From NCBI RefSeq assembly GCF_900167975.1, contig NZ_FUZU01000002.1, positions 565,501 through 629,500 on the forward strand: DNA of 64,000 nt. The letters are read 5' to 3'. Made by a program: the position numbers and the translations under genes. The notes below the pieces were generated by a model, which did no database searches, was not told the DNA's origin, and was given only the letters and a program-made list of their open reading frames with translations. Numbering within the stretch: position 1 is the first letter of the stretch; each line of letters begins with the position of its first letter. Source of the stretch: Ohtaekwangia koreensis (GTDB lineage: Bacteria > Bacteroidota > Bacteroidia > Cytophagales > Cyclobacteriaceae). Shown piece after piece: positions 1 to 64,000 of the stretch.

Positions 1-192
1 ATCGAATATAATCATGAAAATAAATACGAGTGATGCACCTATTAAACTGCCGCGATAATTACCTTCCGAATAGTGGCCACTGCGTTCAACAATCACAGGT
101 ACAATTTCACCAGAGATTTTGTCTTCCGCATTTTTCACGGCTTCCTGTATACGTTTCAGGTCGCTATCTGAAAATTTGTGTTTGAGATTCAT
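1..192 (-). CDS. TPM-domain membrane protein, N-terminal fragment (cut by window edge)
   Basis: An open frame on the minus strand starts at an ATG at 192-190 and runs off the window, giving 64 codons with no stop. The N-terminal part reads as an amphipathic helix followed by a KISGEIVPVIVERSG-type segment, which resembles the start of TPM (TPM_phosphatase/YgcG-like) domains. The last visible residues (around 53-64) begin a hydrophobic membrane segment. TPM proteins are usually membrane-anchored, and their biochemical role in this phylum is not settled. The family call rests on a short fragment and the rest of the protein is outside the window. It is divergent from the next gene, with 263 bp between them in which I see no further gene. 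Confidence 0.6.
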   Translation of the reverse strand, partial: MNLKHKFSDSDLKRIQEAVKNAEDKISGEIVPVIVERSGHYSEGNYRGSLIGASLVFIFMIIFD

Positions 193-455
193 AATTCTTT
201 GTTCGTTGAACTTTGGGTAAAGCAATCTGCTTTAATCACAGATTCTTTTATTTCCGTTGGCGTTTAAAAATGTTTTTGCAACACTAAAGGAGTTGGATTA
301 TGCTGGAATAAAGTTACTTACTCGCGTTGTCATAAAAAAACATGATCAAACACAAACAAATTAAAAAACCAATTTATAGCTTTCCGTCCGAAGCAGATTA
401 ACAGGTATCTTCATAAAGCTTTAGTCGGGAATGTTAATTTAATATTTCAAAAATT

Positions 456-1064
456 ATGGAAGAATTCTTTACCGGCACATTGGGCGCTACAGAAAATGTT
501 TTCAGTTTCCTGATTCTTCCGTTGCTGATTTTTTTCGCGCGCATTACGGATGTATCCATCAATACCATCCGTATCATTTATGTTTTAGGAGGCAGAAAAA
601 CAACGGCCACTATACTCGGATTTTTCGAATCGTTTGTGTGGCTGATGGCCATTCGCCAGATTTTCGAACATCTGGATAACTGGATTTGTTATGTTGCTTA
701 TCCCGCAGGTTTTGCCATGGGTATTTTTGTAGGCATGATCATAGAGGAGCGCATCGCGTACGGAAAAGTAATTGTGCGGATCATTACACGAAAAGAGGTT
801 TATCACCTGCTTGCTTTTTTAACATCACAGCAATTCAGATATACTCATGTGGATGCTGAAGGTCCGGACGGACATGAGAATCTTGTGTTTACAGTTTTGG
901 AAAGAGAACATTTGGAAGACTTGTTATTAAAACTGAAAGAAATTTTACCAAGTGCTTTTTATACAGTTGAACGAGTTAATCGTGCCGCAGAAAGTGGAAC
1001 GATTGTTCAGGAGTCAACGCGATGGAGTATAGGCTCGTGGTTAAAAAGTATAAAGAGAGATTAG
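456..1064 (+). CDS. UPF0316/DUF2179 family membrane protein
   Basis: A 202-residue protein with three predicted membrane segments (about residues 17-37, 55-75 and 77-97) and a soluble C-terminal half of about 100 residues. The pattern FFARITDVSINTIR followed by a charged loop and a hydrophobic FxESFVWLMAIRQ segment is typical of UPF0316 proteins. Their C-terminal region is the DUF2179 domain (also found in YitT-type proteins). The function of this family is unknown. The start ATG follows an AT-rich leader. The next gene begins 43 bp downstream in the same direction, so co-transcription is possible. Confidence 0.8.
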   Translation: MEEFFTGTLGATENVFSFLILPLLIFFARITDVSINTIRIIYVLGGRKTTATILGFFESFVWLMAIRQIFEHLDNWICYVAYPAGFAMGIFVGMIIEERIAYGKVIVRIITRKEVYHLLAFLTSQQFRYTHVDAEGPDGHENLVFTVLEREHLEDLLLKLKEILPSAFYTVERVNRAAESGTIVQESTRWSIGSWLKSIKRD

Positions 1065-1107
1065 CGATTTTAAATTTTATTTTCCGTATTACATATTAAA
1101 CAACTCT

Positions 1108-2031
1108 ATGAAAGCATTACGTTTTGTGGTTTTATTTTTTGTAGTCTGCGCCTTTACAAATCCAGCGAAGCTAGTCAAACTTGAATATATCTTTAAAGTA
1201 GGAGACGTGCATGAGTGGGTCCAGGTTTCGAAACAAACGATCACTCAAGATATACCTGGTGCCGGAGAAATGACAATCAAAGTTGCTATAGATGGTGGTA
1301 TGCAGTTGAAGGTTGTTGAACTTACTGGCAAAGGAGCGAAAGTGCAGACTACATATTCGAAAATTAAAATGATCATGAATATGCCTCCGCCTATGGGTGA
1401 TGTTACCATGGACAGCGAAGGAGCAGATGATAATATGCAGAACAAAATGATGAAGAGTATGACTCAGAAACCTTTCTTCATCTATATGAATAAAGAAGGC
1501 ATTATTGAAAAAGTTGAAGGCACCGAGAATTTATACTCTGGCATTTCCGAACTTGGTTTAGAAGCTGCTGCCGCTGCACAGGCAAAGCAATCGCTTCAAC
1601 AAGCGATGAGTGAGCAATCGATCAAGGCAAGTATTGAGATGTCGCTGATGCAGTACTCTCCAGCAAAAGTGAAAACTGGTGACACCTGGAAAAACACTGT
1701 AAGCACGGCATTAAATTTTCCAATGCAAATTAACAACACATGGACCTTTGAAAAACTGGAAGGCACTGTTGCTTCTATCACCAGTGATGGTACCGTTGTA
1801 ACTACAGATAAGGAAAAGACAACAACCATCAACGGAATGCAAGCGAAGGTTGATTTGAACGGCCGACAAATGACAAAAGGTACCGTGGATATAAAAAGTG
1901 GATGGCCTATAAAAATGGAAGTGATCTCAGAGATTAAAGGCAAGATGACTTTATTAGCCGGAGGTATGCTTCCTCAGGATACCGATGTACCCATGGAGAT
2001 TCTAAGTGAGAGTACATTTACAATCAAGTAA
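1108..2031 (+). CDS. DUF6263 family exported protein
   Basis: A 307-residue protein with a short N-terminal hydrophobic stretch (about residues 4-18) that looks like a signal peptide, followed by a soluble, mostly beta-rich region. The body has a Met-rich patch around residues 85-118 and ends in a segment with several Thr/Lys-rich strands. The layout matches the DUF6263 proteins common in Bacteroidota, whose function is unknown. It probably acts in the periplasm or at the outer membrane (inference from the signal peptide). The stop is followed directly by a strong stem-loop terminator shared with the convergent gene. Confidence 0.65.
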   Translation: MKALRFVVLFFVVCAFTNPAKLVKLEYIFKVGDVHEWVQVSKQTITQDIPGAGEMTIKVAIDGGMQLKVVELTGKGAKVQTTYSKIKMIMNMPPPMGDVTMDSEGADDNMQNKMMKSMTQKPFFIYMNKEGIIEKVEGTENLYSGISELGLEAAAAAQAKQSLQQAMSEQSIKASIEMSLMQYSPAKVKTGDTWKNTVSTALNFPMQINNTWTFEKLEGTVASITSDGTVVTTDKEKTTTINGMQAKVDLNGRQMTKGTVDIKSGWPIKMEVISEIKGKMTLLAGGMLPQDTDVPMEILSESTFTIK

Positions 2032-2036
2032 AAAAC

Positions 2037-2070
2037 AAAAAGGATGGAGCACTTAACTCCATCCTTTTTT
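2037..2070. terminator. Bidirectional intrinsic terminator
   Basis: A 13-bp perfect stem (2037-2049 with 2057-2069) has A-rich and T-rich ends on opposite sides. It can therefore stop transcription from both the DUF6263 gene and the convergent GH3 gene, which end on either side of it. Confidence 0.85.
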
Positions 2071-2092
2071 ATGATATAGTTCAAAAAGCTTT

Positions 2093-3616
2093 TTATACCT
2101 CCGCCATCATTCTTAAAATATCTTCTATATACTCGCGTGAGTTAGAAAGACGTGGTACTTTATTTTGTCCGCCAAGTTTACCACGACTTCTCATCCAATT
2201 ATAAAAGGTTCCCTCCTCAACGCTGTGCACAACAGGTTCAATAAGCGCAAGGTTATGCGCACGTTTAGCATCGTAGTCGGAATTAATCTCACGAAGTGTC
2301 TTATCAAGGAGTCTCGTGAATTCTTCCATGCTCGATGGCTTTACTTTAAATTCTACAAGCCATTCATGCCCGCCTTTTTTTCCATGCGCCAGATATATAG
2401 GCCCAGCTGTAAAATTCTCGATGATCGCTCCCGTCAGGTCACACGCTCTGGATATAGCAGTCTCGGCATTTTCAACAATAAGCTCTTCACCAAAAGCATT
2501 GATGTAATGCTTGGTGCGTCCTGAAATTTTTATGCGATAAGGAGCAAGCGAAGTAAATTTGATTGTATCGCCAATGTTATAGCGCCATAAACCTGCATTG
2601 GTAGAAATGACCATTGCATAGTTCGTGTTGAGTTCTACTTCGCTTAAAGGAACAGCGCGTGGATCTTCTTTTTCCAGTTCTGCTATAGGAACGAATTCGT
2701 AGAAAACACCATAATCGAGCATGAGTAATAGCTCTTCCGAATCACGCTGATCTTGTATACCGAAGAAGCCTTCGCTTGCATTATATATTTCCCAATAACG
2801 CATTTTATCCGATGGAATAAGCGCTTTAAAAAGCGCACGATACGGTGCGAAAGAAACGGCTCCGTGAAAAAAAGCTTCCAGGTTCGGCCAAACCTCAAGT
2901 ATATTATTCTTTCCTTCTAGCTCAACAACCTTTTGAATCAAGAGAATTGTCCACGTGGGTACGCCTGCTATATTCGTAACATTATCACGCGCGGTCTCGC
3001 GCGCCATCTTTTCAATCTTCTCTTCCCAATTTCCCATCAACGCGGTTTCGAGACTTGGCGTCCGGATGAATTGCGCCCACTGCGGAAGGTTTTGCATAAT
3101 GACAGCAGAAACATCTCCATAGTACGAACTCGCGCTCGGGTCAAAATCATTGATCTGATGACTTCCTCCAACAGCAAGGCCCTTACCATCAAATAAAGTT
3201 GTATCCGGATAATTGTTGACGTAGAGTGAGATCAGGTCCTTGCCACCTTTGAAGTGACAATCTTCCAAGGCTTCTTGTGATACCGGTATAAATTTACTGC
3301 GTGCATTTGTAGTGCCCGATGATTTTGAAAACCATTTTATTTCCGTTGGCCATAAAATGTTTTGTTCACCGCGCATGAGGCGCTCTATCGAAGGGAAAAG
3401 TTTTTCGTAAGTATGTATAGGTACACGACTGCGAAATTGATCGTATGTTTGAATGCTGCTGAAATCATACTGTATACCAAACTCTGTTGTACGAGCAGTC
3501 TGTATTAATTTCTTGAAAATCTCATCCTGTACCTCATGCGGATATTTCATGAAGAGCTCCATTTGATGGATGCGCTTCTTCATTACCCATGTCAATATAG
3601 AATTGATTAGTCCCAT
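2093..3616 (-). CDS. GH3 family adenylating enzyme homologue
   Basis: A 507-residue soluble protein of the GH3 family (known in plants as acyl-acid-amido synthetases that join hormones such as auxin or jasmonate to amino acids). All three ATP/AMP-binding signatures are visible: SSGTTNARSK at about residues 99-108, YNASE at 278-282 and YNIGD at 346-350. The length is close to that of bacterial GH3 proteins. The acyl substrate and amino-acid acceptor cannot be read from sequence, and a hormone role is not implied here. It is the last gene of a minus-strand run after lptB (82 bp gap) and recJ, which suggests an envelope or metabolite-conjugation role (inference). It ends at a strong terminator. 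Confidence 0.88.
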   Translation of the reverse strand: MGLINSILTWVMKKRIHQMELFMKYPHEVQDEIFKKLIQTARTTEFGIQYDFSSIQTYDQFRSRVPIHTYEKLFPSIERLMRGEQNILWPTEIKWFSKSSGTTNARSKFIPVSQEALEDCHFKGGKDLISLYVNNYPDTTLFDGKGLAVGGSHQINDFDPSASSYYGDVSAVIMQNLPQWAQFIRTPSLETALMGNWEEKIEKMARETARDNVTNIAGVPTWTILLIQKVVELEGKNNILEVWPNLEAFFHGAVSFAPYRALFKALIPSDKMRYWEIYNASEGFFGIQDQRDSEELLLMLDYGVFYEFVPIAELEKEDPRAVPLSEVELNTNYAMVISTNAGLWRYNIGDTIKFTSLAPYRIKISGRTKHYINAFGEELIVENAETAISRACDLTGAIIENFTAGPIYLAHGKKGGHEWLVEFKVKPSSMEEFTRLLDKTLREINSDYDAKRAHNLALIEPVVHSVEEGTFYNWMRSRGKLGGQNKVPRLSNSREYIEDILRMMAEV

Positions 3617-3698
3617 TGCAGTTTACAGCAAAATCAAAAATAAGAAAACTTGCCGATTGAATGGTGGCTTAAAAAGTATCAGCGGAATTAAAAAGTAA

Positions 3699-4478
3699 TT
3701 ATAATCCCTCAGATGGATCACTCCATTGCTCTTCTTTCGGAAGGGTGAGTTTTGACCTTTTCAATTCAAAGTTCTGACCAAGATAAACTTTCCGTACTTG
3801 TGGATCGCTCGCTAGTTCATGTGCTGTTCCTGATTTGAAAAGTTTTCCGTCTACCATCAAGTAAGCGCGATCGGTTATAGATAATGTTTCATCAACATTA
3901 TGATCTGTAATAAGAATACCGATGTTTTTGTTTTTCAGTTTTGCTACAATGGTCTGGATTTCTTCAACAGCGATTGGATCTACACCGGCAAAGGGTTCAT
4001 CCAGTAATACAAACTTCGGATCAACGGCCAGGGCACGCGCAATTTCTGTTCTTCTACGCTCTCCTCCGGAAAGAGACATGCCGTAGTTCTTGCGCACTTT
4101 ATGAAGACTGAATTCTTCTATCAATTCATCAACTTTCTCTTTACGTTGCTGACTTGTAAAATCACGCATTTCCAGAACGGACATGATGTTTTCTTCAACT
4201 GTGAGTTTTCTGAAAACAGAAGCTTCCTGCGCTAAATATCCCAGTCCGATACGGGCACGCTGATACATCGGCAATGGTGTTATCTCACGATCATCAAGAA
4301 AAATCTTTCCTTCATTCGGTTTGATGAGCCCAACAATCATATAGAACGAAGTTGTTTTACCGGCACCGTTAGGTCCCAATAGCCCTACGATTTCACCTTG
4401 AGCCACTTGTACAGACACATCATTCACAACGGTCCGCGTTTTATACTTCTTTATTAAATGTTCGGCACGCAATATCAT
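3699..4478 (-). CDS. lptB: LPS export ABC transporter ATP-binding protein LptB
   Basis: A 259-residue ABC ATPase that powers lipopolysaccharide extraction from the inner membrane together with the LptF/LptG permeases and LptC. Walker A is GPNGAGKT at residues 35-42, the signature LSGGE is at 136-140, and Walker [13 protein letters not shown] is at about 157-168. The LptB-specific pattern around the Q-loop ([18 protein letters not shown]) is present. The C-terminus is about 15-20 residues longer than the E. coli protein. The start lies 3 bp after the recJ stop, so the genes are almost certainly co-transcribed. No lptF, lptG or lptC gene is in the window. Confidence 0.93.
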
Positions 4479-4481
4479 GGT

Positions 4482-6182
4482 CTAATGAAATTTAATGTCT
4501 TTGATTCTTAATTGAATAGAGGTTGTTCCGTTGAAAGTATTCTCTTCTACTGTAAATGCCATTTTAAAAACATCACGTTTCGAAAGTCTGTCGTAATGTT
4601 CAATCAGGTCGAATCCTACTGCCTGAAAAACACAATCACTTCCTTCTTGTCCGGCCAGGAAACGCACATGTTTATCTTTAAAGCTAGACAAGGAATTGAA
4701 AACATATATATTGTTCGCCTGAAAAACAGGGCGTTGACTTTCGGGACCAAAAGGAGCCATTTGCTTCAACACATTTAAAAACTTTTGCGAGATCATATTG
4801 AAATCAAGGGGCATGTCAATTTCAATAACCGGAGTCAGCATGTCCTCCGTTATTGTTGACGATACTACTTCTTCAAATCTGCGTTGAAATAATTCAAGGT
4901 TCTGAATGTCGAGTGTTAGGCCTGCGGCATATTTATGACCACCAAATTTTTCCAACAGATCGCTGCATTCAAGTATAGCATTGTAAAGGTCAAAGCCATT
5001 TACGCTTCTTGCCGAGCCCGTAATTTTGTTATTTGATTCTGTCAGTATCACAGTTGGTCTATAATATTTCTCTACACACCGTGCAGCAACTATGCCAATT
5101 ACTCCCTTGTGCCAGGTGTTCTTAAAAAGAACTGTTGATTTTGCTGAACGCAGTGTTGCATCATTCTCAATCATCGCGATTGCTTCTTCAGTTATATCAG
5201 AATCAAACTGCTTACGAAGGTCGTTCTTGATATTTACTTTACCAGCAAGGTCGTTCGCTTCTTCTTCTGTTTTTGCTATCAGCAGATCTACCGCGGCACG
5301 AGCATGTGCTACGCGACCCGCAGCATTAATGCGTGGACCAAGCGTAAAAACAATACCGGAAACATCAAGATCATTTTTTATAGCAGCAATTTCCTTTAGT
5401 GCCTTTAATCCTGGAGAAGGGTCTTCATTCAATTTTTTTAATCCGAAATGCGCAAGCGTTCTGTTTTCACCATTGATCGGTACTATATCTGATGCAATGC
5501 TTACAGCAACAAGGTCGAGGTATGGCGCAAGTTCCTGTTCATCGCGGTAGCGTTTTGCATAAGCCTGAATTAGTTTGAAGCCAATACCACAACCACTAAG
5601 TTCTTTGTACGGATAATTACAGTCGTTTTGCTTTGGATCCAGTACTGCTATAGCGTTTGGTATATTATTGTCGGGCAAGTGGTGATCGCAGACTATAAAA
5701 TCGATGCCTTTATTGTTAGCGACATCGATCAGTTCTGATGATTTGATTCCACAATCCAAGGATATAATTAAAGTATATCCATTTTGTTCAGCCCATTCAA
5801 CTCCTGCCAACGATACCCCATAACCCTCCGCGTAGCGGTCGGGGATATATACTTCACACTTTCCATAAAAATTATGAATGTAACTATATACCAATGAAAC
5901 GGCTGTTGTTCCATCAACATCATAGTCGCCATAGATGAGAATCTTCTCGCCTGAATCAATTGCCTTCTTCATGCGATCCATGGCTTTATCCATGTCCTTC
6001 ATCAGAAATGGATCATGAAGATGATCGAGCGAAGGGCGAAAAAATTTCTTAGCATTTTCAAAATCAGTTATTCCTCGCTGAATAAGAATAGATGCTAAAC
6101 TGTGATTTATGTTAATTGCCTGAGAAAGCTTTTCTATTTCCTCTTGTGAGGGTATCTCTTTTTGAATCCATCTTCTATACAT
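4482..6182 (-). CDS. recJ: Single-stranded-DNA-specific 5'-3' exonuclease RecJ
   Basis: A 566-residue nuclease of the DHH family that degrades single-stranded DNA 5' to 3' in recombination and repair. Catalytic metal-binding motifs are D86-Y-D88-V-D90, D143 (LDCGI) and D166-H167-H168. The DHHA1 region follows (GGHKYAAGLTL), then a C-terminal OB-like part. An upstream in-frame start would add 29 residues overlapping the preceding gene. I chose the internal ATG at 6182 because the conserved RecJ start (MYRRWI...) begins there, 4 bp after the previous stop. The gene is tightly coupled to lptB downstream. Confidence 0.94.
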   Translation of the reverse strand: MYRRWIQKEIPSQEEIEKLSQAININHSLASILIQRGITDFENAKKFFRPSLDHLHDPFLMKDMDKAMDRMKKAIDSGEKILIYGDYDVDGTTAVSLVYSYIHNFYGKCEVYIPDRYAEGYGVSLAGVEWAEQNGYTLIISLDCGIKSSELIDVANNKGIDFIVCDHHLPDNNIPNAIAVLDPKQNDCNYPYKELSGCGIGFKLIQAYAKRYRDEQELAPYLDLVAVSIASDIVPINGENRTLAHFGLKKLNEDPSPGLKALKEIAAIKNDLDVSGIVFTLGPRINAAGRVAHARAAVDLLIAKTEEEANDLAGKVNIKNDLRKQFDSDITEEAIAMIENDATLRSAKSTVLFKNTWHKGVIGIVAARCVEKYYRPTVILTESNNKITGSARSVNGFDLYNAILECSDLLEKFGGHKYAAGLTLDIQNLELFQRRFEEVVSSTITEDMLTPVIEIDMPLDFNMISQKFLNVLKQMAPFGPESQRPVFQANNIYVFNSLSSFKDKHVRFLAGQEGSDCVFQAVGFDLIEHYDRLSKRDVFKMAFTVEENTFNGTTSIQLRIKDIKFH

Positions 6183-6186
6183 CTGC

Positions 6187-6972
6187 TTAGTTTGATTCGA
6201 AATTGATATTGCCTTGAACACCACCAATGCCACTGGCACTATCTGTTCCCGGCAAACCGTCCTTTCCATTTTTTCGTGATGGGCCTAAACCGGCTGGTCC
6301 ATGATATCCGCCTCTTCCTGCGGAGCCTGCTACACCGCCGTAAATTTTAACAACAATTTGTTTTCCTATCAATTCTTTAATCCTTGGATTCTTTGCATTG
6401 TCCAACGTCAACGTTCCACCATTTGCACCGTTTCCGCCTTGGCCGGCATTTCCTCCATTGGCGCCATCGCCACCGGCACAATGAACAGTGCCGGTGCTTC
6501 CTCCTCCGCCATTTCCTCCATCACCACCTTTACCTCCATTTCCTCCACTTAAATCTATAACCAGATTTCCATTCATGGTTATTCTCTCAAGGTACAGAAA
6601 AAGGTTGATGCCCGCTGTCCCATCGAGACCCCTTCCTCCGTTTCTTCCTGGCAAACCAGGGCTACAAGGAATTGTAGGACTCACACCATTTCTTCCGTTT
6701 CTTCCAGGTTTCCCATCTATACCTCTTCCATCAATAATGCAATGATTACCGAAGATCGCCCATTTAACGCGCACGAAGTTTTCGCGCTTCAATTTGTTAA
6801 GCACTAATCGTGATGAGTCCATCATGATTAATGTATCAGCAACCAGGATATCCGATTGACCCAAATCGAATACTTCATTCTTTTTGATAACAAGCTTACC
6901 AACACGAATCTGAGCCAGCACTGTAACGGGCAAAAGTGTTACTAAAATCAAGAGGTATTGTAAACGAGTCAT
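6187..6972 (-). CDS. Exported collagen-like glycine-rich protein
   Basis: A 261-residue protein with a signal peptide (about residues 1-20, ending in VLAQ). A non-repetitive stretch to about residue 80 precedes several blocks of Gly-X-Y-type sequence: GRNGRNG, GLPGRNGGRGLDG, a run of GGNGGKGGDGG triplets, GANGGNAGQGG, and a final GKDGLPGTD. Short hydrophobic beta-type segments separate the blocks. The repeats resemble bacterial collagen-like proteins, although perfect Gly-X-Y phasing is often broken by extra glycines. The function is unknown and surface exposure is inferred. It sits directly upstream of recJ, with a 4-bp gap to the recJ start used here. Confidence 0.7.
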   Translation of the reverse strand: MTRLQYLLILVTLLPVTVLAQIRVGKLVIKKNEVFDLGQSDILVADTLIMMDSSRLVLNKLKRENFVRVKWAIFGNHCIIDGRGIDGKPGRNGRNGVSPTIPCSPGLPGRNGGRGLDGTAGINLFLYLERITMNGNLVIDLSGGNGGKGGDGGNGGGGSTGTVHCAGGDGANGGNAGQGGNGANGGTLTLDNAKNPRIKELIGKQIVVKIYGGVAGSAGRGGYHGPAGLGPSRKNGKDGLPGTDSASGIGGVQGNINFESN

Positions 6973-7044
6973 TCTACAAAAATAAAGCAGGGGTGATCTT
7001 TTGAAAATTATTCGATGCTGTAAATAGATAGACTTGTAATAAAC

Positions 7045-7074
7045 AAAAAAAGCAGTGTTTTACCACTGCTTTTT
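7045..7074 (-). terminator. Intrinsic terminator after the SPOR-domain gene
   Basis: An 11-bp stem (7047-7057 with 7064-7074) has a 6-nt loop. On the minus strand it is followed by a run of T, as expected for the end of the 7097-7735 gene. Confidence 0.75.
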
Positions 7075-7096
7075 ATATCTAAACAGATTTGATTTT

Positions 7097-7735
7097 TTAC
7101 TTTGAACTTTCTGCTGGCTTTTCGTTTACTACGCCTTCCAGAACGTCTTTTATTTCGACACGCTGACCATCCTTGTAGGGAACAATCCAGGCATCTTTCA
7201 CTCCCATCTCGCGCATATATTTTTTGAATGTGTCGGCTTCCCAATAATCACGGAAAATTCCGATTGTTACTTTTTGAGGCTCGCCTTCCTTTACTTCACC
7301 ACCGAAGTTCGGGTTGTTGTCAAAATATTTTGCAAGGTCCTTATTTTTGAAAGCACCGATCTGCACTTTGAAAACTACGCCTTTCGAAAAATCCATAGGA
7401 TTAATCACTGGCGCTTCTTTGAGTTGGGAGAGTTCGGCTTTTGCTGCTGTAAGTTGTCCTCGGCTTTGTGTGAGTTCATCTTCCAGTTGAACAATCTTAG
7501 CATCTTTATCACTGATCTGGCTTTGCATCTGCGTAACCTTTTGATTCAGGGAAGACACCTGGGATTCCGCAGCCTGTTTCTCTTCTGTCATTTGTTTCAG
7601 GCTCTCGGGACTTTTAGAAAATTCTTTGGCTTTTTTCTTCCACTCCTTCTTTTCTTGTTTAGAGAGCTGTGCAAAAACTAGTGAAGATGAAAAAATGAAA
7701 GCCAGACAAAAAAATAAAGTAAGTCTACATTTCAT
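7097..7735 (-). CDS. Exported coiled-coil protein with C-terminal SPOR-like domain
   Basis: A 212-residue protein. Residues 1-22 form a signal peptide (SLVFAQ end). Residues about 24-105 are a charged coiled coil rich in K, E and Q. Residues about 115-195 (KGVVFKVQIGAFKNKDLAKYF ... IGIFRDYWEADTFKKYMREMG) look like a SPOR-type fold, which in other proteins binds denuded peptidoglycan glycan strands. Databases often label such proteins as ezrin/radixin/moesin family because of the coiled coil, which is not functional evidence. A periplasmic cell-wall-linked role is inferred. The gene has its own terminator, and fumC lies 69 bp upstream in the same direction. Confidence 0.7.
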   Translation of the reverse strand: MKCRLTLFFCLAFIFSSSLVFAQLSKQEKKEWKKKAKEFSKSPESLKQMTEEKQAAESQVSSLNQKVTQMQSQISDKDAKIVQLEDELTQSRGQLTAAKAELSQLKEAPVINPMDFSKGVVFKVQIGAFKNKDLAKYFDNNPNFGGEVKEGEPQKVTIGIFRDYWEADTFKKYMREMGVKDAWIVPYKDGQRVEIKDVLEGVVNEKPAESSK

Positions 7736-7804
7736 GGCTTGTTTGTTTAAAACTCATTAAAAGTACAAATAATTTTTTTATGTTTTGAAGGAAGCCTCTA
7801 TTTC

Positions 7805-9199
7805 TCAAAGACTTCCAACCATGTTTTCGGGTCTTACCCATTGGTCGAACTGCTCGGATGTAAGCAAGCCGAGTTCAACAGCAGCTTCGCGAAGCGTCTT
7901 GTTTTCCTTGTGTGCTTTCTTTGCAATCTTCGCTGCGTTCTCATAACCAATGTGCGTATTCAAGGCCGTAACTAACATCAATGAATTTTCAAGATGCTGT
8001 TTTATTACCGGCTCATTCGGTTCTATACCTTCTGCACATTTATCATTGAATGATACGCAAGCATCTCCGATCAGGCGAGCAGATTGAAGGACGTTTGCTG
8101 CAATCACAGGCTTAAACACATTCAATTCAAAATGACCGGTGGAGCCACCTATAGAAACTGCCACATCGTTTCCGATTACTTGTGCGCATACCATCGTTAA
8201 AGCTTCGGGTTGCGTTGGATTCACTTTGCCTGGCATAATAGAAGAACCTGGCTCGTTATCCGGAATAACAATTTCGCCAATGCCACAGCGAGGGCCGGAA
8301 CTCAGCATTCTGATATCATTCGCTATTTTCATTAAAGAAACAGCAGAGCGTTTCAATGCGCCTGATAATTCTACCATCGCATCGTGTGCTGCCAGTGCTT
8401 CGAATTTATTGGGTGCCGTTACGAAAGGAAGGCTTGTTAACTCTGCGATTTTTTTCGCAACAAGTACATCATATCCCTTTGGTGTGTTAAGTCCTGTACC
8501 AACTGCTGTTCCGCCAAGTGCTAATTCACGAACAACCTCGAGTGCATTTTTTACTGCACGCATGCTGTTGTCAATTTGTTGAACGTATCCTGAAAATTCC
8601 TGACCTAATGTTAGTGGTGTAGCATCCATAAAATGTGTGCGACCAGTCTTCACTATATTTTTATAGGCTTCTGATTTTTTTGCAAGTGTATCGCGAAGCT
8701 TCTTCATCCCTGGTAGGGTAATATCAACTACTTGTTTATAAGCAGCGATGTGCATGGCTGTCGGAAATGTGTCATTCGATGATTGAGATTTATTCACATC
8801 ATCATTAGGATGAAGCACTTTTTTGTCGTCTGTTAATTTACCGCCTTGCATAACGTGGGCACGATACGCGATAACTTCATTTACGTTCATGTTACTTTGC
8901 GTGCCTGATCCAGTTTGCCAGATCACCAATGGAAATTCACTATCCAGCTTTCCCGTAAGGATTTCATCACAAACTTTTGCAATCAGATCTTTCTTATCAG
9001 CTGCTAAAACGCCCAATTCATGATTGGCTATAGCGGCAGCTTTTTTAAGATAAGCAAAAGCATAAATGATTTCCTTTGGCATACTGGCTTCCGGACCGAT
9101 CTTAAAGTTGTTGCGGGAACGTTCCGTTTGGGCTCCCCAGTATTTATCAGCGGGAACCTGAACTTCACCCATAGTGTCTTTTTCAATGCGATAGCTCAT
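7805..9199 (-). CDS. fumC: Class II fumarate hydratase
   Basis: A 464-residue enzyme converting fumarate and L-malate in the citric-acid cycle. It has the full length of the class II (iron-independent, homotetrameric) family. The superfamily signature [13 protein letters not shown] lies at about residues 318-330, and the substrate-site segment [14 protein letters not shown] at about 97-110. The start [29 protein letters not shown] is the usual FumC N-terminus. A promoter-like TAnnTTTG box lies 23-30 bp upstream of the ATG. The gene stands alone between the SPOR gene and a divergent lipoprotein gene. Confidence 0.95.
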
Positions 9200-9221
9200 A
9201 GCAGAATTTTTATTTGAGTCG

Positions 9222-9229
9222 CAAAAATA
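9222..9229 (-). promoter_or_regulatory. Bacteroidota-type -7 box upstream of fumC
   Basis: On the minus strand this reads TATTTTTG, an exact match to the phylum's TAnnTTTG element. The corresponding -33 TTTG is not clear at the usual spacing (a TTTC lies about 20 bp upstream), so the call is moderate. Confidence 0.45.
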
Positions 9230-9335
9230 TAGGAAGCTGTCACAAAAGCGAAACTATTGGCTGTTGATCAGGATTCGTTGCGCGGAAGGTGTTGCTTTTA
9301 CTCACCTTTATGTATTATCAAACAATGAAATATTT

Positions 9336-10112
9336 ATGATACTGAAAACGGTAAAACTCTTTCTGATTGGCCTTACAACGGTTTTTTTGGTGAGTTGTGA
9401 CTCTGATGAAAAAACTGCAAAGGTTCAAATCAGTTTAACGGATGCTCCTGGCGATTATCAGGAGGTAAACGTTGACATTCAAGGAGTGGAAGTTCATGTT
9501 GGTGAAGACGAAAATTCTGGCTGGAAATCTCTGGCTGTTGATAAAGGGGTATATAATCTTCTTGAACTGACAAACGGACTCGATACCTTATTGGGAGAGA
9601 TTGAAATACCTGCTGGTAAAATTTCTCAAGTACGATTAATACTCGGTGATGAAAACACTATTAAAGTAAATGGTGAAGTTTTTGACTTGGGCACTCCAAG
9701 CGCACAACAGTCCGGTTTAAAATTACAAGTACATCAAACTTTGGCAGAAGGAATAACCTATAAAATTCTTTTGGACTTTGATGTTGCGCGTTCCATTGTA
9801 ACAACAGGAAATGGAAGCTATAAATTGAAACCTGTTATCCGCACTATTACTGAAGCGCAAGACGGAGCGATCAAAGGAATTGTGGTTCCTGCCGAATCTA
9901 CTCCGGCCATTTATGCGATCAGCGGAATTGATACGGTGGGTACAACTTATACTGATGCTTCAGGAAATTTCTTGATAAGAGGTTTACCAACCGGTTCGTA
10001 CGTTGTTTCGTTTGAACCAAACGTAAAATATCTTTCAACACAAAAAGAAGGTGTACAAGTGTCTGTTGGGAGCGTTACAGATCTAGGTACAGTTACACTA
10101 GGCCTTGATTAG
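9336..10112 (+). CDS. DUF4382 lipoprotein
   Basis: Read from the ATG at 9336, this is a 258-residue protein with a lipoprotein signal peptide (hydrophobic stretch ending LVSC at about residue 21). It is followed by a DUF4382 domain (KVQISLTDAPGDYQEVNVDIQGVEVHV) and a C-terminal carboxypeptidase-regulatory-like beta sandwich (about residues 180-258, GAIKGIVVPAE ... FLIRGLPTGSYVVSFEP). An earlier in-frame ATG at 9264 would put 24 unlikely residues before the signal sequence. Outer-membrane anchoring is inferred from the lipobox. The function of DUF4382 is unknown. It ends before a terminator shared with a convergent gene. Confidence 0.8.
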   Translation: MILKTVKLFLIGLTTVFLVSCDSDEKTAKVQISLTDAPGDYQEVNVDIQGVEVHVGEDENSGWKSLAVDKGVYNLLELTNGLDTLLGEIEIPAGKISQVRLILGDENTIKVNGEVFDLGTPSAQQSGLKLQVHQTLAEGITYKILLDFDVARSIVTTGNGSYKLKPVIRTITEAQDGAIKGIVVPAESTPAIYAISGIDTVGTTYTDASGNFLIRGLPTGSYVVSFEPNVKYLSTQKEGVQVSVGSVTDLGTVTLGLD

Positions 10113-10134
10113 AACCAGGTATATATCTGTATTA

Positions 10135-10170
10135 AAAGAGGCTCGCCATTGTGACAAGCCTCTTTTTTTT
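10135..10170 (+). terminator. Intrinsic terminator after the DUF4382 gene
   Basis: A 9-bp stem (10135-10143 with 10057+100, i.e. 10157-10165) is followed by a run of T. It overlaps the last bases of the convergent solute-binding gene. Confidence 0.8.
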
Positions 10171-11002
10171 ATCGTACCAGGTTTAGAAAAGTAGAACCCA
10201 AATTGTCAGCAATAATTTTTTTATAGCGGACACTTTTACGGTAATCAGTTGTCAGAAACTCATTCCATACCTGATCCCAATCTGTCTGCTTAGCCATAAT
10301 AAACCCAAGCTCTTCAGCACTTCCGAGATCTACATCGTGCCTTTTTACAGGAAGTTTTTTACGGACCACACCAACATACTCGGTGAAATCCAGAATGGAA
10401 AATACCTTGGTGTTGGAAGAAAGATTTTTAATGACGCTTTCGCTTGATGGAGCGTATACTACATTTAGCTGTGGATAATATTGTTTCTTGATTTTATCGA
10501 TATACTTCACATGTGTGCTTCCGGTAATTACTTGGGCCGTAAAACCTTGAAAGGTTTTTGGAAGATCTTCTAATTTGGTTAATGCTGGCGTCTTTTGATT
10601 GGTGAGCAACACCAACTGCGTTGTCATAAAAGGAGGACTGAACTTCATAATTTTTTTCCGCTCATCCGTGATGCTGGTGTTGGTTACTCCGAGAATGTTT
10701 GGCGTTGATTGCGAGACTTTAAGGAAGGTCGAGAAATCATGTTCTTCACCTGCATAGTTAATGGTGAGGTTTGCTCCGTGTTTTGCCTTTATGTATTCGG
10801 CAAAATCAGAGAGTATATCTACGCAAACACCCTTCATCTTACCGTTCACATTTTGAATAAGACCTGCTTGATCATAGTATACAATCGTTAGCATTCCTGA
10901 TCCTTTCGATTTTACTTTCGACCAACTGTCTCCGGTATATTTTTGAGCTATAGAAGATATACTGAACACAAAGCTCAGCAACACTAAACTAAAATACTTC
11001 AT
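10169..11002 (-). CDS. Periplasmic solute-binding protein, family 3-like
   Basis: A 277-residue protein from the ATG at 11002, with a clear signal peptide (about residues 1-19, ending SSIAQ). An upstream in-frame ATG adds 7 residues and is less likely. The body has features of family 3 extracellular solute-binding proteins: an early segment about a cytoplasm-independent small-molecule site (GMLTIVYYDQAGLIQNVNGK), GVCVDILSDFAEYIKAK, and a later hinge around LEDLPKTFQGFTAQVITGSTH. No permease or ATPase gene adjoins it, so it may be a sensor-type or orphan binding protein rather than an importer component. The ligand is not predictable. Confidence 0.7.
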   Translation of the reverse strand: MKYFSLVLLSFVFSISSIAQKYTGDSWSKVKSKGSGMLTIVYYDQAGLIQNVNGKMKGVCVDILSDFAEYIKAKHGANLTINYAGEEHDFSTFLKVSQSTPNILGVTNTSITDERKKIMKFSPPFMTTQLVLLTNQKTPALTKLEDLPKTFQGFTAQVITGSTHVKYIDKIKKQYYPQLNVVYAPSSESVIKNLSSNTKVFSILDFTEYVGVVRKKLPVKRHDVDLGSAEELGFIMAKQTDWDQVWNEFLTTDYRKSVRYKKIIADNLGSTFLNLVR

Positions 11003-11063
11003 AAGGGGTGATATAGGATACATTATCTATCGCTAAGATAAGGGAAATGCCAACACACCAAAA

Positions 11064-11462
11064 TTATATAGCATTTTGTTTCGAACGGATAAACCGTTTA
11101 TCGATCCATTGTAATATCAGAATGAAGGCGATGCCAAACAGAGCGACTCCTTTGTAGCGAGATATACCTTCAAGAAATCCTGCCTGAAGTTTAAATTCCG
11201 TCATTGAAATAGATACGATCAAAGTAACGATGAGTAAAAAGATTCCGGCACACATCCAGAAATATTCGCGCTTTGCCGATTGAGCTTGTTGTTGCTTAAT
11301 TTTACCGATTACCTTGGCAGCAAAGGAAGCTGGCAAAACAAAATCAGGCTCCTTTTCAAGTACGCTGAAAATTCGCCGGTAAATTTTTTCATCAGCGTCA
11401 TTGCCTGTAACAGGCAATCCAGCTTCAATTTTTTCCTGTATAGTTTTATCTGCTTCACTCAT
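11064..11462 (-). CDS. Putative membrane anti-sigma factor
   Basis: A 132-residue protein with a soluble N-terminal half (about 70 residues) and two predicted membrane helices (about 73-95 and 105-122). Its ATG overlaps the stop of the upstream ECF sigma gene in an ATGA arrangement, which favours 11462 over an ATG two codons earlier. I see no zinc-binding HxxxCxxC anti-sigma motif. The anti-sigma role is inferred from position, topology and size only. Confidence 0.6.
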   Translation of the reverse strand: MSEADKTIQEKIEAGLPVTGNDADEKIYRRIFSVLEKEPDFVLPASFAAKVIGKIKQQQAQSAKREYFWMCAGIFLLIVTLIVSISMTEFKLQAGFLEGISRYKGVALFGIAFILILQWIDKRFIRSKQNAI

Positions 11463-12022
11463 AACCATTCTTCTTTAACACTATATTTCTTTACTTTCTC
11501 TTTTAAGAGTGTTCGTGCTCTGAAAATATAATTTTTTACTGTGCCCCCTGGCATATTGGTAACTGCTCCGATCTCGTCATACGTCATTCCTTCCTGATGA
11601 TAAAGTATCAAAACTGTTTTATAGTTCACAGGAAGTTCATCCACCAATTTTAATACAAAAACGTCCAAATCTTTTTCTTCCATTAATGATTCAGGACTTT
11701 CTTCATTCACAAAATACGCAGAGAAACTTTCCTCTTCGGGTATTTCACTGAACGGTATTTTATTCTTTCGCATGTGGTTGATCGCATGGCGATACGCAAT
11801 GGTTGCGATCCACGTGGAAAGTTTAGATTGAAAATTAAACTCTCCAAGCTTTTCATATACTTTCAAGAATACATCCTGACAAAGTTCTTCACGCTCTTCG
11901 TCATTTTTCACTAGCCTGCTAATCATATGCGCAACAAGCCTTTCATGCTGTCGTATCAACTGCGTGAAGGCTTGCATATCTCCTCGTATAATTCTAGAGA
12001 TTAGCGTCCGGTCGTCTATCAT
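11459..12022 (-). CDS. ECF-type RNA polymerase sigma factor
   Basis: A 187-residue sigma-70 family factor with region 2 (about residues 22-90, including the EELCQDVFLKVYEKL and FQSKLSTWIATIAYRHAINHMRK core- and -10-binding segments) and region 4 (about 125-180, helix-turn-helix YHQEGMTYDEIGAVTNMPGGTVKNYIFRARTLLKEK). Size and spacing are typical of extracytoplasmic-function sigma factors. It is co-transcribed with a putative membrane anti-sigma gene. Its own upstream region carries a bipartite element repeated in mirror image before the divergent gene, suggesting autoregulation. The start codon is only about 7 bp past the proposed -10 element, so the mRNA may be nearly leaderless. Confidence 0.9.
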   Translation of the reverse strand: MIDDRTLISRIIRGDMQAFTQLIRQHERLVAHMISRLVKNDEEREELCQDVFLKVYEKLGEFNFQSKLSTWIATIAYRHAINHMRKNKIPFSEIPEEESFSAYFVNEESPESLMEEKDLDVFVLKLVDELPVNYKTVLILYHQEGMTYDEIGAVTNMPGGTVKNYIFRARTLLKEKVKKYSVKEEWL

Positions 12023-12029
12023 TGGGTTG

Positions 12030-12063
12030 TTAGACAGGTGTAGATTAAAAGATGTTGCAGGAA
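12030..12063 (-). promoter_or_regulatory. Predicted ECF-dependent promoter of the sigma/anti-sigma operon
   Basis: On the minus strand a TTCCTGCAACATCTT block (12063-12049) contains a TGCAAC -35 core. After exactly 18 bp comes GTCTAA (12035-12030) as the -10 element. An identical 15-bp block with the same 18-bp spacing and GTCTTA drives the opposite direction. The AAC/GTC pair with this spacing resembles ECF promoters. Confidence 0.65.
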
Positions 12064-12122
12064 AATAGTAAAATGTTTTAGAGTCAAAATATCAAAACCT
12101 TAGTATTCCGAAAGTTTTAAAA

Positions 12123-12156
12123 TTCCTGCAACATCTTGTCCTGGACCTGTGTCTTA
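12123..12156 (+). promoter_or_regulatory. Predicted ECF-dependent promoter of the 12197 gene
   Basis: The block TTCCTGCAACATCTT (12123-12137) and GTCTTA (12151-12156) are separated so that TGCAAC and GTCTTA are 18 bp apart, as in the mirror-image promoter of the sigma gene. Transcription would begin near 12163. That rules out a GTG start at 12149 and supports ATG 12197. Confidence 0.65.
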
Positions 12157-12196
12157 CGCCATAAAACAATTCGAAAACTTTAACACATACAATATT

Positions 12197-12535
12197 ATGG
12201 AACACGTACTCATGCCCATCGCAATTTTTGGAAGCTTCGGAACAACCCTGTATTTCTTCACGAAAGTGCTTACAGACTATATTCTTAAAAAGAAGATGAT
12301 TGATAAAGGTTTTGTGAACGAAGAGAGCCAATCTATTTTTAAAGATTATAGCGCAGAGAATAAGTATTCATCTTTGAAGTGGGGGTTGATCGCTTTCTTC
12401 TCCGGCATCTCATTAATCCTTATGGATTACCTGGATGTTCGTCCTGACTCAACGCTTCCATACGGAATTTTTGCAGTTGCTTTATCCCTTGGATTTCTAA
12501 TCTATTACTTCCTGGTAAAGAAATTTACCAAGTAA
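12197..12535 (+). CDS. Small membrane protein (DUF6249-like)
   Basis: A 112-residue protein with three hydrophobic segments (about residues 4-24, 61-78 and 84-105) around a charged loop. It starts at the ATG at 12197 rather than a GTG 48 bp upstream, because the GTG lies inside the proposed -10 element. The layout resembles DUF6249 proteins of Bacteroidota, which have no known function. It is divergent from the ECF sigma gene and shares its promoter motif. It is therefore a probable member of that sigma factor's regulon, perhaps a target or regulator at the membrane (inference). Confidence 0.65.
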   Translation: MEHVLMPIAIFGSFGTTLYFFTKVLTDYILKKKMIDKGFVNEESQSIFKDYSAENKYSSLKWGLIAFFSGISLILMDYLDVRPDSTLPYGIFAVALSLGFLIYYFLVKKFTK

Positions 12536-12588
12536 TCGCGAAGTATATCTTCTCTTTTCAAAGACTTTCTCATTTTCATTTCATTTTT

Positions 12589-15018
12589 ATGATCAGGAAT
12601 TATATCCAGGTTGCTCTGCGCAGCTTGCGCAGGCATAAATTTTTTTCATTCATTAATATTTTTGGTCTCGCGATCAGTATGTCTGTTTGCCTTGGCATTA
12701 TGATGTTGGTCGCAGATCAAATGATGGCCGATCGCTATAATACAAAACGTGATCGGATATATCGCGTGGTTACTCGTTACCTTAATGCAGACGGATCTAC
12801 ATCCGGCAATGATTACGCTACATCGCCACAACCTATAGCTCAATCTCTTTTAGATGATTATACCGGAGTTTCGAAAGCTGTTCGTATTCGCAGAAAGTTT
12901 GGAAACAATTGGATGGAGTTAGACCCGGGGCGAGATGTAAACATTCCATTGTCAGGATTTTTTGTGGATGCTGATGCATTGGATGTTTTTGAATATGAGC
13001 TGGAGCATGGAGATCCCAAAACAGCTCTAAGAGATCCATACTCTGTTGTTCTTACAAAGAAAGCTGCCAGAAAATTATTCAAGGTTAGCAATCCTGTAGG
13101 GGAAGTAATCAAGGTAGGAAAGCTCGGTGAGTATAAAGTCACAGGTATCATAAAAGAGTCCAATCACAAATCACATATTGTCTTCGAAGGATTAGCGTCC
13201 TATTCCACTATTAAAAGTTTAGAGGCCGACAGTACTTTTGAAAGCAGTGATTCAGGGTGGGATAATTTTACGTCCGGATGGGTTTATCTTTTATTGGAGG
13301 AAGGACATTCTCCTCAAGAAATTGAAAGCCATTTGAACGATATCGTTAAAAAACGAGAAGCAAAAAATGGTGACAAAAAAAGTGAACGTACAACGAAGTA
13401 TTATCTTCAGAATATTTCCAGCATAACACCAGGAGCGTTCATTAATAATCCCATTGGTCCATTTATGCCAATGATCTTTGTTTACTTTTTCGGTGGACTT
13501 GCGCTCATCATTATGATAACGTCTTGTTTTAACTATACCAATCTTTCAATCGCTCGTGCATTAACGCGCGCGAAAGAAATTGGTGTGAGAAAAGTGAACG
13601 GTGCACATCGCTATCAAATATTTGTACAATTTATTTCTGAAGCAGTTGTTATAGCACTCTTCGCGTTGGGGTTAGCTCTCTTATTTTTACAAGTTGTAAA
13701 ACCGTTCATGCTAAACCTTCGCTTCGCCCAAGCATTGAAATGGGATCTCGAAGAAAATGTTTATGTATATATAGTCTTCTTGTTGTTCAGCATTTGCATC
13801 GGATTGTTTGCAGGTTTTTTTCCCGCTGTAATACTTTCAAAATTTCAACCGGCAAAAGTGTTGAAGAATATAGGAGGGATGAAGCTGCTCTCAAAAATGG
13901 GCTTGCGTAAATCTTTGCTTGTCGTGCAGTTTAGCCTTTCATTAATTTTCATAATCTCTGTTCTTATACTGTACAACCAACTTCAACTTTTTGTACGGGC
14001 CGATCATGGTTTCGATATGGCAAACAAGATCAGCATTCAGCTAAACAACACATCTTATACAACACTGAAAGCGCAACTTGCTACCTATAGCAATATCGAA
14101 AATATATCTGCAGCATCGCATATACCTGCAACCGGCATTACATATGGCGATGATTTCAAAAAGGGAACAAGCGATAAAGATGTTGTGATGGTAGACTACT
14201 TCAGCGTAGATGAGCAATACTTAGACAATATGAATATAGCATTGTTGGCAGGTACGAATTTTGATCCACAGGCCGTTGAAAAAAATAAGCGCTCCGTTAT
14301 TCTTAATGAAGAGGCTGTAAAGAGTTTTCATCTTAACTCGCCGCACGATGCCATCGGAGAATTTATCTATTTGAATTCGGACTCCTCAAAATTTGAGATC
14401 ATTGGTGTTGTAAAAAATTACAATCACCAGATGATGGTGAGCAAAGTTCAAGCGATGGCGTTACGCTATAATCCTGATGAATTTTATACACTGCAGGTAA
14501 AGTATACGGGAAGTCATGAAGATGCAGTGAAGAACATTGAATCTGCCTGGGCAAAAATCAATCCGTCTCTTAAAATTGACTATAAGAATTTCGATGAAGA
14601 GATCCGCTCGTTTTACAAAACTATATTCAGCGACTTTGTGAACATCATTGGTGTGATCGCTTTTATGGCTATCGTTATTTCATGTCTTGGTTTGTTAGGG
14701 ATGGCTACGTATGCGACAGAAACAAGACTAAAAGAAATTTCAATTCGTAAAGTTTTAGGATCAAGCGATGGTGCACTAGTGCTGCTACTTTCCAAAGGTT
14801 TCGCTTCATTACTTGCTATAGCAATTGTTCTTGCTGTGCCGGCTGCATGGTTCATCAATAATTTATGGTTACAGCTAATAGCCTATAGGACCGAGTTAAG
14901 CATTGGCGTGATTGGAACAAGTGTATTAATTCTGATTTTGCTGGGAGGCATTACGATCGGATCGCAAACTATTCGAGCAGCATTCGCCAATCCTGTTGAT
15001 AACTTAAAAAACGATTAG
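12589..15018 (+). CDS. FtsX-like/MacB-type ABC transporter permease
   Basis: An 809-residue permease with an N-terminal membrane helix (about residues 20-42), a MacB-type periplasmic domain (about 50-250), FtsX helices (about 290-425), a second periplasmic domain and a second FtsX block (about 675-800). This duplicated layout is typical of Bacteroidota permeases that work in macrolide/lipoprotein/peptide-type efflux or mechanotransmission. The conserved KEIGVRKVNGA and KEISIRKVLGS segments follow the usual first FtsX loop in each half. No ATPase gene adjoins it, so its partner must be encoded elsewhere. The substrate is unknown. It starts 53 bp after the small membrane gene and may be co-transcribed. 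Confidence 0.85.
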   Translation: MIRNYIQVALRSLRRHKFFSFINIFGLAISMSVCLGIMMLVADQMMADRYNTKRDRIYRVVTRYLNADGSTSGNDYATSPQPIAQSLLDDYTGVSKAVRIRRKFGNNWMELDPGRDVNIPLSGFFVDADALDVFEYELEHGDPKTALRDPYSVVLTKKAARKLFKVSNPVGEVIKVGKLGEYKVTGIIKESNHKSHIVFEGLASYSTIKSLEADSTFESSDSGWDNFTSGWVYLLLEEGHSPQEIESHLNDIVKKREAKNGDKKSERTTKYYLQNISSITPGAFINNPIGPFMPMIFVYFFGGLALIIMITSCFNYTNLSIARALTRAKEIGVRKVNGAHRYQIFVQFISEAVVIALFALGLALLFLQVVKPFMLNLRFAQALKWDLEENVYVYIVFLLFSICIGLFAGFFPAVILSKFQPAKVLKNIGGMKLLSKMGLRKSLLVVQFSLSLIFIISVLILYNQLQLFVRADHGFDMANKISIQLNNTSYTTLKAQLATYSNIENISAASHIPATGITYGDDFKKGTSDKDVVMVDYFSVDEQYLDNMNIALLAGTNFDPQAVEKNKRSVILNEEAVKSFHLNSPHDAIGEFIYLNSDSSKFEIIGVVKNYNHQMMVSKVQAMALRYNPDEFYTLQVKYTGSHEDAVKNIESAWAKINPSLKIDYKNFDEEIRSFYKTIFSDFVNIIGVIAFMAIVISCLGLLGMATYATETRLKEISIRKVLGSSDGALVLLLSKGFASLLAIAIVLAVPAAWFINNLWLQLIAYRTELSIGVIGTSVLILILLGGITIGSQTIRAAFANPVDNLKND

Positions 15019-15713
15019 GCTTCAGCAATACATACTATACTAATTTCTGCGCAGCCATTTTGTTTAAGCACATGAGCGCATGCTTCAATAGTGGCTCCTG
15101 TTGTTATTACGTCATCCACCAGAAGGATCCTTTTACCTCTTACCGTAAGAGGATCTTTCACGTGGAAAACTTCACTTACATTTTGCCAGCGATTGAGTTT
15201 TGATTTCTTCGTTTGCGTTTCAGTTTTAATTTTCCTGGAAAGGATTCCATCCGAAAAAGGCACGCTAAGCTTTTGAGATAAGCCTTCTGCAAACTTTGCA
15301 CTCTGATTATAACCACGCTTTCTCTTTCGCGAAGCATGAAGCGGAACAGGAATTATCAGATCAGACTTTTCCATTTCCGAATCCTGAATTCTTTGTCCTA
15401 ACACTTTGCCCAGCATAATACCCACCTCTGGTCTGTTTTTATATTTCAACGCATGAAGCAAATGTTGAACACGACTGCTTTTGGCAAACTTAAAAAGAGC
15501 CACGGCATGTGTTAATTCAAATCGATTCGATAGTCTTACCTGAAGTGAGTTTTGGATTTCCTTGTGGTGATTGGTTTGAGGCATTTCCAATATACAACGC
15601 GTGCAAACCAAGTCTTCACCTTTTGCCAATGAATCAGAACACGCAACACAACAATTTGGAAAGAATAGAGAAACGAAATCCGAGAATAATTCGGTGATCA
15701 AAGAATTAGCCAT
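15015..15713 (-). CDS. ComF family phosphoribosyltransferase-like protein
   Basis: A 232-residue protein with an N-terminal cysteine pair region (CCVACSDSLAKGEDLVCTRC, about residues 20-39) likely binding zinc. The C-terminal phosphoribosyltransferase fold has the PRPP-loop motif ILLVDDVITTGAT (about residues 196-208). ComF proteins take part in DNA uptake in competent species, but many bacteria carry them without known competence. The segment PVPLHASRKRKRGYNQSAKFA is characteristic. Its stop overlaps the stop of the convergent permease by 4 bp. It is divergent from the next gene (59 bp between starts). Confidence 0.88.
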   Translation of the reverse strand: MANSLITELFSDFVSLFFPNCCVACSDSLAKGEDLVCTRCILEMPQTNHHKEIQNSLQVRLSNRFELTHAVALFKFAKSSRVQHLLHALKYKNRPEVGIMLGKVLGQRIQDSEMEKSDLIIPVPLHASRKRKRGYNQSAKFAEGLSQKLSVPFSDGILSRKIKTETQTKKSKLNRWQNVSEVFHVKDPLTVRGKRILLVDDVITTGATIEACAHVLKQNGCAEISIVCIAEA

Positions 15714-15772
15714 TTTAGAAATATATTTGCCTGCAACTGTGTTTCTTAAAAATAATAAATCAAAAATAAATT

Positions 15773-16114
15773 ATGGGACTCGTTCAGGACTTTAATACAT
15801 ATCGTAGTAAAATGAATGACAAGATCATGGACTCTGATAGCCTGATCATTAAACGAATATTCAACTTAGATACAAATGCTTATGCGGAAGGGCATCTTGA
15901 TGTAAAATCAAAAGAGCTCATCGGGTTAACTTGTTCACTCGTTCTTCGCTGCGATGATTGCGTTCGTTATCATTTGGGTAAATGTAAAGAGGTTGGATTT
16001 TCTACTGAAGAAGTTCACGAGGCGATGGGAGTTGCAACACTTGTTGGCGGTACAATAGTAATTCCACACTTGCGCAGAGCGTTTGAATATTGGGAGGAAC
16101 TTCAAAATGTTTAA
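15773..16114 (+). CDS. Carboxymuconolactone decarboxylase family (AhpD-like) protein
   Basis: A 113-residue all-helical protein with a CxxC motif followed by a histidine (CDDCVRYH, about residues 62-69). This is the pattern of AhpD-like peroxidase-partner members of the carboxymuconolactone decarboxylase family rather than the true decarboxylase. The general role is thought to be thiol redox or peroxide defence. The specific substrate is unknown. Its stop overlaps the start of the next gene by 8 bp, so the two are translated from one mRNA. A TGCAAC sequence upstream lacks a GTC at the right spacing, so I do not assign it to the ECF promoter class. Confidence 0.83.
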   Translation: MGLVQDFNTYRSKMNDKIMDSDSLIIKRIFNLDTNAYAEGHLDVKSKELIGLTCSLVLRCDDCVRYHLGKCKEVGFSTEEVHEAMGVATLVGGTIVIPHLRRAFEYWEELQNV

Positions 16115-16481
16115 AAGAGATTTAGACTTAGAACGTACTTGGGCAGCATTACTTTCTGGCATTGAAAGCATGCTCGGAAAAAGACCGAAAGATTTAAATG
16201 CTGTTCTTTTTTTGATTGGTGTGCAGGAGCTTGGAAGAGGCAAAAAAGTTTTCAGCAAGGAAGAGAAGCAAGACTTAATGCACATTGGTATTTGCAAAGT
16301 GTTGAGTTATTCCGGCTACTATATTTTAGAAGGTTTAGATAAAGAGGGCTGGCCGCATTGGAAACTAATAAAAAAGCTGCCACACTTTGATTTGCTGGAA
16401 CAAGAGAAACTTCTAAAAATGCATGTGATTGAATACTTCGAAAAAGAGTTTGACTGGTTAAAGCCGGAGCACATTCAATAG
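16107..16481 (+). CDS. Conserved hypothetical protein
   Basis: A 124-residue soluble protein from ATG 16107, overlapping the end of the preceding AhpD-like gene by 8 bp. A longer in-frame version from 16083 would extend into that gene and is unlikely. It is helix-rich with aromatic residues (LSYSGYYILEGLDKEGWPHWKLIKKLPHF) and no membrane segment, signal peptide or recognised motif. I do not recognise the family. Translational coupling to the AhpD-like gene is the only functional hint. Confidence 0.72.
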   Translation: MFKRDLDLERTWAALLSGIESMLGKRPKDLNAVLFLIGVQELGRGKKVFSKEEKQDLMHIGICKVLSYSGYYILEGLDKEGWPHWKLIKKLPHFDLLEQEKLLKMHVIEYFEKEFDWLKPEHIQ

Positions 16482-16592
16482 CCATTGTTCGGTTTATACT
16501 ATCGCTTTGCTTTGAAGATTACGAGCGGCTATCTTAGAAGCTTCTCAACTTTAAATCAGGTTGTTGCGTTTTGATAATAAACGGATAAATAT

Positions 16593-19500
16593 ATGGGAGC
16601 GGGTGTAGAGCAGATTCATGAAAAGATAAAAGCTTTCAGGAGAAAGTACTATCTCAACATTTTTATAAGAGGCGCAATTTTGTCTCTTTCAATTCTCACA
16701 TCGTATTTTCTTATAGCCACATTGATTGAATATAATCTGTGGTTAAGTCCCTGGGCCAGGTTCCTGATTTTCTTTACCTTTTTTGCTGTCGCTATATTTT
16801 GTACGTACAGATTTTTAAAAGAACCACTGAGTTGGTGGATCGTGAAACGTGGGCTGGACGAAGAGCAGAGTGCTAAAATTATCGGAACGCATTTGCCTTC
16901 AGTAAATGACCGCCTTCTTAACCTGATCCAACTTCAATCTGCTAAAAGTGACTCTGCTTTAATCTACGCCAGCATCGAACAGAAATCACAGGATTTCGCT
17001 CCTATACAATTCGATACATTTATTGATATCAGGGAGAATAAAAAGTACCTGACATACTTGGTGCTCCCTTTTGTTGCAATTTTTGCCATCATCATTTTCA
17101 ACAGCAGTATTCTTACACTTAGCACGCAACGCATTGTAAATTTTACACAGCAGTATTCTCCTCAGGCTCCATTTAAATTTCTTGTTTCCGAAAAATCATT
17201 GACTGCATTTTACAATGAAGATTTACCTGTTACTCTCACTTTAGATGGCCAAGCTATACCGGAAGACGCTTACATCATATCCGGTAATCAGAGAATAAAA
17301 CTTGATCATAAAGGCAATGGCGAATTCGTATATACATTTGAGAATGTTCAAGCTGAATTTGACTTTCAAATAGAAGCAGCTGGTTTTTTCTCAGAAGTGT
17401 TCCACGTTTCACTTATTAATAGACCTGAACTAACACAGTTTAACGTTGAGTTAGAATATCCGCGTTATCTGCAGCGTCAACCCGAGAAAATTATCAATTC
17501 TGGTAACTTGGAAATTCCTGAAGGAACAAAGGTTCACTGGAATCTTTCAACAGTAAATGCAGAAAAGGCGTCCATATTATTCCTATCAGATAATATCTCG
17601 AACGCATTTCAATCACCTGATAACCAATCATTTAACTTCCAAAAAGAATTCCGCAATCCGGATCAGTATGAAATTCTTCTGGAGAATGACAAGAGTAAAA
17701 ACAGAGAGAAAATCTCATATCGTGTTGATGTTGTGAAAGATCAATATCCACAAATTTCAGTCAACAATTTTAAAGACTCAATTTTATATCAACGTGTCGT
17801 TTTAGGAGGATCTCTCGCAGATGACTATGGTATTACCCAATTGGCTCTTCATTTCAGAATAAGGAATGAGAACCAAAAAGAGATATTATCAAGGTCAATT
17901 AATATTCCGATCTCTAAGGGCCAAAACCAACAGAGCTTCTTTTATAATTGGTCTGTCGATTCTTTGAAACTTAATCCCGGAGAGCAATTAGAATACTATT
18001 TGCAAGTTTGGGATAACGATGGTGTTAATGGACGGAAATCGACAAAGACTGGTTATTATACATTCTTACTTCCTTCCAAAGACAATCTGGTCACTGAAAT
18101 CAATAATTCACAGAGCCAGACTGAGCAAAAAATCAATCAGAGTGAAACTAAAGCGAATAAGCTTCAAGACCAGATTGAGCAAGCTCATCAAAAGCTAAAA
18201 GGCAAACAAAATCTTGACTGGCAAGATAAAAAGATGCTGGATGATATCATTCAGCAAAAACAAAGCCTTGATCAGATGCTTGAGCAAATGAAAGAGGAAA
18301 ATAAAATGCTTGAACAGAAGAAAGAAGCCTTCACGAAGCAAGACGAACGGATTCGCGAGAAAGCAGAGCAAATTCAGAAGCTTATGAATGAACTGCTTGA
18401 CGAAGAAACCAAAAAGCTATTTGAAGAGCTTCAAAAGCTCTTAAAGGAAAATGCAGATGTTTCTAAGCTTCAAAAAGTACTCGATAAGCTTAACCAAAAC
18501 ACAAACAACTTAGAAAAGGAGCTTGAGCGCACACTGGAGCTTTTCAAACAACTCCAATACGATTATAAGCTTGATCAAACAATTGAAGATTTAAAGAAGC
18601 AGGTCAAAGACCAAAAATCATTGCTTGAAAAAACTGAATCTCTTGAAAAAGACAAATCAGGAAAAGATCAAAAGGGAGAAAACAATAAGGATCAGCAAAA
18701 GAATGAAGGCGGTAAAGACCAGCCTAATAACGAGAATAGCAAAGACCAACAGAAAGGTGAGAATCAAAAATCAGAAAGTCAGAAGTTAGCCCAGGAACAA
18801 GAAAAGCAAAACGAGGAGTTTAAAAAGACTTCTGAAAAGATAGAGGATCTTAAAAAGCTAGGCGAAGAATTAGACAAGAACGAAGAGTTACCCTCACAGG
18901 AGGATACCGAGGAAACCCAGCAGGAACAAGAGGAAAGCAAGGAGATGTTAGAGCAAAATCAACCTTCAAAATCTAAGACTCCTCAACAGAAATCCATTCA
19001 AAAGATGGAAAAAATGCAACAGCAGATGGAAGGTGCTCAAAGTGCCATGGAAATGGAAATGGATATGGAGAACATGGAATCTCTGCGTCAGGTTATTCAT
19101 GGTCTCGTAAAGCTTTCTTTTGATCAAGAGAATCTCATGAAAAATCTTGCTGAATTAAACCAGAGTGATCCTCGCTTTAACACCCTTGCTCAACAACAAC
19201 TCAAATTGAAGGATGATGCAAGAGTTTTGGAAGACAGTCTACTTGCACTTGGTAAGCGTGATCCTTTTATGGGCTCCGTTGTTACAAAGGAAGTTGGTGA
19301 ACTGAACGATCACCTTGACAAAGTAATTGAAGCGAACCGCGAACGGAAAAGACCTCAAGCATCTACGGAAATGCAGGCAAGTATGACTTCAATCAATAAT
19401 CTTGCTTTGCTTCTAGATGATCACTTTGATATGATGATGCAAATGATGGCAAACGCAAAGCCATCGATGGGTAAGTCAAAGAAGAAAGGACAAAAGCCTA

Positions 19501-19994
19501 GCCTCAGTCAAATGCAGCAACAACTCAATCAAAAGATCCAAGAATTAAAAGGAAGTGGTAAATCAGGACGGCAGTTATCTGAAGAGTTAGCAGAAATGGC
19601 TGCAGAACAAGAACGAATTAGGAAAGCACTTCAGGAAATGCAGGAAAAGATGAAAGAAGGAGGTAAAGCTCCCGGAGGAGACTTACCTGCAAAAATGGAA
19701 CAGACAGAGATGGATCTTGTTAATAAACAATTGACAGACCAGCTTATCAGACGTCAACAAGATATCTTGACTCGTATGCTTGAAACTGAAAAGTCACAGC
19801 GTGAACAAGACATGGATGAAGAGCGTAAAGGAGAGACGGCCAAGGACTATGACAAAGAAATGCCTAAGGCTTTTGAAGAATATTTGCGACTCAAGGAAAA
19901 AGAAGTAGAATTGCTAAAAACAGTTCCACCCAAGTTATACCCGTACTATAAGAAAGAAGTAGGGGAGTATTTTAAACGAATGAGCAACCAATAA
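16593..19994 (+). CDS. Giant DUF4175 membrane-anchored coiled-coil protein
   Basis: A 1133-residue protein with three membrane helices near the N-terminus (about residues 25-45, 52-72 and 148-168). A periplasmic-looking beta-rich region follows (about 180-490), then a very long charged coiled coil rich in K, E and Q (about 500-1000), and a C-terminal region ending EEYLRLKEKEVELLKTVPPKLYPYYKKEVGEYFKRM. This matches DUF4175 proteins of Bacteroidota, whose role is unknown. Residues about 680-790 are low-complexity (repeated KDQ, NKD and NEN units). It begins the run DUF4175, RsbW-like ATPase, ybeY, mnmG, with 15 bp to the next start. Confidence 0.82.
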   Translation: MGAGVEQIHEKIKAFRRKYYLNIFIRGAILSLSILTSYFLIATLIEYNLWLSPWARFLIFFTFFAVAIFCTYRFLKEPLSWWIVKRGLDEEQSAKIIGTHLPSVNDRLLNLIQLQSAKSDSALIYASIEQKSQDFAPIQFDTFIDIRENKKYLTYLVLPFVAIFAIIIFNSSILTLSTQRIVNFTQQYSPQAPFKFLVSEKSLTAFYNEDLPVTLTLDGQAIPEDAYIISGNQRIKLDHKGNGEFVYTFENVQAEFDFQIEAAGFFSEVFHVSLINRPELTQFNVELEYPRYLQRQPEKIINSGNLEIPEGTKVHWNLSTVNAEKASILFLSDNISNAFQSPDNQSFNFQKEFRNPDQYEILLENDKSKNREKISYRVDVVKDQYPQISVNNFKDSILYQRVVLGGSLADDYGITQLALHFRIRNENQKEILSRSINIPISKGQNQQSFFYNWSVDSLKLNPGEQLEYYLQVWDNDGVNGRKSTKTGYYTFLLPSKDNLVTEINNSQSQTEQKINQSETKANKLQDQIEQAHQKLKGKQNLDWQDKKMLDDIIQQKQSLDQMLEQMKEENKMLEQKKEAFTKQDERIREKAEQIQKLMNELLDEETKKLFEELQKLLKENADVSKLQKVLDKLNQNTNNLEKELERTLELFKQLQYDYKLDQTIEDLKKQVKDQKSLLEKTESLEKDKSGKDQKGENNKDQQKNEGGKDQPNNENSKDQQKGENQKSESQKLAQEQEKQNEEFKKTSEKIEDLKKLGEELDKNEELPSQEDTEETQQEQEESKEMLEQNQPSKSKTPQQKSIQKMEKMQQQMEGAQSAMEMEMDMENMESLRQVIHGLVKLSFDQENLMKNLAELNQSDPRFNTLAQQQLKLKDDARVLEDSLLALGKRDPFMGSVVTKEVGELNDHLDKVIEANRERKRPQASTEMQASMTSINNLALLLDDHFDMMMQMMANAKPSMGKSKKKGQKPSLSQMQQQLNQKIQELKGSGKSGRQLSEELAEMAAEQERIRKALQEMQEKMKEGGKAPGGDLPAKMEQTEMDLVNKQLTDQLIRRQQDILTRMLETEKSQREQDMDEERKGETAKDYDKEMPKAFEEYLRLKEKEVELLKTVPPKLYPYYKKEVGEYFKRMSNQ

Positions 19995-20009
19995 CAGGAT
20001 TTACGGCAC

Positions 20010-20414
20010 ATGAACACGATCAGCATCCAGGTTCCATCCTTAATGGAGAACATTAGAATGATTGAAAGCTTTATTGACAATGCAAAGGAACGTTTTCATC
20101 TAGATGATGACATATACGGCAACATTATGATTGCCGTAACCGAAGCCGTCAACAATGCTATTAAACATGGTAATGCCAGTGACAAATCTAAGAACGTCCA
20201 TTTAAGCTTATCCTTGGACGACAGCATGATTAAATTTGTTATTAAAGACGAAGGCCAGGGCTTTAATTATCAAAACCTGCCGGATCCTACGGCACCAGAA
20301 AATATTGAGAAGCCAGGAGGGCGTGGAATCTTTTTAATGAAACATCTTTCTGATGAAGTCGACTTCAAAGATGCTGGCCGTGTAGTAGAACTCAGTTTTT
20401 ATGTAAACTCCTAA
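20010..20414 (+). CDS. RsbW/SpoIIAB-like ATP-binding protein (HATPase_c_2)
   Basis: A 134-residue single-domain GHKL ATPase. The N box TEAVNNAIKHGN has E45 and N49, the G1 box is D80-E-G-Q-G, and the G2 box is GGRGI at 103-107. In Gram-positives such proteins are serine kinases that hold sigma factors and phosphorylate an anti-anti-sigma partner. No sigma-B-like factor, STAS-domain partner or PP2C phosphatase is nearby, so the partner is unknown. The last base of its stop is the first base of the ybeY ATG, giving near-certain translational coupling. Confidence 0.87.
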   Translation: MNTISIQVPSLMENIRMIESFIDNAKERFHLDDDIYGNIMIAVTEAVNNAIKHGNASDKSKNVHLSLSLDDSMIKFVIKDEGQGFNYQNLPDPTAPENIEKPGGRGIFLMKHLSDEVDFKDAGRVVELSFYVNS

Positions 20415-20833
20415 TGGCTTCAATTCGATTCTTTACAGAAGACGTCAAATTCAAACTCCCTCACCCAAGAAAGACTTCCCGTTGGATTAAAGAGGCAATC
20501 GTAAAAGAGCGTAAGACTCTTGGCAACTTAAACTTCATCTTCTGCTCCGACAATTACCTCCGGGAGATCAACATCCAATATCTCAATCACACAACCTTTA
20601 CCGACATCGTAACCTTTGACACAAGCGAAGTGAAAGGATCAATTGACGGGGATATCTTTATTAGTATAGACAGAGTAGAGGAAAACGCGCTTAATTTTCA
20701 AGCAGAGCCAGATCACGAGCTTCATCGCGTTATCATTCACGGAGTTCTTCACTTAGTAGGTTATTCTGACAAGTCTCCAGGCAAGAAGCTTGTGATGAGA
20801 AAAAAGGAAGACACTTATCTATCTTTGCGCTAA
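20414..20833 (+). CDS. ybeY: Endoribonuclease YbeY (16S rRNA maturation)
   Basis: A 139-residue YbeY homologue, an rRNA maturation and ribosome quality-control factor. The metal site motif is H109-G-V-L-H113. The third histidine of the usual HxxxHxxxxxH motif is replaced by D119 (GYSDKS). I believe this substitution is common in this phylum, and Asp can still bind metal. The length is normal. It overlaps the upstream ATPase gene by one base. The parS sites begin directly after its stop. Confidence 0.92.
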   Translation: MASIRFFTEDVKFKLPHPRKTSRWIKEAIVKERKTLGNLNFIFCSDNYLREINIQYLNHTTFTDIVTFDTSEVKGSIDGDIFISIDRVEENALNFQAEPDHELHRVIIHGVLHLVGYSDKSPGKKLVMRKKEDTYLSLR

Positions 20834-20847
20834 GTTCCACGTGAAAC
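20834..20847. other. Predicted parS site 1
   Basis: The 14-mer GTTCCACGTGAAAC matches the core of the parS consensus GTTNCACGTGAAAC without mismatch. ParB binds parS to load condensin and segregate the chromosome origin. It lies right after the ybeY stop. Confidence 0.85.
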
Positions 20848-20870
20848 CTAATGAGATTATGAAGAATACC

Positions 20871-20884
20871 GTTCCACGTGGAAC
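20871..20884. other. Predicted parS site 2
   Basis: GTTCCACGTGGAAC is a perfect 14-bp palindrome. It is the symmetric parS form known from pseudomonads and other bacteria. It starts 37 bp after the start of site 1. Confidence 0.87.
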
Positions 20885-20924
20885 AAAATGTGGAAATGTG
20901 GATGAATTTTGTGGGCAACTTTTC

Positions 20925-20938
20925 GTTCCACGTGGAAC
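20925..20938. other. Predicted parS site 3
   Basis: GTTCCACGTGGAAC is identical to site 2 and starts 54 bp after it. It lies 30 bp before the chosen mnmG start and inside a longer mnmG reading that I reject. Confidence 0.87.
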
Positions 20939-20968
20939 TTTATCAATAGACACTTTCTTAAAGTAAAC

Positions 20969-22834
20969 ATGATGTTTTCAGAGTACGATGTAATAGTTGT
21001 TGGGGCAGGGCATGCTGGTTGTGAAGCAGCGCATGCTGCCTCAACTATGGGGTCAAAGGTTCTTCTTATTACTATGAATATGAACACCATTGCGCAGATG
21101 TCCTGTAACCCAGCAATGGGGGGTGTAGCCAAAGGTCAAATAGTAAGAGAAATAGACGCCCTAGGTGGTTTGTCGGGAATCATATCTGACAAATCCATGA
21201 TCCAATTCAGGATGTTAAATCGATCAAAGGGCCCTGCGATGTGGAGTCCCCGTACCCAAAATGACAGAATGCGATTCTCAGAAGAATGGCGTTTGGCCCT
21301 TGAAAGAACACCAAATCTGGATTTCTGGCAAGAAATGGTAAAAGAGATTCTTGTAGAGGATGGAAGGACTGTAGGCGTGCGCACTAACCTGGGGATAGAA
21401 ATCAGATCTAAATCTGTAGTACTTACCAATGGAACATTCTTAAACGGCAAGATTCATATTGGTGAGAAAAGCTTTGGTGGAGGTCGCGCAGCTGAGAATG
21501 CAGCTACAGGAATAACAGAACAGCTCATATCCTTGGGACTTGAAGCTGGAAGAATGAAGACAGGAACGCCGCCGCGCATCGATGGTAGAAGCCTCGACTA
21601 TTCTAAAATGGAAGAACAGCCAGGAGATGAAAACCCAGGCAAATTCTCATACAGTGATACCCAACCGTTGCAAAAACAAGCCAGCTGCTGGATTACATAT
21701 ACAAATGATACCGTCCATGATGAATTGAAAAAGGGATTTGAAAAGTCACCTATGTTTCAAGGTAGGATAAAAGGATTGGGTCCGAGGTACTGTCCTTCCA
21801 TTGAAGACAAGATAAATCGGTTTGCTGAACGTGAACGCCATCAGATATTCGTAGAGCCGGAAGGATGGAACACTGTAGAGATATATGTAAACGGATTCTC
21901 TACTTCACTTCCAGAAGACGTACAGTACCGTGCCTTAACCAAGATACCCGGATTTGAAAAAGCCAAAATGTTCCGCCCAGGCTATGCAATAGAATATGAC
22001 TTCTTTCCGCCAACACAGTTAAACCTAAGTCTTGAAACACAACTCATTCAAAACTTATACTTCGCAGGACAGATCAATGGTACCACCGGCTATGAAGAGG
22101 CGGCCTGTCAAGGCCTCATGGCAGGAATAAATGCGCACAACAAAGCGCATGGAAAAGAGCCCTTTGTGTTAAAGAGATCTGAAGCATACATTGGGGTTCT
22201 GATAGACGACCTTGTGAATAAAGGCACTCAAGAACCATATCGCATGTTTACCTCCCGTGCCGAGTATAGAATCCTGCTCAGGCAGGATAACGCAGATATA
22301 AGGCTAACCGAGTTAGGCCACCAATTGGGCTTAGCATCAGATGACAGATTAAAGTCAGTATTGGACAAAAAGCAGGACGTTCAAACACTTCTTCAACAGT
22401 TAAAAAAATACAAAGTTGATCCCGCAGATGTCAACGAAAGCCTAACTGGTTTCAATACCTCTGGTATATCAGAGAAAGTGAATATTGCACATCTCCTAAA
22501 AAGGCCTCAACTCACAATGAAAGAAGTAAAAACATTTGGTCAAGATGTAAGCGATTTACTGGATCAATACACCATTGAAGTACAAGAGCAGGCAGAGATC
22601 ATCATCAAGTATGAAAATTACATAGAGCGAGAACAACAACTAGCTGAAAAGATTGGAAGCCTCGAGGATTATAAAATTAAAAATGATTTTGACTACGATC
22701 GAGTAAAAGCACTATCTCTAGAGGCTCGAGAAAAACTAAAAAAGATAAAACCGGAAACACTCGGCCAGGCAACCAGGATCAGTGGAGTATCACCATCCGA
22801 TATTTCTGTATTAACTATTTACCTAGGAAAATGA
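20969..22834 (+). CDS. mnmG: tRNA uridine-5-carboxymethylaminomethyl modification enzyme MnmG (GidA)
   Basis: A 621-residue FAD enzyme that works with MnmE to modify the wobble uridine (U34) of several tRNAs. The FAD-binding motif VVGAGHAGCEAA is at about residues 10-21. GidA signatures SCNPAMGGVAKGQIVREIDALGG, RTPPRID-type GTPPRIDGRSLDY and GQINGTTGYEEAACQG are present. An upstream in-frame start at 20909 would run through parS site 3 and add 20 atypical residues, so I place the start at ATG 20969 (20972 is also possible). The next gene overlaps the stop by 4 bp. In many bacteria this gene adjoins the replication origin. Confidence 0.95.
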   Translation: MMFSEYDVIVVGAGHAGCEAAHAASTMGSKVLLITMNMNTIAQMSCNPAMGGVAKGQIVREIDALGGLSGIISDKSMIQFRMLNRSKGPAMWSPRTQNDRMRFSEEWRLALERTPNLDFWQEMVKEILVEDGRTVGVRTNLGIEIRSKSVVLTNGTFLNGKIHIGEKSFGGGRAAENAATGITEQLISLGLEAGRMKTGTPPRIDGRSLDYSKMEEQPGDENPGKFSYSDTQPLQKQASCWITYTNDTVHDELKKGFEKSPMFQGRIKGLGPRYCPSIEDKINRFAERERHQIFVEPEGWNTVEIYVNGFSTSLPEDVQYRALTKIPGFEKAKMFRPGYAIEYDFFPPTQLNLSLETQLIQNLYFAGQINGTTGYEEAACQGLMAGINAHNKAHGKEPFVLKRSEAYIGVLIDDLVNKGTQEPYRMFTSRAEYRILLRQDNADIRLTELGHQLGLASDDRLKSVLDKKQDVQTLLQQLKKYKVDPADVNESLTGFNTSGISEKVNIAHLLKRPQLTMKEVKTFGQDVSDLLDQYTIEVQEQAEIIIKYENYIEREQQLAEKIGSLEDYKIKNDFDYDRVKALSLEAREKLKKIKPETLGQATRISGVSPSDISVLTIYLGK

Positions 22835-23718
22835 TAAGCATTAAACTCTGCCCAGTTTGCAACGCTTCAAACTTCACAAATCAAATTAACTGCACAGACA
22901 ACACCGTATCCCATGAGAAATTTGCAGTTATCAAATGCAATACATGCGCACTTCTAATTACAAGCCCAAGACCAGACGATAGCAGTATAGGAGAATACTA
23001 TCTATCGGAAGACTATATCTCGCACTCCGCCAAAGCAAAAAGTGCTATTGATAAGATATACTTGATCGCCCGAAACTATACACTTGAATGGAAACAGAAG
23101 TTATTAAAACAGCACTCACAAAAAGGAGCCGGTAAAATACTCGACTACGGATGTGGTACTGGAACATTCCTCCAATCGTGCAGAAACTATGGGTGGAATG
23201 TTTTCGGTGTTGAACCATCTGATTTAGCGAGGAAAGAAGCAGAAAACTCAGTCCAACAAACTGTATATCAGTCACTTAATTCTTTACAGGAAGATTCATT
23301 TGATATTATAACCCTGTGGCATGTCCTGGAACACGTTCCAGACCTCGATAACACAATTCAACAATTAAGATCCAAGCTGGCAAACACTGGCACAATGTTT
23401 ATTGCTGTACCAAATCATTCGAGCTGGGATGGAAGCAATTACAAAGAAGATTGGGCTGGATATGACGTCCCAAGACATCTGTGGCATTTTTCACGTGAAA
23501 ACATGAGCATGCTCATGAAGAAAAACGGTCTGAGAGTCGAGCGTACAATACCAATGAAACTCGATTCATTTTATATTTCTCTTCTCAGCGAAAAATACAG
23601 ACGAGGCACGAACACAATAGGAGGTATGCTCTCTGCAGTTATTAATGGAATGAAATCTAATATGCTTGCCAGAAAGACTGGCGAATATTCTAGCCTGATT
23701 TATATAATTAAGAAATGA
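22831..23718 (+). CDS. Class I SAM-dependent methyltransferase with N-terminal zinc-ribbon-like motif
   Basis: A 295-residue protein. Residues 7-39 hold two CxxC pairs (C7, C10, C36, C39), suggesting a zinc ribbon. The SAM-binding motif DYGCGTGTF is at 105-113, and the post-motif segment LWHVLEHVPDL is typical of Methyltransf_23-like sugar or small-molecule methyltransferases. The substrate is unknown. The start codon overlaps the mnmG stop (ATGA) and its own stop overlaps the next gene, so mnmG and the next two genes form a translationally coupled run. The gene contains one long CACGTG palindrome (23488-23501). Confidence 0.83.
   Translation: MISIKLCPVCNASNFTNQINCTDNTVSHEKFAVIKCNTCALLITSPRPDDSSIGEYYLSEDYISHSAKAKSAIDKIYLIARNYTLEWKQKLLKQHSQKGAGKILDYGCGTGTFLQSCRNYGWNVFGVEPSDLARKEAENSVQQTVYQSLNSLQEDSFDIITLWHVLEHVPDLDNTIQQLRSKLANTGTMFIAVPNHSSWDGSNYKEDWAGYDVPRHLWHFSRENMSMLMKKNGLRVERTIPMKLDSFYISLLSEKYRRGTNTIGGMLSAVINGMKSNMLARKTGEYSSLIYIIKK
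23488..23501. other. ParS-like palindrome inside a methyltransferase gene
   Basis: TTTTCACGTGAAAA is a perfect 14-bp palindrome with the CACGTG centre of parS but A/T in place of the outer G/C. It may be a degenerate or secondary ParB site, or chance within coding sequence. Confidence 0.4.
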
Positions 23719-25418
23719 GTTTCCGAAGAAATCTACACTGGTTAATCTATCCTCTTTTCATACTTTCTTGCGCAAGACAGACATCACCAACCGGTGGTCC
23801 AAAAGATACAATACCACCAATACTTGTCAGATCATTCCCTGCTAAGCAACAAATCAACTTTAAAGGAGACAAAATAGAATTACTCTTTAATGAGATGGTA
23901 GCTGTCAGTAATCCGAAAGAGCAAGTTATAATCACGCCAGATGTAGGTAAAGATTACGAGATAACCGCCAACAAAAATAAAGTTAGCCTTACGCTTAAAA
24001 ACAAATTAAAAGACAGCACAACATACTCTTTCAACTTTAGAGACGCAGTGCAAGATATCACCGAAAAAAATCCAGCTGTAAATCTAAAGTTGGCACTGAG
24101 TACGGGATCATATATCGATTCATTATATGTGCAAGGAAAGGTTTTTGATCCAATAAAAAACAAAGATCTAAAAGACATCACTGTAGCACTTTATCAAAGT
24201 GACACTTTCAATATATTAAAACACAAAGCTGTATATATAACAAAGAGCAATGAAAAGGGAGACTATATAATAGAGAACCTAAAACCCGGAACCTATTATA
24301 TATATGCCATCGATGACAAGAACAGAAATTTGCTGATAGACAGCAAAACGGAAATCTACGGATACTTGACCGACAGCATCAACTTAAAAGCCAACGCAAA
24401 AGCCGTAACCATACCGTTGGTGAAACTTGACGCCAGAACGTTAAAATTTACTAACTCAAGACCGTACAATACTTACTTCAATATCAAGACTTCCAAGAAT
24501 CTCAAGTCTTACAAACTCTCATCTCCAGCTGAAGTGATTCTCTCTTCATTCGGAGACGATCAGGCAAACATAAAAGTATACAACACCTTTGACGCAAAGG
24601 ATAGCGTTGCTGTAAGGTTCCAAGCATTAGACAGTATCAACAATACATTAGACACAACTCTTTACGCAAAATTTAATCAGCGTGAAGTAAAGCCCGAAGC
24701 GTTCACGATTAAATCCGAAGGCTTTAAAGTAATTGCCCACAAAGGAATCATCAAAGGAAAAATACAATTTAATAAACCACTGCTCGACATCAGATTCGAC
24801 AGTATTATTTATAAAATAGACTCTATGAAGACTGTAACATTTTCACGTGAAAACATTTCGTGGGACAGCCTTCACAATAAACTCACATTAGAAAAAACAT
24901 TTGACAAGATCCTGCTCGAAAAACCTAAAGAATCACAAATATCAGTTAATCAAAAACAACCACCTTCCAAACCTTCAAAAGATTCCAATCCAGCGCCTAA
25001 GAAAATAATAAACAATCAACTCTATATAGGTGACGCATCATTTATAAGTATTGAACTTGACAGCTCAAAAAGATTTGAAGAACAACTACGTCCACAAACT
25101 CTCGAAGAAAGCGGCATCTTATTTATTGAGATCGAAACCACACAACCTCATTATATAATAGAGTTGTTGGATAAAAATTTCAATATAGTTTCATCACAAC
25201 GCGACATCAGAAAAACGAGCTTCGAAGACTTAACTCCAGGTGAATATCAAATCCGTCTGATAATAGATAAAAATAACGATGGCAAATGGTCACCAGGCAA
25301 CTACTTAACCAAAGAGGAACCAGAACCAATCCGCTTTTATACCAACGAAAAGAGGTCCTCCGTTATAAATCTAAAGGCCAATTGGGAGGTAGGACCTTTG
25401 TTGATAAAGTATCCATAA
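23715..25418 (+). CDS. Lipoprotein with Ig-like (Big_5-type) domain
   Basis: A 567-residue protein with a lipoprotein signal peptide (hydrophobic stretch then ILSCARQ, lipid cysteine at about residue 19). It is followed by the motif TSPTGGPKDTIPPILVRSFPAKQQINFKGDKIELLFNE typical of Big_5/SbsA-type Ig-like domains in Bacteroidota. The rest contains further beta-sandwich-like segments. It is probably anchored in the outer membrane (inference). The gene overlaps the methyltransferase stop by 4 bp. It shows a strong excess of C over G on the coding strand near its 3' end. It contains a second long CACGTG palindrome. Confidence 0.78.
   Translation: MSFRRNLHWLIYPLFILSCARQTSPTGGPKDTIPPILVRSFPAKQQINFKGDKIELLFNEMVAVSNPKEQVIITPDVGKDYEITANKNKVSLTLKNKLKDSTTYSFNFRDAVQDITEKNPAVNLKLALSTGSYIDSLYVQGKVFDPIKNKDLKDITVALYQSDTFNILKHKAVYITKSNEKGDYIIENLKPGTYYIYAIDDKNRNLLIDSKTEIYGYLTDSINLKANAKAVTIPLVKLDARTLKFTNSRPYNTYFNIKTSKNLKSYKLSSPAEVILSSFGDDQANIKVYNTFDAKDSVAVRFQALDSINNTLDTTLYAKFNQREVKPEAFTIKSEGFKVIAHKGIIKGKIQFNKPLLDIRFDSIIYKIDSMKTVTFSRENISWDSLHNKLTLEKTFDKILLEKPKESQISVNQKQPPSKPSKDSNPAPKKIINNQLYIGDASFISIELDSSKRFEEQLRPQTLEESGILFIEIETTQPHYIIELLDKNFNIVSSQRDIRKTSFEDLTPGEYQIRLIIDKNNDGKWSPGNYLTKEEPEPIRFYTNEKRSSVINLKANWEVGPLLIKYP
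24841..24854. other. ParS-like palindrome inside a lipoprotein gene
   Basis: TTTTCACGTGAAAA is the same 14-bp palindrome as at 23488. Both copies are followed by CAT, giving a shared right flank. It is a candidate secondary ParB site. Confidence 0.4.
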
Positions 25419-25725
25419 CTTGTTAATAAGTATTCATAACGTGGATGAAATCACTAAAAAATACGTTTCTAATAATTCTATCAACATCAATGTTTATACA
25501 AGTGATGTTACCAACATGCATTAACAATGCATATTGTCCACACGTTAAATACCCACACTAATTAACTATGTTAACAACTTCTCAATCATTTGATAAAGAG
25601 AACTTTAAAATGTAAATTAATTCTACATTCACTCAACACACCAAAAGGAGTTAAGTTTATCCACAATTCAACATGACTAATTATAAATACTATATATATA
25701 ATATAATAAATACTATTAGTACCGG
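25419..25725. other. Candidate replication origin region (oriC)
   Basis: This is a 254-bp gap plus the first 53 bp of the next gene. Seen directly: a perfect DnaA box TTATCCACA (25657-25665), a one-mismatch box TTGTCCACA (25534-25542), and a small inverted repeat ATGCATT-AAC-AATGCAT (25516-25532). A 40-bp tract (25681-25720) has only 3 G/C bases and could be an unwinding element. The parS cluster and mnmG lie within 5 kb. I infer an origin, but two DnaA boxes alone are thin evidence. Confidence 0.45.
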
Positions 25726-27568
25726 TAGATTCTTATTAACATTTCTCGTGCTCCTTTCAAGTTCATCTTTCGCACAGAATCAATCGGAAATACAACTCGC
25801 CAATGAATACCTTCTAAAAGGCGACAAAAAAAAAGCGGCCGAGCTTTATCGCGAGCTTTCAAAGCAGGATGTTAACAATTCTTTTATCTACAATAATTAC
25901 ATCAACACCATGCTTGACCTCGGTATCTACGATGAGGCCCAGGCGTACTTAAAAAAATTATTGAAGCGGGATCCTGACAATTTGCAATACAGGCTGGACG
26001 TAGGATTGATCTACGTGCGTTCAGGAGACCTCACACGAGCCGATCGTTACTTTCGCGACCTGATTGCCGAGAATAAGATGAACGTGCAGCGTATAAAGAT
26101 AATGGCGGAATTCTTTTCATCGCGCTCGCTACTCGATTACGGGATAACAGCGCTCACCGAATGCCGAAATTTTTTAAACAATCCAAACCTGTTCAGTTTA
26201 GACCTTGCGATGCTTTACCGCCTGAAGGGAAACCAGGACAAAATGGTGCAGGAGTATCTGAATTATGTAACTCAAACTTCTGCGAACATTCAATATGTTA
26301 AAAATGTAATGCAAGCGTTGTTAACGGAACCAGAGGAGTTGACAAGTCTTGAAAAACTTTTGTACGACCGCGTTCAGGAATTTCCGGATGTTGAAGTTTA
26401 CTCAGATCTTCTGATTTGGGTGACCATGCAGCAAAAAAATTTTTACGCATCGTTCATCCAGGCGCGTGCTTACGATAAACGATATAAACATGATGGCGAG
26501 AAAAGTATGGAGGTTGCTCGCGTAGCGCTTGACAATGAAGACTACGACAACGCAGCAAAAATTTATCGCTATATCATCCGTGAATATGCACGAACTCCAA
26601 ATTACCTGATGGCGACTTTAGGACTCATCAGAACGCGAGAAGCCAGATTGAAAAAAGTATATCCTGTAAATGCCGACTCTGTTAAAACACTGGTGAGCGA
26701 CTACCAAAAATTTATAAAGCAGTATCCGGAAAATACAAATGCGCTTGAAGCATCAAGGAGTGAAGCCTTGTTGTTCGCAAACTATCTTGATCAAAAAGAT
26801 TCTGCCGTAAAAATTTTAAATAAACTCATCGCCAATCCCAGAACATCATTATACCTGAAGTCCAAAGCGAAATTAGATTTGGGAGATATATATCTTTTGA
26901 AAGGCGAACCCTGGGAGTCTTCACTTCTTTATTCACAAGTTGAAAAAACTCAAAAAGAAAATCCCGTTGGCTATGAGGCTAAACTTAGGAATGCAAAGCT
27001 TTCATATTACAAGGGAGATTTTCGACTGGCACAAGAACACCTCGATATTTTAAAAGAAGCAACGACACGCGAAATTGCAAATGACGCGCTCGACCTGAGT
27101 ATGCGTATAAAAGAAAATATAGCGTTCGATTCTGTGGGTGAAGCTTTAAAGGAATATGCTTCTGTAGAATTAATGCTTTATCAAAACAAAACGGACGAAG
27201 CACTTCAACGCCTTGAAAAATTGAAGCAAGGTATTTCTGTTTCGGGAAAACCAATTTCGAATCAAACTATATTGGACGATGTATATTGGCTGGAGGCAAA
27301 CATCCGAATGAAGCGCGGTCAATTTGAAAATGCGTTGACGCTTCTTCAAAAAATCAGAGACGAATTTCCGGATGACATTTTAACGGATGACGCTTATTTT
27401 TTACAAGGAGAAATTTATGAGCGTCAGCTAAAAGACAAAGAGAAGGCTATGGAAATTTATCGCGAATTCCTGAATAAATATCCGGGAAGCGTTTACGCAG
27501 CCGAGGCAAGAAAAAGATATCGTATTATGCGAGGCGATTTTTCTGATCAAACTCAGCCTCAATTTTAA
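25673..27568 (+). CDS. Exported tetratricopeptide-repeat protein
   Basis: A 631-residue protein with a hydrophobic signal peptide ending SSFAQ at about residue 35. TPR-like helical repeats run through the body (for example QLANEYLLKGDKKKAAELYRELS at about 41-63), and the C-terminal repeats (about 560-610) are followed by a GSVYAAEARKRYRIMR end. TPRs mediate protein contacts, so an envelope scaffold role is inferred. The n-region before the hydrophobic core is unusually long and Asn/Tyr/Ile-rich because it is encoded by the AT-rich tract of the candidate origin. No later ATG fits better. It lies 254 bp after the lipoprotein gene. Confidence 0.83.
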   Translation: MTNYKYYIYNIINTISTGRFLLTFLVLLSSSSFAQNQSEIQLANEYLLKGDKKKAAELYRELSKQDVNNSFIYNNYINTMLDLGIYDEAQAYLKKLLKRDPDNLQYRLDVGLIYVRSGDLTRADRYFRDLIAENKMNVQRIKIMAEFFSSRSLLDYGITALTECRNFLNNPNLFSLDLAMLYRLKGNQDKMVQEYLNYVTQTSANIQYVKNVMQALLTEPEELTSLEKLLYDRVQEFPDVEVYSDLLIWVTMQQKNFYASFIQARAYDKRYKHDGEKSMEVARVALDNEDYDNAAKIYRYIIREYARTPNYLMATLGLIRTREARLKKVYPVNADSVKTLVSDYQKFIKQYPENTNALEASRSEALLFANYLDQKDSAVKILNKLIANPRTSLYLKSKAKLDLGDIYLLKGEPWESSLLYSQVEKTQKENPVGYEAKLRNAKLSYYKGDFRLAQEHLDILKEATTREIANDALDLSMRIKENIAFDSVGEALKEYASVELMLYQNKTDEALQRLEKLKQGISVSGKPISNQTILDDVYWLEANIRMKRGQFENALTLLQKIRDEFPDDILTDDAYFLQGEIYERQLKDKEKAMEIYREFLNKYPGSVYAAEARKRYRIMRGDFSDQTQPQF

Positions 27569-27678
27569 AAAAAATTTAACGGCATGTACGCCACAATCAT
27601 TAAAGGAATTTTCAAAACGAAACATTGAATAGCAGGGGTGGTAATTAGCCTTAACGCTAAGTCAATAGCTAAAAATTA

Positions 27679-27708
27679 AAAAGAGTAAGGCTTTCGTCTT
27701 ACTCTTTT
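27679..27708. terminator. Bidirectional intrinsic terminator
   Basis: An 11-bp stem (27679-27689 with 27698-27708) has an 8-nt loop. T-runs occur on both strands. It separates the TPR gene from the convergent T9SS cargo gene. Confidence 0.78.
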
Positions 27709-27723
27709 AATTCTGAAAAAAAT

Positions 27724-30700
27724 TTATCGTGCTATTACGACTTTTTGTGTAACTGAGTGAAATCCACTTTTTGCCTTAACGATATATACACCATTTGGAT
27801 ATTCATTTGTGAAAAGCACTTCAGCATAACCGTCTTCATCTGTTGATGTTAACTTTCTCGTCAACTCATAACCTGACATATCTGTTAAACTGATTTCCAC
27901 ATGTGAATCTTCGTTGAAAGATCGGATGAGCACAGAGAATTCATTCTCCTGAACCGGATTTGGAGAAAGAACAAGCTGACCTTTCGGTGAATTCTCATCG
28001 ATCTCAACAGAAACGGGTTTGAATGTTTTTGACAGACCGTTCCAATCTGTTTGACGTAATCTATAGTATGAAAGTCCGGTATAAGGAGTGTTGTCCCAGG
28101 CAGTATAGGTATGTTCATCATTGCTCGTGCCGTTGCCCGGAACTTTTAGTATACCCTGAAAAAATTCTCCGGTCCTTGAATTTTCAATCGTGAAGTAATC
28201 ATTATTCAATTCGCTTGTAGTTGTCCACACGAGTTTAACTTTTCCATTCACTGCATACGCTTTGAAATTTTTTAGATTTATAGGCAAAGGATTGATTGGA
28301 TCTTCCGATCCTAAAGTGAACGGGCTGAACGCTGTAATCAAATCACTTGTAAGTGTACCCGCACTTTGTGTTCCGGAAATAGAATTTCCGCCATGGTTAA
28401 CCCAACGAGAACCGTCCCATCTTATAACACGAAGGTCCGCCCGTCCCGGACTACCAGCATTCGCGGACACACCACTTATTTCATCCCATGATAAAGTAAC
28501 GGATGCATCGGTTATTCCTGAACGATTCAAAATCCAGTATTCAACATCACTGATAGTTTGTAGAGAACCGTCCTGACTGGAGCCATATGTATCGAGGGCA
28601 CTCACGGGAAAATATTCTGCAGTAAATGTTGTTAATGGCGTATTCGTGGAAGTTATAGACAACGGACGAAGTGAAGCATTTTTTCCGATCGGAAAACTAA
28701 ACGTACCCAATCCGTTTGTTCGCTTGCCAGCAGGGCCATCAATGTAAGTCGTATTAGTAACACCTGTGTAACTTCCACTCGTGCCAAAAATTATATACCC
28801 GGTACTTGATGTGTTAACAACACCGGCTATAAATGTCATTACATTTTCAACGACTACATTTTGTAATACGTTTTTGGATGAACCTCCATCAACAATTAGA
28901 TTATATACCGAGTATTCATCATCGCCCATCAACTGCTGCGCAGTTGTACCATCCAGCGTTACTGTTCCTGAGCCGGCATTAAATATATTATTCTGCGTAA
29001 AATTTCCGATCAAACTTATTTGTTGACTTCCGGAAACAGATAGTGCACCGTTAACTACTATACCATAAGGAGCAATACCATCAGAACATTGATCAATACT
29101 TCCAGCACCCGATAACGTAACGGTAGCATCCTCAATAATTACAAGTTCCTTGACAACTACGGCGGCAGAGATGTTTGGCTGAAATGTAGTGCTTCGAATT
29201 TTTATCCGGTCTCGTGCTCCGCATGAAGGAACAACACTACCAGACCAGTTTGCCGCAGTAAACCAGTCTGTCTCATTTCCTGCAGAACCACCAAGCCAGG
29301 TAATCAAAACTTCGCTTGCACCAATATCGGGTACAGCGAGGCGCTGCGCGCCATCAATATCTTCTGTTACAACCGATGCACCCTGATCAACAATATTGTC
29401 ATCAACAACGCTCGAGCCATCTTCCGGAATCCGCAGATCTCCATTTGCAAGAGAAATAAATTTTCCATTTGGTGATGATGCTATTGTACCAAGATCCGAG
29501 AATTTGGAATTCGCATCCGAGAACCCTTGCCAGCCTGAAAAATCATAGCTTGTTGAATTAATTAAACCTGTAGTAGCGGAGTTGCCCGAATAAAGCAAAT
29601 TGTAATCCGATGATGATGTATTGAAATTGGCGAGACTACTAGTCCCGATTGCAAAGTGACTACCACCACCCGTGCGATTATTGAAAAGTATATTGCTGCG
29701 AATATCAGCTGGAGAACTTGATGCTCGAAAAAAACTAAAAGTGTTGTCTAGATTACCTCCGGCACCAGTTCCTGTAACAACCACCGAATTTGCAAAAATG
29801 GAAATCGGAGATGTGTTGTCCACAGAATTATATATACCGAAGATACCCGCATCTGTTGTAATGGCATCGCCAAGTGCGATCATGTTGTTTACAACACTAA
29901 GGCTAACATCAGAACTTCCAATTAATATACCGGCTATCGTTGTGAAATCCGATGTCGTATTAATGTTACTGATCGTGTTCCTTTGAACAGTTACAACATT
30001 TCCGCCAACACTTATACCAGCTGCAGTATGCTCAACACTCGATACACCCGAAACAGATAGATACCCGATTTTATTTTTATCGACATAACTCGCATTATCG
30101 CTTGTGTTTACATTAATGCCATTGATTTCATAAGAAGCAGGGCACGTAGTACAACCTCCTAAAGAAATTGTATTCGCCAAAGTGTTATCCGTTGGAGACC
30201 CTATTTCATTCTTAATAATATTGGCACGAACACCGGATGTACCGCTGTGAATTCCCGAGAATATATTTTGAACGGATGCCGGATTACTCGTAATGGAATT
30301 TTTTACAATTGTATTTTTTAAAATCGTGGAGTATGTAGTGCTCGACACATTTATATCAATTCCTCGGAATAATGCAGACGTGGTCGGGATCGCTGCTGTT
30401 CCGGAAACGGAAAAATTTTGAATTGTATTTCTCCGAATGATAACGGGTAGCGTACCCGCTGTTGAAATTCCTATCACCGAACCACCGGCATTGTCATCAA
30501 CAACGGAAATATTTCCCGTGCCATTAGCTTGAGAACCTATATAATTATCTTCAATCGTACAGTTGCAATTATTTGCATATATACCGGTCAACAAAACGTC
30601 AGACGAAGAAGAAGTAGTGGTGGAAGAAATATTTGTAAGAACATTATCAGATATTTCAACCGTAACCGTTCCGGAACTCGGCTCAATCCAAATGAGGCGT

Positions 30701-31650
30701 GATCTGAAATAGGCAGAACTGTTTGAAGAAGTCCAAGGTATGCTGCTAATTTCTGCCAAAGGACTATCACCACCTATATAATTATTTCTAACATAAAATG
30801 TACCCGTACTGGTAATGTTAATGCCGTATATATCCTTGTTGGCTGTATTGCTTATCGCTGATGTCTGATAAATGGAATTATTTTCGATTGTCCAATTATC
30901 ATTGTTTGTACTTAAAAAAATTCCTTTGCCGGAATTAACAGTCCCGTTTCCAAAAAAGAAATCATAGATTCTGTTGTTACGTGCTATATTATTTTGATTC
31001 GGATTGCCGAACGATCCTGAAGAATATAATCCATTTGAAGGTCGCAGGTTAGAATTTTTGATGTCACAATACTCAACTACGTTATTATTGTTTCCGCTAC
31101 CTCCGAAAAAAACAACACCGCGGTTTACGGTTGCGTCATTGCCTTCGATAATTAGCGACCGTAAAGAATTATCCACTGCGCCACCTGTAAAACTGAACAC
31201 TATACCTTCGCCTGCAGGGGTCGCATTTGTAAATGTATTTCGGAATGTTAGATATCGGTTTGAGTAATCAAAGCTTGCATCAGCAGGATTTCTTCCATCA
31301 AAAATTACCCGATCAGCTCCTGTGAATCGTATCAGCGCTAAGCCACCACCTGTATCGCCTGAAATTGTACGCATAACATTTGTATTCGGGCGGATGGTTA
31401 AAATAAATGGACCGCCGAATTCAGTGCGCTGATTTAAACTAACTGTGCCGGGCTCTACAATATCAGAGACGATGTTAACTGTTACGTTTCCATTCATCCC
31501 GCTTCCATTAATAGCATTGAATAATCCACTGGTACCAGTCAAATCAGGATACATTCCGCTAGTTCCGACAGTGATAGTCCCTGACAATTGAGCAAAAAGA
31601 TGCGTCGAACTTGCCAGAAGCAAGCAGACGAAGAAATAAAGCCTTTTCAT
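27724..31650 (-). CDS. Large T9SS cargo with right-handed beta-helix repeats
   Basis: A 1308-residue secreted protein. Residues 1-20 form a signal peptide (THLFAQ end). The region from about 90 to 700 is rich in NNxI, IENN and VRNN turns, a pattern of right-handed beta-helix (pectate-lyase-like) folds. A beta-sandwich segment follows (about 770-1010), and a fibronectin-like part near 1130-1220 (KVKLVWTTTSELNNDYFTIENS). The last 80 or so residues (LSPNPVQENEFSVLI ... GVYIVKAKSGFHSVTQKVVIAR) form a type A T9SS sorting domain. It is probably exported through the T9SS and attached to or released from the cell surface. Whether it binds or cuts polysaccharide is unknown. Confidence 0.85.
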   Translation of the reverse strand: MKRLYFFVCLLLASSTHLFAQLSGTITVGTSGMYPDLTGTSGLFNAINGSGMNGNVTVNIVSDIVEPGTVSLNQRTEFGGPFILTIRPNTNVMRTISGDTGGGLALIRFTGADRVIFDGRNPADASFDYSNRYLTFRNTFTNATPAGEGIVFSFTGGAVDNSLRSLIIEGNDATVNRGVVFFGGSGNNNNVVEYCDIKNSNLRPSNGLYSSGSFGNPNQNNIARNNRIYDFFFGNGTVNSGKGIFLSTNNDNWTIENNSIYQTSAISNTANKDIYGINITSTGTFYVRNNYIGGDSPLAEISSIPWTSSNSSAYFRSRLIWIEPSSGTVTVEISDNVLTNISSTTTSSSSDVLLTGIYANNCNCTIEDNYIGSQANGTGNISVVDDNAGGSVIGISTAGTLPVIIRRNTIQNFSVSGTAAIPTTSALFRGIDINVSSTTYSTILKNTIVKNSITSNPASVQNIFSGIHSGTSGVRANIIKNEIGSPTDNTLANTISLGGCTTCPASYEINGINVNTSDNASYVDKNKIGYLSVSGVSSVEHTAAGISVGGNVVTVQRNTISNINTTSDFTTIAGILIGSSDVSLSVVNNMIALGDAITTDAGIFGIYNSVDNTSPISIFANSVVVTGTGAGGNLDNTFSFFRASSSPADIRSNILFNNRTGGGSHFAIGTSSLANFNTSSSDYNLLYSGNSATTGLINSTSYDFSGWQGFSDANSKFSDLGTIASSPNGKFISLANGDLRIPEDGSSVVDDNIVDQGASVVTEDIDGAQRLAVPDIGASEVLITWLGGSAGNETDWFTAANWSGSVVPSCGARDRIKIRSTTFQPNISAAVVVKELVIIEDATVTLSGAGSIDQCSDGIAPYGIVVNGALSVSGSQQISLIGNFTQNNIFNAGSGTVTLDGTTAQQLMGDDEYSVYNLIVDGGSSKNVLQNVVVENVMTFIAGVVNTSSTGYIIFGTSGSYTGVTNTTYIDGPAGKRTNGLGTFSFPIGKNASLRPLSITSTNTPLTTFTAEYFPVSALDTYGSSQDGSLQTISDVEYWILNRSGITDASVTLSWDEISGVSANAGSPGRADLRVIRWDGSRWVNHGGNSISGTQSAGTLTSDLITAFSPFTLGSEDPINPLPINLKNFKAYAVNGKVKLVWTTTSELNNDYFTIENSRTGEFFQGILKVPGNGTSNDEHTYTAWDNTPYTGLSYYRLRQTDWNGLSKTFKPVSVEIDENSPKGQLVLSPNPVQENEFSVLIRSFNEDSHVEISLTDMSGYELTRKLTSTDEDGYAEVLFTNEYPNGVYIVKAKSGFHSVTQKVVIAR

Positions 31651-31816
31651 GTAAACAGTTTAAGATAACCCAACTCAAAGATAGATTTTTTTCCAACGCA
31701 ATTCGAATGTTAGAGAAATCTGTCAAGGGTATCGAAACGTGGTATACAATACACTTTTAGCATTTGAAAATGATGACTTAAAGTATTTCCCTTCCTATTG
31801 AAAAATTAAGCAGATT

Positions 31817-31951
31817 TTGAAAAAAAGAGTAACCGGACTTATCAGACTCGGAATACTATTTTATGCCGTATTGGCCCTAATATTATTGAAATTCTTGCAA
31901 GAGCAGTTAAAACATACCTCTTATTCAGGTAATAGCAAGCAATGGGTATAA
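31817..31951 (+). CDS. Possible small membrane protein (TTG start)
   Basis: A 44-residue reading frame begins at a TTG with a KKR start and one hydrophobic segment (about residues 8-25). It lies in the 311-bp gap between the T9SS cargo gene and the MOSC gene, where nothing else is visible. There is no ATG in frame, so this is a weak call that could be chance. Confidence 0.25.
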   Translation: MKKRVTGLIRLGILFYAVLALILLKFLQEQLKHTSYSGNSKQWV

Positions 31952-31961
31952 AATACAGTTA

Positions 31962-32441
31962 TCAGGTTGAAATTGGAGTAATGTCGTCTCCTTCGCGGAT
32001 GGTTCCGCCTTCAATTACTTTGGCCGTTATTCCACCATGACCACGCATTGCGTTATATCCGCCAGGTCCGAGATTTTCTTCCATTCTTGAACAAGGATGG
32101 CATTCGCCTGAATATTCAAGAACAGCATCACCTACTCGGAATTGCTTTTCCTTCAACGAGAGCAAATTGATGCCTTTCACGACAATATTTCTTCTCGTTA
32201 GGGATGGATCAATCATCTTCTTTCCAAGAAAAGACGCAATTGAATCGAGATGCTCTGCTTGAATTAACGTAACCTGTCGTGGACCACCAAGATTTTTATA
32301 GCGATCGCCTTCAAGGCCTATATCTTTCAAAGCCATGACCTGAGGAATAAATATCAAAGGTTCTAATCGTTTCGGACGAATACCGATGACGACAACTTTT
32401 CCTTTTTGACTATAGTTTCCGAAAAGTTCTTTAAAATTCAT
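31962..32441 (-). CDS. MOSC domain protein
   Basis: A 159-residue MOSC (molybdenum cofactor sulfurase C-terminal) domain protein. Residues about 36-60 hold the GLEGDRYKNLGGPRQVTLIQAEHL segment, and the conserved cysteine lies in GECHPCSRME at about residues 111-120. MOSC proteins carry or transfer sulfur to the molybdenum cofactor or reduce N-hydroxylated substrates. The substrate of this stand-alone version is unknown. It is divergent from the MarR gene with 214 bp between starts. Confidence 0.88.
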   Translation of the reverse strand: MNFKELFGNYSQKGKVVVIGIRPKRLEPLIFIPQVMALKDIGLEGDRYKNLGGPRQVTLIQAEHLDSIASFLGKKMIDPSLTRRNIVVKGINLLSLKEKQFRVGDAVLEYSGECHPCSRMEENLGPGGYNAMRGHGGITAKVIEGGTIREGDDITPIST

Positions 32442-32655
32442 GAACTAAAGTTATAACTCGATGTTCTAATTTGTTGGATGTAAAACGAATTATCTGCTTT
32501 ATGTATTTGCTTTGGAACCTGTTTCATGAGCGTTTCTCTATAAATTACAGTCCGCGACCCTGATTAAAAATTTTTCTGACAGAGTCAAAAAAACTTTACA
32601 ATACTCTGCATGCATAACAAAATTTTTCTACCTTCGCTATCCCTGATTCAAACGT

Positions 32656-33105
32656 ATGCGGAGGGAAGAAACAGTAGATCATCATATTAAAACAGCATGG
32701 CATGCTATTGCTCGAATGTATAATCAACAGGCGGGCAAGTATGATATCACTACGTCTATCGGATTTGTTTTGCTGAACATTCATTCTGACGAAGGAACTC
32801 CAGCAACGAAGATCGCTCCACTCATGGGTCTTGAAGCAAGAAGCTTAACGCGTATGCTCAAAACCATGGAAGAAAAAAAACTTATATACCGCAAGCCTGA
32901 TCCTACAGACAAACGCTCCATCAGAATTTTTTTGACAGCGCTTGGCAAGAAGAAAAAAGAAATTTCGCGACAAACAGTTTTAGTTTTTAATAATGCAGTG
33001 CGCCAGGAAATTGACCACGATAAACTTGCCGTGTTCTTTGATGTACTGCAAAACATAAATCAGATTGTAGAAAGAAATAACATTTACGAAAAAGTAGAGA
33101 ATTAA
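32656..33105 (+). CDS. MarR family transcriptional regulator
   Basis: A 149-residue winged helix-turn-helix protein of the MarR family. The DNA-binding region is at about residues 50-100 (TKIAPLMGLEARSLTRMLKTMEEKKLIYRKPDPTDKRSIRIFLT), with the family's DxRS wing motif (DKRS). It is followed after 51 bp by fadN in the same direction. I infer that it controls the beta-oxidation operon in response to an acyl-CoA or fatty-acid signal, and possibly its own promoter. The operator cannot be read with confidence. Confidence 0.88.
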   Translation: MRREETVDHHIKTAWHAIARMYNQQAGKYDITTSIGFVLLNIHSDEGTPATKIAPLMGLEARSLTRMLKTMEEKKLIYRKPDPTDKRSIRIFLTALGKKKKEISRQTVLVFNNAVRQEIDHDKLAVFFDVLQNINQIVERNNIYEKVEN

Positions 33106-33156
33106 CTTAGTGCAGCGTGACATTCATGTACGAACACATCAAATCATAAAGTAAGT

Positions 33157-35556
33157 ATGAAACGTTCTATTCGCAAGGTTGCTGTTTTAGGTTCCGGAGT
33201 AATGGGTTCAGCCATTGCCTGTCATTTTGCAAACATTGGTTGCCAGGTAATGTTATTGGACATCGCACCAAAGGAACTTACCGATGAAGAAAAAGCAAAA
33301 GGTCTTACACCAGAAAGTAAGGTTGTAAAAAATCGTATAGTGCAAGGCTCGTTTGATCGTTCGATCAAATCGAATCCTGGTCCTATATATAGTAAGAAAT
33401 TTATTTCACGCATTACGCTTGGCAACTTCGAGGATGATATGCCGAAGATCAAGGATTATGATTGGATCCTCGAAGTAGTAGTGGAGAATCTTGACATCAA
33501 GAAGAAAGTATATGAGCAGGTGGAAAAATTCCGTAAGCCGGGAACACTCGTTACTTCCAACACATCCGGTATACCGATTCACTTAATGGCGGAAGGAAGA
33601 AGTGAAGATTTTAAAAAGAACTTTGCCGGAACGCACTTTTTTAATCCACCACGCTATCTCAAATTATTTGAAATTATACCAACACCGCATACAGATCCTG
33701 AAGTTGTAAAATTTCTGATGCACTATGGCGATCTATACCTTGGAAAAACTACGGTGCTTTGTAAAGATACACCTGCGTTTATAGGCAATCGCGTTGGCGT
33801 TTGGGGCTTATTGAAAGTGATTGATGCTATGCGCAAGTTCGATCTCAATGTAGACGAGATCGATAAGTTGACTGGACCCGTAATCGGAAGACCGAAGTCA
33901 GCAACGTTTAGAACTTCCGACCTTGTTGGATTGGACACGCTTGTAAAAGTTGCCAACAATCTACGTGCAGCGCTTCCGAATGATGAAGGCCGCAAAATGT
34001 TTAAACTTCCTGAGATTGTTAATCAGCTCGAAAAAAATAAATGGCTTGGAGATAAAACAGGACAAGGCTTTTATAAAAAATCAAAAAATGCGAAAGGCGA
34101 AACGGAGATCCTGACACTGGACCTTAAATCGCTGGAGTATAAACCAAAGGCGAAAGCAAAATTTGCTACACTGGAAACAACCAAAACAATTGATAATCTT
34201 AAAGATCGCTTTAAAGTTTTGCTTGCCGGTAAAGATAAAGCTGGAGATTTTTATCGTGACGCTTTTTATGGACTGTTTCAGTATGCGAGCAATCGCATTC
34301 CGGAAATTGCAGATGAGCTATATAAAATAGACGATGCTATATGTGCAGGTTTTGGGTGGGAACTTGGTCCTTTTGAAACGTGGGATGCCGTAGGCGTTGA
34401 AAAGGCAATTCAGGGAATGGAAGCTTCCGGGTATAAACCTGCGCAATGGGTTTATGATATGATTACCTCCGGAAGTAAATCCTTCTATAAAGTAGAAGGA
34501 GGCAAGCGTCAATATTATGATATCCTGTCGAAGGCCTATAAGAACATTCCTGGTAAAGAAGAATTTATCATTCTTGAAAATCTAAGTAATAATATAGTCT
34601 GGAAAAATGCCGAATCGAAAGTTACTGATCTTGGTGATGGAGTAATCGATTTCTCATGGCATAGCAAAAGCTATACTTTGGGAAGCTCTGTAATTGAAGG
34701 ACTAAACAAAGCTATAGATCTGGCGGAAAAAGATTTCAAAGGATTGGTAGTAGGACATCAGGGTGCTGATTTTTCGTTAGGCGCTAATCTTGGGCTTGTC
34801 TTCATGTTTGCGATCGAACAAGAATACGATGAGATTGATTTCATGGTGCGTCAATTCCAGAATTCAGTTATGCGTATCCGTTATTCATCCGTGCCGGTAG
34901 TAGTGGCGCCTCATGGAAGAACGCTTGGAGGCGGTTGTGAAATGACTTTGCATTCTGATCTCGCACAAGCTGCCGCGGAAACATATATAGGTCTTGTTGA
35001 AGTAGGAGTGGGATTGATTCCTGGTGGCGGTGGTACAAAAGAATTAACCAAGCGCGTAAGCGATGCTTTGGAAGAAGGAGATGTCGAACTGAATGCATTG
35101 CAAAATGCGTTTATGAATATAGCCACCGCGAAGGTTGCGCTATCTGCGGAAGAAGCACGTGAGATGGGAATCCTCCGTACGAAAGACAGAATTTCTGTTA
35201 ACAAAGATCGCCAGATTCTGGATGCAAAAGCTGCAGTTATAGAACTGGCAGATGCAGGATATACAATGCCGGTACAAGCCAGAAATATTAAAGTTCAAGG
35301 ACGAACCGGTATGGCACTTTTCATGGCAGGTGTACAAGGAATGCGCATGGGTAATTATATAAGTGATCATGATATGAAGATCGCGCGTTGGATTGCCAAC
35401 GTTATGTGTGGTGGTGATTTATCTTATCCGCAGGAAGTGAGCGAGCAATACTTACTTGATCTGGAGCGCGAAGCATTTGTTTCCCTCACAGGAGAGAAGA
35501 AGACGTTGGAGAGAATTCAATCTATACTTACAGGTGGTAAACCGCTTAGAAACTAA
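33157..35556 (+). CDS. fadN: 3-hydroxyacyl-CoA dehydrogenase/enoyl-CoA hydratase (FadN-type)
   Basis: A 799-residue two-function enzyme of fatty-acid beta-oxidation. The N-terminal part is the NAD-dependent dehydrogenase with a GSGVMG motif at residues 12-17. The C-terminal part is an enoyl-CoA hydratase with GRTLGGGCEM and VGVGLIPGGGGTKE segments (about residues 585-630). This domain order is the reverse of E. coli FadB and matches Bacillus FadN, where fadN, fadA and fadE also lie together. It is the first enzyme gene of the operon, with fadA starting 12 bp later. Confidence 0.93.
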   Translation: MKRSIRKVAVLGSGVMGSAIACHFANIGCQVMLLDIAPKELTDEEKAKGLTPESKVVKNRIVQGSFDRSIKSNPGPIYSKKFISRITLGNFEDDMPKIKDYDWILEVVVENLDIKKKVYEQVEKFRKPGTLVTSNTSGIPIHLMAEGRSEDFKKNFAGTHFFNPPRYLKLFEIIPTPHTDPEVVKFLMHYGDLYLGKTTVLCKDTPAFIGNRVGVWGLLKVIDAMRKFDLNVDEIDKLTGPVIGRPKSATFRTSDLVGLDTLVKVANNLRAALPNDEGRKMFKLPEIVNQLEKNKWLGDKTGQGFYKKSKNAKGETEILTLDLKSLEYKPKAKAKFATLETTKTIDNLKDRFKVLLAGKDKAGDFYRDAFYGLFQYASNRIPEIADELYKIDDAICAGFGWELGPFETWDAVGVEKAIQGMEASGYKPAQWVYDMITSGSKSFYKVEGGKRQYYDILSKAYKNIPGKEEFIILENLSNNIVWKNAESKVTDLGDGVIDFSWHSKSYTLGSSVIEGLNKAIDLAEKDFKGLVVGHQGADFSLGANLGLVFMFAIEQEYDEIDFMVRQFQNSVMRIRYSSVPVVVAPHGRTLGGGCEMTLHSDLAQAAAETYIGLVEVGVGLIPGGGGTKELTKRVSDALEEGDVELNALQNAFMNIATAKVALSAEEAREMGILRTKDRISVNKDRQILDAKAAVIELADAGYTMPVQARNIKVQGRTGMALFMAGVQGMRMGNYISDHDMKIARWIANVMCGGDLSYPQEVSEQYLLDLEREAFVSLTGEKKTLERIQSILTGGKPLRN

Positions 35557-35568
35557 AATATTAAAACT

Positions 35569-36744
35569 ATGGATGCATATATAGTTGCTGGTTTTAGAAC
35601 TGGCGTTGGGAAAGCAAAGAAGGGTGGATTTCGTTTTACAAGACCGGATGATTTGGCTGCAGATGTAATCAAGCATCTTGTGAAATCTGTTCCCGGACTT
35701 GAAAACAAAATGGTTGACGATCTTATCGTGGGGAATGCAGTTCCTGAAGCAGAACAAGGTATGCAGATGGGCAGAATGATTTCGCTGCTCGCGCTTGGCC
35801 AGGATGCTCCGGGTATGGTGGTGAATCGTTACTGTGGATCCGGTATTGAAACTATAGCGATAGCTAGTGCACGCATTCATGCCGGTCAAGCCGATATAAT
35901 TATAGCAGGTGGAACAGAGTCAATGTCACTGGTTCCGGTAATGGGTTTCAAAACCGCGCTGAATTATACTATAGCAAAGGATCATCCTACATACTATACC
36001 AGCATGGGTTTAACCGCGGAAGAAGTTTCGAAGCAATTCAAAATTTCGCGCGAAGAACAAGATCAGTTTTCATATGAATCTCACATGAAAGCCGCTGCCG
36101 CCTGGAAGGAAGGGAAATTTAAAGATGAAGTTGTTCCTATCACTGTAAAGGAAGTATATGTGGATGAGAACATGAAAAAGAAAACAAGGGAGTTCATTGT
36201 AGATAAGGATGAAGGTATACGTGCCGATACAACGGTAGAAGGTTTATCAAAACTAAAACCTGTTTTTGCTGCCGGAGGAACTGTCACAGCTGGTAATTCT
36301 TCTCAAACATCAGACGGTGCTGCCTTTGTTGTAGTAATGTCTGAAAGAATGGTGAAGCAGCTGAATCTTAAACCGATTGCCAGATTGGTAAGCTATGCAG
36401 TAGCAGGTGTTGATCCGCGCATTATGGGTATTGGTCCTGTAGCGGCAATTCCCAAAGCTCTAAAAATTGCTGACCTTAAATTAGATGATATTGATTTGTT
36501 TGAGCTCAATGAAGCTTTTGCAGCACAATCATTAGCAGTGGTGAAAGAGCTTGGCATCGACAGAAAAAAATTGAATGTAAACGGAGGAGCCATTGCAGTA
36601 GGCCATCCGTTGGGTTCGTCAGGTGCAAGATTATCAGTGCAGCTTTTCGGAGAAATGCGCAGACAGAAAAAGAAATACGGAATGGTTACAGCCTGTGTCG
36701 GAGGTGGACAAGGTGTTGCGGGCATCTATGAATTTTTAAGCTAA
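35569..36744 (+). CDS. fadA: Acetyl-CoA acyltransferase (thiolase FadA)
   Basis: A 391-residue thiolase that cleaves 3-ketoacyl-CoA in the last step of beta-oxidation. The active-site Cys is C89 in NRYCGSGIE. The C-terminal motif GGAIAVGHPLGSSGAR is near residue 342-357, and the second catalytic cysteine is in TACVGGGQG near 376-384. The length is the same as Bacillus FadA. The start is 12 bp after fadN, and the gene is followed by fadE. Confidence 0.94.
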   Translation: MDAYIVAGFRTGVGKAKKGGFRFTRPDDLAADVIKHLVKSVPGLENKMVDDLIVGNAVPEAEQGMQMGRMISLLALGQDAPGMVVNRYCGSGIETIAIASARIHAGQADIIIAGGTESMSLVPVMGFKTALNYTIAKDHPTYYTSMGLTAEEVSKQFKISREEQDQFSYESHMKAAAAWKEGKFKDEVVPITVKEVYVDENMKKKTREFIVDKDEGIRADTTVEGLSKLKPVFAAGGTVTAGNSSQTSDGAAFVVVMSERMVKQLNLKPIARLVSYAVAGVDPRIMGIGPVAAIPKALKIADLKLDDIDLFELNEAFAAQSLAVVKELGIDRKKLNVNGGAIAVGHPLGSSGARLSVQLFGEMRRQKKKYGMVTACVGGGQGVAGIYEFLS

Positions 36745-36771
36745 AATTTATCCTACAAAATATTAACGGTT

Positions 36772-38574
36772 ATGAGTACTACCACAACTGAAAAGCAAGC
36801 TATCAAGGGCGGAGAATTTTTGATTCGCGAAACAACGGCTAACGAAATTTTCATTCCGGAAGAATTCAATGAAGAGCAACGCATGATCCAGCAGCAGTGC
36901 AAGGATTTTCTTGCTAAAGAAGTTTGGCCGCGCCTGGACGAGATCGACTCAATGAAAGATCCGAAGTTGATGCCTTCAATTTTAGATAAAGCCGGAGAAC
37001 TCGGTTTGTTGGGAACATCCGTACCTGCAGAACTTGGTGGTTTTGGAATGGACTTCAATACAACGATGCTCGTAGCTGAAGTTATTGGCGCCGGTCATTC
37101 AGTAGCGGTAGCACTTTCTGCGCATACAGGTATCGGTACACTTCCAATTTTGTACTATGGAAACGAAGAACAAAAACAGAAATATATACCCAAACTCGCA
37201 ACCGGTGAATGGAAAGCTGCTTATTGTTTGACAGAGCCAGATTCCGGATCGGATGCTAACAGTGGTAAAACGAAAGCCACATTAACACCGGACGGAAAGC
37301 ACTATGTGATCAACGGCCAGAAAATGTGGATCACCAACGGTGGCTTTGCAGATATATATGTAGTCTTTGCAAAAATTGATAACGATAAAAACCTGAGTGC
37401 TTTCATTGTTGAAAAAACTTTTGGAGGTGTCACCATGAACGAAGAAGAAAAAAAGATGGGAATCAAAGGTTCATCTACCCGTCAGATTTTCTTCAACGAT
37501 TGTAAAGTTCCGGTTGAAAACCTGTTGAGCGAAAGAGAGAATGGTTTCAAGATTGCCGTTAATATCCTGAACATTGGGCGTATTAAACTTGGTATAGCAG
37601 CGTTGGGTGGAAGTAAGCATACTGTAACTCTCGCTACAAAATATGCAAATGAACGCAAGCAGTTCGGTGTACCATTGGCTTCATTTGGTGCGATCAAATA
37701 CAAGCTTGCAGAAATGGTCACCAAAATTTTTGCATCAGAGTCTGCTCATTACCGTGCAAGTCAAAATATAGATGACGCTTACAATGCATTTATAGCGGCC
37801 GGGCTGGATTCTTCTAAAGCACGCTTGAAATCACTAGAAGATTTTGCAATTGAATGTGCGATCTTGAAAGTACATGGATCTGAAGTGTTGGATTATGTGA
37901 CAGATGAAGGTGTTCAGATTTATGGAGGTATGGGCTTCTCGGCTGAAGGTCCTATGGACCGCGCTTATCGAGATGCGCGTATCAACCGGATCTTCGAAGG
38001 AACAAATGAGATCAATAGGCTTCTCACAATTGATATGCTGTTGAAGCGCGCTATGAAAGGATCAATCGACTTGATGAATCCTGCGATGGCTGTGCAAAAA
38101 GATTTACTTTCAATTCCGGATTTTGGCGCCAGCGAAGAGGAAGGAATTTTTGTGAAGGAGAAAAAAGCTTTGGCAAATCTTAAGAAGGCAGGCTTGATGA
38201 TAGCAGGAGCCGCTGTTCAGAAGTTTATGATGAAGCTCTCCGATGAACAAGAGATCATTATGAATCTGGCCGATATACTCATCGAAGCATATATAGCAGA
38301 ATCTGTTTTACTTCGTGTAGAGAAATTGATTTCATTAAAAGGTGAAGCCGCTGTTGAAATACAAAAAGAAATGGCAATCATCTATTTACATTATGCCGTA
38401 AGCAAAGCTGCTTCTGCCGGAAGAGAAGCAATTTCATCTTTCGCTGAAGGCGATGAGCAACGACTCATGCTAATGGGATTGAAACGTTTCACGAAGATTG
38501 ATGCGTACAACTTGAAAGAAGCCAGAAGAAAAGTGGCAAAACATGTAATTGAAAAAGGAGAGTATCCTTTTTAG
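36772..38574 (+). CDS. fadE: Acyl-CoA dehydrogenase (FadE-type)
   Basis: A 600-residue FAD enzyme that catalyses the first dehydrogenation of beta-oxidation. The substrate/FAD segments YCLTEPDSGSDA and GQKMWITNGGFADIYVVFAK (about residues 152-203) and the C-terminal EGTNEINRLL motif (about 414-423) are present. A C-terminal extension of about 170 residues beyond the classic ACAD length resembles long-chain types and Bacillus FadE. The gene ends the fad run and is followed by a terminator. Electrons would go to ETF and on to quinone, possibly through the Fe-S proteins encoded near 42-44 kb (inference). Confidence 0.93.
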   Translation: MSTTTTEKQAIKGGEFLIRETTANEIFIPEEFNEEQRMIQQQCKDFLAKEVWPRLDEIDSMKDPKLMPSILDKAGELGLLGTSVPAELGGFGMDFNTTMLVAEVIGAGHSVAVALSAHTGIGTLPILYYGNEEQKQKYIPKLATGEWKAAYCLTEPDSGSDANSGKTKATLTPDGKHYVINGQKMWITNGGFADIYVVFAKIDNDKNLSAFIVEKTFGGVTMNEEEKKMGIKGSSTRQIFFNDCKVPVENLLSERENGFKIAVNILNIGRIKLGIAALGGSKHTVTLATKYANERKQFGVPLASFGAIKYKLAEMVTKIFASESAHYRASQNIDDAYNAFIAAGLDSSKARLKSLEDFAIECAILKVHGSEVLDYVTDEGVQIYGGMGFSAEGPMDRAYRDARINRIFEGTNEINRLLTIDMLLKRAMKGSIDLMNPAMAVQKDLLSIPDFGASEEEGIFVKEKKALANLKKAGLMIAGAAVQKFMMKLSDEQEIIMNLADILIEAYIAESVLLRVEKLISLKGEAAVEIQKEMAIIYLHYAVSKAASAGREAISSFAEGDEQRLMLMGLKRFTKIDAYNLKEARRKVAKHVIEKGEYPF

Positions 38575-38605
38575 ACATAAAGAATTTTACCTTAACCTAA
38601 ACTGT

Positions 38606-38639
38606 AAAGGGCCAGAGAAATCTGGTCCTTTTCTTTTTT
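38606..38639 (+). terminator. Intrinsic terminator of the fad operon
   Basis: An 11-bp stem (38606-38616 with 38621-38631, including one G-T pair) has a GAAA loop and is followed by a T-rich tail. It lies 32 bp after the fadE stop. Confidence 0.85.
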
Positions 38640-38794
38640 CCTTAGTGTACGAATTTGTAAAAAACCCTGTTCATAACCTGACATTTTTTGGTGGATTAAA
38701 AACAAAAAAGCTTATCAGGAGGCAGGAAACGATCTTTTCAACAACGGGTAAGACTTTTGCATTCTGGATTTGGCAACACCATAACATTATTTTT

Positions 38795-39097
38795 ATGCAA
38801 ACGAAGAGCTCCAATACATCAACCAACACAATCTTAGTTATCATATTATTGATTGTTACATTTCCGATTTGGATTGGAATAGCCGGAGGAATTATAGGAG
38901 CAGTTATTGGAATCTTTGGTGCGGTTATAGGGGCGGTCTTTGGAATTTTCGGTGCTATGATTGGTGCTATAGGTGGATTTATAGGCTGGATTTTTCATTG
39001 GAATTTCCACACGCCATTTGTTTTCTGGAACACGGGGCTCTTAACAATTTTTGCAATTGCCTTGTTGTTCATTATGCTCGCTAAGTCACGAAGATAA
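38795..39097 (+). CDS. Small Gly/Ile-rich membrane protein
   Basis: A 100-residue protein from ATG 38795. A longer frame begins at 38549, inside fadE, and crosses the fad terminator, so I reject that start. The protein has hydrophobic segments at about residues 13-33 and 73-93, and between them a run of G-A-V-I-G-I-F-G repeats, which looks like glycine-zipper packing in a membrane. The family is not recognised. Its stop is directly adjacent to the convergent stop of the next gene. Confidence 0.65.
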   Translation: MQTKSSNTSTNTILVIILLIVTFPIWIGIAGGIIGAVIGIFGAVIGAVFGIFGAMIGAIGGFIGWIFHWNFHTPFVFWNTGLLTIFAIALLFIMLAKSRR

Positions 39098-39487
39098 TTA
39101 CGAAACAGGGTGACGATTATAAAGCATCGGATTAAGGAAGTACTTCGAGTAAATCGGATACTTCTTTACCTCTACAATCTCAGGACTAAGCTTGTTTGCA
39201 AAAATCACTTTATACTGAAACTCAAATCCCTTTTCAATACGAACATTTTTGCGGACGATATACCATTGTTTATTCCATGGATTTAAAACTTTTACTTCCA
39301 GGTGAAACAAACCCGAAGTGCTTCGCACACGAACAATTTTTCCCGGATGTTTATTATATAATTTTCCATTCACAGAAACCTGGATGCTGGTTCCTTCTTC
39401 AGTTTGAATCGCAATACCAGAATCATACCCAAGCACACATGTAGTAGTGGCCAGCATTAGCAACAGCACAGGTAGCAGCGTTTTCAT
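39098..39487 (-). CDS. Small exported protein of unknown function
   Basis: A 129-residue protein from the ATG at 39487, with a signal peptide (about residues 1-20, LLPVLLLMLATTTCVLG). A longer frame from 39586 would add 33 residues before the signal sequence. The mature part is beta-rich with a short KLYNKHPGKIVRV segment and a basic C-terminus, with no motif I recognise. A cysteine near the end of the signal peptide (TTCVLG) does not fit a standard lipobox well. Periplasmic location is inferred. Confidence 0.62.
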   Translation of the reverse strand: MKTLLPVLLLMLATTTCVLGYDSGIAIQTEEGTSIQVSVNGKLYNKHPGKIVRVRSTSGLFHLEVKVLNPWNKQWYIVRKNVRIEKGFEFQYKVIFANKLSPEIVEVKKYPIYSKYFLNPMLYNRHPVS

Positions 39488-39614
39488 ATGATGTTTGTTT
39501 CTTATGATAACGCAAGCTCCGTGCCATCGTTTAAAATCCGTAGTAAATAAAAATATTGCTAAAGATGAAACCTTTGGAAACCGCAACGCAGCGATTCATT
39601 AATAGCTCTGTTGG

Positions 39615-39650
39615 AAATAAAAGAGTCAACACAAAACTTGTGTTGACTCT
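39615..39650 (-). terminator. Intrinsic terminator of the PorE-like gene
   Basis: A perfect 13-bp inverted repeat (39622-39634 with 39638-39650) has a 3-nt loop. On the minus strand it is followed by TTTTATTT, as expected after the 39705-41723 gene. Confidence 0.85.
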
Positions 39651-39704
39651 ATATGTAAACCTATACTTTGTTGAGGAAACTATAGGTATATATCTATCGA
39701 TCGA

Positions 39705-41723
39705 TCAGTTATCCCTGAAATACTTATCTTCTTCATCCACCTCTTCATCCTGTATTGGCTTGGTGCGTGAACTTACTTCCAAGATCTTGAATTCAGTTCT
39801 TCTGTTTTTCTGGCGACCAACAGGATTGTCTGTGCCATCAGGATTAGTATTTCTGGCAATAGGCTTTGATTCGCCATATCCTTTTGCAACCAAACGATCA
39901 GGAGCAATGCCATGTTGTACTATATATGCAACCGCAGACTCAGCACGTCTTTGTGAAAGTCTCTGGTTATAGTCATCCGTATCGACACTATCAGTATGAG
40001 AACCCAACTCGATTTTTATTTCAGGATTATCTACCAGCAACTGAACAAGTTTATCAAGTTCTTTGGCAGCATCCGGGCGAATGTCTGATTTGTTATAGTT
40101 GTAATAGATATTGTCGAGAACGAAGATTTTGTTCAGCTCAATTCTATCCAGCACAATAAGAGTGTCAAGCGTAATGGTCGTGATCAGTTCCTTTAATGAA
40201 TTTGGATCAACCGACTTACCCTTCATAGTATAATTCTGACGCTTTATGAGATAACCATCCGTTTCACCAACGAGATTGTAATCCTCATTTTCATATACTC
40301 TGAATAGGAACTTGCCATCATTTCCAGTTGTATAGTCTTGCATCAAATCACCTTTAGCATCCAAAAGACTAACTTTTGCATTGGGAAGGATCTGACGATT
40401 CTGATCTTTGTCTTCTGTGTAAGCAACACCTTGTAAATAATAATTTACAACCTTCAGGTTAGGATCTTCATTCACAAAGGTATAGATGTCATCATCGCCC
40501 TTACCACCAGATCTATTAGACGCGAAGAAACCGCGATCGGGTTTAAAGAGAAAAATTCCAAAGTCATCATCTGATGAATTCATAGGCTGACCTAAATTCT
40601 CAATTTGTGTTTTACCGTTTGCACGCTTCACAACAAACAAGTCAAGTCCACCATATCCCGGGTGAGCATCCGAAGCAAAGTATAATTTAGCATCTTCGGC
40701 TATATAGGGGAACAACTCGTCACCAGGGGTGTTGATTTCCGGACCAAGGTTTCTCACCCGTGTAAATCTTCCGCGCGAATCCATTTGCGCAGAGTATAGA
40801 TCTGTGCCTCCATAGCCGCCTTTACGATTCGAAGCAAAATATAGTGTGCGTCCATCCTGGCTAAATGCTGGCGTTGAATCCCAGCTATAATTTTTTGCGT
40901 CCGGATCAGACTCGTTTTTGAATTGCGTGTTGATATTTATAGGGATCGGCTCCGACCAAACATTATTTCTGAAACGTGAAATATATAGATCGACATCTGC
41001 GCCACCACCTTTTTTCTTTTCGGAATTGCCTTTGGCAAATACCATCGTCTTTCCGTCTGGAGAAAATGTAACACATCCTTCGTTCCGGATATTATCATTT
41101 ATTCCCTCAGGTAATTTTGCAATTGTATTCAGGTCAACATTGGCACCTTTTGTTGCTACCTTATATAGATCTGTGAACGGCTTGCCTTCTGCTTCATAAA
41201 TTTTTCCATCGCCTCGTGATGATGTAAAGTAAAGTTCATTGCTTAAATATACCGGAGAATATTCGCTGGCGGGAGTATTGATATCTTCCAGATTTTTTAC
41301 TTTATAATAACTCGTTGTCTCGTTGAGTTTAGCGAGGTACGCAAGGCCATTCATCTCTGTCTTGGCGCGGTCTTTCAAAGCTTCGTTTGATGACGATGCA
41401 ATTAACTCTTCATACTGTTTCTTGGCATCTTCATACTTTGTATTCGCCTTCAGCGATTGTGCATAATAAAACTTGATAGTGTCCTTATCAATGCCACGGC
41501 CACCGGCTCTGCTATAATATTGCTCAGCTTCTTTTAATCTATTGGACAACCGATAGGACTCGGCAATGAAAAAATTAGCCTTGGGGCTATTTCCTGTTTT
41601 TTTATAAAGCTCAATGGCATTCTGATATTTACCCAATAAAAAAGCCTTGGTGGCTTTCTTTTCTGTGCTGCAGGCACTCACGACCAGCAGAAGAATCAGA
41701 AGCGAAAAAAATGTGGACTTCAT
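39705..41723 (-). CDS. PorE-like OmpA-family lipoprotein (T9SS-associated architecture)
   Basis: A 672-residue lipoprotein with LVVSAC lipobox (Cys18). In order: TPR-like helices (about 25-130), a WD40/PD40-like propeller region (about 150-420, with repeats such as YFASNRKGGYGGTDLY and FASDAHPGYGGLDLF), a carboxypeptidase-regulatory-like domain (about 425-500) and an OmpA C-terminal peptidoglycan-binding domain (about 545-655, with GSHTDSVDTDDYNQRLSQRRAESA). This domain order is that of PorE, a T9SS component that links the machine to peptidoglycan. Bacteroidota also carry paralogues with a similar plan, so I do not give the symbol. The window holds two T9SS cargo proteins. Confidence 0.85.
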   Translation of the reverse strand: MKSTFFSLLILLLVVSACSTEKKATKAFLLGKYQNAIELYKKTGNSPKANFFIAESYRLSNRLKEAEQYYSRAGGRGIDKDTIKFYYAQSLKANTKYEDAKKQYEELIASSSNEALKDRAKTEMNGLAYLAKLNETTSYYKVKNLEDINTPASEYSPVYLSNELYFTSSRGDGKIYEAEGKPFTDLYKVATKGANVDLNTIAKLPEGINDNIRNEGCVTFSPDGKTMVFAKGNSEKKKGGGADVDLYISRFRNNVWSEPIPININTQFKNESDPDAKNYSWDSTPAFSQDGRTLYFASNRKGGYGGTDLYSAQMDSRGRFTRVRNLGPEINTPGDELFPYIAEDAKLYFASDAHPGYGGLDLFVVKRANGKTQIENLGQPMNSSDDDFGIFLFKPDRGFFASNRSGGKGDDDIYTFVNEDPNLKVVNYYLQGVAYTEDKDQNRQILPNAKVSLLDAKGDLMQDYTTGNDGKFLFRVYENEDYNLVGETDGYLIKRQNYTMKGKSVDPNSLKELITTITLDTLIVLDRIELNKIFVLDNIYYNYNKSDIRPDAAKELDKLVQLLVDNPEIKIELGSHTDSVDTDDYNQRLSQRRAESAVAYIVQHGIAPDRLVAKGYGESKPIARNTNPDGTDNPVGRQKNRRTEFKILEVSSRTKPIQDEEVDEEDKYFRDN

Positions 41724-41762
41724 AACTGCTTAATAATATTGTTAAAGCTACAAATTATTGAC

Positions 41763-42257
41763 TTAACCCTTTACCGTTTCGTGAGGAAGGTAACGCTTTA
41801 ACCATGTAGAGCCAGCAGGTACTAACCAAAAATCTGCTAACGATGATTTTGTGTCTACAAGATTGTTAAAGGTTAATGACTGATGATCCCAGACTCCTTC
41901 GTTTATTTTTTTGGTCAGCTCTGAAAGTTTCAACAACACAATTTCATTCTCCAATTTGAAAGCGACTTGTGATCTGTCAAAAAAATCGACACCAATTGCG
42001 TTTCCAATTTCTTTCATTGTATTAACCGACTTGTCAATTGAACATCCGCTTGCCTGGTCATTCGCGGCGATGATAACAAATTGATCATACCGAATGTCGA
42101 ACGAAGCTTCCATCGGTTGTCCGTGTACCATCCATCCTTGTGTAAACGCTACAAGTGTTTCTGAGATTGTATCAATATCGCTCTGAGAAATTTTTTTGTT
42201 GGATTGATAAACCCAGATTCTTGAATGCGCAGGAAGTGATTCAAATGGTATATACAT
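41763..42257 (-). CDS. Conserved Bacteroidota protein of unknown function
   Basis: A 164-residue soluble protein with no ATP-binding motif, signal peptide or membrane segment. Homologues in the phylum are often named ABC transporter ATPase in databases, but no Walker A or signature motif is visible, so I do not adopt that name. It contains conserved-looking aromatic patches (SRIWVYQSNKKIS, YDQFVIIAANDQASGCSIDKS). It lies between the PorE-like gene (39 bp) and the CCG-domain gene (48 bp) on the same strand and may be co-transcribed with either. The function is unknown. Confidence 0.7.
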   Translation of the reverse strand: MYIPFESLPAHSRIWVYQSNKKISQSDIDTISETLVAFTQGWMVHGQPMEASFDIRYDQFVIIAANDQASGCSIDKSVNTMKEIGNAIGVDFFDRSQVAFKLENEIVLLKLSELTKKINEGVWDHQSLTFNNLVDTKSSLADFWLVPAGSTWLKRYLPHETVKG

Positions 42258-42305
42258 AGTATGGAAATTTTTGAATGGAATTACGGGCAGACAGATTCCG
42301 TCTGA

Positions 42306-43088
42306 CTAATTTAAACCATTCGCTTCAGCGATAAGTTCTGCAAGATCTTTGACTTTCACGTCTGCTTCGCGCTCTTTACTCTTTACACCATCACTCATCA
42401 TCGTCATGCAAAAAGGACATGCCACAGCAATGGTGGTGGCACCTGTTGCCAAAGCTTCTTCAGTTCGCTCTTCGTTAATATCTTTCTTTCCCTTCTCAGG
42501 TTCTTTAAACATTTGTGCTCCTCCGGCACCACAACACAATCCTGTGGTTCGACATCTTTTCATTTCAACAAGATCTGCATCGAGTGCTTCCAAAACAGAA
42601 CGAGGCGCTTCATAAATTTCGTTGGCTCGCCCCAGATAACACGAGTCGTGGTAAGTAATTTTCTTTCCTTTGAAAGCACCACCTTCTACTTTAATCTTTC
42701 CTTCATTGATTAACTGCTGAAGGAAAGTTGAGTGGTGAATTACTTCATAATTGCCGCCAAGTTCAGGATACTCATTCTTTATAGTATTGAAACAATGAGG
42801 GCATGCCGTAACGATCCTCTTAACTCCATATCCATTCAACACCTGGATGTTGCTCATCGCCTGCATCTGAAAAAGAAATTCATTGCCAGCTCTACGCGCG
42901 GGATCGCCCGTGCATGTTTCTTCGGTGCCCAGCACAGCAAACTTTACATTTACAGCATTCAAAATTTTCACAAAGGCTTTTGTAACGCGTTTATAACGAT
43001 CGTCAAAAGATCCTGCACAACCTACCCAAAAAAGAACTTCAGGAGCTTCACCTTTGGCGGCCATATCGGCCATTGTCTGTATTGTCAT
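42306..43088 (-). CDS. CCG-domain (heterodisulfide reductase-type) Fe-S protein
   Basis: A 260-residue protein with two cysteine-rich CCG-type domains. The first includes CAGSFDDRYKR, CTGDPARRAGNEFLF and CPHCFNT (about residues 19-100). The second includes HDSCYLGRANE, RTTGLCCGAGGAQMF and ACPFCMTMMSDG (about 148-235). Such domains bind Fe-S clusters in heterodisulfide reductase B, GlcF and LutA-type proteins. The neighbouring gene encodes a membrane 4Fe-4S protein. The pair probably forms an electron-transfer module (inference). A gap of 40 bp separates it from that partner. Confidence 0.85.
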   Translation of the reverse strand: MTIQTMADMAAKGEAPEVLFWVGCAGSFDDRYKRVTKAFVKILNAVNVKFAVLGTEETCTGDPARRAGNEFLFQMQAMSNIQVLNGYGVKRIVTACPHCFNTIKNEYPELGGNYEVIHHSTFLQQLINEGKIKVEGGAFKGKKITYHDSCYLGRANEIYEAPRSVLEALDADLVEMKRCRTTGLCCGAGGAQMFKEPEKGKKDINEERTEEALATGATTIAVACPFCMTMMSDGVKSKEREADVKVKDLAELIAEANGLN

Positions 43089-43128
43089 GGTTATAGTTAA
43101 TCGTTCTTTGCTACACTATATATGTAAA

Positions 43129-44439
43129 TCACTTCTCATCTTTTGCCCAGTTGAAACGATCGCTCGGTGAGAATTTCCAGGGCGCAAAATTTGTCTCGAT
43201 GTTTTGGAAAACAGAATTCCAGGAAGCTGGTGATCCTGATTCTTCCATAGCAACATAGCGTCTCAATTCTAAAATTATTTCGAGTGGATTGATCATCACC
43301 GGACAAGCTTCTACGCAGGCGTTGCAACTGGTGCAAGCGTTTATTTCTTCCTTTGTTATATAGTCCCCTAAAAGAAATTTTCCATCTTCTAATCCAGGAC
43401 CACCCTTCTCAATACTTTTCCCAACGTCTTCCATCCGGTCACGGGTGTCCATCATGATCTTTCGTGGAGAAAGTTTTTTTCCGGTGATGTTAGCCGGGCA
43501 TTCAGATGTACACCGTCCACACTCTGTGCACGCGTAAGCAGCCAGCAAATTATTCCAGTCGAGATCGTTGACATCTTTTGCACCAAATCTGCCTGGCTCT
43601 GCCGGTGGAGTTGCTGCACTTGCATCGGCTAAGCCCAACATCATTTTTACTTCGTTTGTAACTACCGGCATATTTTTCATATGGCCCTTAGGCTCTACGT
43701 TGGCGAAATATGTATTTGGGAAAGCTAGGAAGATATGCAGGTGCTTCGAGTAAGTAACATAGATGGCAAACCCAAGGATACCTATAATATGGAACCACCA
43801 GGCAAAGCGCTCAATAAAAATTAAGGTGCTTGTAGGAAGAGAATCAAACACAGGAATTAAAAATGAGCTGAAGAATAAATGTCCGGTAGCCGTATAGTGG
43901 TCTTGTGTTCTTTGAAGAATCTGATCAGATGCGTTCATTGTTAAGATGGCCAGCATCAAAATAATTTCAGTGCAAAGAATAATGTTAGCATCGAGTCTTG
44001 GCCAGCCCGCTAATTCGGTAGACCAAAAACGTTTCAGCTTTAAAACATTTCGTCTGATCAGAAAGAACACGCAGGAAAGAAGAACTCCTACAGCAAGGAA
44101 TTCAAAAATATTCATCAACACAGTATAGAGACTGCCCAGGTATGGAGAAAAAATCCTATGTGTTCCTGCGAGTCCATCGATGATAAACTCCAGCACTTCG
44201 AGATTAATAACAAGAAAGCCAACATAAATTAACATGTGGAGGAAAGCTGGTACCGGTCTTTTGAACATTTTCTTTTGTCCGAGGGCAACCAGTATCATGT
44301 TAGACAACCGCTGATTCGGATTATCTTTAATTTCTTTGTCTTTCCCAAGATTTATATTTGCCCGGATACGCGAGGCTCTTTTCCAGATAAACCAGCTGGC
44401 AGCGCCCAGAGTAATGATAAAAGCGATCTGTTGAATCAT
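43129..44439 (-). CDS. Membrane 4Fe-4S electron-transfer protein (ETF-quinone reductase-like)
   Basis: A 436-residue protein. The N-terminal part has about five membrane helices (about 3-20, 65-85, 105-130, 155-175 and 210-235). The C-terminal part carries two 4Fe-4S motifs, CTECGRCTSECP at about residues 303-314 and CTSCNACVEACP at about 367-378. The layout resembles heterodisulfide-reductase-E/D or GlcF-like membrane proteins that pass electrons to quinone. With the CCG protein it could serve an acyl-CoA dehydrogenase/ETF route from fadE (inference, no ETF gene in the window). The start lies upstream of a tRNA gene on the other strand. Confidence 0.82.
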   Translation of the reverse strand: MIQQIAFIITLGAASWFIWKRASRIRANINLGKDKEIKDNPNQRLSNMILVALGQKKMFKRPVPAFLHMLIYVGFLVINLEVLEFIIDGLAGTHRIFSPYLGSLYTVLMNIFEFLAVGVLLSCVFFLIRRNVLKLKRFWSTELAGWPRLDANIILCTEIILMLAILTMNASDQILQRTQDHYTATGHLFFSSFLIPVFDSLPTSTLIFIERFAWWFHIIGILGFAIYVTYSKHLHIFLAFPNTYFANVEPKGHMKNMPVVTNEVKMMLGLADASAATPPAEPGRFGAKDVNDLDWNNLLAAYACTECGRCTSECPANITGKKLSPRKIMMDTRDRMEDVGKSIEKGGPGLEDGKFLLGDYITKEEINACTSCNACVEACPVMINPLEIILELRRYVAMEESGSPASWNSVFQNIETNFAPWKFSPSDRFNWAKDEK

Positions 44440-44487
44440 ACGCGATAATAACGTTATTCTATTAATTCCAATAAATTCAAATATGGT

Positions 44488-44518
44488 TTTGCACCGAATA
44501 TAAATTTATATACTTTTG
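44488..44518 (+). promoter_or_regulatory. Bacteroidota-type promoter of tRNA-Phe
   Basis: TTTG (44488-44491), 19 bp, then TACTTTTG (44511-44518) matches the phylum's TTTG/TAnnTTTG promoter exactly. The tRNA starts 37 bp after the -7 box. Confidence 0.75.
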
Positions 44519-44554
44519 TGCCCCTGTCGAACAAAGACAGGTGGTAGTTTTCCC

Positions 44555-44627
44555 GGTGATGTAGCTCAGTTGGTAGAGCAAAGGACTGAAAATCCTTGTG
44601 TCGGGGGTTCAATTCCCTCCATCACCA
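44555..44627 (+). tRNA. tRNA-Phe (anticodon GAA)
   Basis: A 73-nt cloverleaf. The acceptor stem GGTGATG pairs with CATCACC over all 7 positions. The D-loop is AGCTCAGTTGGTAGAGC, the anticodon loop CTGAAAA has GAA at 44588-44590, and the T-arm is GGGGGTTCAATTCCCTC. The 3' CCA is not encoded and must be added by CCA transferase. Confidence 0.96.
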
Positions 44628-44765
44628 CTCTTTTTAAAGTTAGCCGAAATTTCAGCTTTGTCCAGTATATGTAGCTAAAGTTCTTTTAGCATATAAATTA
44701 ACTTTACCGGTTTCAAATTAAAATCAAATACAGATTCCTGACTAAGAATTGAGTTTAGGATATGT

Positions 44766-44804
44766 ATAAAAAAATAATCCCCTCCAGATTTACTGAAGGG
44801 GATT
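44766..44804 (-). terminator. Intrinsic terminator of the first desaturase gene
   Basis: A 12-bp stem with one mismatch (44776-44787 with 44793-44804) is followed on the minus strand by a T-rich tail. It lies 29 bp after the desaturase stop. Confidence 0.8.
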
Positions 44805-44833
44805 ACTTCTAAAACTTAATCCTGGTCAGAATT

Positions 44834-45616
44834 CTATGCAGCCTTCTGAATATTTTCAATGCTGATTTCTTTGCGTTTCGCCAATTGAATGATATTCAAC
44901 TTGTCCAACACTCTAATAACAATATAGGTTGGGTCGATTTCATGCCAGCGAATGCCACCGAAGTTTGCACGTCCACCATTTTTATGGTGATTGTTGTGAT
45001 AACTTTCTCCCATCATCAGAAAATCAACTGGCAAGAAATTTTTAGAAGTATCACCTACTTCAAAATTTCTATATCCGTATTTGTGGGCAAACCAATTGAT
45101 GATTGCTCCATGAATAGGAGTCATTAAAAAATGAATCGGCAATAAAAGCCATAGCCACCAGGTTGCAGCGGTAGTGAATTGTATGTAGATGGCAGTATAG
45201 ATCGATGCCCAGAAAATACGTGACGGCCACGAACGAGCAAATTTGTCAAACGCTTCCCACTCAGGTACACCTTCAGTGAAACGTTTTTCAATAACAATTT
45301 TTCGATTTGCTATATCAGAATAGATAGTTTTAGTCTTCCACATCATATTCCAGATAGTCTCATCATACTTGGGAGAGTGTGGATCATCCTCAGTATCTGC
45401 AAATGCATGATGCATGCGATGCATAACTCCATAGCCATAAGGACTTAAGTAATTGGCACCTTGGAAAATCCACGTCAGGATAAAAAATATCTTTTCTGTG
45501 AATTTGTTCATTGTAAACGCTTTATGCGAAGCGTAACGGTGGAGAAAAAACGTCTGGAAAAAAAGGGATAAGTACCAGTGCGCAATAAAAAATGCAAAAA
45601 TGACAATCATGTGCAA
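44834..45616 (-). CDS. Fatty-acid desaturase (short form)
   Basis: A 260-residue membrane di-iron desaturase. Three histidine boxes are visible: HRYASH (26-31), HRMHH (66-70) and HNNHH (207-211). Several hydrophobic helices flank them. It is shorter than the second desaturase at 46.5 kb and lacks its N-terminal extension. The likely role is introducing double bonds into membrane acyl chains. ATG codons at 45616 and 45610 are both possible starts. It is transcribed in the same direction as the neighbouring ECF sigma gene, 100 bp downstream of it. Confidence 0.88.
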   Translation of the reverse strand: MHMIVIFAFFIAHWYLSLFFQTFFLHRYASHKAFTMNKFTEKIFFILTWIFQGANYLSPYGYGVMHRMHHAFADTEDDPHSPKYDETIWNMMWKTKTIYSDIANRKIVIEKRFTEGVPEWEAFDKFARSWPSRIFWASIYTAIYIQFTTAATWWLWLLLPIHFLMTPIHGAIINWFAHKYGYRNFEVGDTSKNFLPVDFLMMGESYHNNHHKNGGRANFGGIRWHEIDPTYIVIRVLDKLNIIQLAKRKEISIENIQKAA

Positions 45617-45716
45617 ATTGGTTGTAGTAAAAACTATTTAATGTTAAGGCTCTTTTCAGCCCATGATCTGTAAGACAAGTTCGAAGAAGTTTTGTGACAG
45701 GATTTAAAAATAAAAA

Positions 45717-46313
45717 TCAGAATTTTTTGCTGATGGCTGTATTGATGTCTTTTTTCAACTCTTGAATAAGGTCTGATGCGTTACCAAAATGGCAGGCGTT
45801 ACGAAAACTTTCGAGGAATTTTGATGTGTCAGGAAGATCTATCTTTGAGGTCTCTTCATTTAATTTCTTTTTTGCGCGAAAAAATAATTGCCGGCAATGG
45901 TCCTTTTTCTTATCGAATGTTTGCTGGAGTTCCTCGTAATCAAAATCAAAAACTTCTTTTAATAAATAAACAGCGCGTTCAAGCGGCTCGAGTTTAGCAT
46001 GAAGAACTTTAATGGCCGTATCCATATCCAGATGAGCCAGATTAGTTTCCTTGAAATGTTTAATCATCACGGAAACATTATCTATATACTCTTCCTTTTT
46101 CTTACGAAGAGAATTAAGATGATTTAAGCAATTATTCGTGACAGCACGAATTAGATATGCTTTCGTATTTTCAATTTTTTGCTGATCAATACTTAGCCAC
46201 TTTACAAAAGTTTCCTGAACAATATCTTCTGCATCTTCTTTGCAACGCACCAGGTTATAGGCGATGGTATGAAGAAGTGGTTGATATTGCGATATGATCT
46301 GTGCTTTGTTCAT
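45717..46313 (-). CDS. ECF sigma factor with short C-terminal tail
   Basis: A 198-residue sigma-70 family factor. Region 2 is at about residues 6-75 (YNLVRCKEDAEDIVQETFVKW, KAYLIRAVTNNCLNHL), and region 4 is at about 105-155 (LEPLERAVYLLKEVFDFDYEELQQTF). A tail of about 35 residues follows (SKFLESFRNACHFGNASDLIQELKKDI). It resembles the first helix of the SnoaL-type extension found in ECF41/SigJ-type factors, but the full domain is missing. No anti-sigma gene adjoins it. It lies between two desaturase genes, so a role in membrane lipid adaptation is inferred. Confidence 0.8.
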   Translation of the reverse strand: MNKAQIISQYQPLLHTIAYNLVRCKEDAEDIVQETFVKWLSIDQQKIENTKAYLIRAVTNNCLNHLNSLRKKKEEYIDNVSVMIKHFKETNLAHLDMDTAIKVLHAKLEPLERAVYLLKEVFDFDYEELQQTFDKKKDHCRQLFFRAKKKLNEETSKIDLPDTSKFLESFRNACHFGNASDLIQELKKDINTAISKKF

Positions 46314-46536
46314 TTACTAATGTGCGTCACAAAGATAAGCACCAAAATCGCGCCATCATATCCACTTGAGTAAACTATGTGGAAATAATTGACTACCACA
46401 CACTTGTTTGTATAACAAGAATTTATTACATACCTCTAAACCATAATTACAGATGGCTTATTTTTGTAATGATTTTGGATGCTGACGGTGTCCCGTGGGG
46501 TTGAATTTATTTCACGAATCTTTGTTTATAATAGTA

Positions 46537-47472
46537 ATGACGAATACAACAATTACACCTGAAGTACGCAGAAAGCCAATCCTTAGTCAGGAGGTGGCAT
46601 TTTTTGGAATGCACATTCTTCCTCTCGCAGCAATTTGGACAGGCGCTACATTATTTGACTGGATAGTATGCATCGTGCTATATATAGCGCGCATGTTTTG
46701 GGTAACGGGTGGATATCACCGTTACTTTGCACATAAATCCTATAAAACTTCACGTTGGTTTCAATTTGTAATTGCCTTTATGGCGCAAACATCAGCTCAA
46801 AAAGGAGCACTTTGGTGGGCTGCGCATCATCGCCATCATCATCGTCACAGTGATACACCGGCAGATCCTCATTCAATGAAGATTTATGGCTTCTGGTATT
46901 CGCATATCGGGTGGATTGTTGGTCCTGATTTTAAAGAGACCGATTATAAAACCATTGGTGATTATGCAAAATATCCAGAGTTAGTTTGGCTGAACAAGCA
47001 TTATCTGGTACCTCCAACAATTCTCGCCCTCACGGTGATGGCACTTGGTGGTATCGTGAACGGAGGAAGTATTTTGGCCATGTTTACAACGGCTGGATTC
47101 TCTACATTGTTTATTGGTTTCTTTTTGAGTACGATTCTCCTCTACCATGGAACGTTCTCTATCAATTCAATCATGCACAAGTTTGGTACACAACGTTATG
47201 AATCAAATGATGAGTCGCGTAATAGTATCTGGTTAGCATTATTGACATTAGGAGAAGGCTGGCATAACAATCACCATTACTATGAAGTGTCAGCACGCCA
47301 GGGTTTTTTCTGGTGGGAAGTAGACATCACGTACTATATACTTAGGAGCTTTCAGGCGGTAGGTCTCATTTCAGAATTAAGAGAGGTGCCCAAGCATATT
47401 AAGCATTCAAAAAACAAACAGCATGCACTCGAACTTCGAAAGGAGTTCGAATCTTTGAAAAAATCTGCATGA
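46537..47472 (+). CDS. Acyl-CoA desaturase (delta-9-like)
   Basis: A 311-residue membrane desaturase from ATG 46537. A GTG 42 bp upstream would give a longer, atypical N-terminus. Histidine boxes are HRYFAH (61-66), HHRHHH (97-102) and HNNHH (243-247), with two pairs of hydrophobic helices between them. The pattern GGYHRYFAHKSYKTSR and GEGWHNNHHYYE matches stearoyl-CoA-type desaturases. A TAnnTTTG box (46459-46466) lies upstream but has no clear -33 partner. It is divergent from the ECF sigma gene and upstream of two tRNA genes. Confidence 0.9.
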   Translation: MTNTTITPEVRRKPILSQEVAFFGMHILPLAAIWTGATLFDWIVCIVLYIARMFWVTGGYHRYFAHKSYKTSRWFQFVIAFMAQTSAQKGALWWAAHHRHHHRHSDTPADPHSMKIYGFWYSHIGWIVGPDFKETDYKTIGDYAKYPELVWLNKHYLVPPTILALTVMALGGIVNGGSILAMFTTAGFSTLFIGFFLSTILLYHGTFSINSIMHKFGTQRYESNDESRNSIWLALLTLGEGWHNNHHYYEVSARQGFFWWEVDITYYILRSFQAVGLISELREVPKHIKHSKNKQHALELRKEFESLKKSA

Positions 47473-47485
47473 TCATCTAAGAAGA

Positions 47486-47516
47486 TTTGGAAATTTAGGA
47501 TTCCGCTTTAAATTTG
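47486..47516 (+). promoter_or_regulatory. Bacteroidota-type promoter of tRNA-Gly
   Basis: TTTG (47486-47489), 19 bp, then TAAATTTG (47509-47516) is an exact match with the same spacing as at tRNA-Phe. The tRNA begins 31 bp after the -7 box. Confidence 0.75.
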
Positions 47517-47547
47517 CACTCCCTTAGCGAATCAAGGGGCCAAATAA

Positions 47548-47621
<74 letters not shown>

Positions 47622-47661
47622 TTCTAATCTTCCAGGTCTACTTGGAGTGATTAAAAGAAAC

Positions 47662-47692
47662 AAAAAAGTGTGAGATCCCTCACACTTTTTTA
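47662..47692 (+). terminator. Intrinsic terminator after tRNA-Gly
   Basis: A 12-bp stem (47663-47674 with 47679-47690) has loop ATCC and a T-run. It separates tRNA-Gly from tRNA-Leu. Confidence 0.8.
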
Positions 47693-47737
47693 TTTAACAC
47701 CAAAGTCCCGATTAGCAATACCTTGTTAATAGGAACT

Positions 47738-47823
47738 GCCCTGGTGGTGGAATTGGTAGACACGCAGGACTTAAAATCCTGTGGCTAGTAATAGCTGTGC
47801 GGGTTCAAGTCCCGCCCGGGGTA
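47738..47823 (+). tRNA. tRNA-Leu (anticodon TAA)
   Basis: An 86-nt class II tRNA with a long variable arm. The acceptor GCCCTGG pairs with CCGGGGT (two wobble pairs). The anticodon loop CTTAAAA has TAA at 47772-47774. The T-arm is GCGGGTTCAAGTCCCGC. No encoded CCA. Confidence 0.95.
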
Positions 47824-47861
47824 CAAAGGACAGGTGAATCACCTGTCCTTTGTTATTTTCT
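47824..47861 (+). terminator. Intrinsic terminator after tRNA-Leu
   Basis: A perfect 13-bp stem (47824-47836 with 47840-47852) has loop AAT and is followed by a T-rich tail. It begins at the base after the tRNA. Confidence 0.85.
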
Positions 47862-48704
47862 ATAATCTCCTTCGACCTCACTAACATCCTATTCACTACG
47901 CAGAAGCTGTCCCTATTGGCATTTTACATCTTGCGTGACGATAATCATAAGCCAACTCTGCATTTTGCACAGCACCAGAATTAACGTGATGGTATGTTTA
48001 AGTATATATCGAGCATTATGTGCATTATTATGAATCACATTCAGCTATAATTTCCTCTGAAAACAAAAGACCACACTATAAATCCAAAGCAAAATTCTTT
48101 TCATGCTCGTCAAAAGGGTTGTACTTTTTTGCGGAGATATGAATTTTTTTGGAAAGCCTGACCACAAACTATATTCTACACTTCTAAAGTAGAAATATGA
48201 AATGGACAATAGCATCAGGAGTATAAATCCTAGAAGTAAATAAATTATTCTTTTAAAATTATCCTGGGTGATAGCCCGACTGCTTCATGCGGCTCACACA
48301 CTATATCGTAATCTTCATCGATAGTATTTTCAACTCATCTTCGATGTGTAAAAAAATGTATACAACATTTTGCGATTAATAAGAATTGGACAATGCCGTT
48401 GTCTCATTTCAACAGAGTAATTTTTTCAACACACTGATCGTTGATACCCTGTTGATTTATAGAAAGTTTTCTTTAAATGATTTACCAAGGTATATAATAA
48501 GATGCATGGGATTGTGCATTGAGCTACTCATTTAATTATACTCTCTACATGTCTGTGGAGTAAGCTTAGTATTTAAAATAGTTATGCCCATGTAAGTCAT
48601 AGGGTATATCGACTGAAAAAAAGTGTTCTGACAAGAATACTTTTGTGCAATCAAAATCAGCAAGGTGCTGATAGATACTTAAATACAAAACCTATGTCTT
48701 GATA
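47862..48704. other. 843-bp stretch with no gene seen
   Basis: No credible reading frame, RNA gene or mobile-element end is visible in this AT-rich stretch between tRNA-Leu and a T9SS cargo gene. There are many stops in all frames. I found no direct repeat of the tRNA-Leu 3' end that would mark an integration site. It may hold regulatory sequence for the downstream gene or the decayed remains of one. Confidence 0.6.
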
Positions 48705-51197
48705 ATGAAAGTAAAATCGATGTTGAAATTTGTCTTAGTGGTGGTTGCTTCTTTTTTGGTACATTTTTCATGGGCTCAGAACTGTAACTGTAAGTATACA
48801 ATTAAGTTGAGCGAGACGAATGTGGATGGTAAAAGCTTATCGATTAAACCTGGCGATGTGGTGTGTATTCAAGCCGGTACCAGAGGTGTATTAAGACTCG
48901 CAAATTTTCAAGGAACAGCATCAAACCCCATCATCATTCAAAATTGTGGAGGTTTGGTTAACATCGAGAATACTGATAAAAACTATGCCGTGTGGGTATC
49001 GACTAGCCGGTATTTTAAAATAACGGGTACGGGTGGCGGAAGCAGCGCATATGGCATCCGTTGTAAAACGACAAAAGACGGTTCGAATGCTCTTGTTGTA
49101 AGTGATCTAAGTTCTGACGTAGAGATAGATCACGTTGAGGTTGCCGGCTCTGGTTTCTCAGGGATAATGGCAAAGACCGATCCGCGGTGTGACCTTACTG
49201 CAAATCGTGGACGCTTCACAATGTATAATGTTTCTGTTCATGATAACTACGTTCACGATGTAAAAGGAGAGGGACTTTATATAGGAAATTCATTCTATGA
49301 TGGCTGGACCGGTAACAGCTCCTGCAACGGAACTACACTTTATCCGCATGACATTATAGGATGTAAAATATATAAGAACGTAATTAAGCGAACTGGTGCT
49401 GAAGGTATCCAGGTTGGCGCAGCGTCATCGGGGTGTGCTATTTATAATAACAGTGTTGAATTTTTCGGGCAGGATCCCTTTGCGAACTATCAGAATAACG
49501 GTATTCAGATTGGTCTCGGAACAGGAGGTTTGCTATATAACAATATAGTTAAAACAGGTCCCGGTAATGGTATACTTATACAAGGTAAAGGCGACAATAA
49601 AATATTCAACAATATTGTTGTGGGCGCTGGCAGTAACGGTATATACTGTGATGATGCAACGATGACTGGCACACTCGGTCCTGGATTTTCATTCCTTAAT
49701 AATACCATAATCACTCCGGGAGGAGACGGTTTAAAGATCGCCGCAGAACGTGTCAACATGAATCACTTTATCAACAACATAGTGATAAAGCCGGGCTCAG
49801 GTAAATATGTGAACAAGGTACACCCAACAGTAAAGTTGACAGAGGCGAATAATTACTATAGTTCAAACATTGCTGATGCTAAATTTGTCAATGCAGCAGT
49901 TTTCGATTATCACCTTTTAAGTACATCTCCGGCCCTTAATAAAGGTGCAGTGGTTTCCGGTGTAACTGCCGATTATGATGGCAAAGCAAGACCAGCCGGT
50001 GGAGTATATGATATAGGTGCATTTGAATTGCAGACTACATCGGGTAACGTTGCTCCCAAGGCAAATGCGGGTGCAGATAAAACAATAACGCTTCCCACAG
50101 TAAGCGTTTCTATTGCCGGTACAGCAAGTGATTCGGACGGATCGATTACGTCATATGCCTGGACTAAAGTAAGCGGTCCGGCTGCTACTTTATCGGGAAT
50201 AACAACGGCAACGCTTTCAGCCTCAGCTTTAGTAGTAGGCTCTTATACTTTCCGTTTAACGGTAAAGGACAACGCGGGGGCTACTGCTTCCGATGATGTG
50301 GTGGTTACGGTATCAAGCTCAACAACAAAACCTCCCGCCTCTACAACACCTGTCGTTATATATAGGGTCAATACGGGCGGTAGTACTATAGGCGCAAGTC
50401 CTATGAACTGGTCATCTGATAAGCAAGCCGCCAAATCTAAATACCTGGCAAGCGGATGTGCAAACTATACGTCAGGTGGTTCATCATGGACCGGAGCAAA
50501 CAATACAGGAGCACCAAACAATCTCTTTGGTCCGAATCGTTACTCTCCTGATTATGGGGGAACTACTATGCAATGGAATTTTCCGGTTCAAAGTGGTACC
50601 TACCAGGTAAATCTTTACTTCGCCGAAAGTCCCTATACGGGCGGTGTAAGAAAATCAGGAGGCCGTGTGTTTCACATCAATGCCGAGAACACCCGCAGAT
50701 TGAGCAATATAGATATATATGCTGAAGCAGGGATGAAGGCGCTAAAAAGACAATTCGAAGTAACCGTAACAGATGGGACACTTGATCTTGATTTCATACG
50801 GTCGGTTGGTAACCCTCAGGTAAACGGCATTGAAATTATAGCGCTGACAGCTCAAAGCTCAACAACAACTGCGCGTATAGCATCTGAAGAATCTGAGGAG
50901 GGGGAAGTTCAATCCGAAGAAGCATCACAGGACTCAACAGAAATTTCTACCATAGCGAATGTACAGGTTAGTCCAAATCCGTTTACAGATAGATTGAGCC
51001 TGACACTGGATTCGGAAAGTAGAAATGTATCTGTCCAATTGCAGGATATGAGTGGAGCGACCGTTCTACAAGAAGTAAAGGAGAATGTTTCGGGCGTAAC
51101 GATTGACTTTACAACTACACAAATTCCGAATGGAATATATATCATTACGGTGAATGTAGATGGTAAAATTTCCAAACAACGTCTTATAAAAAAATAG
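48705..51197 (+). CDS. T9SS cargo with beta-helix, PKD and malectin-like domains
   Basis: An 830-residue secreted protein from ATG 48705 (a TTG two codons earlier is unlikely). Residues about 1-23 form a signal peptide (FSWAQ end). A right-handed beta-helix region (about 25-445) is followed by a PKD-like domain (about 450-540, NAGADKTITLPTVSVSIAG ... YTFRLTVKDNAGATASDDVVVTV). A malectin-like domain (about 550-715, WNFPVQSGTYQVNLYFAE) comes next, then an acidic linker, and a T9SS type A sorting tail at the end (VSPNPFTDRLSLTL ... GIYIITVNVDGKISKQRLIKK). The plan suggests a polysaccharide-binding or -degrading surface protein. No catalytic residues could be assigned. Confidence 0.85.
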   Translation: MKVKSMLKFVLVVVASFLVHFSWAQNCNCKYTIKLSETNVDGKSLSIKPGDVVCIQAGTRGVLRLANFQGTASNPIIIQNCGGLVNIENTDKNYAVWVSTSRYFKITGTGGGSSAYGIRCKTTKDGSNALVVSDLSSDVEIDHVEVAGSGFSGIMAKTDPRCDLTANRGRFTMYNVSVHDNYVHDVKGEGLYIGNSFYDGWTGNSSCNGTTLYPHDIIGCKIYKNVIKRTGAEGIQVGAASSGCAIYNNSVEFFGQDPFANYQNNGIQIGLGTGGLLYNNIVKTGPGNGILIQGKGDNKIFNNIVVGAGSNGIYCDDATMTGTLGPGFSFLNNTIITPGGDGLKIAAERVNMNHFINNIVIKPGSGKYVNKVHPTVKLTEANNYYSSNIADAKFVNAAVFDYHLLSTSPALNKGAVVSGVTADYDGKARPAGGVYDIGAFELQTTSGNVAPKANAGADKTITLPTVSVSIAGTASDSDGSITSYAWTKVSGPAATLSGITTATLSASALVVGSYTFRLTVKDNAGATASDDVVVTVSSSTTKPPASTTPVVIYRVNTGGSTIGASPMNWSSDKQAAKSKYLASGCANYTSGGSSWTGANNTGAPNNLFGPNRYSPDYGGTTMQWNFPVQSGTYQVNLYFAESPYTGGVRKSGGRVFHINAENTRRLSNIDIYAEAGMKALKRQFEVTVTDGTLDLDFIRSVGNPQVNGIEIIALTAQSSTTTARIASEESEEGEVQSEEASQDSTEISTIANVQVSPNPFTDRLSLTLDSESRNVSVQLQDMSGATVLQEVKENVSGVTIDFTTTQIPNGIYIITVNVDGKISKQRLIKK

Positions 51198-51220
51198 GTT
51201 ATAGGTATAGTGAAAATTGA

Positions 51221-51250
51221 GAGAGGTTGTCGCGAGACAACCTTTTTTCT
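51221..51250. terminator. Intrinsic terminator between convergent genes
   Basis: A stem of 8 bp (51224-51231 with 51236-51243) has a GCGA loop and is followed by a T-run on the plus strand. It ends the T9SS cargo gene just before the convergent oxidoreductase. Confidence 0.8.
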
Positions 51251-52537
51251 TTATACCGGATTTTCGAGCAGCATCTTTTTAGCAACTGTTGTTCCACTGG
51301 CCAAGGCTGCTTCTACAGTGCCCATCTCTGCTCCACTATAAAAAGCTTCACCTGCAAAATATAGTGTATGGCTTATGGGTTGCGATAATACTTCCAACGC
51401 TGAGGATGTATTTACTGTTTTATAGGCGTATGCTCCTCTGGAAAATGGATCGGCTACCCAGTTGAGGACACGCATAGCTTTGACCTGGTATTTAAGCTGG
51501 TGAATAGTGCAGCCAAATATATAGCTCAGCGATTCAACGGCTTCCTGTAATAGGGCTTCATCATCTTTTTGATCATCCAGTGCCTTAGGCCCTGCGAGCC
51601 ACCCGGTTAATAAAGGTATAGGAACAGGATGCTGTGTCCACCATGTAGGAATGGATGCATCTGAAAAGATAAAATTTAAATTCGGCATCGACCGATACGG
51701 TTGAGAATTTTTCTGTTCCCAGAATGCTTCTTTAAATTCAACCAGGAATTTTATAACGCCACCGGTCTGTATAGCATGAATCGATTTCATATGCTTTTCG
51801 ATGGAGGGAGTAATTTTGATACTTCCGCACTTTAAGACAGCGGGCGGTATAGTGATCAATATCTTTTTGGAGATATAGCGTTCGCCTTGTCGCGTGGTTA
51901 CTTCAACAGATCCTGCTTTCCATTGGATATACTGCACTTCATTTTCAAAATGAAATGCGACACCTTGCTTGCGGCACTCTTGTAATAGAAAGTCTATCAA
52001 TAAAAAATATCCACCTCTAGGACGGTAGCCTGTCAGGTTTTCTTCACTACTCCATTCTTCGCGCAAGGCAAGAGCGCTTGCCTGATTCGCATCGGCTGCA
52101 TCATATCCCTGTACAAAACGAATTATAGCATTACGAAGCGACTCGTATTTTTGTTCTTGAAAGTGTTGATCCAGAAATTCAGCGATACTCATGTCGTGTT
52201 TAAGCTGCTTCAGTTTTTCTAAAAACTCTTCCCATTCCTCAGGGAACATATCACCTTCTTCCAGCTTTCCTTTAATTACATTCCAGGTTGCTCCATCACT
52301 TTCGTAAAATGAGATGTTTGCTTCTTTCAGTAACGAAGTTGTATACGGGAGACTGCCATGTATAAATTCTGCACCGGCTTCTACGGGTATTGAAAATTCT
52401 TGCTCATGCAGCGTGTTGATTCTTCCTCCGGCACGCGGCCGGGCTTCCAATACAGTTACAGATTTACCCTCCTTGCTTGCCACTCGCGCTGCGGTGAGGC
52501 CGGCAGCACCAGCCCCTATAATAATGATATCAGTCAT
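51251..52537 (-). CDS. Flavin-containing amine oxidase family protein
   Basis: A 428-residue FAD oxidoreductase. The N-terminal dinucleotide fold is IIIGAGAAGLTAARVA (G8, G10, G13) followed by VLEARPRAGGRI, the typical GG motif of the monoamine oxidase family. The C-terminal FAD-site segment is TLYFAGEAFYSGAEMGTVEAALASG (about residues 391-415). It probably oxidises an amine or a related compound, but the substrate is unknown. It is divergent from the glycosylase gene with 71 bp between starts. Confidence 0.88.
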   Translation of the reverse strand: MTDIIIIGAGAAGLTAARVASKEGKSVTVLEARPRAGGRINTLHEQEFSIPVEAGAEFIHGSLPYTTSLLKEANISFYESDGATWNVIKGKLEEGDMFPEEWEEFLEKLKQLKHDMSIAEFLDQHFQEQKYESLRNAIIRFVQGYDAADANQASALALREEWSSEENLTGYRPRGGYFLLIDFLLQECRKQGVAFHFENEVQYIQWKAGSVEVTTRQGERYISKKILITIPPAVLKCGSIKITPSIEKHMKSIHAIQTGGVIKFLVEFKEAFWEQKNSQPYRSMPNLNFIFSDASIPTWWTQHPVPIPLLTGWLAGPKALDDQKDDEALLQEAVESLSYIFGCTIHQLKYQVKAMRVLNWVADPFSRGAYAYKTVNTSSALEVLSQPISHTLYFAGEAFYSGAEMGTVEAALASGTTVAKKMLLENPV

Positions 52538-52608
52538 AAAGAGTATCTTTTAAAAACCACGCCAATGAAAGCAATAAAATAAGGCATAAGTTTTTAATAA
52601 TTTTTTAT

Positions 52609-53400
52609 ATGCCTGAATTGCCAGAAGTAGAAAACTTCAAGAACTATATCGATGAGACATCACTTCATCAGAAAATAGCTGCGATACAAATTGCAGCGCC
52701 TGAGCTATTGATAAACACTACTATAGATATACTTCGTGATACACTAACCGGAAATGCGTTTGAAGATACATTTCGGCATGGAAAGTTTTTGTTTATAAGA
52801 CTTCAGAAAAATGGATTTCTGATGTTACACTTCGGAATGACAGGTGATTTGCTCTATTATACTCCTGATAAAAAATATCCGAAAGTATATGTGCTTCTGA
52901 TACAGTTTGAAAATGGAAGGAACTTGGCATTTTCAGATCAACGCAGGTTGGGAAAAATAGGACTTGTAAAAAATGTTGAGTCCTTTATTGAAGACCGTGG
53001 TTATGGTAAAGATGCTTTGAAGATTTCTCTGGAGGAATTTATAGTGCTTTTTCAAAAGAGAAGAGTGGCAATTAAAACGGCACTTATGAATCAAAAAATT
53101 GTAGCGGGAGTGGGTAATGAATTCTCAGACGAAATTCTTTTTCAATCGAAAGTACACCCCGAAAGTAAATCCAATGTTTTGCCGCTCGAAAAGCTAAAAG
53201 AAATTTATCAGCACATGCTTGCTATACTTCAGGAAGCTATAGAACAAAATGCAGATCGAAATAAATTGGAACATTATTTTTTTCTCGATCACCGAAAGGA
53301 AGGATTGAAGTGCCCCGAATGCAAAGGTGAAACAAAGCTCAGAACTATAGGAGGGCGATCATCCTACTTTTGCCCTTCCTGTCAGAAATTATATACGTGA
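52609..53400 (+). CDS. Fpg/Nei family DNA glycosylase
   Basis: A 263-residue bifunctional DNA glycosylase/AP lyase that removes oxidised bases. The N-terminal catalytic PELPEVE gives the proline nucleophile P2 (after Met removal) and E3. The C-terminal zinc finger CPECKG ... CPSCQKLY is at about residues 236-262. PELPEVE is the Fpg (MutM) form rather than the Nei form, but the middle part is divergent and I leave the symbol open. It is convergent with the DUF6427 gene, with 4 bp between stops. Confidence 0.9.
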   Translation: MPELPEVENFKNYIDETSLHQKIAAIQIAAPELLINTTIDILRDTLTGNAFEDTFRHGKFLFIRLQKNGFLMLHFGMTGDLLYYTPDKKYPKVYVLLIQFENGRNLAFSDQRRLGKIGLVKNVESFIEDRGYGKDALKISLEEFIVLFQKRRVAIKTALMNQKIVAGVGNEFSDEILFQSKVHPESKSNVLPLEKLKEIYQHMLAILQEAIEQNADRNKLEHYFFLDHRKEGLKCPECKGETKLRTIGGRSSYFCPSCQKLYT

Positions 53401-53404
53401 TCCG

Positions 53405-54805
53405 TTACTTCTTCAAAACGTAAAGTCCATCGCCTGATGCACTATACTTAGTTTTTAGTATTGGTGACCGATCGAAAACATAGGGCATCAGATTCGAAGG
53501 ATCGATGATCACTTCAGGGAAGTCATTAAGGAACGAATTATTGATCAATACTATATTTTCGTAATAATCGGGCTGCTCTATTATCTCCCGCGATAGTCGC
53601 CAGTTTAGAAAACCTGAGCCGAGGGTATTATTCTTATAGATAGAGAAGTCATCACCGAGCATCAAAACTTTTTTATCCGATATAGTTTTACTCCACGCAC
53701 TTTCAGCTACAAATAAATCATTGTAATGTACGGATGGAATTTTGTTATAGCGCGCCAGGTATCCGACACTTACAATGCTGATTAGCAAAACCCAAAGACT
53801 GATCTCTGCAAATTTCTTTCTGCGGATTAAAAGCAGGAAGTGAGCGATATAAAAACTAAAAGATGGTATAAGCGTAATGAAGCTTTGTGGGCGAAGATCT
53901 TTCGAATATAAAATTTGCAGGAAGGAAAAGATCATCCAGAAGAACATAGTTTGAACAAGCTGCGATTGATACTTTGTGAAACGTGCATCACGATTCAGCA
54001 TCACCAGCGACACGACAAGAAACAGAATTGGTATAGCCCCCAACGTCCACAAACTTGTAGCATTGATGAATTTGTCAGATCCAAATCCCAGGTTTGGTAA
54101 GTAATAATATTCCCATAGATCAGGCAGTCCGTCTCTCAGATAAAATATACTCATCATAAAAAAATGAGTCAGTAGAAACCCAAAGATCATCAGGAAGTAG
54201 CTCCTCACGGCACTGCGCGTAAAGATCATCAGGATAACAACGGAGCCGACTAAGTATATAATGAACGAGAAACTGAACAAGGAAGCAAGACCGATATAAA
54301 ACCCAAGATTGAATATAGACGGATCACCCTGTTCGCGGAATTCTATTTGTCTGAATAGATTATGCAGCGCTAAAAGCAAAAACCCCGATCCCAGTAATTC
54401 TGCATTCAATGAAAGTGTATCGAACGAAAAGAAAAAAAGGAATGCAAAGATTACGGAAGGAATAAATGTACTTTCTGAAAAAGCTTTCTTATTAATAAAG
54501 ATAATGCCCAGATAAGCTGCTTGTGAGAAGACAATAAAAAATGCAAGAATGTGTCTGCCGAGCACAGATCGGCCGAAGATCATTTCAAAAAGCGTGTCGA
54601 ACCATCCCGCCAGCGGAGCGGTAGAATCTACAACCTCTGTATACAGCGAACTTCCGCTATGAACTTTTTCTCCAAGCAAAATGCTTTTCAGTTCAGGCAG
54701 CGTCATTTCAGGAGCATCAATAAAGAGCGGAAGACTGATGGCAATCATAATAGCCAGCAATCCCAGCAAACGGTACGGATCATTTATTCGAAAGTATCGG
54801 AGCAA
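53405..54805 (-). CDS. DUF6427 family multi-pass membrane protein
   Basis: A 466-residue protein with about nine hydrophobic helices and a soluble C-terminal region of about 100 residues. The first codon is TTG: an in-frame stop lies four codons upstream and the next ATG would remove the conserved LRYFRINDPYRLL start. The pattern resembles DUF6427 proteins of Bacteroidota, whose function is unknown. A polymer-synthesis or glycosyltransferase-type role is only a guess from the topology. It is divergent from rbfA. Confidence 0.7.
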   Translation of the reverse strand: MLRYFRINDPYRLLGLLAIMIAISLPLFIDAPEMTLPELKSILLGEKVHSGSSLYTEVVDSTAPLAGWFDTLFEMIFGRSVLGRHILAFFIVFSQAAYLGIIFINKKAFSESTFIPSVIFAFLFFFSFDTLSLNAELLGSGFLLLALHNLFRQIEFREQGDPSIFNLGFYIGLASLFSFSFIIYLVGSVVILMIFTRSAVRSYFLMIFGFLLTHFFMMSIFYLRDGLPDLWEYYYLPNLGFGSDKFINATSLWTLGAIPILFLVVSLVMLNRDARFTKYQSQLVQTMFFWMIFSFLQILYSKDLRPQSFITLIPSFSFYIAHFLLLIRRKKFAEISLWVLLISIVSVGYLARYNKIPSVHYNDLFVAESAWSKTISDKKVLMLGDDFSIYKNNTLGSGFLNWRLSREIIEQPDYYENIVLINNSFLNDFPEVIIDPSNLMPYVFDRSPILKTKYSASGDGLYVLKK

Positions 54806-54934
54806 TGCGTGTTTTGTTTAAAGTAATTGGAAAAATAGAGCAGTAGTTTTAAAGATTGAAATGATTCGCTTGTTTTTTCATCTTTGTCAAAGAATTAGTG
54901 AAGAAAGATTTCCGTAATTTAAGTACCTGCAATT

Positions 54935-55312
54935 ATGAGTTCAACGAGACAACTAAAATATTCCAAGCTTATCCAGAAAGAGTTAAGTGAAATCTTTCAA
55001 CGCGATAAGCGCGGCATTCTTGAAAATGCCTTTGTTACACTGGCTGATGTTAAAATGAGCCCCGACCTGAGTGTAGCGAAAGTTTACATCAGCATGATGC
55101 TGGCGAAAGACAAGCAAAAGACATTGGAGAACATTAACCTTCGTAAGAAAGAAATCAGACATGCGTTGGGCGAAAAGATCGGAAAACAAGTGCGCATTAT
55201 TCCGGAGCTCATTTTTTATATTGATGAGGTGGAGGAGAATGCACAGCGTATGGATGACCTGCTTAAGAATCTGCATATTCCACCAACCGATAAAACCAAG
55301 CCAGGAGTTTAA
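54935..55312 (+). CDS. rbfA: Ribosome-binding factor A (RbfA)
   Basis: A 125-residue protein that helps 30S ribosomal subunit maturation, acting on helix 1 of 16S rRNA, and in cold adaptation. The KH-type fold shows the family patterns LIQKELSEIFQRD, VTLADVKMSPDLSVAKVYIS and LRKKEIRHALGEKIGKQVRIIPELIFYIDE. The length is normal. A LolC/E-like gene starts 33 bp downstream on the same strand. Confidence 0.92.
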   Translation: MSSTRQLKYSKLIQKELSEIFQRDKRGILENAFVTLADVKMSPDLSVAKVYISMMLAKDKQKTLENINLRKKEIRHALGEKIGKQVRIIPELIFYIDEVEENAQRMDDLLKNLHIPPTDKTKPGV

Positions 55313-55345
55313 ACAACGAGTAATCCTATAAATCACACAAACTCT

Positions 55346-56572
55346 TTGAATCTTCCTTTTTTCATTGCCAGGCGATATCTTTTCTCCAAACGGAAGAAGA
55401 ACTTCATTAACATTATTTCCATCCTGTCGATGGTTGGTGTTGCTTTTAGTACGGCAGCATTGATTATTGTTCTTTCTGTATTCAATGGACTCGAAGATCT
55501 TTTGCGATCACTGAATGATTCGTTTGATCCTGAAATAAAAATTGAAGCGACAACAGGCAAGTCGTTCGTTTCCTCAAAAGAGCTGATCAAGAAGATAAAA
55601 AAAATAGAAGGTGTTAAACTCGTAACAGAAGTTATCGAAGACTATGCTTATGTACATTATCGTGATGCAAACCAGATCGTAACGTTAAAAGGTGTAAGCG
55701 ATAATTTTATTGAGCAGAACAGAATCCCACAGGAAAACATCACGCAGGGAAAACTTCGGTTGAAGCAAGGGAAAATTAATTATGCGGTTGTGGGCCAAGG
55801 TATCAGCAACACACTTACGCTGGCTGTGGAAGATCCCATGTTTGCATTGCAGATATACTATATTAAAGATGTAAAGGCAGGAGTGACCGATCCTTCCCGA
55901 ATGTATTCCAAAATGAATATTGTTCCCGGGGGTGTATTTTCGATCATTCAATATATAGATGAGAATTACGTTCTGGTGCCGCTTGATTTTGCCAGAGAGC
56001 TTTTCAACTATGGAAATAAAAGAACGTCACTTGAAATAAAAACAGAAGACGGAGTCAGCATTGATGCTGTGCAAAGCAGACTTCAGGATTCGTTGGGAAA
56101 AACCTTTCAGGTATTAACGCAAGAACAGCAGCACAAAGATTTATACCGGTTACTGAAAATTGAAAAGTTGTTCACGTTTCTTTCATTAACCTTGCTGCTT
56201 TGCATTGGCTCGATTAATATATTCTTTAGCTTAATGATGCTCGCAATTGACAAGAAAAAAGATATTTCAATTCTTGCTGCTATAGGCGCCAGTCCACGGT
56301 TGATCCGAAATATATTTTTAGCAGAAGGCGCGTTGATTGCTTCTTCGGGTGCAGTAATAGGACTTGTGCTGGGAGGAATTTTTTGTTGGTTACAACTAAA
56401 TTTTGGTATCATTTCCATGGGAATGGAATCATCCATAACACAAGGTTATCCGATTAAGATTTCCTGGGTTGATTTCGCTGCAACATTAGGTATAGTTTCA
56501 GTTATTACGTTTCTGATTTCTTCTCGTCCTGCTGTGCTCGCATCACGATTTGCGTCTCCACAACAGCTATAA
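55346..56572 (+). CDS. LolC/E-like lipoprotein-releasing ABC permease
   Basis: A 408-residue FtsX-type permease starting at TTG 55346. The conserved start NLPFFIARRYLFSKRKKNFIN begins right there and no ATG fits. It has an N-terminal helix (about 22-45), a periplasmic domain (about 50-265) and three FtsX helices (about 268-292, 318-345 and 372-395). This layout matches LolC/LolE-type permeases that release lipoproteins from the inner membrane. No LolD ATPase gene is nearby. Confidence 0.87.
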   Translation: MNLPFFIARRYLFSKRKKNFINIISILSMVGVAFSTAALIIVLSVFNGLEDLLRSLNDSFDPEIKIEATTGKSFVSSKELIKKIKKIEGVKLVTEVIEDYAYVHYRDANQIVTLKGVSDNFIEQNRIPQENITQGKLRLKQGKINYAVVGQGISNTLTLAVEDPMFALQIYYIKDVKAGVTDPSRMYSKMNIVPGGVFSIIQYIDENYVLVPLDFARELFNYGNKRTSLEIKTEDGVSIDAVQSRLQDSLGKTFQVLTQEQQHKDLYRLLKIEKLFTFLSLTLLLCIGSINIFFSLMMLAIDKKKDISILAAIGASPRLIRNIFLAEGALIASSGAVIGLVLGGIFCWLQLNFGIISMGMESSITQGYPIKISWVDFAATLGIVSVITFLISSRPAVLASRFASPQQL

Positions 56573-56734
56573 CAAACTCTTTTCAGCGTTACGAAACTAC
56601 AAAGCTTGCATGGATGTTTTAACACTGATACATTTTGTAAGATTGATGTACCATATTGCATAAAAATGCTTCTTTTCTTATAGCGTTTATGCGTAATATT
56701 CGAATTCTTTTTTCATCAAAAAATCGTTTTTTGC

Positions 56735-59680
56735 ATGAAAGTGTCATCTTCGCAGCCGTTCCAGATAATTTATTCGTTGTATCAGCACGAATATCTGGGC
56801 TTTATTTTTGAATCCTATATCGTGCATCTTGACGATAAAGGGAAGCTCACGTATCAACATCAAAACATTTCATCAAAAAATGCCAGGGAGTTTTCCAAAG
56901 GACTTGACTCCCGGGATTTTGAATTGATTGAAATAATGGATTCGATGCAACAGGAAACTATTGTGAAAAAGTTTTCTGCTAAGTTCATGAAGCCTGAAGA
57001 GTTCTTTGCTAAGATCTACGATAAGAACAAAGGCAATGAAATGATCCAGGAGCAAATCGAAGATTACCTGGAGAAACGAAGAGCCAAAATTTTAGAGAAA
57101 GTAAAAGGCAAACAGCTCTTCGAGATGGGCAATGATGGTGAGCCGACCTGGAAAAAAATTGAAGTGCTTGAAAAGCGTGCTTCGATTCAATTCCATTTCA
57201 TGCGCACAGACGATCACACCAACTATTACCCTACTCTTTATTTCCAGGATAAAAAACTGGAGCTGCCAAATACATCCGCGTATCTCATTTGCAAGAATCC
57301 GGCATGGATGGTATTGAATGGTGATCTATATGGATTTGAAAAGTATGTAGATGGAAAAAAGTTAATACCATTCTTTACAAAGAAATTCGTTGTCATACCG
57401 CGCAACGTTGAAGAGACATACTATAATCGTTTTGTCGCGCCACTCATTGCATCCTTTGATGATGTAGAAGCAAATGGTTTTGAAATAAATAAAACTGCGT
57501 ACGATCCGCATCCGGTGCTTACGCTTTCTGAACTACATACAACACAACCCTCAACAGCACCATCACTCTTCGACTCGGGTCCTCCTCCTGAAGACACAAG
57601 TGATGAAGCCGGAAAGATTGTTTTCGATCTTTCATTCAAATATGGTAAGCATCGCTTTCGCGGAGATAATATAGGACCGGTGAGTGTTACCATGGAGAAG
57701 CAAGGTGATGACGGCTATGTATTTCATCGCGTTACTCGCCTTACAGATGAAGAACGTAACTTCCTTCATACACTTCAAAAACTCGGATTGCCCATGAAAG
57801 GCTTTCGGGTTGCTATACCTAAATCAGAAGCATTCTCATGGTTGAATGAAAACCGTGTGAACTTGCTTAACCTTGGCTTTGAAGTCAGCCAGCCGGAGAG
57901 CCGCGACAAAAAATATTTCGTTGGCAAAGCGGTTATCGAAGTTGAGGTAAAAGAAAATATAGACTGGTTTGATATTCACGCGAAGATCAAATTCGGTGAG
58001 TATGAAATTCCATTCAAAGAACTTCGTAAGCTCATCATGCGCAGAAAGGTGGAGTTTAAACTTCCCAACGGAGAGATCGCGATCATCCCTGAAGCATGGC
58101 TTACAAAATATGCCGATCTGTTTTCATTGAGTGAAACAGATGGCGACAATGAGAAACCTGTACTACGCAAGCATCATCTTAACCTGGTGAAAGAACTGGA
58201 AGAAGGAAATCTTGCTAAAGTACATTTGAGTGAAAAGTTGCGTTCGCTTAATTCCTTTAGTGGCATTAAGGATTATCCTTTACCTACCGGATTCAAAGGC
58301 GAGTTACGTCCCTATCAAAAAGCGGGCTTCAACTGGTTGCGCTTCTTGAATGAGTATAAACTTGGCGGATGCCTTGCCGATGACATGGGTCTTGGTAAAA
58401 CCGTACAGACTCTTACGATGTTGCTGGCCGAAAAAGAAGCTGGCTCCGGAACATCGCTACTGGTTATGCCAACATCACTTATTTATAACTGGGAGATGGA
58501 GGCAAGTAAATTTACTCCAGGTCTTCGAATATTGAATTATACAGGTACACTTCGAAATAAAGATATCAGTCGTTTTGAAAAGTACGATTTGATCCTTACG
58601 TCTTATGGCATTACGCGCCTAGACGTAGAGTTGCTTCAGCAATTCTATTTCAACTATGTAATACTGGATGAATCGCAGGTTATAAAAAATCCGACATCCA
58701 ATATTTCCAAAGCAGTACGCGAATTAAAATCGCGACACAAACTGGTGCTAACCGGTACACCGATAGAAAACACAACACTCGATCTCTGGTCGCAGATGTC
58801 GTTTATCAATCCCGGTATACTTGGACCTCAAACGTATTTTAGAAACGAGTATCAAAATCCGATTGAGAAGAAGAATGATGAATCTCGTTCGCGCAAGCTC
58901 CACGCAGTTATCAAGCCTTTCATTTTACGCAGACATAAATCGCAGGTAGCAACTGAACTCCCGGAGAAAGTAGAGAACATACAATACTCTACCATGACGG
59001 CCGAGCAAGAGAAGCGTTACGAGGAAATAAAATCATTTTACCGCGAAAAGATATTCAACCTCATTGAAACGGAAGGCCTGGGCAACAGCCGCTTTATGAT
59101 CCTGGAAGGCTTAACAAAGCTTCGGCAGTTAGCCAACCATCCAAGAATGATTGAGCAAGGATATCAGGGTGATTCCGGTAAGTATGAAGATGTCACGCAC
59201 ATGTTGGAGAACGCTTTGTCCGAAGGACACAAGGTTTTAGTGTTCAGCCAATTTGTGAAGCATCTTGAATTGGTTCGACAACATCTGAAAGCAAATAAGA
59301 TTGACTTTGCATACCTCGATGGATCAAGCACTGATCGTAAAGAACAAGTGGAGCGCTTCAACAAAGACGAAAACCTGAAAGTGTTTTTGATCTCTATAAA
59401 AGCAGGTGGTCTTGGCTTGAATTTAACAGAGGCAGATTACGTCTTCATTCTTGATCCATGGTGGAATCCTGCTGTAGAGGCTCAGGCTGTTGACCGCGCC
59501 CATCGTATCGGTCAGAAAAAGAAGGTGTTTACGTATAAATTTATAACGCGCAATACAGTTGAAGAGAAAATTCTAATGCTTCAACAACGAAAACTACGAC
59601 TTACCACAGAGCTGATCACAACGGAAGAAAGCTTTATGAAGCAACTTTCGAAAGATGATATAATGCAGATGCTGGTCTAA
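56735..59680 (+). CDS. SNF2-family helicase-like ATPase
   Basis: A 981-residue protein. An N-terminal region of about 500 residues carries a SNF2-associated domain (about residues 320-480). The helicase core follows: motif I ADDMGLGKT at about 548-556, motif II DESQ at 645-648 (DESQ in place of DEAH), and the C-terminal motifs VFSQFVKHL and SIKAGGLGLNL with RAHRIGQ. SNF2 proteins move or remodel protein-DNA complexes and may assist transcription or repair. The DNA or protein target is unknown. The gene stands alone between a permease gene and a convergent methyltransferase gene. Confidence 0.88.
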   Translation: MKVSSSQPFQIIYSLYQHEYLGFIFESYIVHLDDKGKLTYQHQNISSKNAREFSKGLDSRDFELIEIMDSMQQETIVKKFSAKFMKPEEFFAKIYDKNKGNEMIQEQIEDYLEKRRAKILEKVKGKQLFEMGNDGEPTWKKIEVLEKRASIQFHFMRTDDHTNYYPTLYFQDKKLELPNTSAYLICKNPAWMVLNGDLYGFEKYVDGKKLIPFFTKKFVVIPRNVEETYYNRFVAPLIASFDDVEANGFEINKTAYDPHPVLTLSELHTTQPSTAPSLFDSGPPPEDTSDEAGKIVFDLSFKYGKHRFRGDNIGPVSVTMEKQGDDGYVFHRVTRLTDEERNFLHTLQKLGLPMKGFRVAIPKSEAFSWLNENRVNLLNLGFEVSQPESRDKKYFVGKAVIEVEVKENIDWFDIHAKIKFGEYEIPFKELRKLIMRRKVEFKLPNGEIAIIPEAWLTKYADLFSLSETDGDNEKPVLRKHHLNLVKELEEGNLAKVHLSEKLRSLNSFSGIKDYPLPTGFKGELRPYQKAGFNWLRFLNEYKLGGCLADDMGLGKTVQTLTMLLAEKEAGSGTSLLVMPTSLIYNWEMEASKFTPGLRILNYTGTLRNKDISRFEKYDLILTSYGITRLDVELLQQFYFNYVILDESQVIKNPTSNISKAVRELKSRHKLVLTGTPIENTTLDLWSQMSFINPGILGPQTYFRNEYQNPIEKKNDESRSRKLHAVIKPFILRRHKSQVATELPEKVENIQYSTMTAEQEKRYEEIKSFYREKIFNLIETEGLGNSRFMILEGLTKLRQLANHPRMIEQGYQGDSGKYEDVTHMLENALSEGHKVLVFSQFVKHLELVRQHLKANKIDFAYLDGSSTDRKEQVERFNKDENLKVFLISIKAGGLGLNLTEADYVFILDPWWNPAVEAQAVDRAHRIGQKKKVFTYKFITRNTVEEKILMLQQRKLRLTTELITTEESFMKQLSKDDIMQMLV

Positions 59681-59684
59681 AATG

Positions 59685-59728
59685 AATAGATATATACCTG
59701 ATCGAGTAATCCGGGTATATATCTATTT
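59685..59728. terminator. Bidirectional terminator with long AT-rich stem
   Basis: A 14-bp stem (59685-59698 with 59714-59727) has a 15-nt loop. It lies between the SNF2 stop and the convergent methyltransferase stop and carries the GGTATATATCT motif seen elsewhere. Confidence 0.65.
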
Positions 59729-60256
59729 CAATATTAATTTTCTAAAAATCTCCCACGTCACTACACCCAGGCAAACGGAAACATTCAATGAGTGCTTGGT
59801 GCCGATCTGCGGAATCTCCAGTGCTATATCTCCGTGAGCGATCACCTCTTCACTTACTCCATTTACTTCATTGCCGAATACCAGGCAATACTTTTTACCG
59901 GTTTCCGGTTCGAAAGTTTGCAGTGGAATGCTGGTTGTGGTTTGCTCCACCACTATAATTATATAACCTGACGCTTTTAATTCCTGAACAATATTGGAAG
60001 GCTCTGCGACATAATGCCACTCCACAGATTCAGTGGCGCCTAACGCTGTCTTTTGAATTTCACGATGAGGAGGTGTGCCTGTAATTCCCGTAAGGTAAAT
60101 TTTCTCCACCCGAAAAGCATCGGCAGTACGAAAAGCGGAACCTACATTATGAAGACTACGAATGTTATCAAGCACAATGGATACAGGAAGCTTATCAGAA
60201 TCCTTAAATTCACCAACTGAAATACGACCGAGTTCGTCAAGCTTTAATTTCTTCAT
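59723..60256 (-). CDS. SpoU/TrmH family RNA 2'-O-methyltransferase
   Basis: A 177-residue SPOUT-class methyltransferase. Family motif 1 is NIRSLHNVGSAFRTADAF (about residues 31-48), and the SAM-knot segments are YCLVFGNEVNGVSEEV (about 121-136) and LEIPQIGTKHSLNVSVCLGVVTWE (about 147-170). It transfers a methyl group to a ribose in tRNA or rRNA. Which RNA and position cannot be read from this. The size is small for the family because no N-terminal RNA-binding extension is present. Confidence 0.9.
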   Translation of the reverse strand: MKKLKLDELGRISVGEFKDSDKLPVSIVLDNIRSLHNVGSAFRTADAFRVEKIYLTGITGTPPHREIQKTALGATESVEWHYVAEPSNIVQELKASGYIIIVVEQTTTSIPLQTFEPETGKKYCLVFGNEVNGVSEEVIAHGDIALEIPQIGTKHSLNVSVCLGVVTWEIFRKLILK

Positions 60257-60374
60257 GAGTTGCTATGTACTGATAAGATATAGTGCGGGTAAAATTACAT
60301 GCAGATTTTATCAAATAATAGTATATTCGTAAGCTGTTTGTATCGCGAAGTTGTGTGCTTAAACCCTGGCTATT

Positions 60375-61784
60375 ATGCTCAATTTCTGGAAAAGAATTTC
60401 CTACCTCGGAGTAACCGATGATCAGGACTTTCGCCTTGCGCGAAGAATTGTACTCTCGAATCGTTTTGGATTAATCATAGCAGCCGTCACGCTGATTTTT
60501 CTCATTGTATTTTTATTCAGGCCGAATGCGCCCATCGTACCACTCATTGGTATGTTGTTAGTCGTAGGCAGCATCTGGTTTTTAAACGGGCTCGAGTTAA
60601 CAGCATTGTCGCGTTTCATCACAAGTCTCACACCCGGAGTAGGATTGTTTATTCTGAACATCTCTCAAAAATTCGGAGACCCCGCCACGATAGACATTTT
60701 ACATTACGCAACGCCTCGTATGATTATTATAGGTTCTGCGGCATTGCCCTTTGCCATGTTCACGCACAATGAAAAAAGGTATGTCATGAGCGCTGTTGCT
60801 GTAATTATACTCCTCGGTTTTGGATACGATGGTATACATCAGCTCTTTGGTGTAGATATAGCATCGCTGGGTATCAACGATAAATACTATAGCATTGTCA
60901 CAGAAGATATGGTGGTGCTCACGATTATTACGCTTGCGGCATCAGGTTTCATGTTTGGTATGGGCGAGCAGTACGATAAAAAAGCACAACGCCTGTTAGA
61001 CGATGCGTTGCAACAAACGGAAAGCCTCAAACGAAAAGAAGAAAACCTGAAAAAGACTTTAAGTGAATTGGAGGAATCGCGTAAGCAAGATGATTTCAGA
61101 AGTTGGGTAGCGAAAGGTATAGCAGAGCTTGGTGGTGTTTTACAGACCTCCGAGAATTCGGTGAATATATATGAGCACTGGCTTTCTGCCGTTGTAAAAT
61201 ATTTGAAAGTAAATCAGGGAGGATTGTTTCTTGCCGAAGAAGATAGCTCCGGAAAAACGGAATTGAAGCTTACAGCAAGCTATGCCTTCGAGCGAAAAAA
61301 GTTTTTACAGAAATCAGTAGAACCCGGTGAAGGACTCGTAGGGCAAGCCTATATGGAGCAGCATACTATTTATCTGAAGAAGGTTCCGAAGGAATATATT
61401 CATATAACGTCTGGCCTGGGTGATGCCCCACCACATGTATTGCTGGTGTTACCAATAAAAAATAAGAAAAGTACTGAAGCAGTTCTGGAGCTCGCATCGT
61501 TTCATGAATTAGAGAAGCACCACCTCGAACTCCTTGAAAAATTAGGCGAATCATTGGCCGGCTTTATTTCCAATCACAAAATAAATCAGCGAACAAAAAC
61601 TTTGTTGCAGCAAGCGCAGACTATGTCAGAGGAACTTCGCTCGAATGAAGAAGAGATGCGACAGAACCTCGAAGAGCTTACGGCAACGCAGGAAGCTTTG
61701 GCCAGGAAAGAACGAGAGTACCAGCAACGGATTGCCGAGCTTGAAGATATTGTTTCAAATTCACGGTCAGTCTCGGCTGCATAG
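60375..61784 (+). CDS. Membrane protein with GAF domain and coiled coils
   Basis: A 469-residue protein with about six membrane helices (about residues 33-50, 54-72, 80-97, 112-130, 137-155 and 175-195). A coiled coil follows (about 200-240), then a GAF-like domain (about 255-400, NVYEHWL-type helix, GEGLVGQAYMEQHTIYLK and PIKNKKSTEAVLELAS), and a second coiled coil to the end. GAF domains sense small ligands. There is no histidine-kinase, GGDEF or HD output domain after it, so the output is unknown. It lies 60 bp before mutS on the same strand. Confidence 0.77.
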   Translation: MLNFWKRISYLGVTDDQDFRLARRIVLSNRFGLIIAAVTLIFLIVFLFRPNAPIVPLIGMLLVVGSIWFLNGLELTALSRFITSLTPGVGLFILNISQKFGDPATIDILHYATPRMIIIGSAALPFAMFTHNEKRYVMSAVAVIILLGFGYDGIHQLFGVDIASLGINDKYYSIVTEDMVVLTIITLAASGFMFGMGEQYDKKAQRLLDDALQQTESLKRKEENLKKTLSELEESRKQDDFRSWVAKGIAELGGVLQTSENSVNIYEHWLSAVVKYLKVNQGGLFLAEEDSSGKTELKLTASYAFERKKFLQKSVEPGEGLVGQAYMEQHTIYLKKVPKEYIHITSGLGDAPPHVLLVLPIKNKKSTEAVLELASFHELEKHHLELLEKLGESLAGFISNHKINQRTKTLLQQAQTMSEELRSNEEEMRQNLEELTATQEALARKEREYQQRIAELEDIVSNSRSVSAA

Positions 61785-61844
61785 CTTTAAAAAATTCGAT
61801 TGACTGTCGGTCGAGCAAGGGCGACTTTTCTATCTTTGCCCATC

Positions 61845-64000
61845 ATGGCCGAAGCAAAAACCTCCACAGAAACTCCCTTACAGAAGCAATACAACGCTAT
61901 TAAAGTAAAGTACCCCGGTGCGCTTTTACTTTTCCGCGTAGGCGATTTTTATGAAACGTTCGGGCAAGACGCGATCGCTGCCAGCAAAGTACTCGATATA
62001 GTGTTGACCAAACGTGGCAATGGGTCAGCTTCAGAAACTGCTCTCGCAGGATTTCCGCATCACTCACTGGATACATACTTGCCAAAACTTGTTCGTGCAG
62101 GACATCGTGTAGCAATCTGTGATCAGCTGGAAGATCCCAAGTTTGTAAAAGGTATTGTAAAGCGAGGTGTTACAGAATTGGTAACGCCTGGTCTTTCTTT
62201 TAATGATAACGTACTCGAACGAAAGCAAAATAATTTTCTCGCTTCTGTCTTCGCAGGAAAAAATGCTTTCGGTGTTTCCTTTCTGGACGTTTCCACCGGA
62301 GAATTTTATGCAGCGCAGGGAAATGAAACCTATATATTAAAGCTCATTCAGGGCTTTGCTCCTTCAGAAATTATATTCAGCAAACACGGACGTGAAAAAT
62401 TTGAATCACTCTTTCGGGAAGAATATAGCACGTTTGCTTTGGAGGACTGGGTATATGGATACGACTATGCCTATGAAAAACTTACGAATCAATTCAAGAC
62501 TGCTTCACTGAAAGGTTTTGGGGTTGAAGATTATGGAGAAGCAACGATCGCAGCGGGTGCTATTTTACATTATCTCGAAGAGACTGAGCATAAAGACACC
62601 TCACATATAGCATCGATCTCGCGCATCGATGAAGATAAATATGTATGGCTCGATAAGTTTACCATTCGCAATCTTGAGATCGTTCATTCTCAACATGACG
62701 GTGGTGTGCCGCTCATTGCTATACTCGATCGTACGGTTACGCCCATGGGTTCGCGACAACTGCGCAAGTGGATGATACTTCCGTTAAAGGAAAAGGCAGC
62801 GATTGAAGAACGATTGTTGATCGTTGATACTTTATTTCAGGACACAACGCTCGCGGAGAAAATAGCAGAGCCACTAAAACAAATCTCTGATCTCGAGCGA
62901 CTGATCTCAAAGGTTGCCGTGAACCGGATCAACCCACGGGAGATGCTTCAGTTAAAACGCTCACTGAAGTGTATAAATCCCATTAAGCAATTACTGGCTA
63001 ATCATCCTGCAGTTAGTTTAAAGAAAATGGCGGATCAGCTTCATCCTTGTGAATTCCTGCTCGACAAAATCGAAAGAGAACTTCGTGAAGATGTATCGAT
63101 CAACAGCAACCAGGGTGGATTGATAAAAGAAGGAATTGACAGTGAACTGGATGAACTTCAAAAGATAGCCTTCTCAGGAAAGGATTACCTGTTGCAAATT
63201 CAAAAACGTGAAGTAGAACGCACGGGTATAAATTCTCTGAAGATTTCTTTTAATAAGGTGTTTGGTTACTACCTCGAAGTAAGCAATGCGAATAAAGACA
63301 AGGTGCCAACCGATTGGATCCGCAAGCAGACACTGGTAAACGCCGAGCGCTATATAACCGAAGAACTTAAAGTATACGAAGAGAAAATTCTGCACGCCGA
63401 AGAAAAACTAAATGTAATCGAGCAACGGATTTTCAACGCGCTCATTCAAACGGCAGCCGATTTTATTCCACAAATTCAACAGGATGCGCGCGTACTCGCA
63501 CAGTTGGATTGCCTGTTGTCCTTTGCATCTATAGCGAAGGCAAACAAATATACCCGGCCGGTCATAGACGAGTCATTGATCGTTGATATAAAGAGCGGCC
63601 GTCATCCAGTGATCGAAAAGCAATTGCCGGTAGGTGAAAATTATGTTCCCAACGATGTATACCTCGACAGTGAGAAACAACAGGTAATGATTATTACCGG
63701 ACCAAACATGGCCGGTAAATCTGCGCTGCTTCGCCAGACAGCGCTCATTGTTTTGTTAGCACAAATGGGAAGTTTTGTTCCTGCGGAAGCAGCCACCATT
63801 GGTATTGTAGATAAAATTTTCACGCGCGTTGGAGCGTCCGATAATCTTTCGCGTGGTGAATCTACTTTCATGGTGGAGATGACGGAAACAGCGAGCATCC
63901 TCAACAACCTCAGCAACCGAAGTTTGATTTTGATGGATGAGATCGGAAGAGGTACAAGTACATATGATGGTGTATCTATAGCGTGGGCGATTGTTGAATA
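61845..64000 (+). CDS. mutS: DNA mismatch repair protein MutS (3' end outside window)
   Basis: The frame opens at ATG 61845 and runs to the window end (718 codons), with the rest outside. It recognises mispaired bases and recruits MutL. The N-terminal FYETFGQDA mismatch-contact Phe-x-Glu motif is at about residues 31-39. The Walker A loop TGPNMAGKS is at 618-626 and the Walker B DEIGRG starts at D698. A TATCTTTG box (61831-61838) lies just before the ATG, but no matching -33 box is visible. If used, the mRNA would be leaderless. Confidence 0.95.

Follow-up and report, generated by a model that had tools for sequence, protein, structure and literature searches.

Between two divergently oriented genes of Ohtaekwangia koreensis, one for an ECF sigma factor and the other for a small predicted membrane protein, lie two copies of a promoter-like motif that point away from each other, which raises the question whether they form a pair of promoters read by the neighbouring sigma factor itself, or whether they serve another factor. 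We examined this locus in the window, by which we mean the whole stretch of 64,000 nucleotides that was analysed, and in related genomes. The sigma factor gene (positions 11459-12022, minus strand, ATG at 12022) encodes 187 amino acids that score above cut-off against PF04542 (55.3 bits), PF08281 (50.5 bits) and TIGR02937 (103, cut-off 42.9); having regions 2 and 4, no match to region 3 and this length, the protein belongs to the ECF sigma factors (sigma-70 group 4), and the solved structures nearest to it by profile include SigH, RpoE and SigW. Its stop codon overlaps the start of a second minus-strand gene (11468/11459), which encodes a candidate anti-sigma factor of 134 amino acids (11064-11468). 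On the opposite side, a plus-strand gene (12197-12535) encodes a protein of 112 amino acids that matches DUF6249 (PF19762, 39.2 bits, cut-off 33), as do the corresponding neighbours at four other loci (37.7-72.1 bits), and its hydrophobic sequence suggests a membrane protein. The listed start of this gene, a GTG at 12149 that opens a frame of 128 amino acids, falls within the -10 region described below, so that the ATG at 12197, from which the 112-residue protein matching DUF6249 is read, is the likely start. The next gene, for a MacB/FtsX-type ABC permease of 809 amino acids (12589-15018, plus strand; PF12704 and PF02687, with MacB_PCD at 113.3 bits and FtsX at 66.3 bits, both above cut-off), probably belongs to the same operon, and the order of DUF6249 gene and permease gene is the same in three other genomes of the genus (G002, G005 and G006). 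With 257.8 bits for TIGR03434 against an NCBI cut-off of 622.3, this permease is not an ADOP duplicated permease. The window also contains a second sigma-type gene (45717-46313, minus strand, 198 amino acids, PF04542 match), which is without a TGCAAC/GTC element before it.

A sequence-only reading of this DNA had described an exact 15-bp inverted repeat and a TGCAAC that is followed in both directions, after 18 bp, by GTCT(A/T)A, with one copy directed at the ECF sigma gene and the other at a small membrane gene, and these observations hold. The arms of the repeat lie at 12049-12063 and 12123-12137, inside a longer pair of 35 nt (12029-12063 and 12123-12157) that is 74% complementary, and such repeats are rare by chance: in 40 Markov sequences, exact 15-bp inverted repeats within 120 bp averaged 0.025 per 64 kb. 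The window contains two and only two matches to the full motif, TGCAAC-N18-GTCTWA, one at 12030-12059 on the minus strand and one at 12127-12156 on the plus strand, which face outwards, whereas 100 dinucleotide shuffles of the window gave a mean of 0.01 matches and none of them contained two. The motif pair is real and not a product of chance. On the sigma side, the first arm holds the -35 element TGCAAC (12059-12054), followed by an 18-bp spacer and the -10 element GTCTAA (12035-12030); on the DUF6249 side, the second arm holds the -35 element TGCAAC (12127-12132), which is likewise followed after 18 bp by the -10 element GTCTTA (12151-12156). The two -35 elements are separated by 67 bp (12060-12126), of which neither the length nor the sequence is conserved. 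Apart from this pair of arms, the window holds just one exact 15-bp inverted repeat (47823/47839), which forms a tight hairpin (47823-47853) directly behind an apparent tRNA 3' end, and is probably a terminator.

The conservation of the two elements was followed over 62 sigma-gene loci, 49 of them from genomes of the same GTDB family, nine from further named records and four from other families. The family search covered 196 genomes, of which 47 hold a sigma orthologue at E<=1e-50 and were all read, G002 and G005 being added from the genus search; the four loci from other families of the same class were taken from 295 genomes searched. Left out were seven of 17 further loci, whose upstream sequence is identical to that of another locus, and a distant locus in Holophagales (L147). 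Redundancy among the 62 loci is low, with only five pairs of promoters that are at least 90% alike, and the relatives include Chryseolinea, Parachryseolinea and Dawidia together with metagenome bins labelled Cyclobacteriaceae, Flammeovirgaceae or otherwise. Among cultured bacteria, the locus is present for example in Chryseolinea serpens DSM 24574 (L134) and Parachryseolinea silvisoli (L146). In a recount over the 80 nt before each ATG, with no built-in preference for any gap length, every one of the 62 loci contained exactly one candidate for the sigma-side element, TGCAAC-N17/18-G(T/A)C. The -35 is an exact TGCAAC in 60 loci and carries one mismatch in two, the spacing is 18 bp in 53 and 17 bp in nine, and the element has the marks of an ECF promoter throughout, with AAC in the -35 of all 62 and with GTC (56 loci) or GAC (six loci) in the -10. 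A facing element, TGCAAC-N17/18/19-GTC or GAC, precedes the small membrane gene in 56 of the 62 loci. The facing promoter is missing in L117, L212, L275 and L286, and was not found within the 459 bp available for L127; L140, for which only 55 bp could be searched, is also counted among the six loci without it. In L212, a DUF6249-like gene, recognised by eye, sits downstream, inside the sigma operon.

Within the genus, the sigma orthologue is present in six of the seven genomes (G000, the organism's own, to G006), the five sequences from outside G000 being 67-98% identical to that of G000, and the DUF6249 gene has the same distribution, both orthologues being missing from G001. All six sigma-positive genomes keep both promoter elements, at -35 to -35 distances of 67, 66, 65, 65, 54 and 43 bp, and across the genus the two sides share only TGCAACA(T) and TGTC(T/C)(A/T)AC. 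Since the elements and their internal spacing are kept and the sequence between them is not, the arrangement points to two independent promoters rather than to a symmetric operator. At some loci (L122-L126, L129, L209 and L210) the facing -35 elements are merely 11-23 bp apart, a separation at which two polymerases could hardly occupy both of them simultaneously.

Divergent ECF promoters read by the sigma factor encoded at 11459-12022 are the best explanation of this locus, and in our judgement a highly probable one. The autoregulated promoter pair that had been proposed from the window thus gains support from comparison: both elements are kept, the sigma gene and the DUF6249 gene occur together, and a paralogous locus carries a different, again matched, pair. 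This claim rests on the locus and not on the genome-wide count of the motif, and we infer the binding by this sigma factor, the anti-sigma role of its neighbour, the start sites and the signal.

The paralogous ECF sigma factor (L018, G000:C6:1355705-1356214) is 32% identical to that of the window and is present in all seven genomes of the genus (orthologues L016, L017 and L019-L022). In G000, G001, G002, G005 and G006 its gene is preceded by TGTAAC-N18-GTCAAA with a gap of 7-9 nt to the ATG, while in G003 and G004 the -10 reads GTCCAA and the gap is 10-11 nt. A facing TGTAAC-N18-GTCAAA lies before a small DUF6249-type gene in four of the seven genomes (G000, G002, G005 and G006), the DUF6249 protein scoring 72.1 bits in G000; the facing element reads GGTAAC-N18-GTCAAA in G001 and is weaker or doubtful in G003 and G004. 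The two circuits share one layout, and each bears a distinct motif on both sides, which argues that each sigma factor would read its own pair. The form TGTAAC-N18-GTC(A/G)AA was also seen 17 nt before the ATG of one permease gene in G003 (L266) and one in G004 (L265).

It had further been suggested to search the genome for the motif and to see whether its matches precede genes that respond to expression of this sigma factor. Enrichment is weak or absent in two of the three motif forms; in the third, 13 of the 28 sites outside the locus lie before MacB/FtsX permeases. With the reversed motif as control, the search with loose spacing of 16-20 gave nine sites in the organism's own genome (7.24 Mb) against eight for the control, and TGCAACAN16TGTCTWA with one mismatch gave 41 sites against 66 in the seven genomes, for which lack of enrichment the one-mismatch strict motif was rejected as a regulon finder. 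Only TGCAACM-N17-GTCTNA is enriched, with 38 sites against 12 in the genus genomes and eight against three in the own genome. Genome-wide, the motif is weakly or not enriched, and alone it is a poor predictor. Ten of the 38 sites belong to the locus discussed here and 28 lie elsewhere. The 13 permease sites are found 20-52 nt before the start of the gene, where about 0.007 would be expected, assuming 63 such genes; as to the other outside sites, four, with a presumed fifth in G002, lie before a small secreted protein, two before a secreted protein of another kind, three before an apparent serine hydrolase gene (recognised by eye) and five inside open frames. One of these permeases, permease A, has the element in all six sigma-positive genomes and is without it in G001; permease B has it in four of six genomes, and G001 is without a close orthologue of the latter (best 43%). 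In G003 (L234) and G004 (L236), orthologues of the window permease found at a distance from the DUF6249 gene have their own copy of the motif, and the motif is absent before the orthologue in G001 (L235) and before a second relative in G003 (L237). As a general rule for MacB/FtsX permeases the motif was rejected, since it precedes three of the 30 genes read in the own genome. These permeases make up a very large paralogous family, with 112 MacB_PCD matches in the own genome, which come from roughly 60 genes, both halves being matched in many of these.

One could also speculate that the divergent ECF promoters are read mainly by another ECF factor, or are shared, the neighbouring sigma gene being one client among several. 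The genome offers ample candidates, with 64 matches to sigma region 2, and the accessible part of a published study suggests that ECF regulons overlap in Flavobacterium psychrophilum (PMC9723704). Motif sites moreover persist in G001, which is without this sigma gene, namely 52 nt before a permease (L217) and before a small secreted protein (L052), where the sequence may be recognised by another factor or the matches may be due to chance. A different main reader, or a shared one, is nevertheless unlikely, given that the sigma gene, the DUF6249 gene and the facing elements are found together in 56 of the 62 loci, that the matched pair at the paralogous locus follows a different motif, and that permease A is without its element in the sole genus genome without the sigma gene. 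The sites before the small secreted protein (L006, L052, L057 and L058) read TGCAAC-N18-GTCTTA and are preceded by a conserved TTGCGC, and, since they persist in G001, they may be read by another factor.

Returning to promoters read by the adjacent sigma factor, we considered the position of the -10 element relative to the gene. The gap between the -10 and the ATG of the sigma gene is 7 nt in the window and in 42 of the 62 loci altogether, 8 nt in seven, 9 nt in six, 10 nt in five, and 6 and 11 nt in one each, whereas the corresponding gap before the DUF6249 gene is 21-43 nt (38 loci). From work on sigma-E of E. coli, the C of the -10 box is position -10. The predicted transcription start of the sigma gene is 12023 or 12022, thus either immediately ahead of the ATG or at its first base; the other loci with a gap of 7 nt would behave likewise, and in the remaining loci the start would fall a few bases earlier. 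A gap this narrow predicts a sigma mRNA with no leader, or with almost none. The facing promoter has a predicted start near 12163, which would give the DUF6249 message an ordinary leader of about 34 nt. In the intergenic region, a plain pattern search found no TAnnTTTG housekeeping element in the six genus genomes, and a scan for sigma-70-type sites gave eight against 5.5 in shuffles.

The short gap might instead reflect a longer coding sequence, starting at a TTG or GTG 15 nt upstream, and in many loci an in-frame TTG or GTG does occur at -15, within the -10 element. We regard this as very improbable, as gaps of 8, 10 and 11 nt shift the frame, a stop codon directly precedes the ATG in some loci (L125, L127 and L128), the bases between are poorly conserved, and transcription from this promoter would start only after the TTG or GTG codon. 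The predicted leaderless geometry is confined to few sigma-type genes of the organism. Of its 64 region-2 matches, 61 were read (three long or partial frames being dropped) and 48 could be given an ATG, among them at least three that are RpoD-like by eye and not ECF. A 7-nt distance from element to ATG was seen only for the window gene and for the paralogue L161, a lower bound in view of the crude start calls, and any AAC-N17-19-GTC pair within 70 nt is found in five of the 48 against a shuffle mean of 0.97. A leaderless message as a general rule for the sigma-type genes of this genome was rejected, the geometry being present in only two of 48.

Least probable of all is that the 15-bp inverted block, which according to the sequence-only reading may also bind a regulator, serves a dimeric or looping regulator as its operator, with the promoters elsewhere: although the block exceeds a bare -35, is an exact inverted repeat and is nearly intact in G006, the closest relative, the two sides share in four of the six genus genomes (G002-G005) only TGCAACA(T) plus at most a base or two adjoining, the distance between the copies varies over 43-67 bp in the genus and 11-355 bp over the 38 loci measured, with neither helical phase nor loop size kept, and what stays conserved is the -10 partner at fixed spacing, so that an operator was rejected on its unconserved flanks and variable distance, and binding of a regulator in addition to the promoters finds no support either.

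If the promoters are, as is probable, read by the neighbouring sigma factor, the overlapping gene at 11064-11468 is of particular relevance. Its product has no match in Pfam or NCBIfam, and none of its 12 matches to PDB sequences up to E 10 is an anti-sigma factor. The structure model (pLDDT 82.6, pTM 0.42) contains helices only, with N-terminal helices followed by two long helices predicted at residues 47-90 and 106-133, and has no fold match in the PDB at E<=0.001. In a profile comparison by hhalign, an alignment of the protein with 26 relatives matches the one in the same position in L211, a locus from another family (83.9%, E 7.7e-6). The L211 protein, which has only a sub-cut-off match to NF052375, contains the motif HxxxCxxC, as does the L212 protein; this motif is linked to zinc anti-sigma factors. 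An open reading frame of at least 80 amino acids is found in this position in 43 of 45 loci, the 17 further loci lying outside this count. On the strength of gene order, the 134-residue protein is probably the anti-sigma partner.

The circuit could then operate as follows. The partner, probably the 11064-11468 protein, would release the sigma factor, which, once freed, would activate the minus-strand promoter, giving positive feedback on the sigma and anti-sigma genes, and would also activate the plus-strand promoter and with it DUF6249 and the MacB/FtsX permease. Additional MacB/FtsX permease genes at other places in the genome probably have copies of the motif as their promoters, which gives the regulon the appearance of a response of the envelope or membrane.

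Autoregulated ECF operons of the RpoE/SigW kind consist of a sigma gene with its own promoter in front and an overlapping gene for a membrane anti-sigma factor. The present locus resembles them in a sigma factor with regions 2 and 4 only, in the AAC-containing -35 and GTC-containing -10 of what appears to be its own promoter, and in that the sigma gene overlaps the gene of a small protein with helices that are long and hydrophobic. It differs in that the partner is without a recognisable anti-sigma domain, in the second, facing promoter for DUF6249 and a MacB/FtsX permease, and in the predicted leaderless sigma message.

Within the Bacteroidota, the accessible parts of published reports offer several points of comparison. 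The ECF-type promoter SM6 of F. psychrophilum drives type IX secretion genes (PMC9723704) and the ECF-type promoter PM2 of Bacteroides thetaiotaomicron is linked to oxidative stress (PMC7366714), both unlike the locus described here; the letters TGCAAC are absent from the accessible text of the former report. In the Das/Dma system of Bacteroides (ECF21, with a dual membrane-spanning anti-sigma factor), an envelope-spanning type of regulator described there as found only in Bacteroidota, the ECF sigma factor is likewise encoded with its regulator, but the partner here has 134 residues and two long helices and would not span the outer membrane (PMC13088901, accessible part). A parallel to the predicted message is sigJ of Streptomyces coelicolor, an ECF sigma gene that the accessible part of a survey lists as leaderless and probably not driven by sigma-70; unlike sigJ, the present locus appears to be autoregulated, lies in Bacteroidota and is kept across a family (PMC3160421). 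The same part of that survey reports leaderless genes in one of 37 Bacteroidetes/Chlorobi genomes, with only Pribnow-type boxes scanned (PMC3160421), and in the accessible parts of the two transcriptome reports leaderless mRNAs amount to 5.5% in F. psychrophilum (PMC9723704) and leaders under 10 nt to about 3.7% in B. thetaiotaomicron (PMC7366714). In the literature searched, mostly without subscription papers, we found nothing on the function of DUF6249, leaving aside its single hit, a plant paper, and for Bacteroidota nothing on this motif or on an ECF loop with a leaderless message. The conservation across the family is new, and so are the prediction that the sigma message is leaderless and the connection with DUF6249 and with MacB/FtsX permeases.

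Whether one ECF sigma group has made leaderless translation part of its feedback, in a phylum with few leaderless messages, and with DUF6249 and MacB-like permeases as its first output, is in our view about evenly balanced. If true, the sigma gene, unlike the neighbouring target, would be locked to its own -10, and ribosomes or conditions favouring leaderless mRNAs could throw the switch; the distance of mostly 7 nt between -10 and ATG makes this a sharp and cheaply checked prediction on leaderless positive feedback. The genomes of Bacteroidota related to Chryseolinea contain sigma-type genes by the dozen, and for ECF signalling in these bacteria the locus gives a motif, a list of targets and two matched paralogous circuits. 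It also offers a first suggestion of how DUF6249, and some of the many MacB/FtsX permeases of these genomes, may be regulated.
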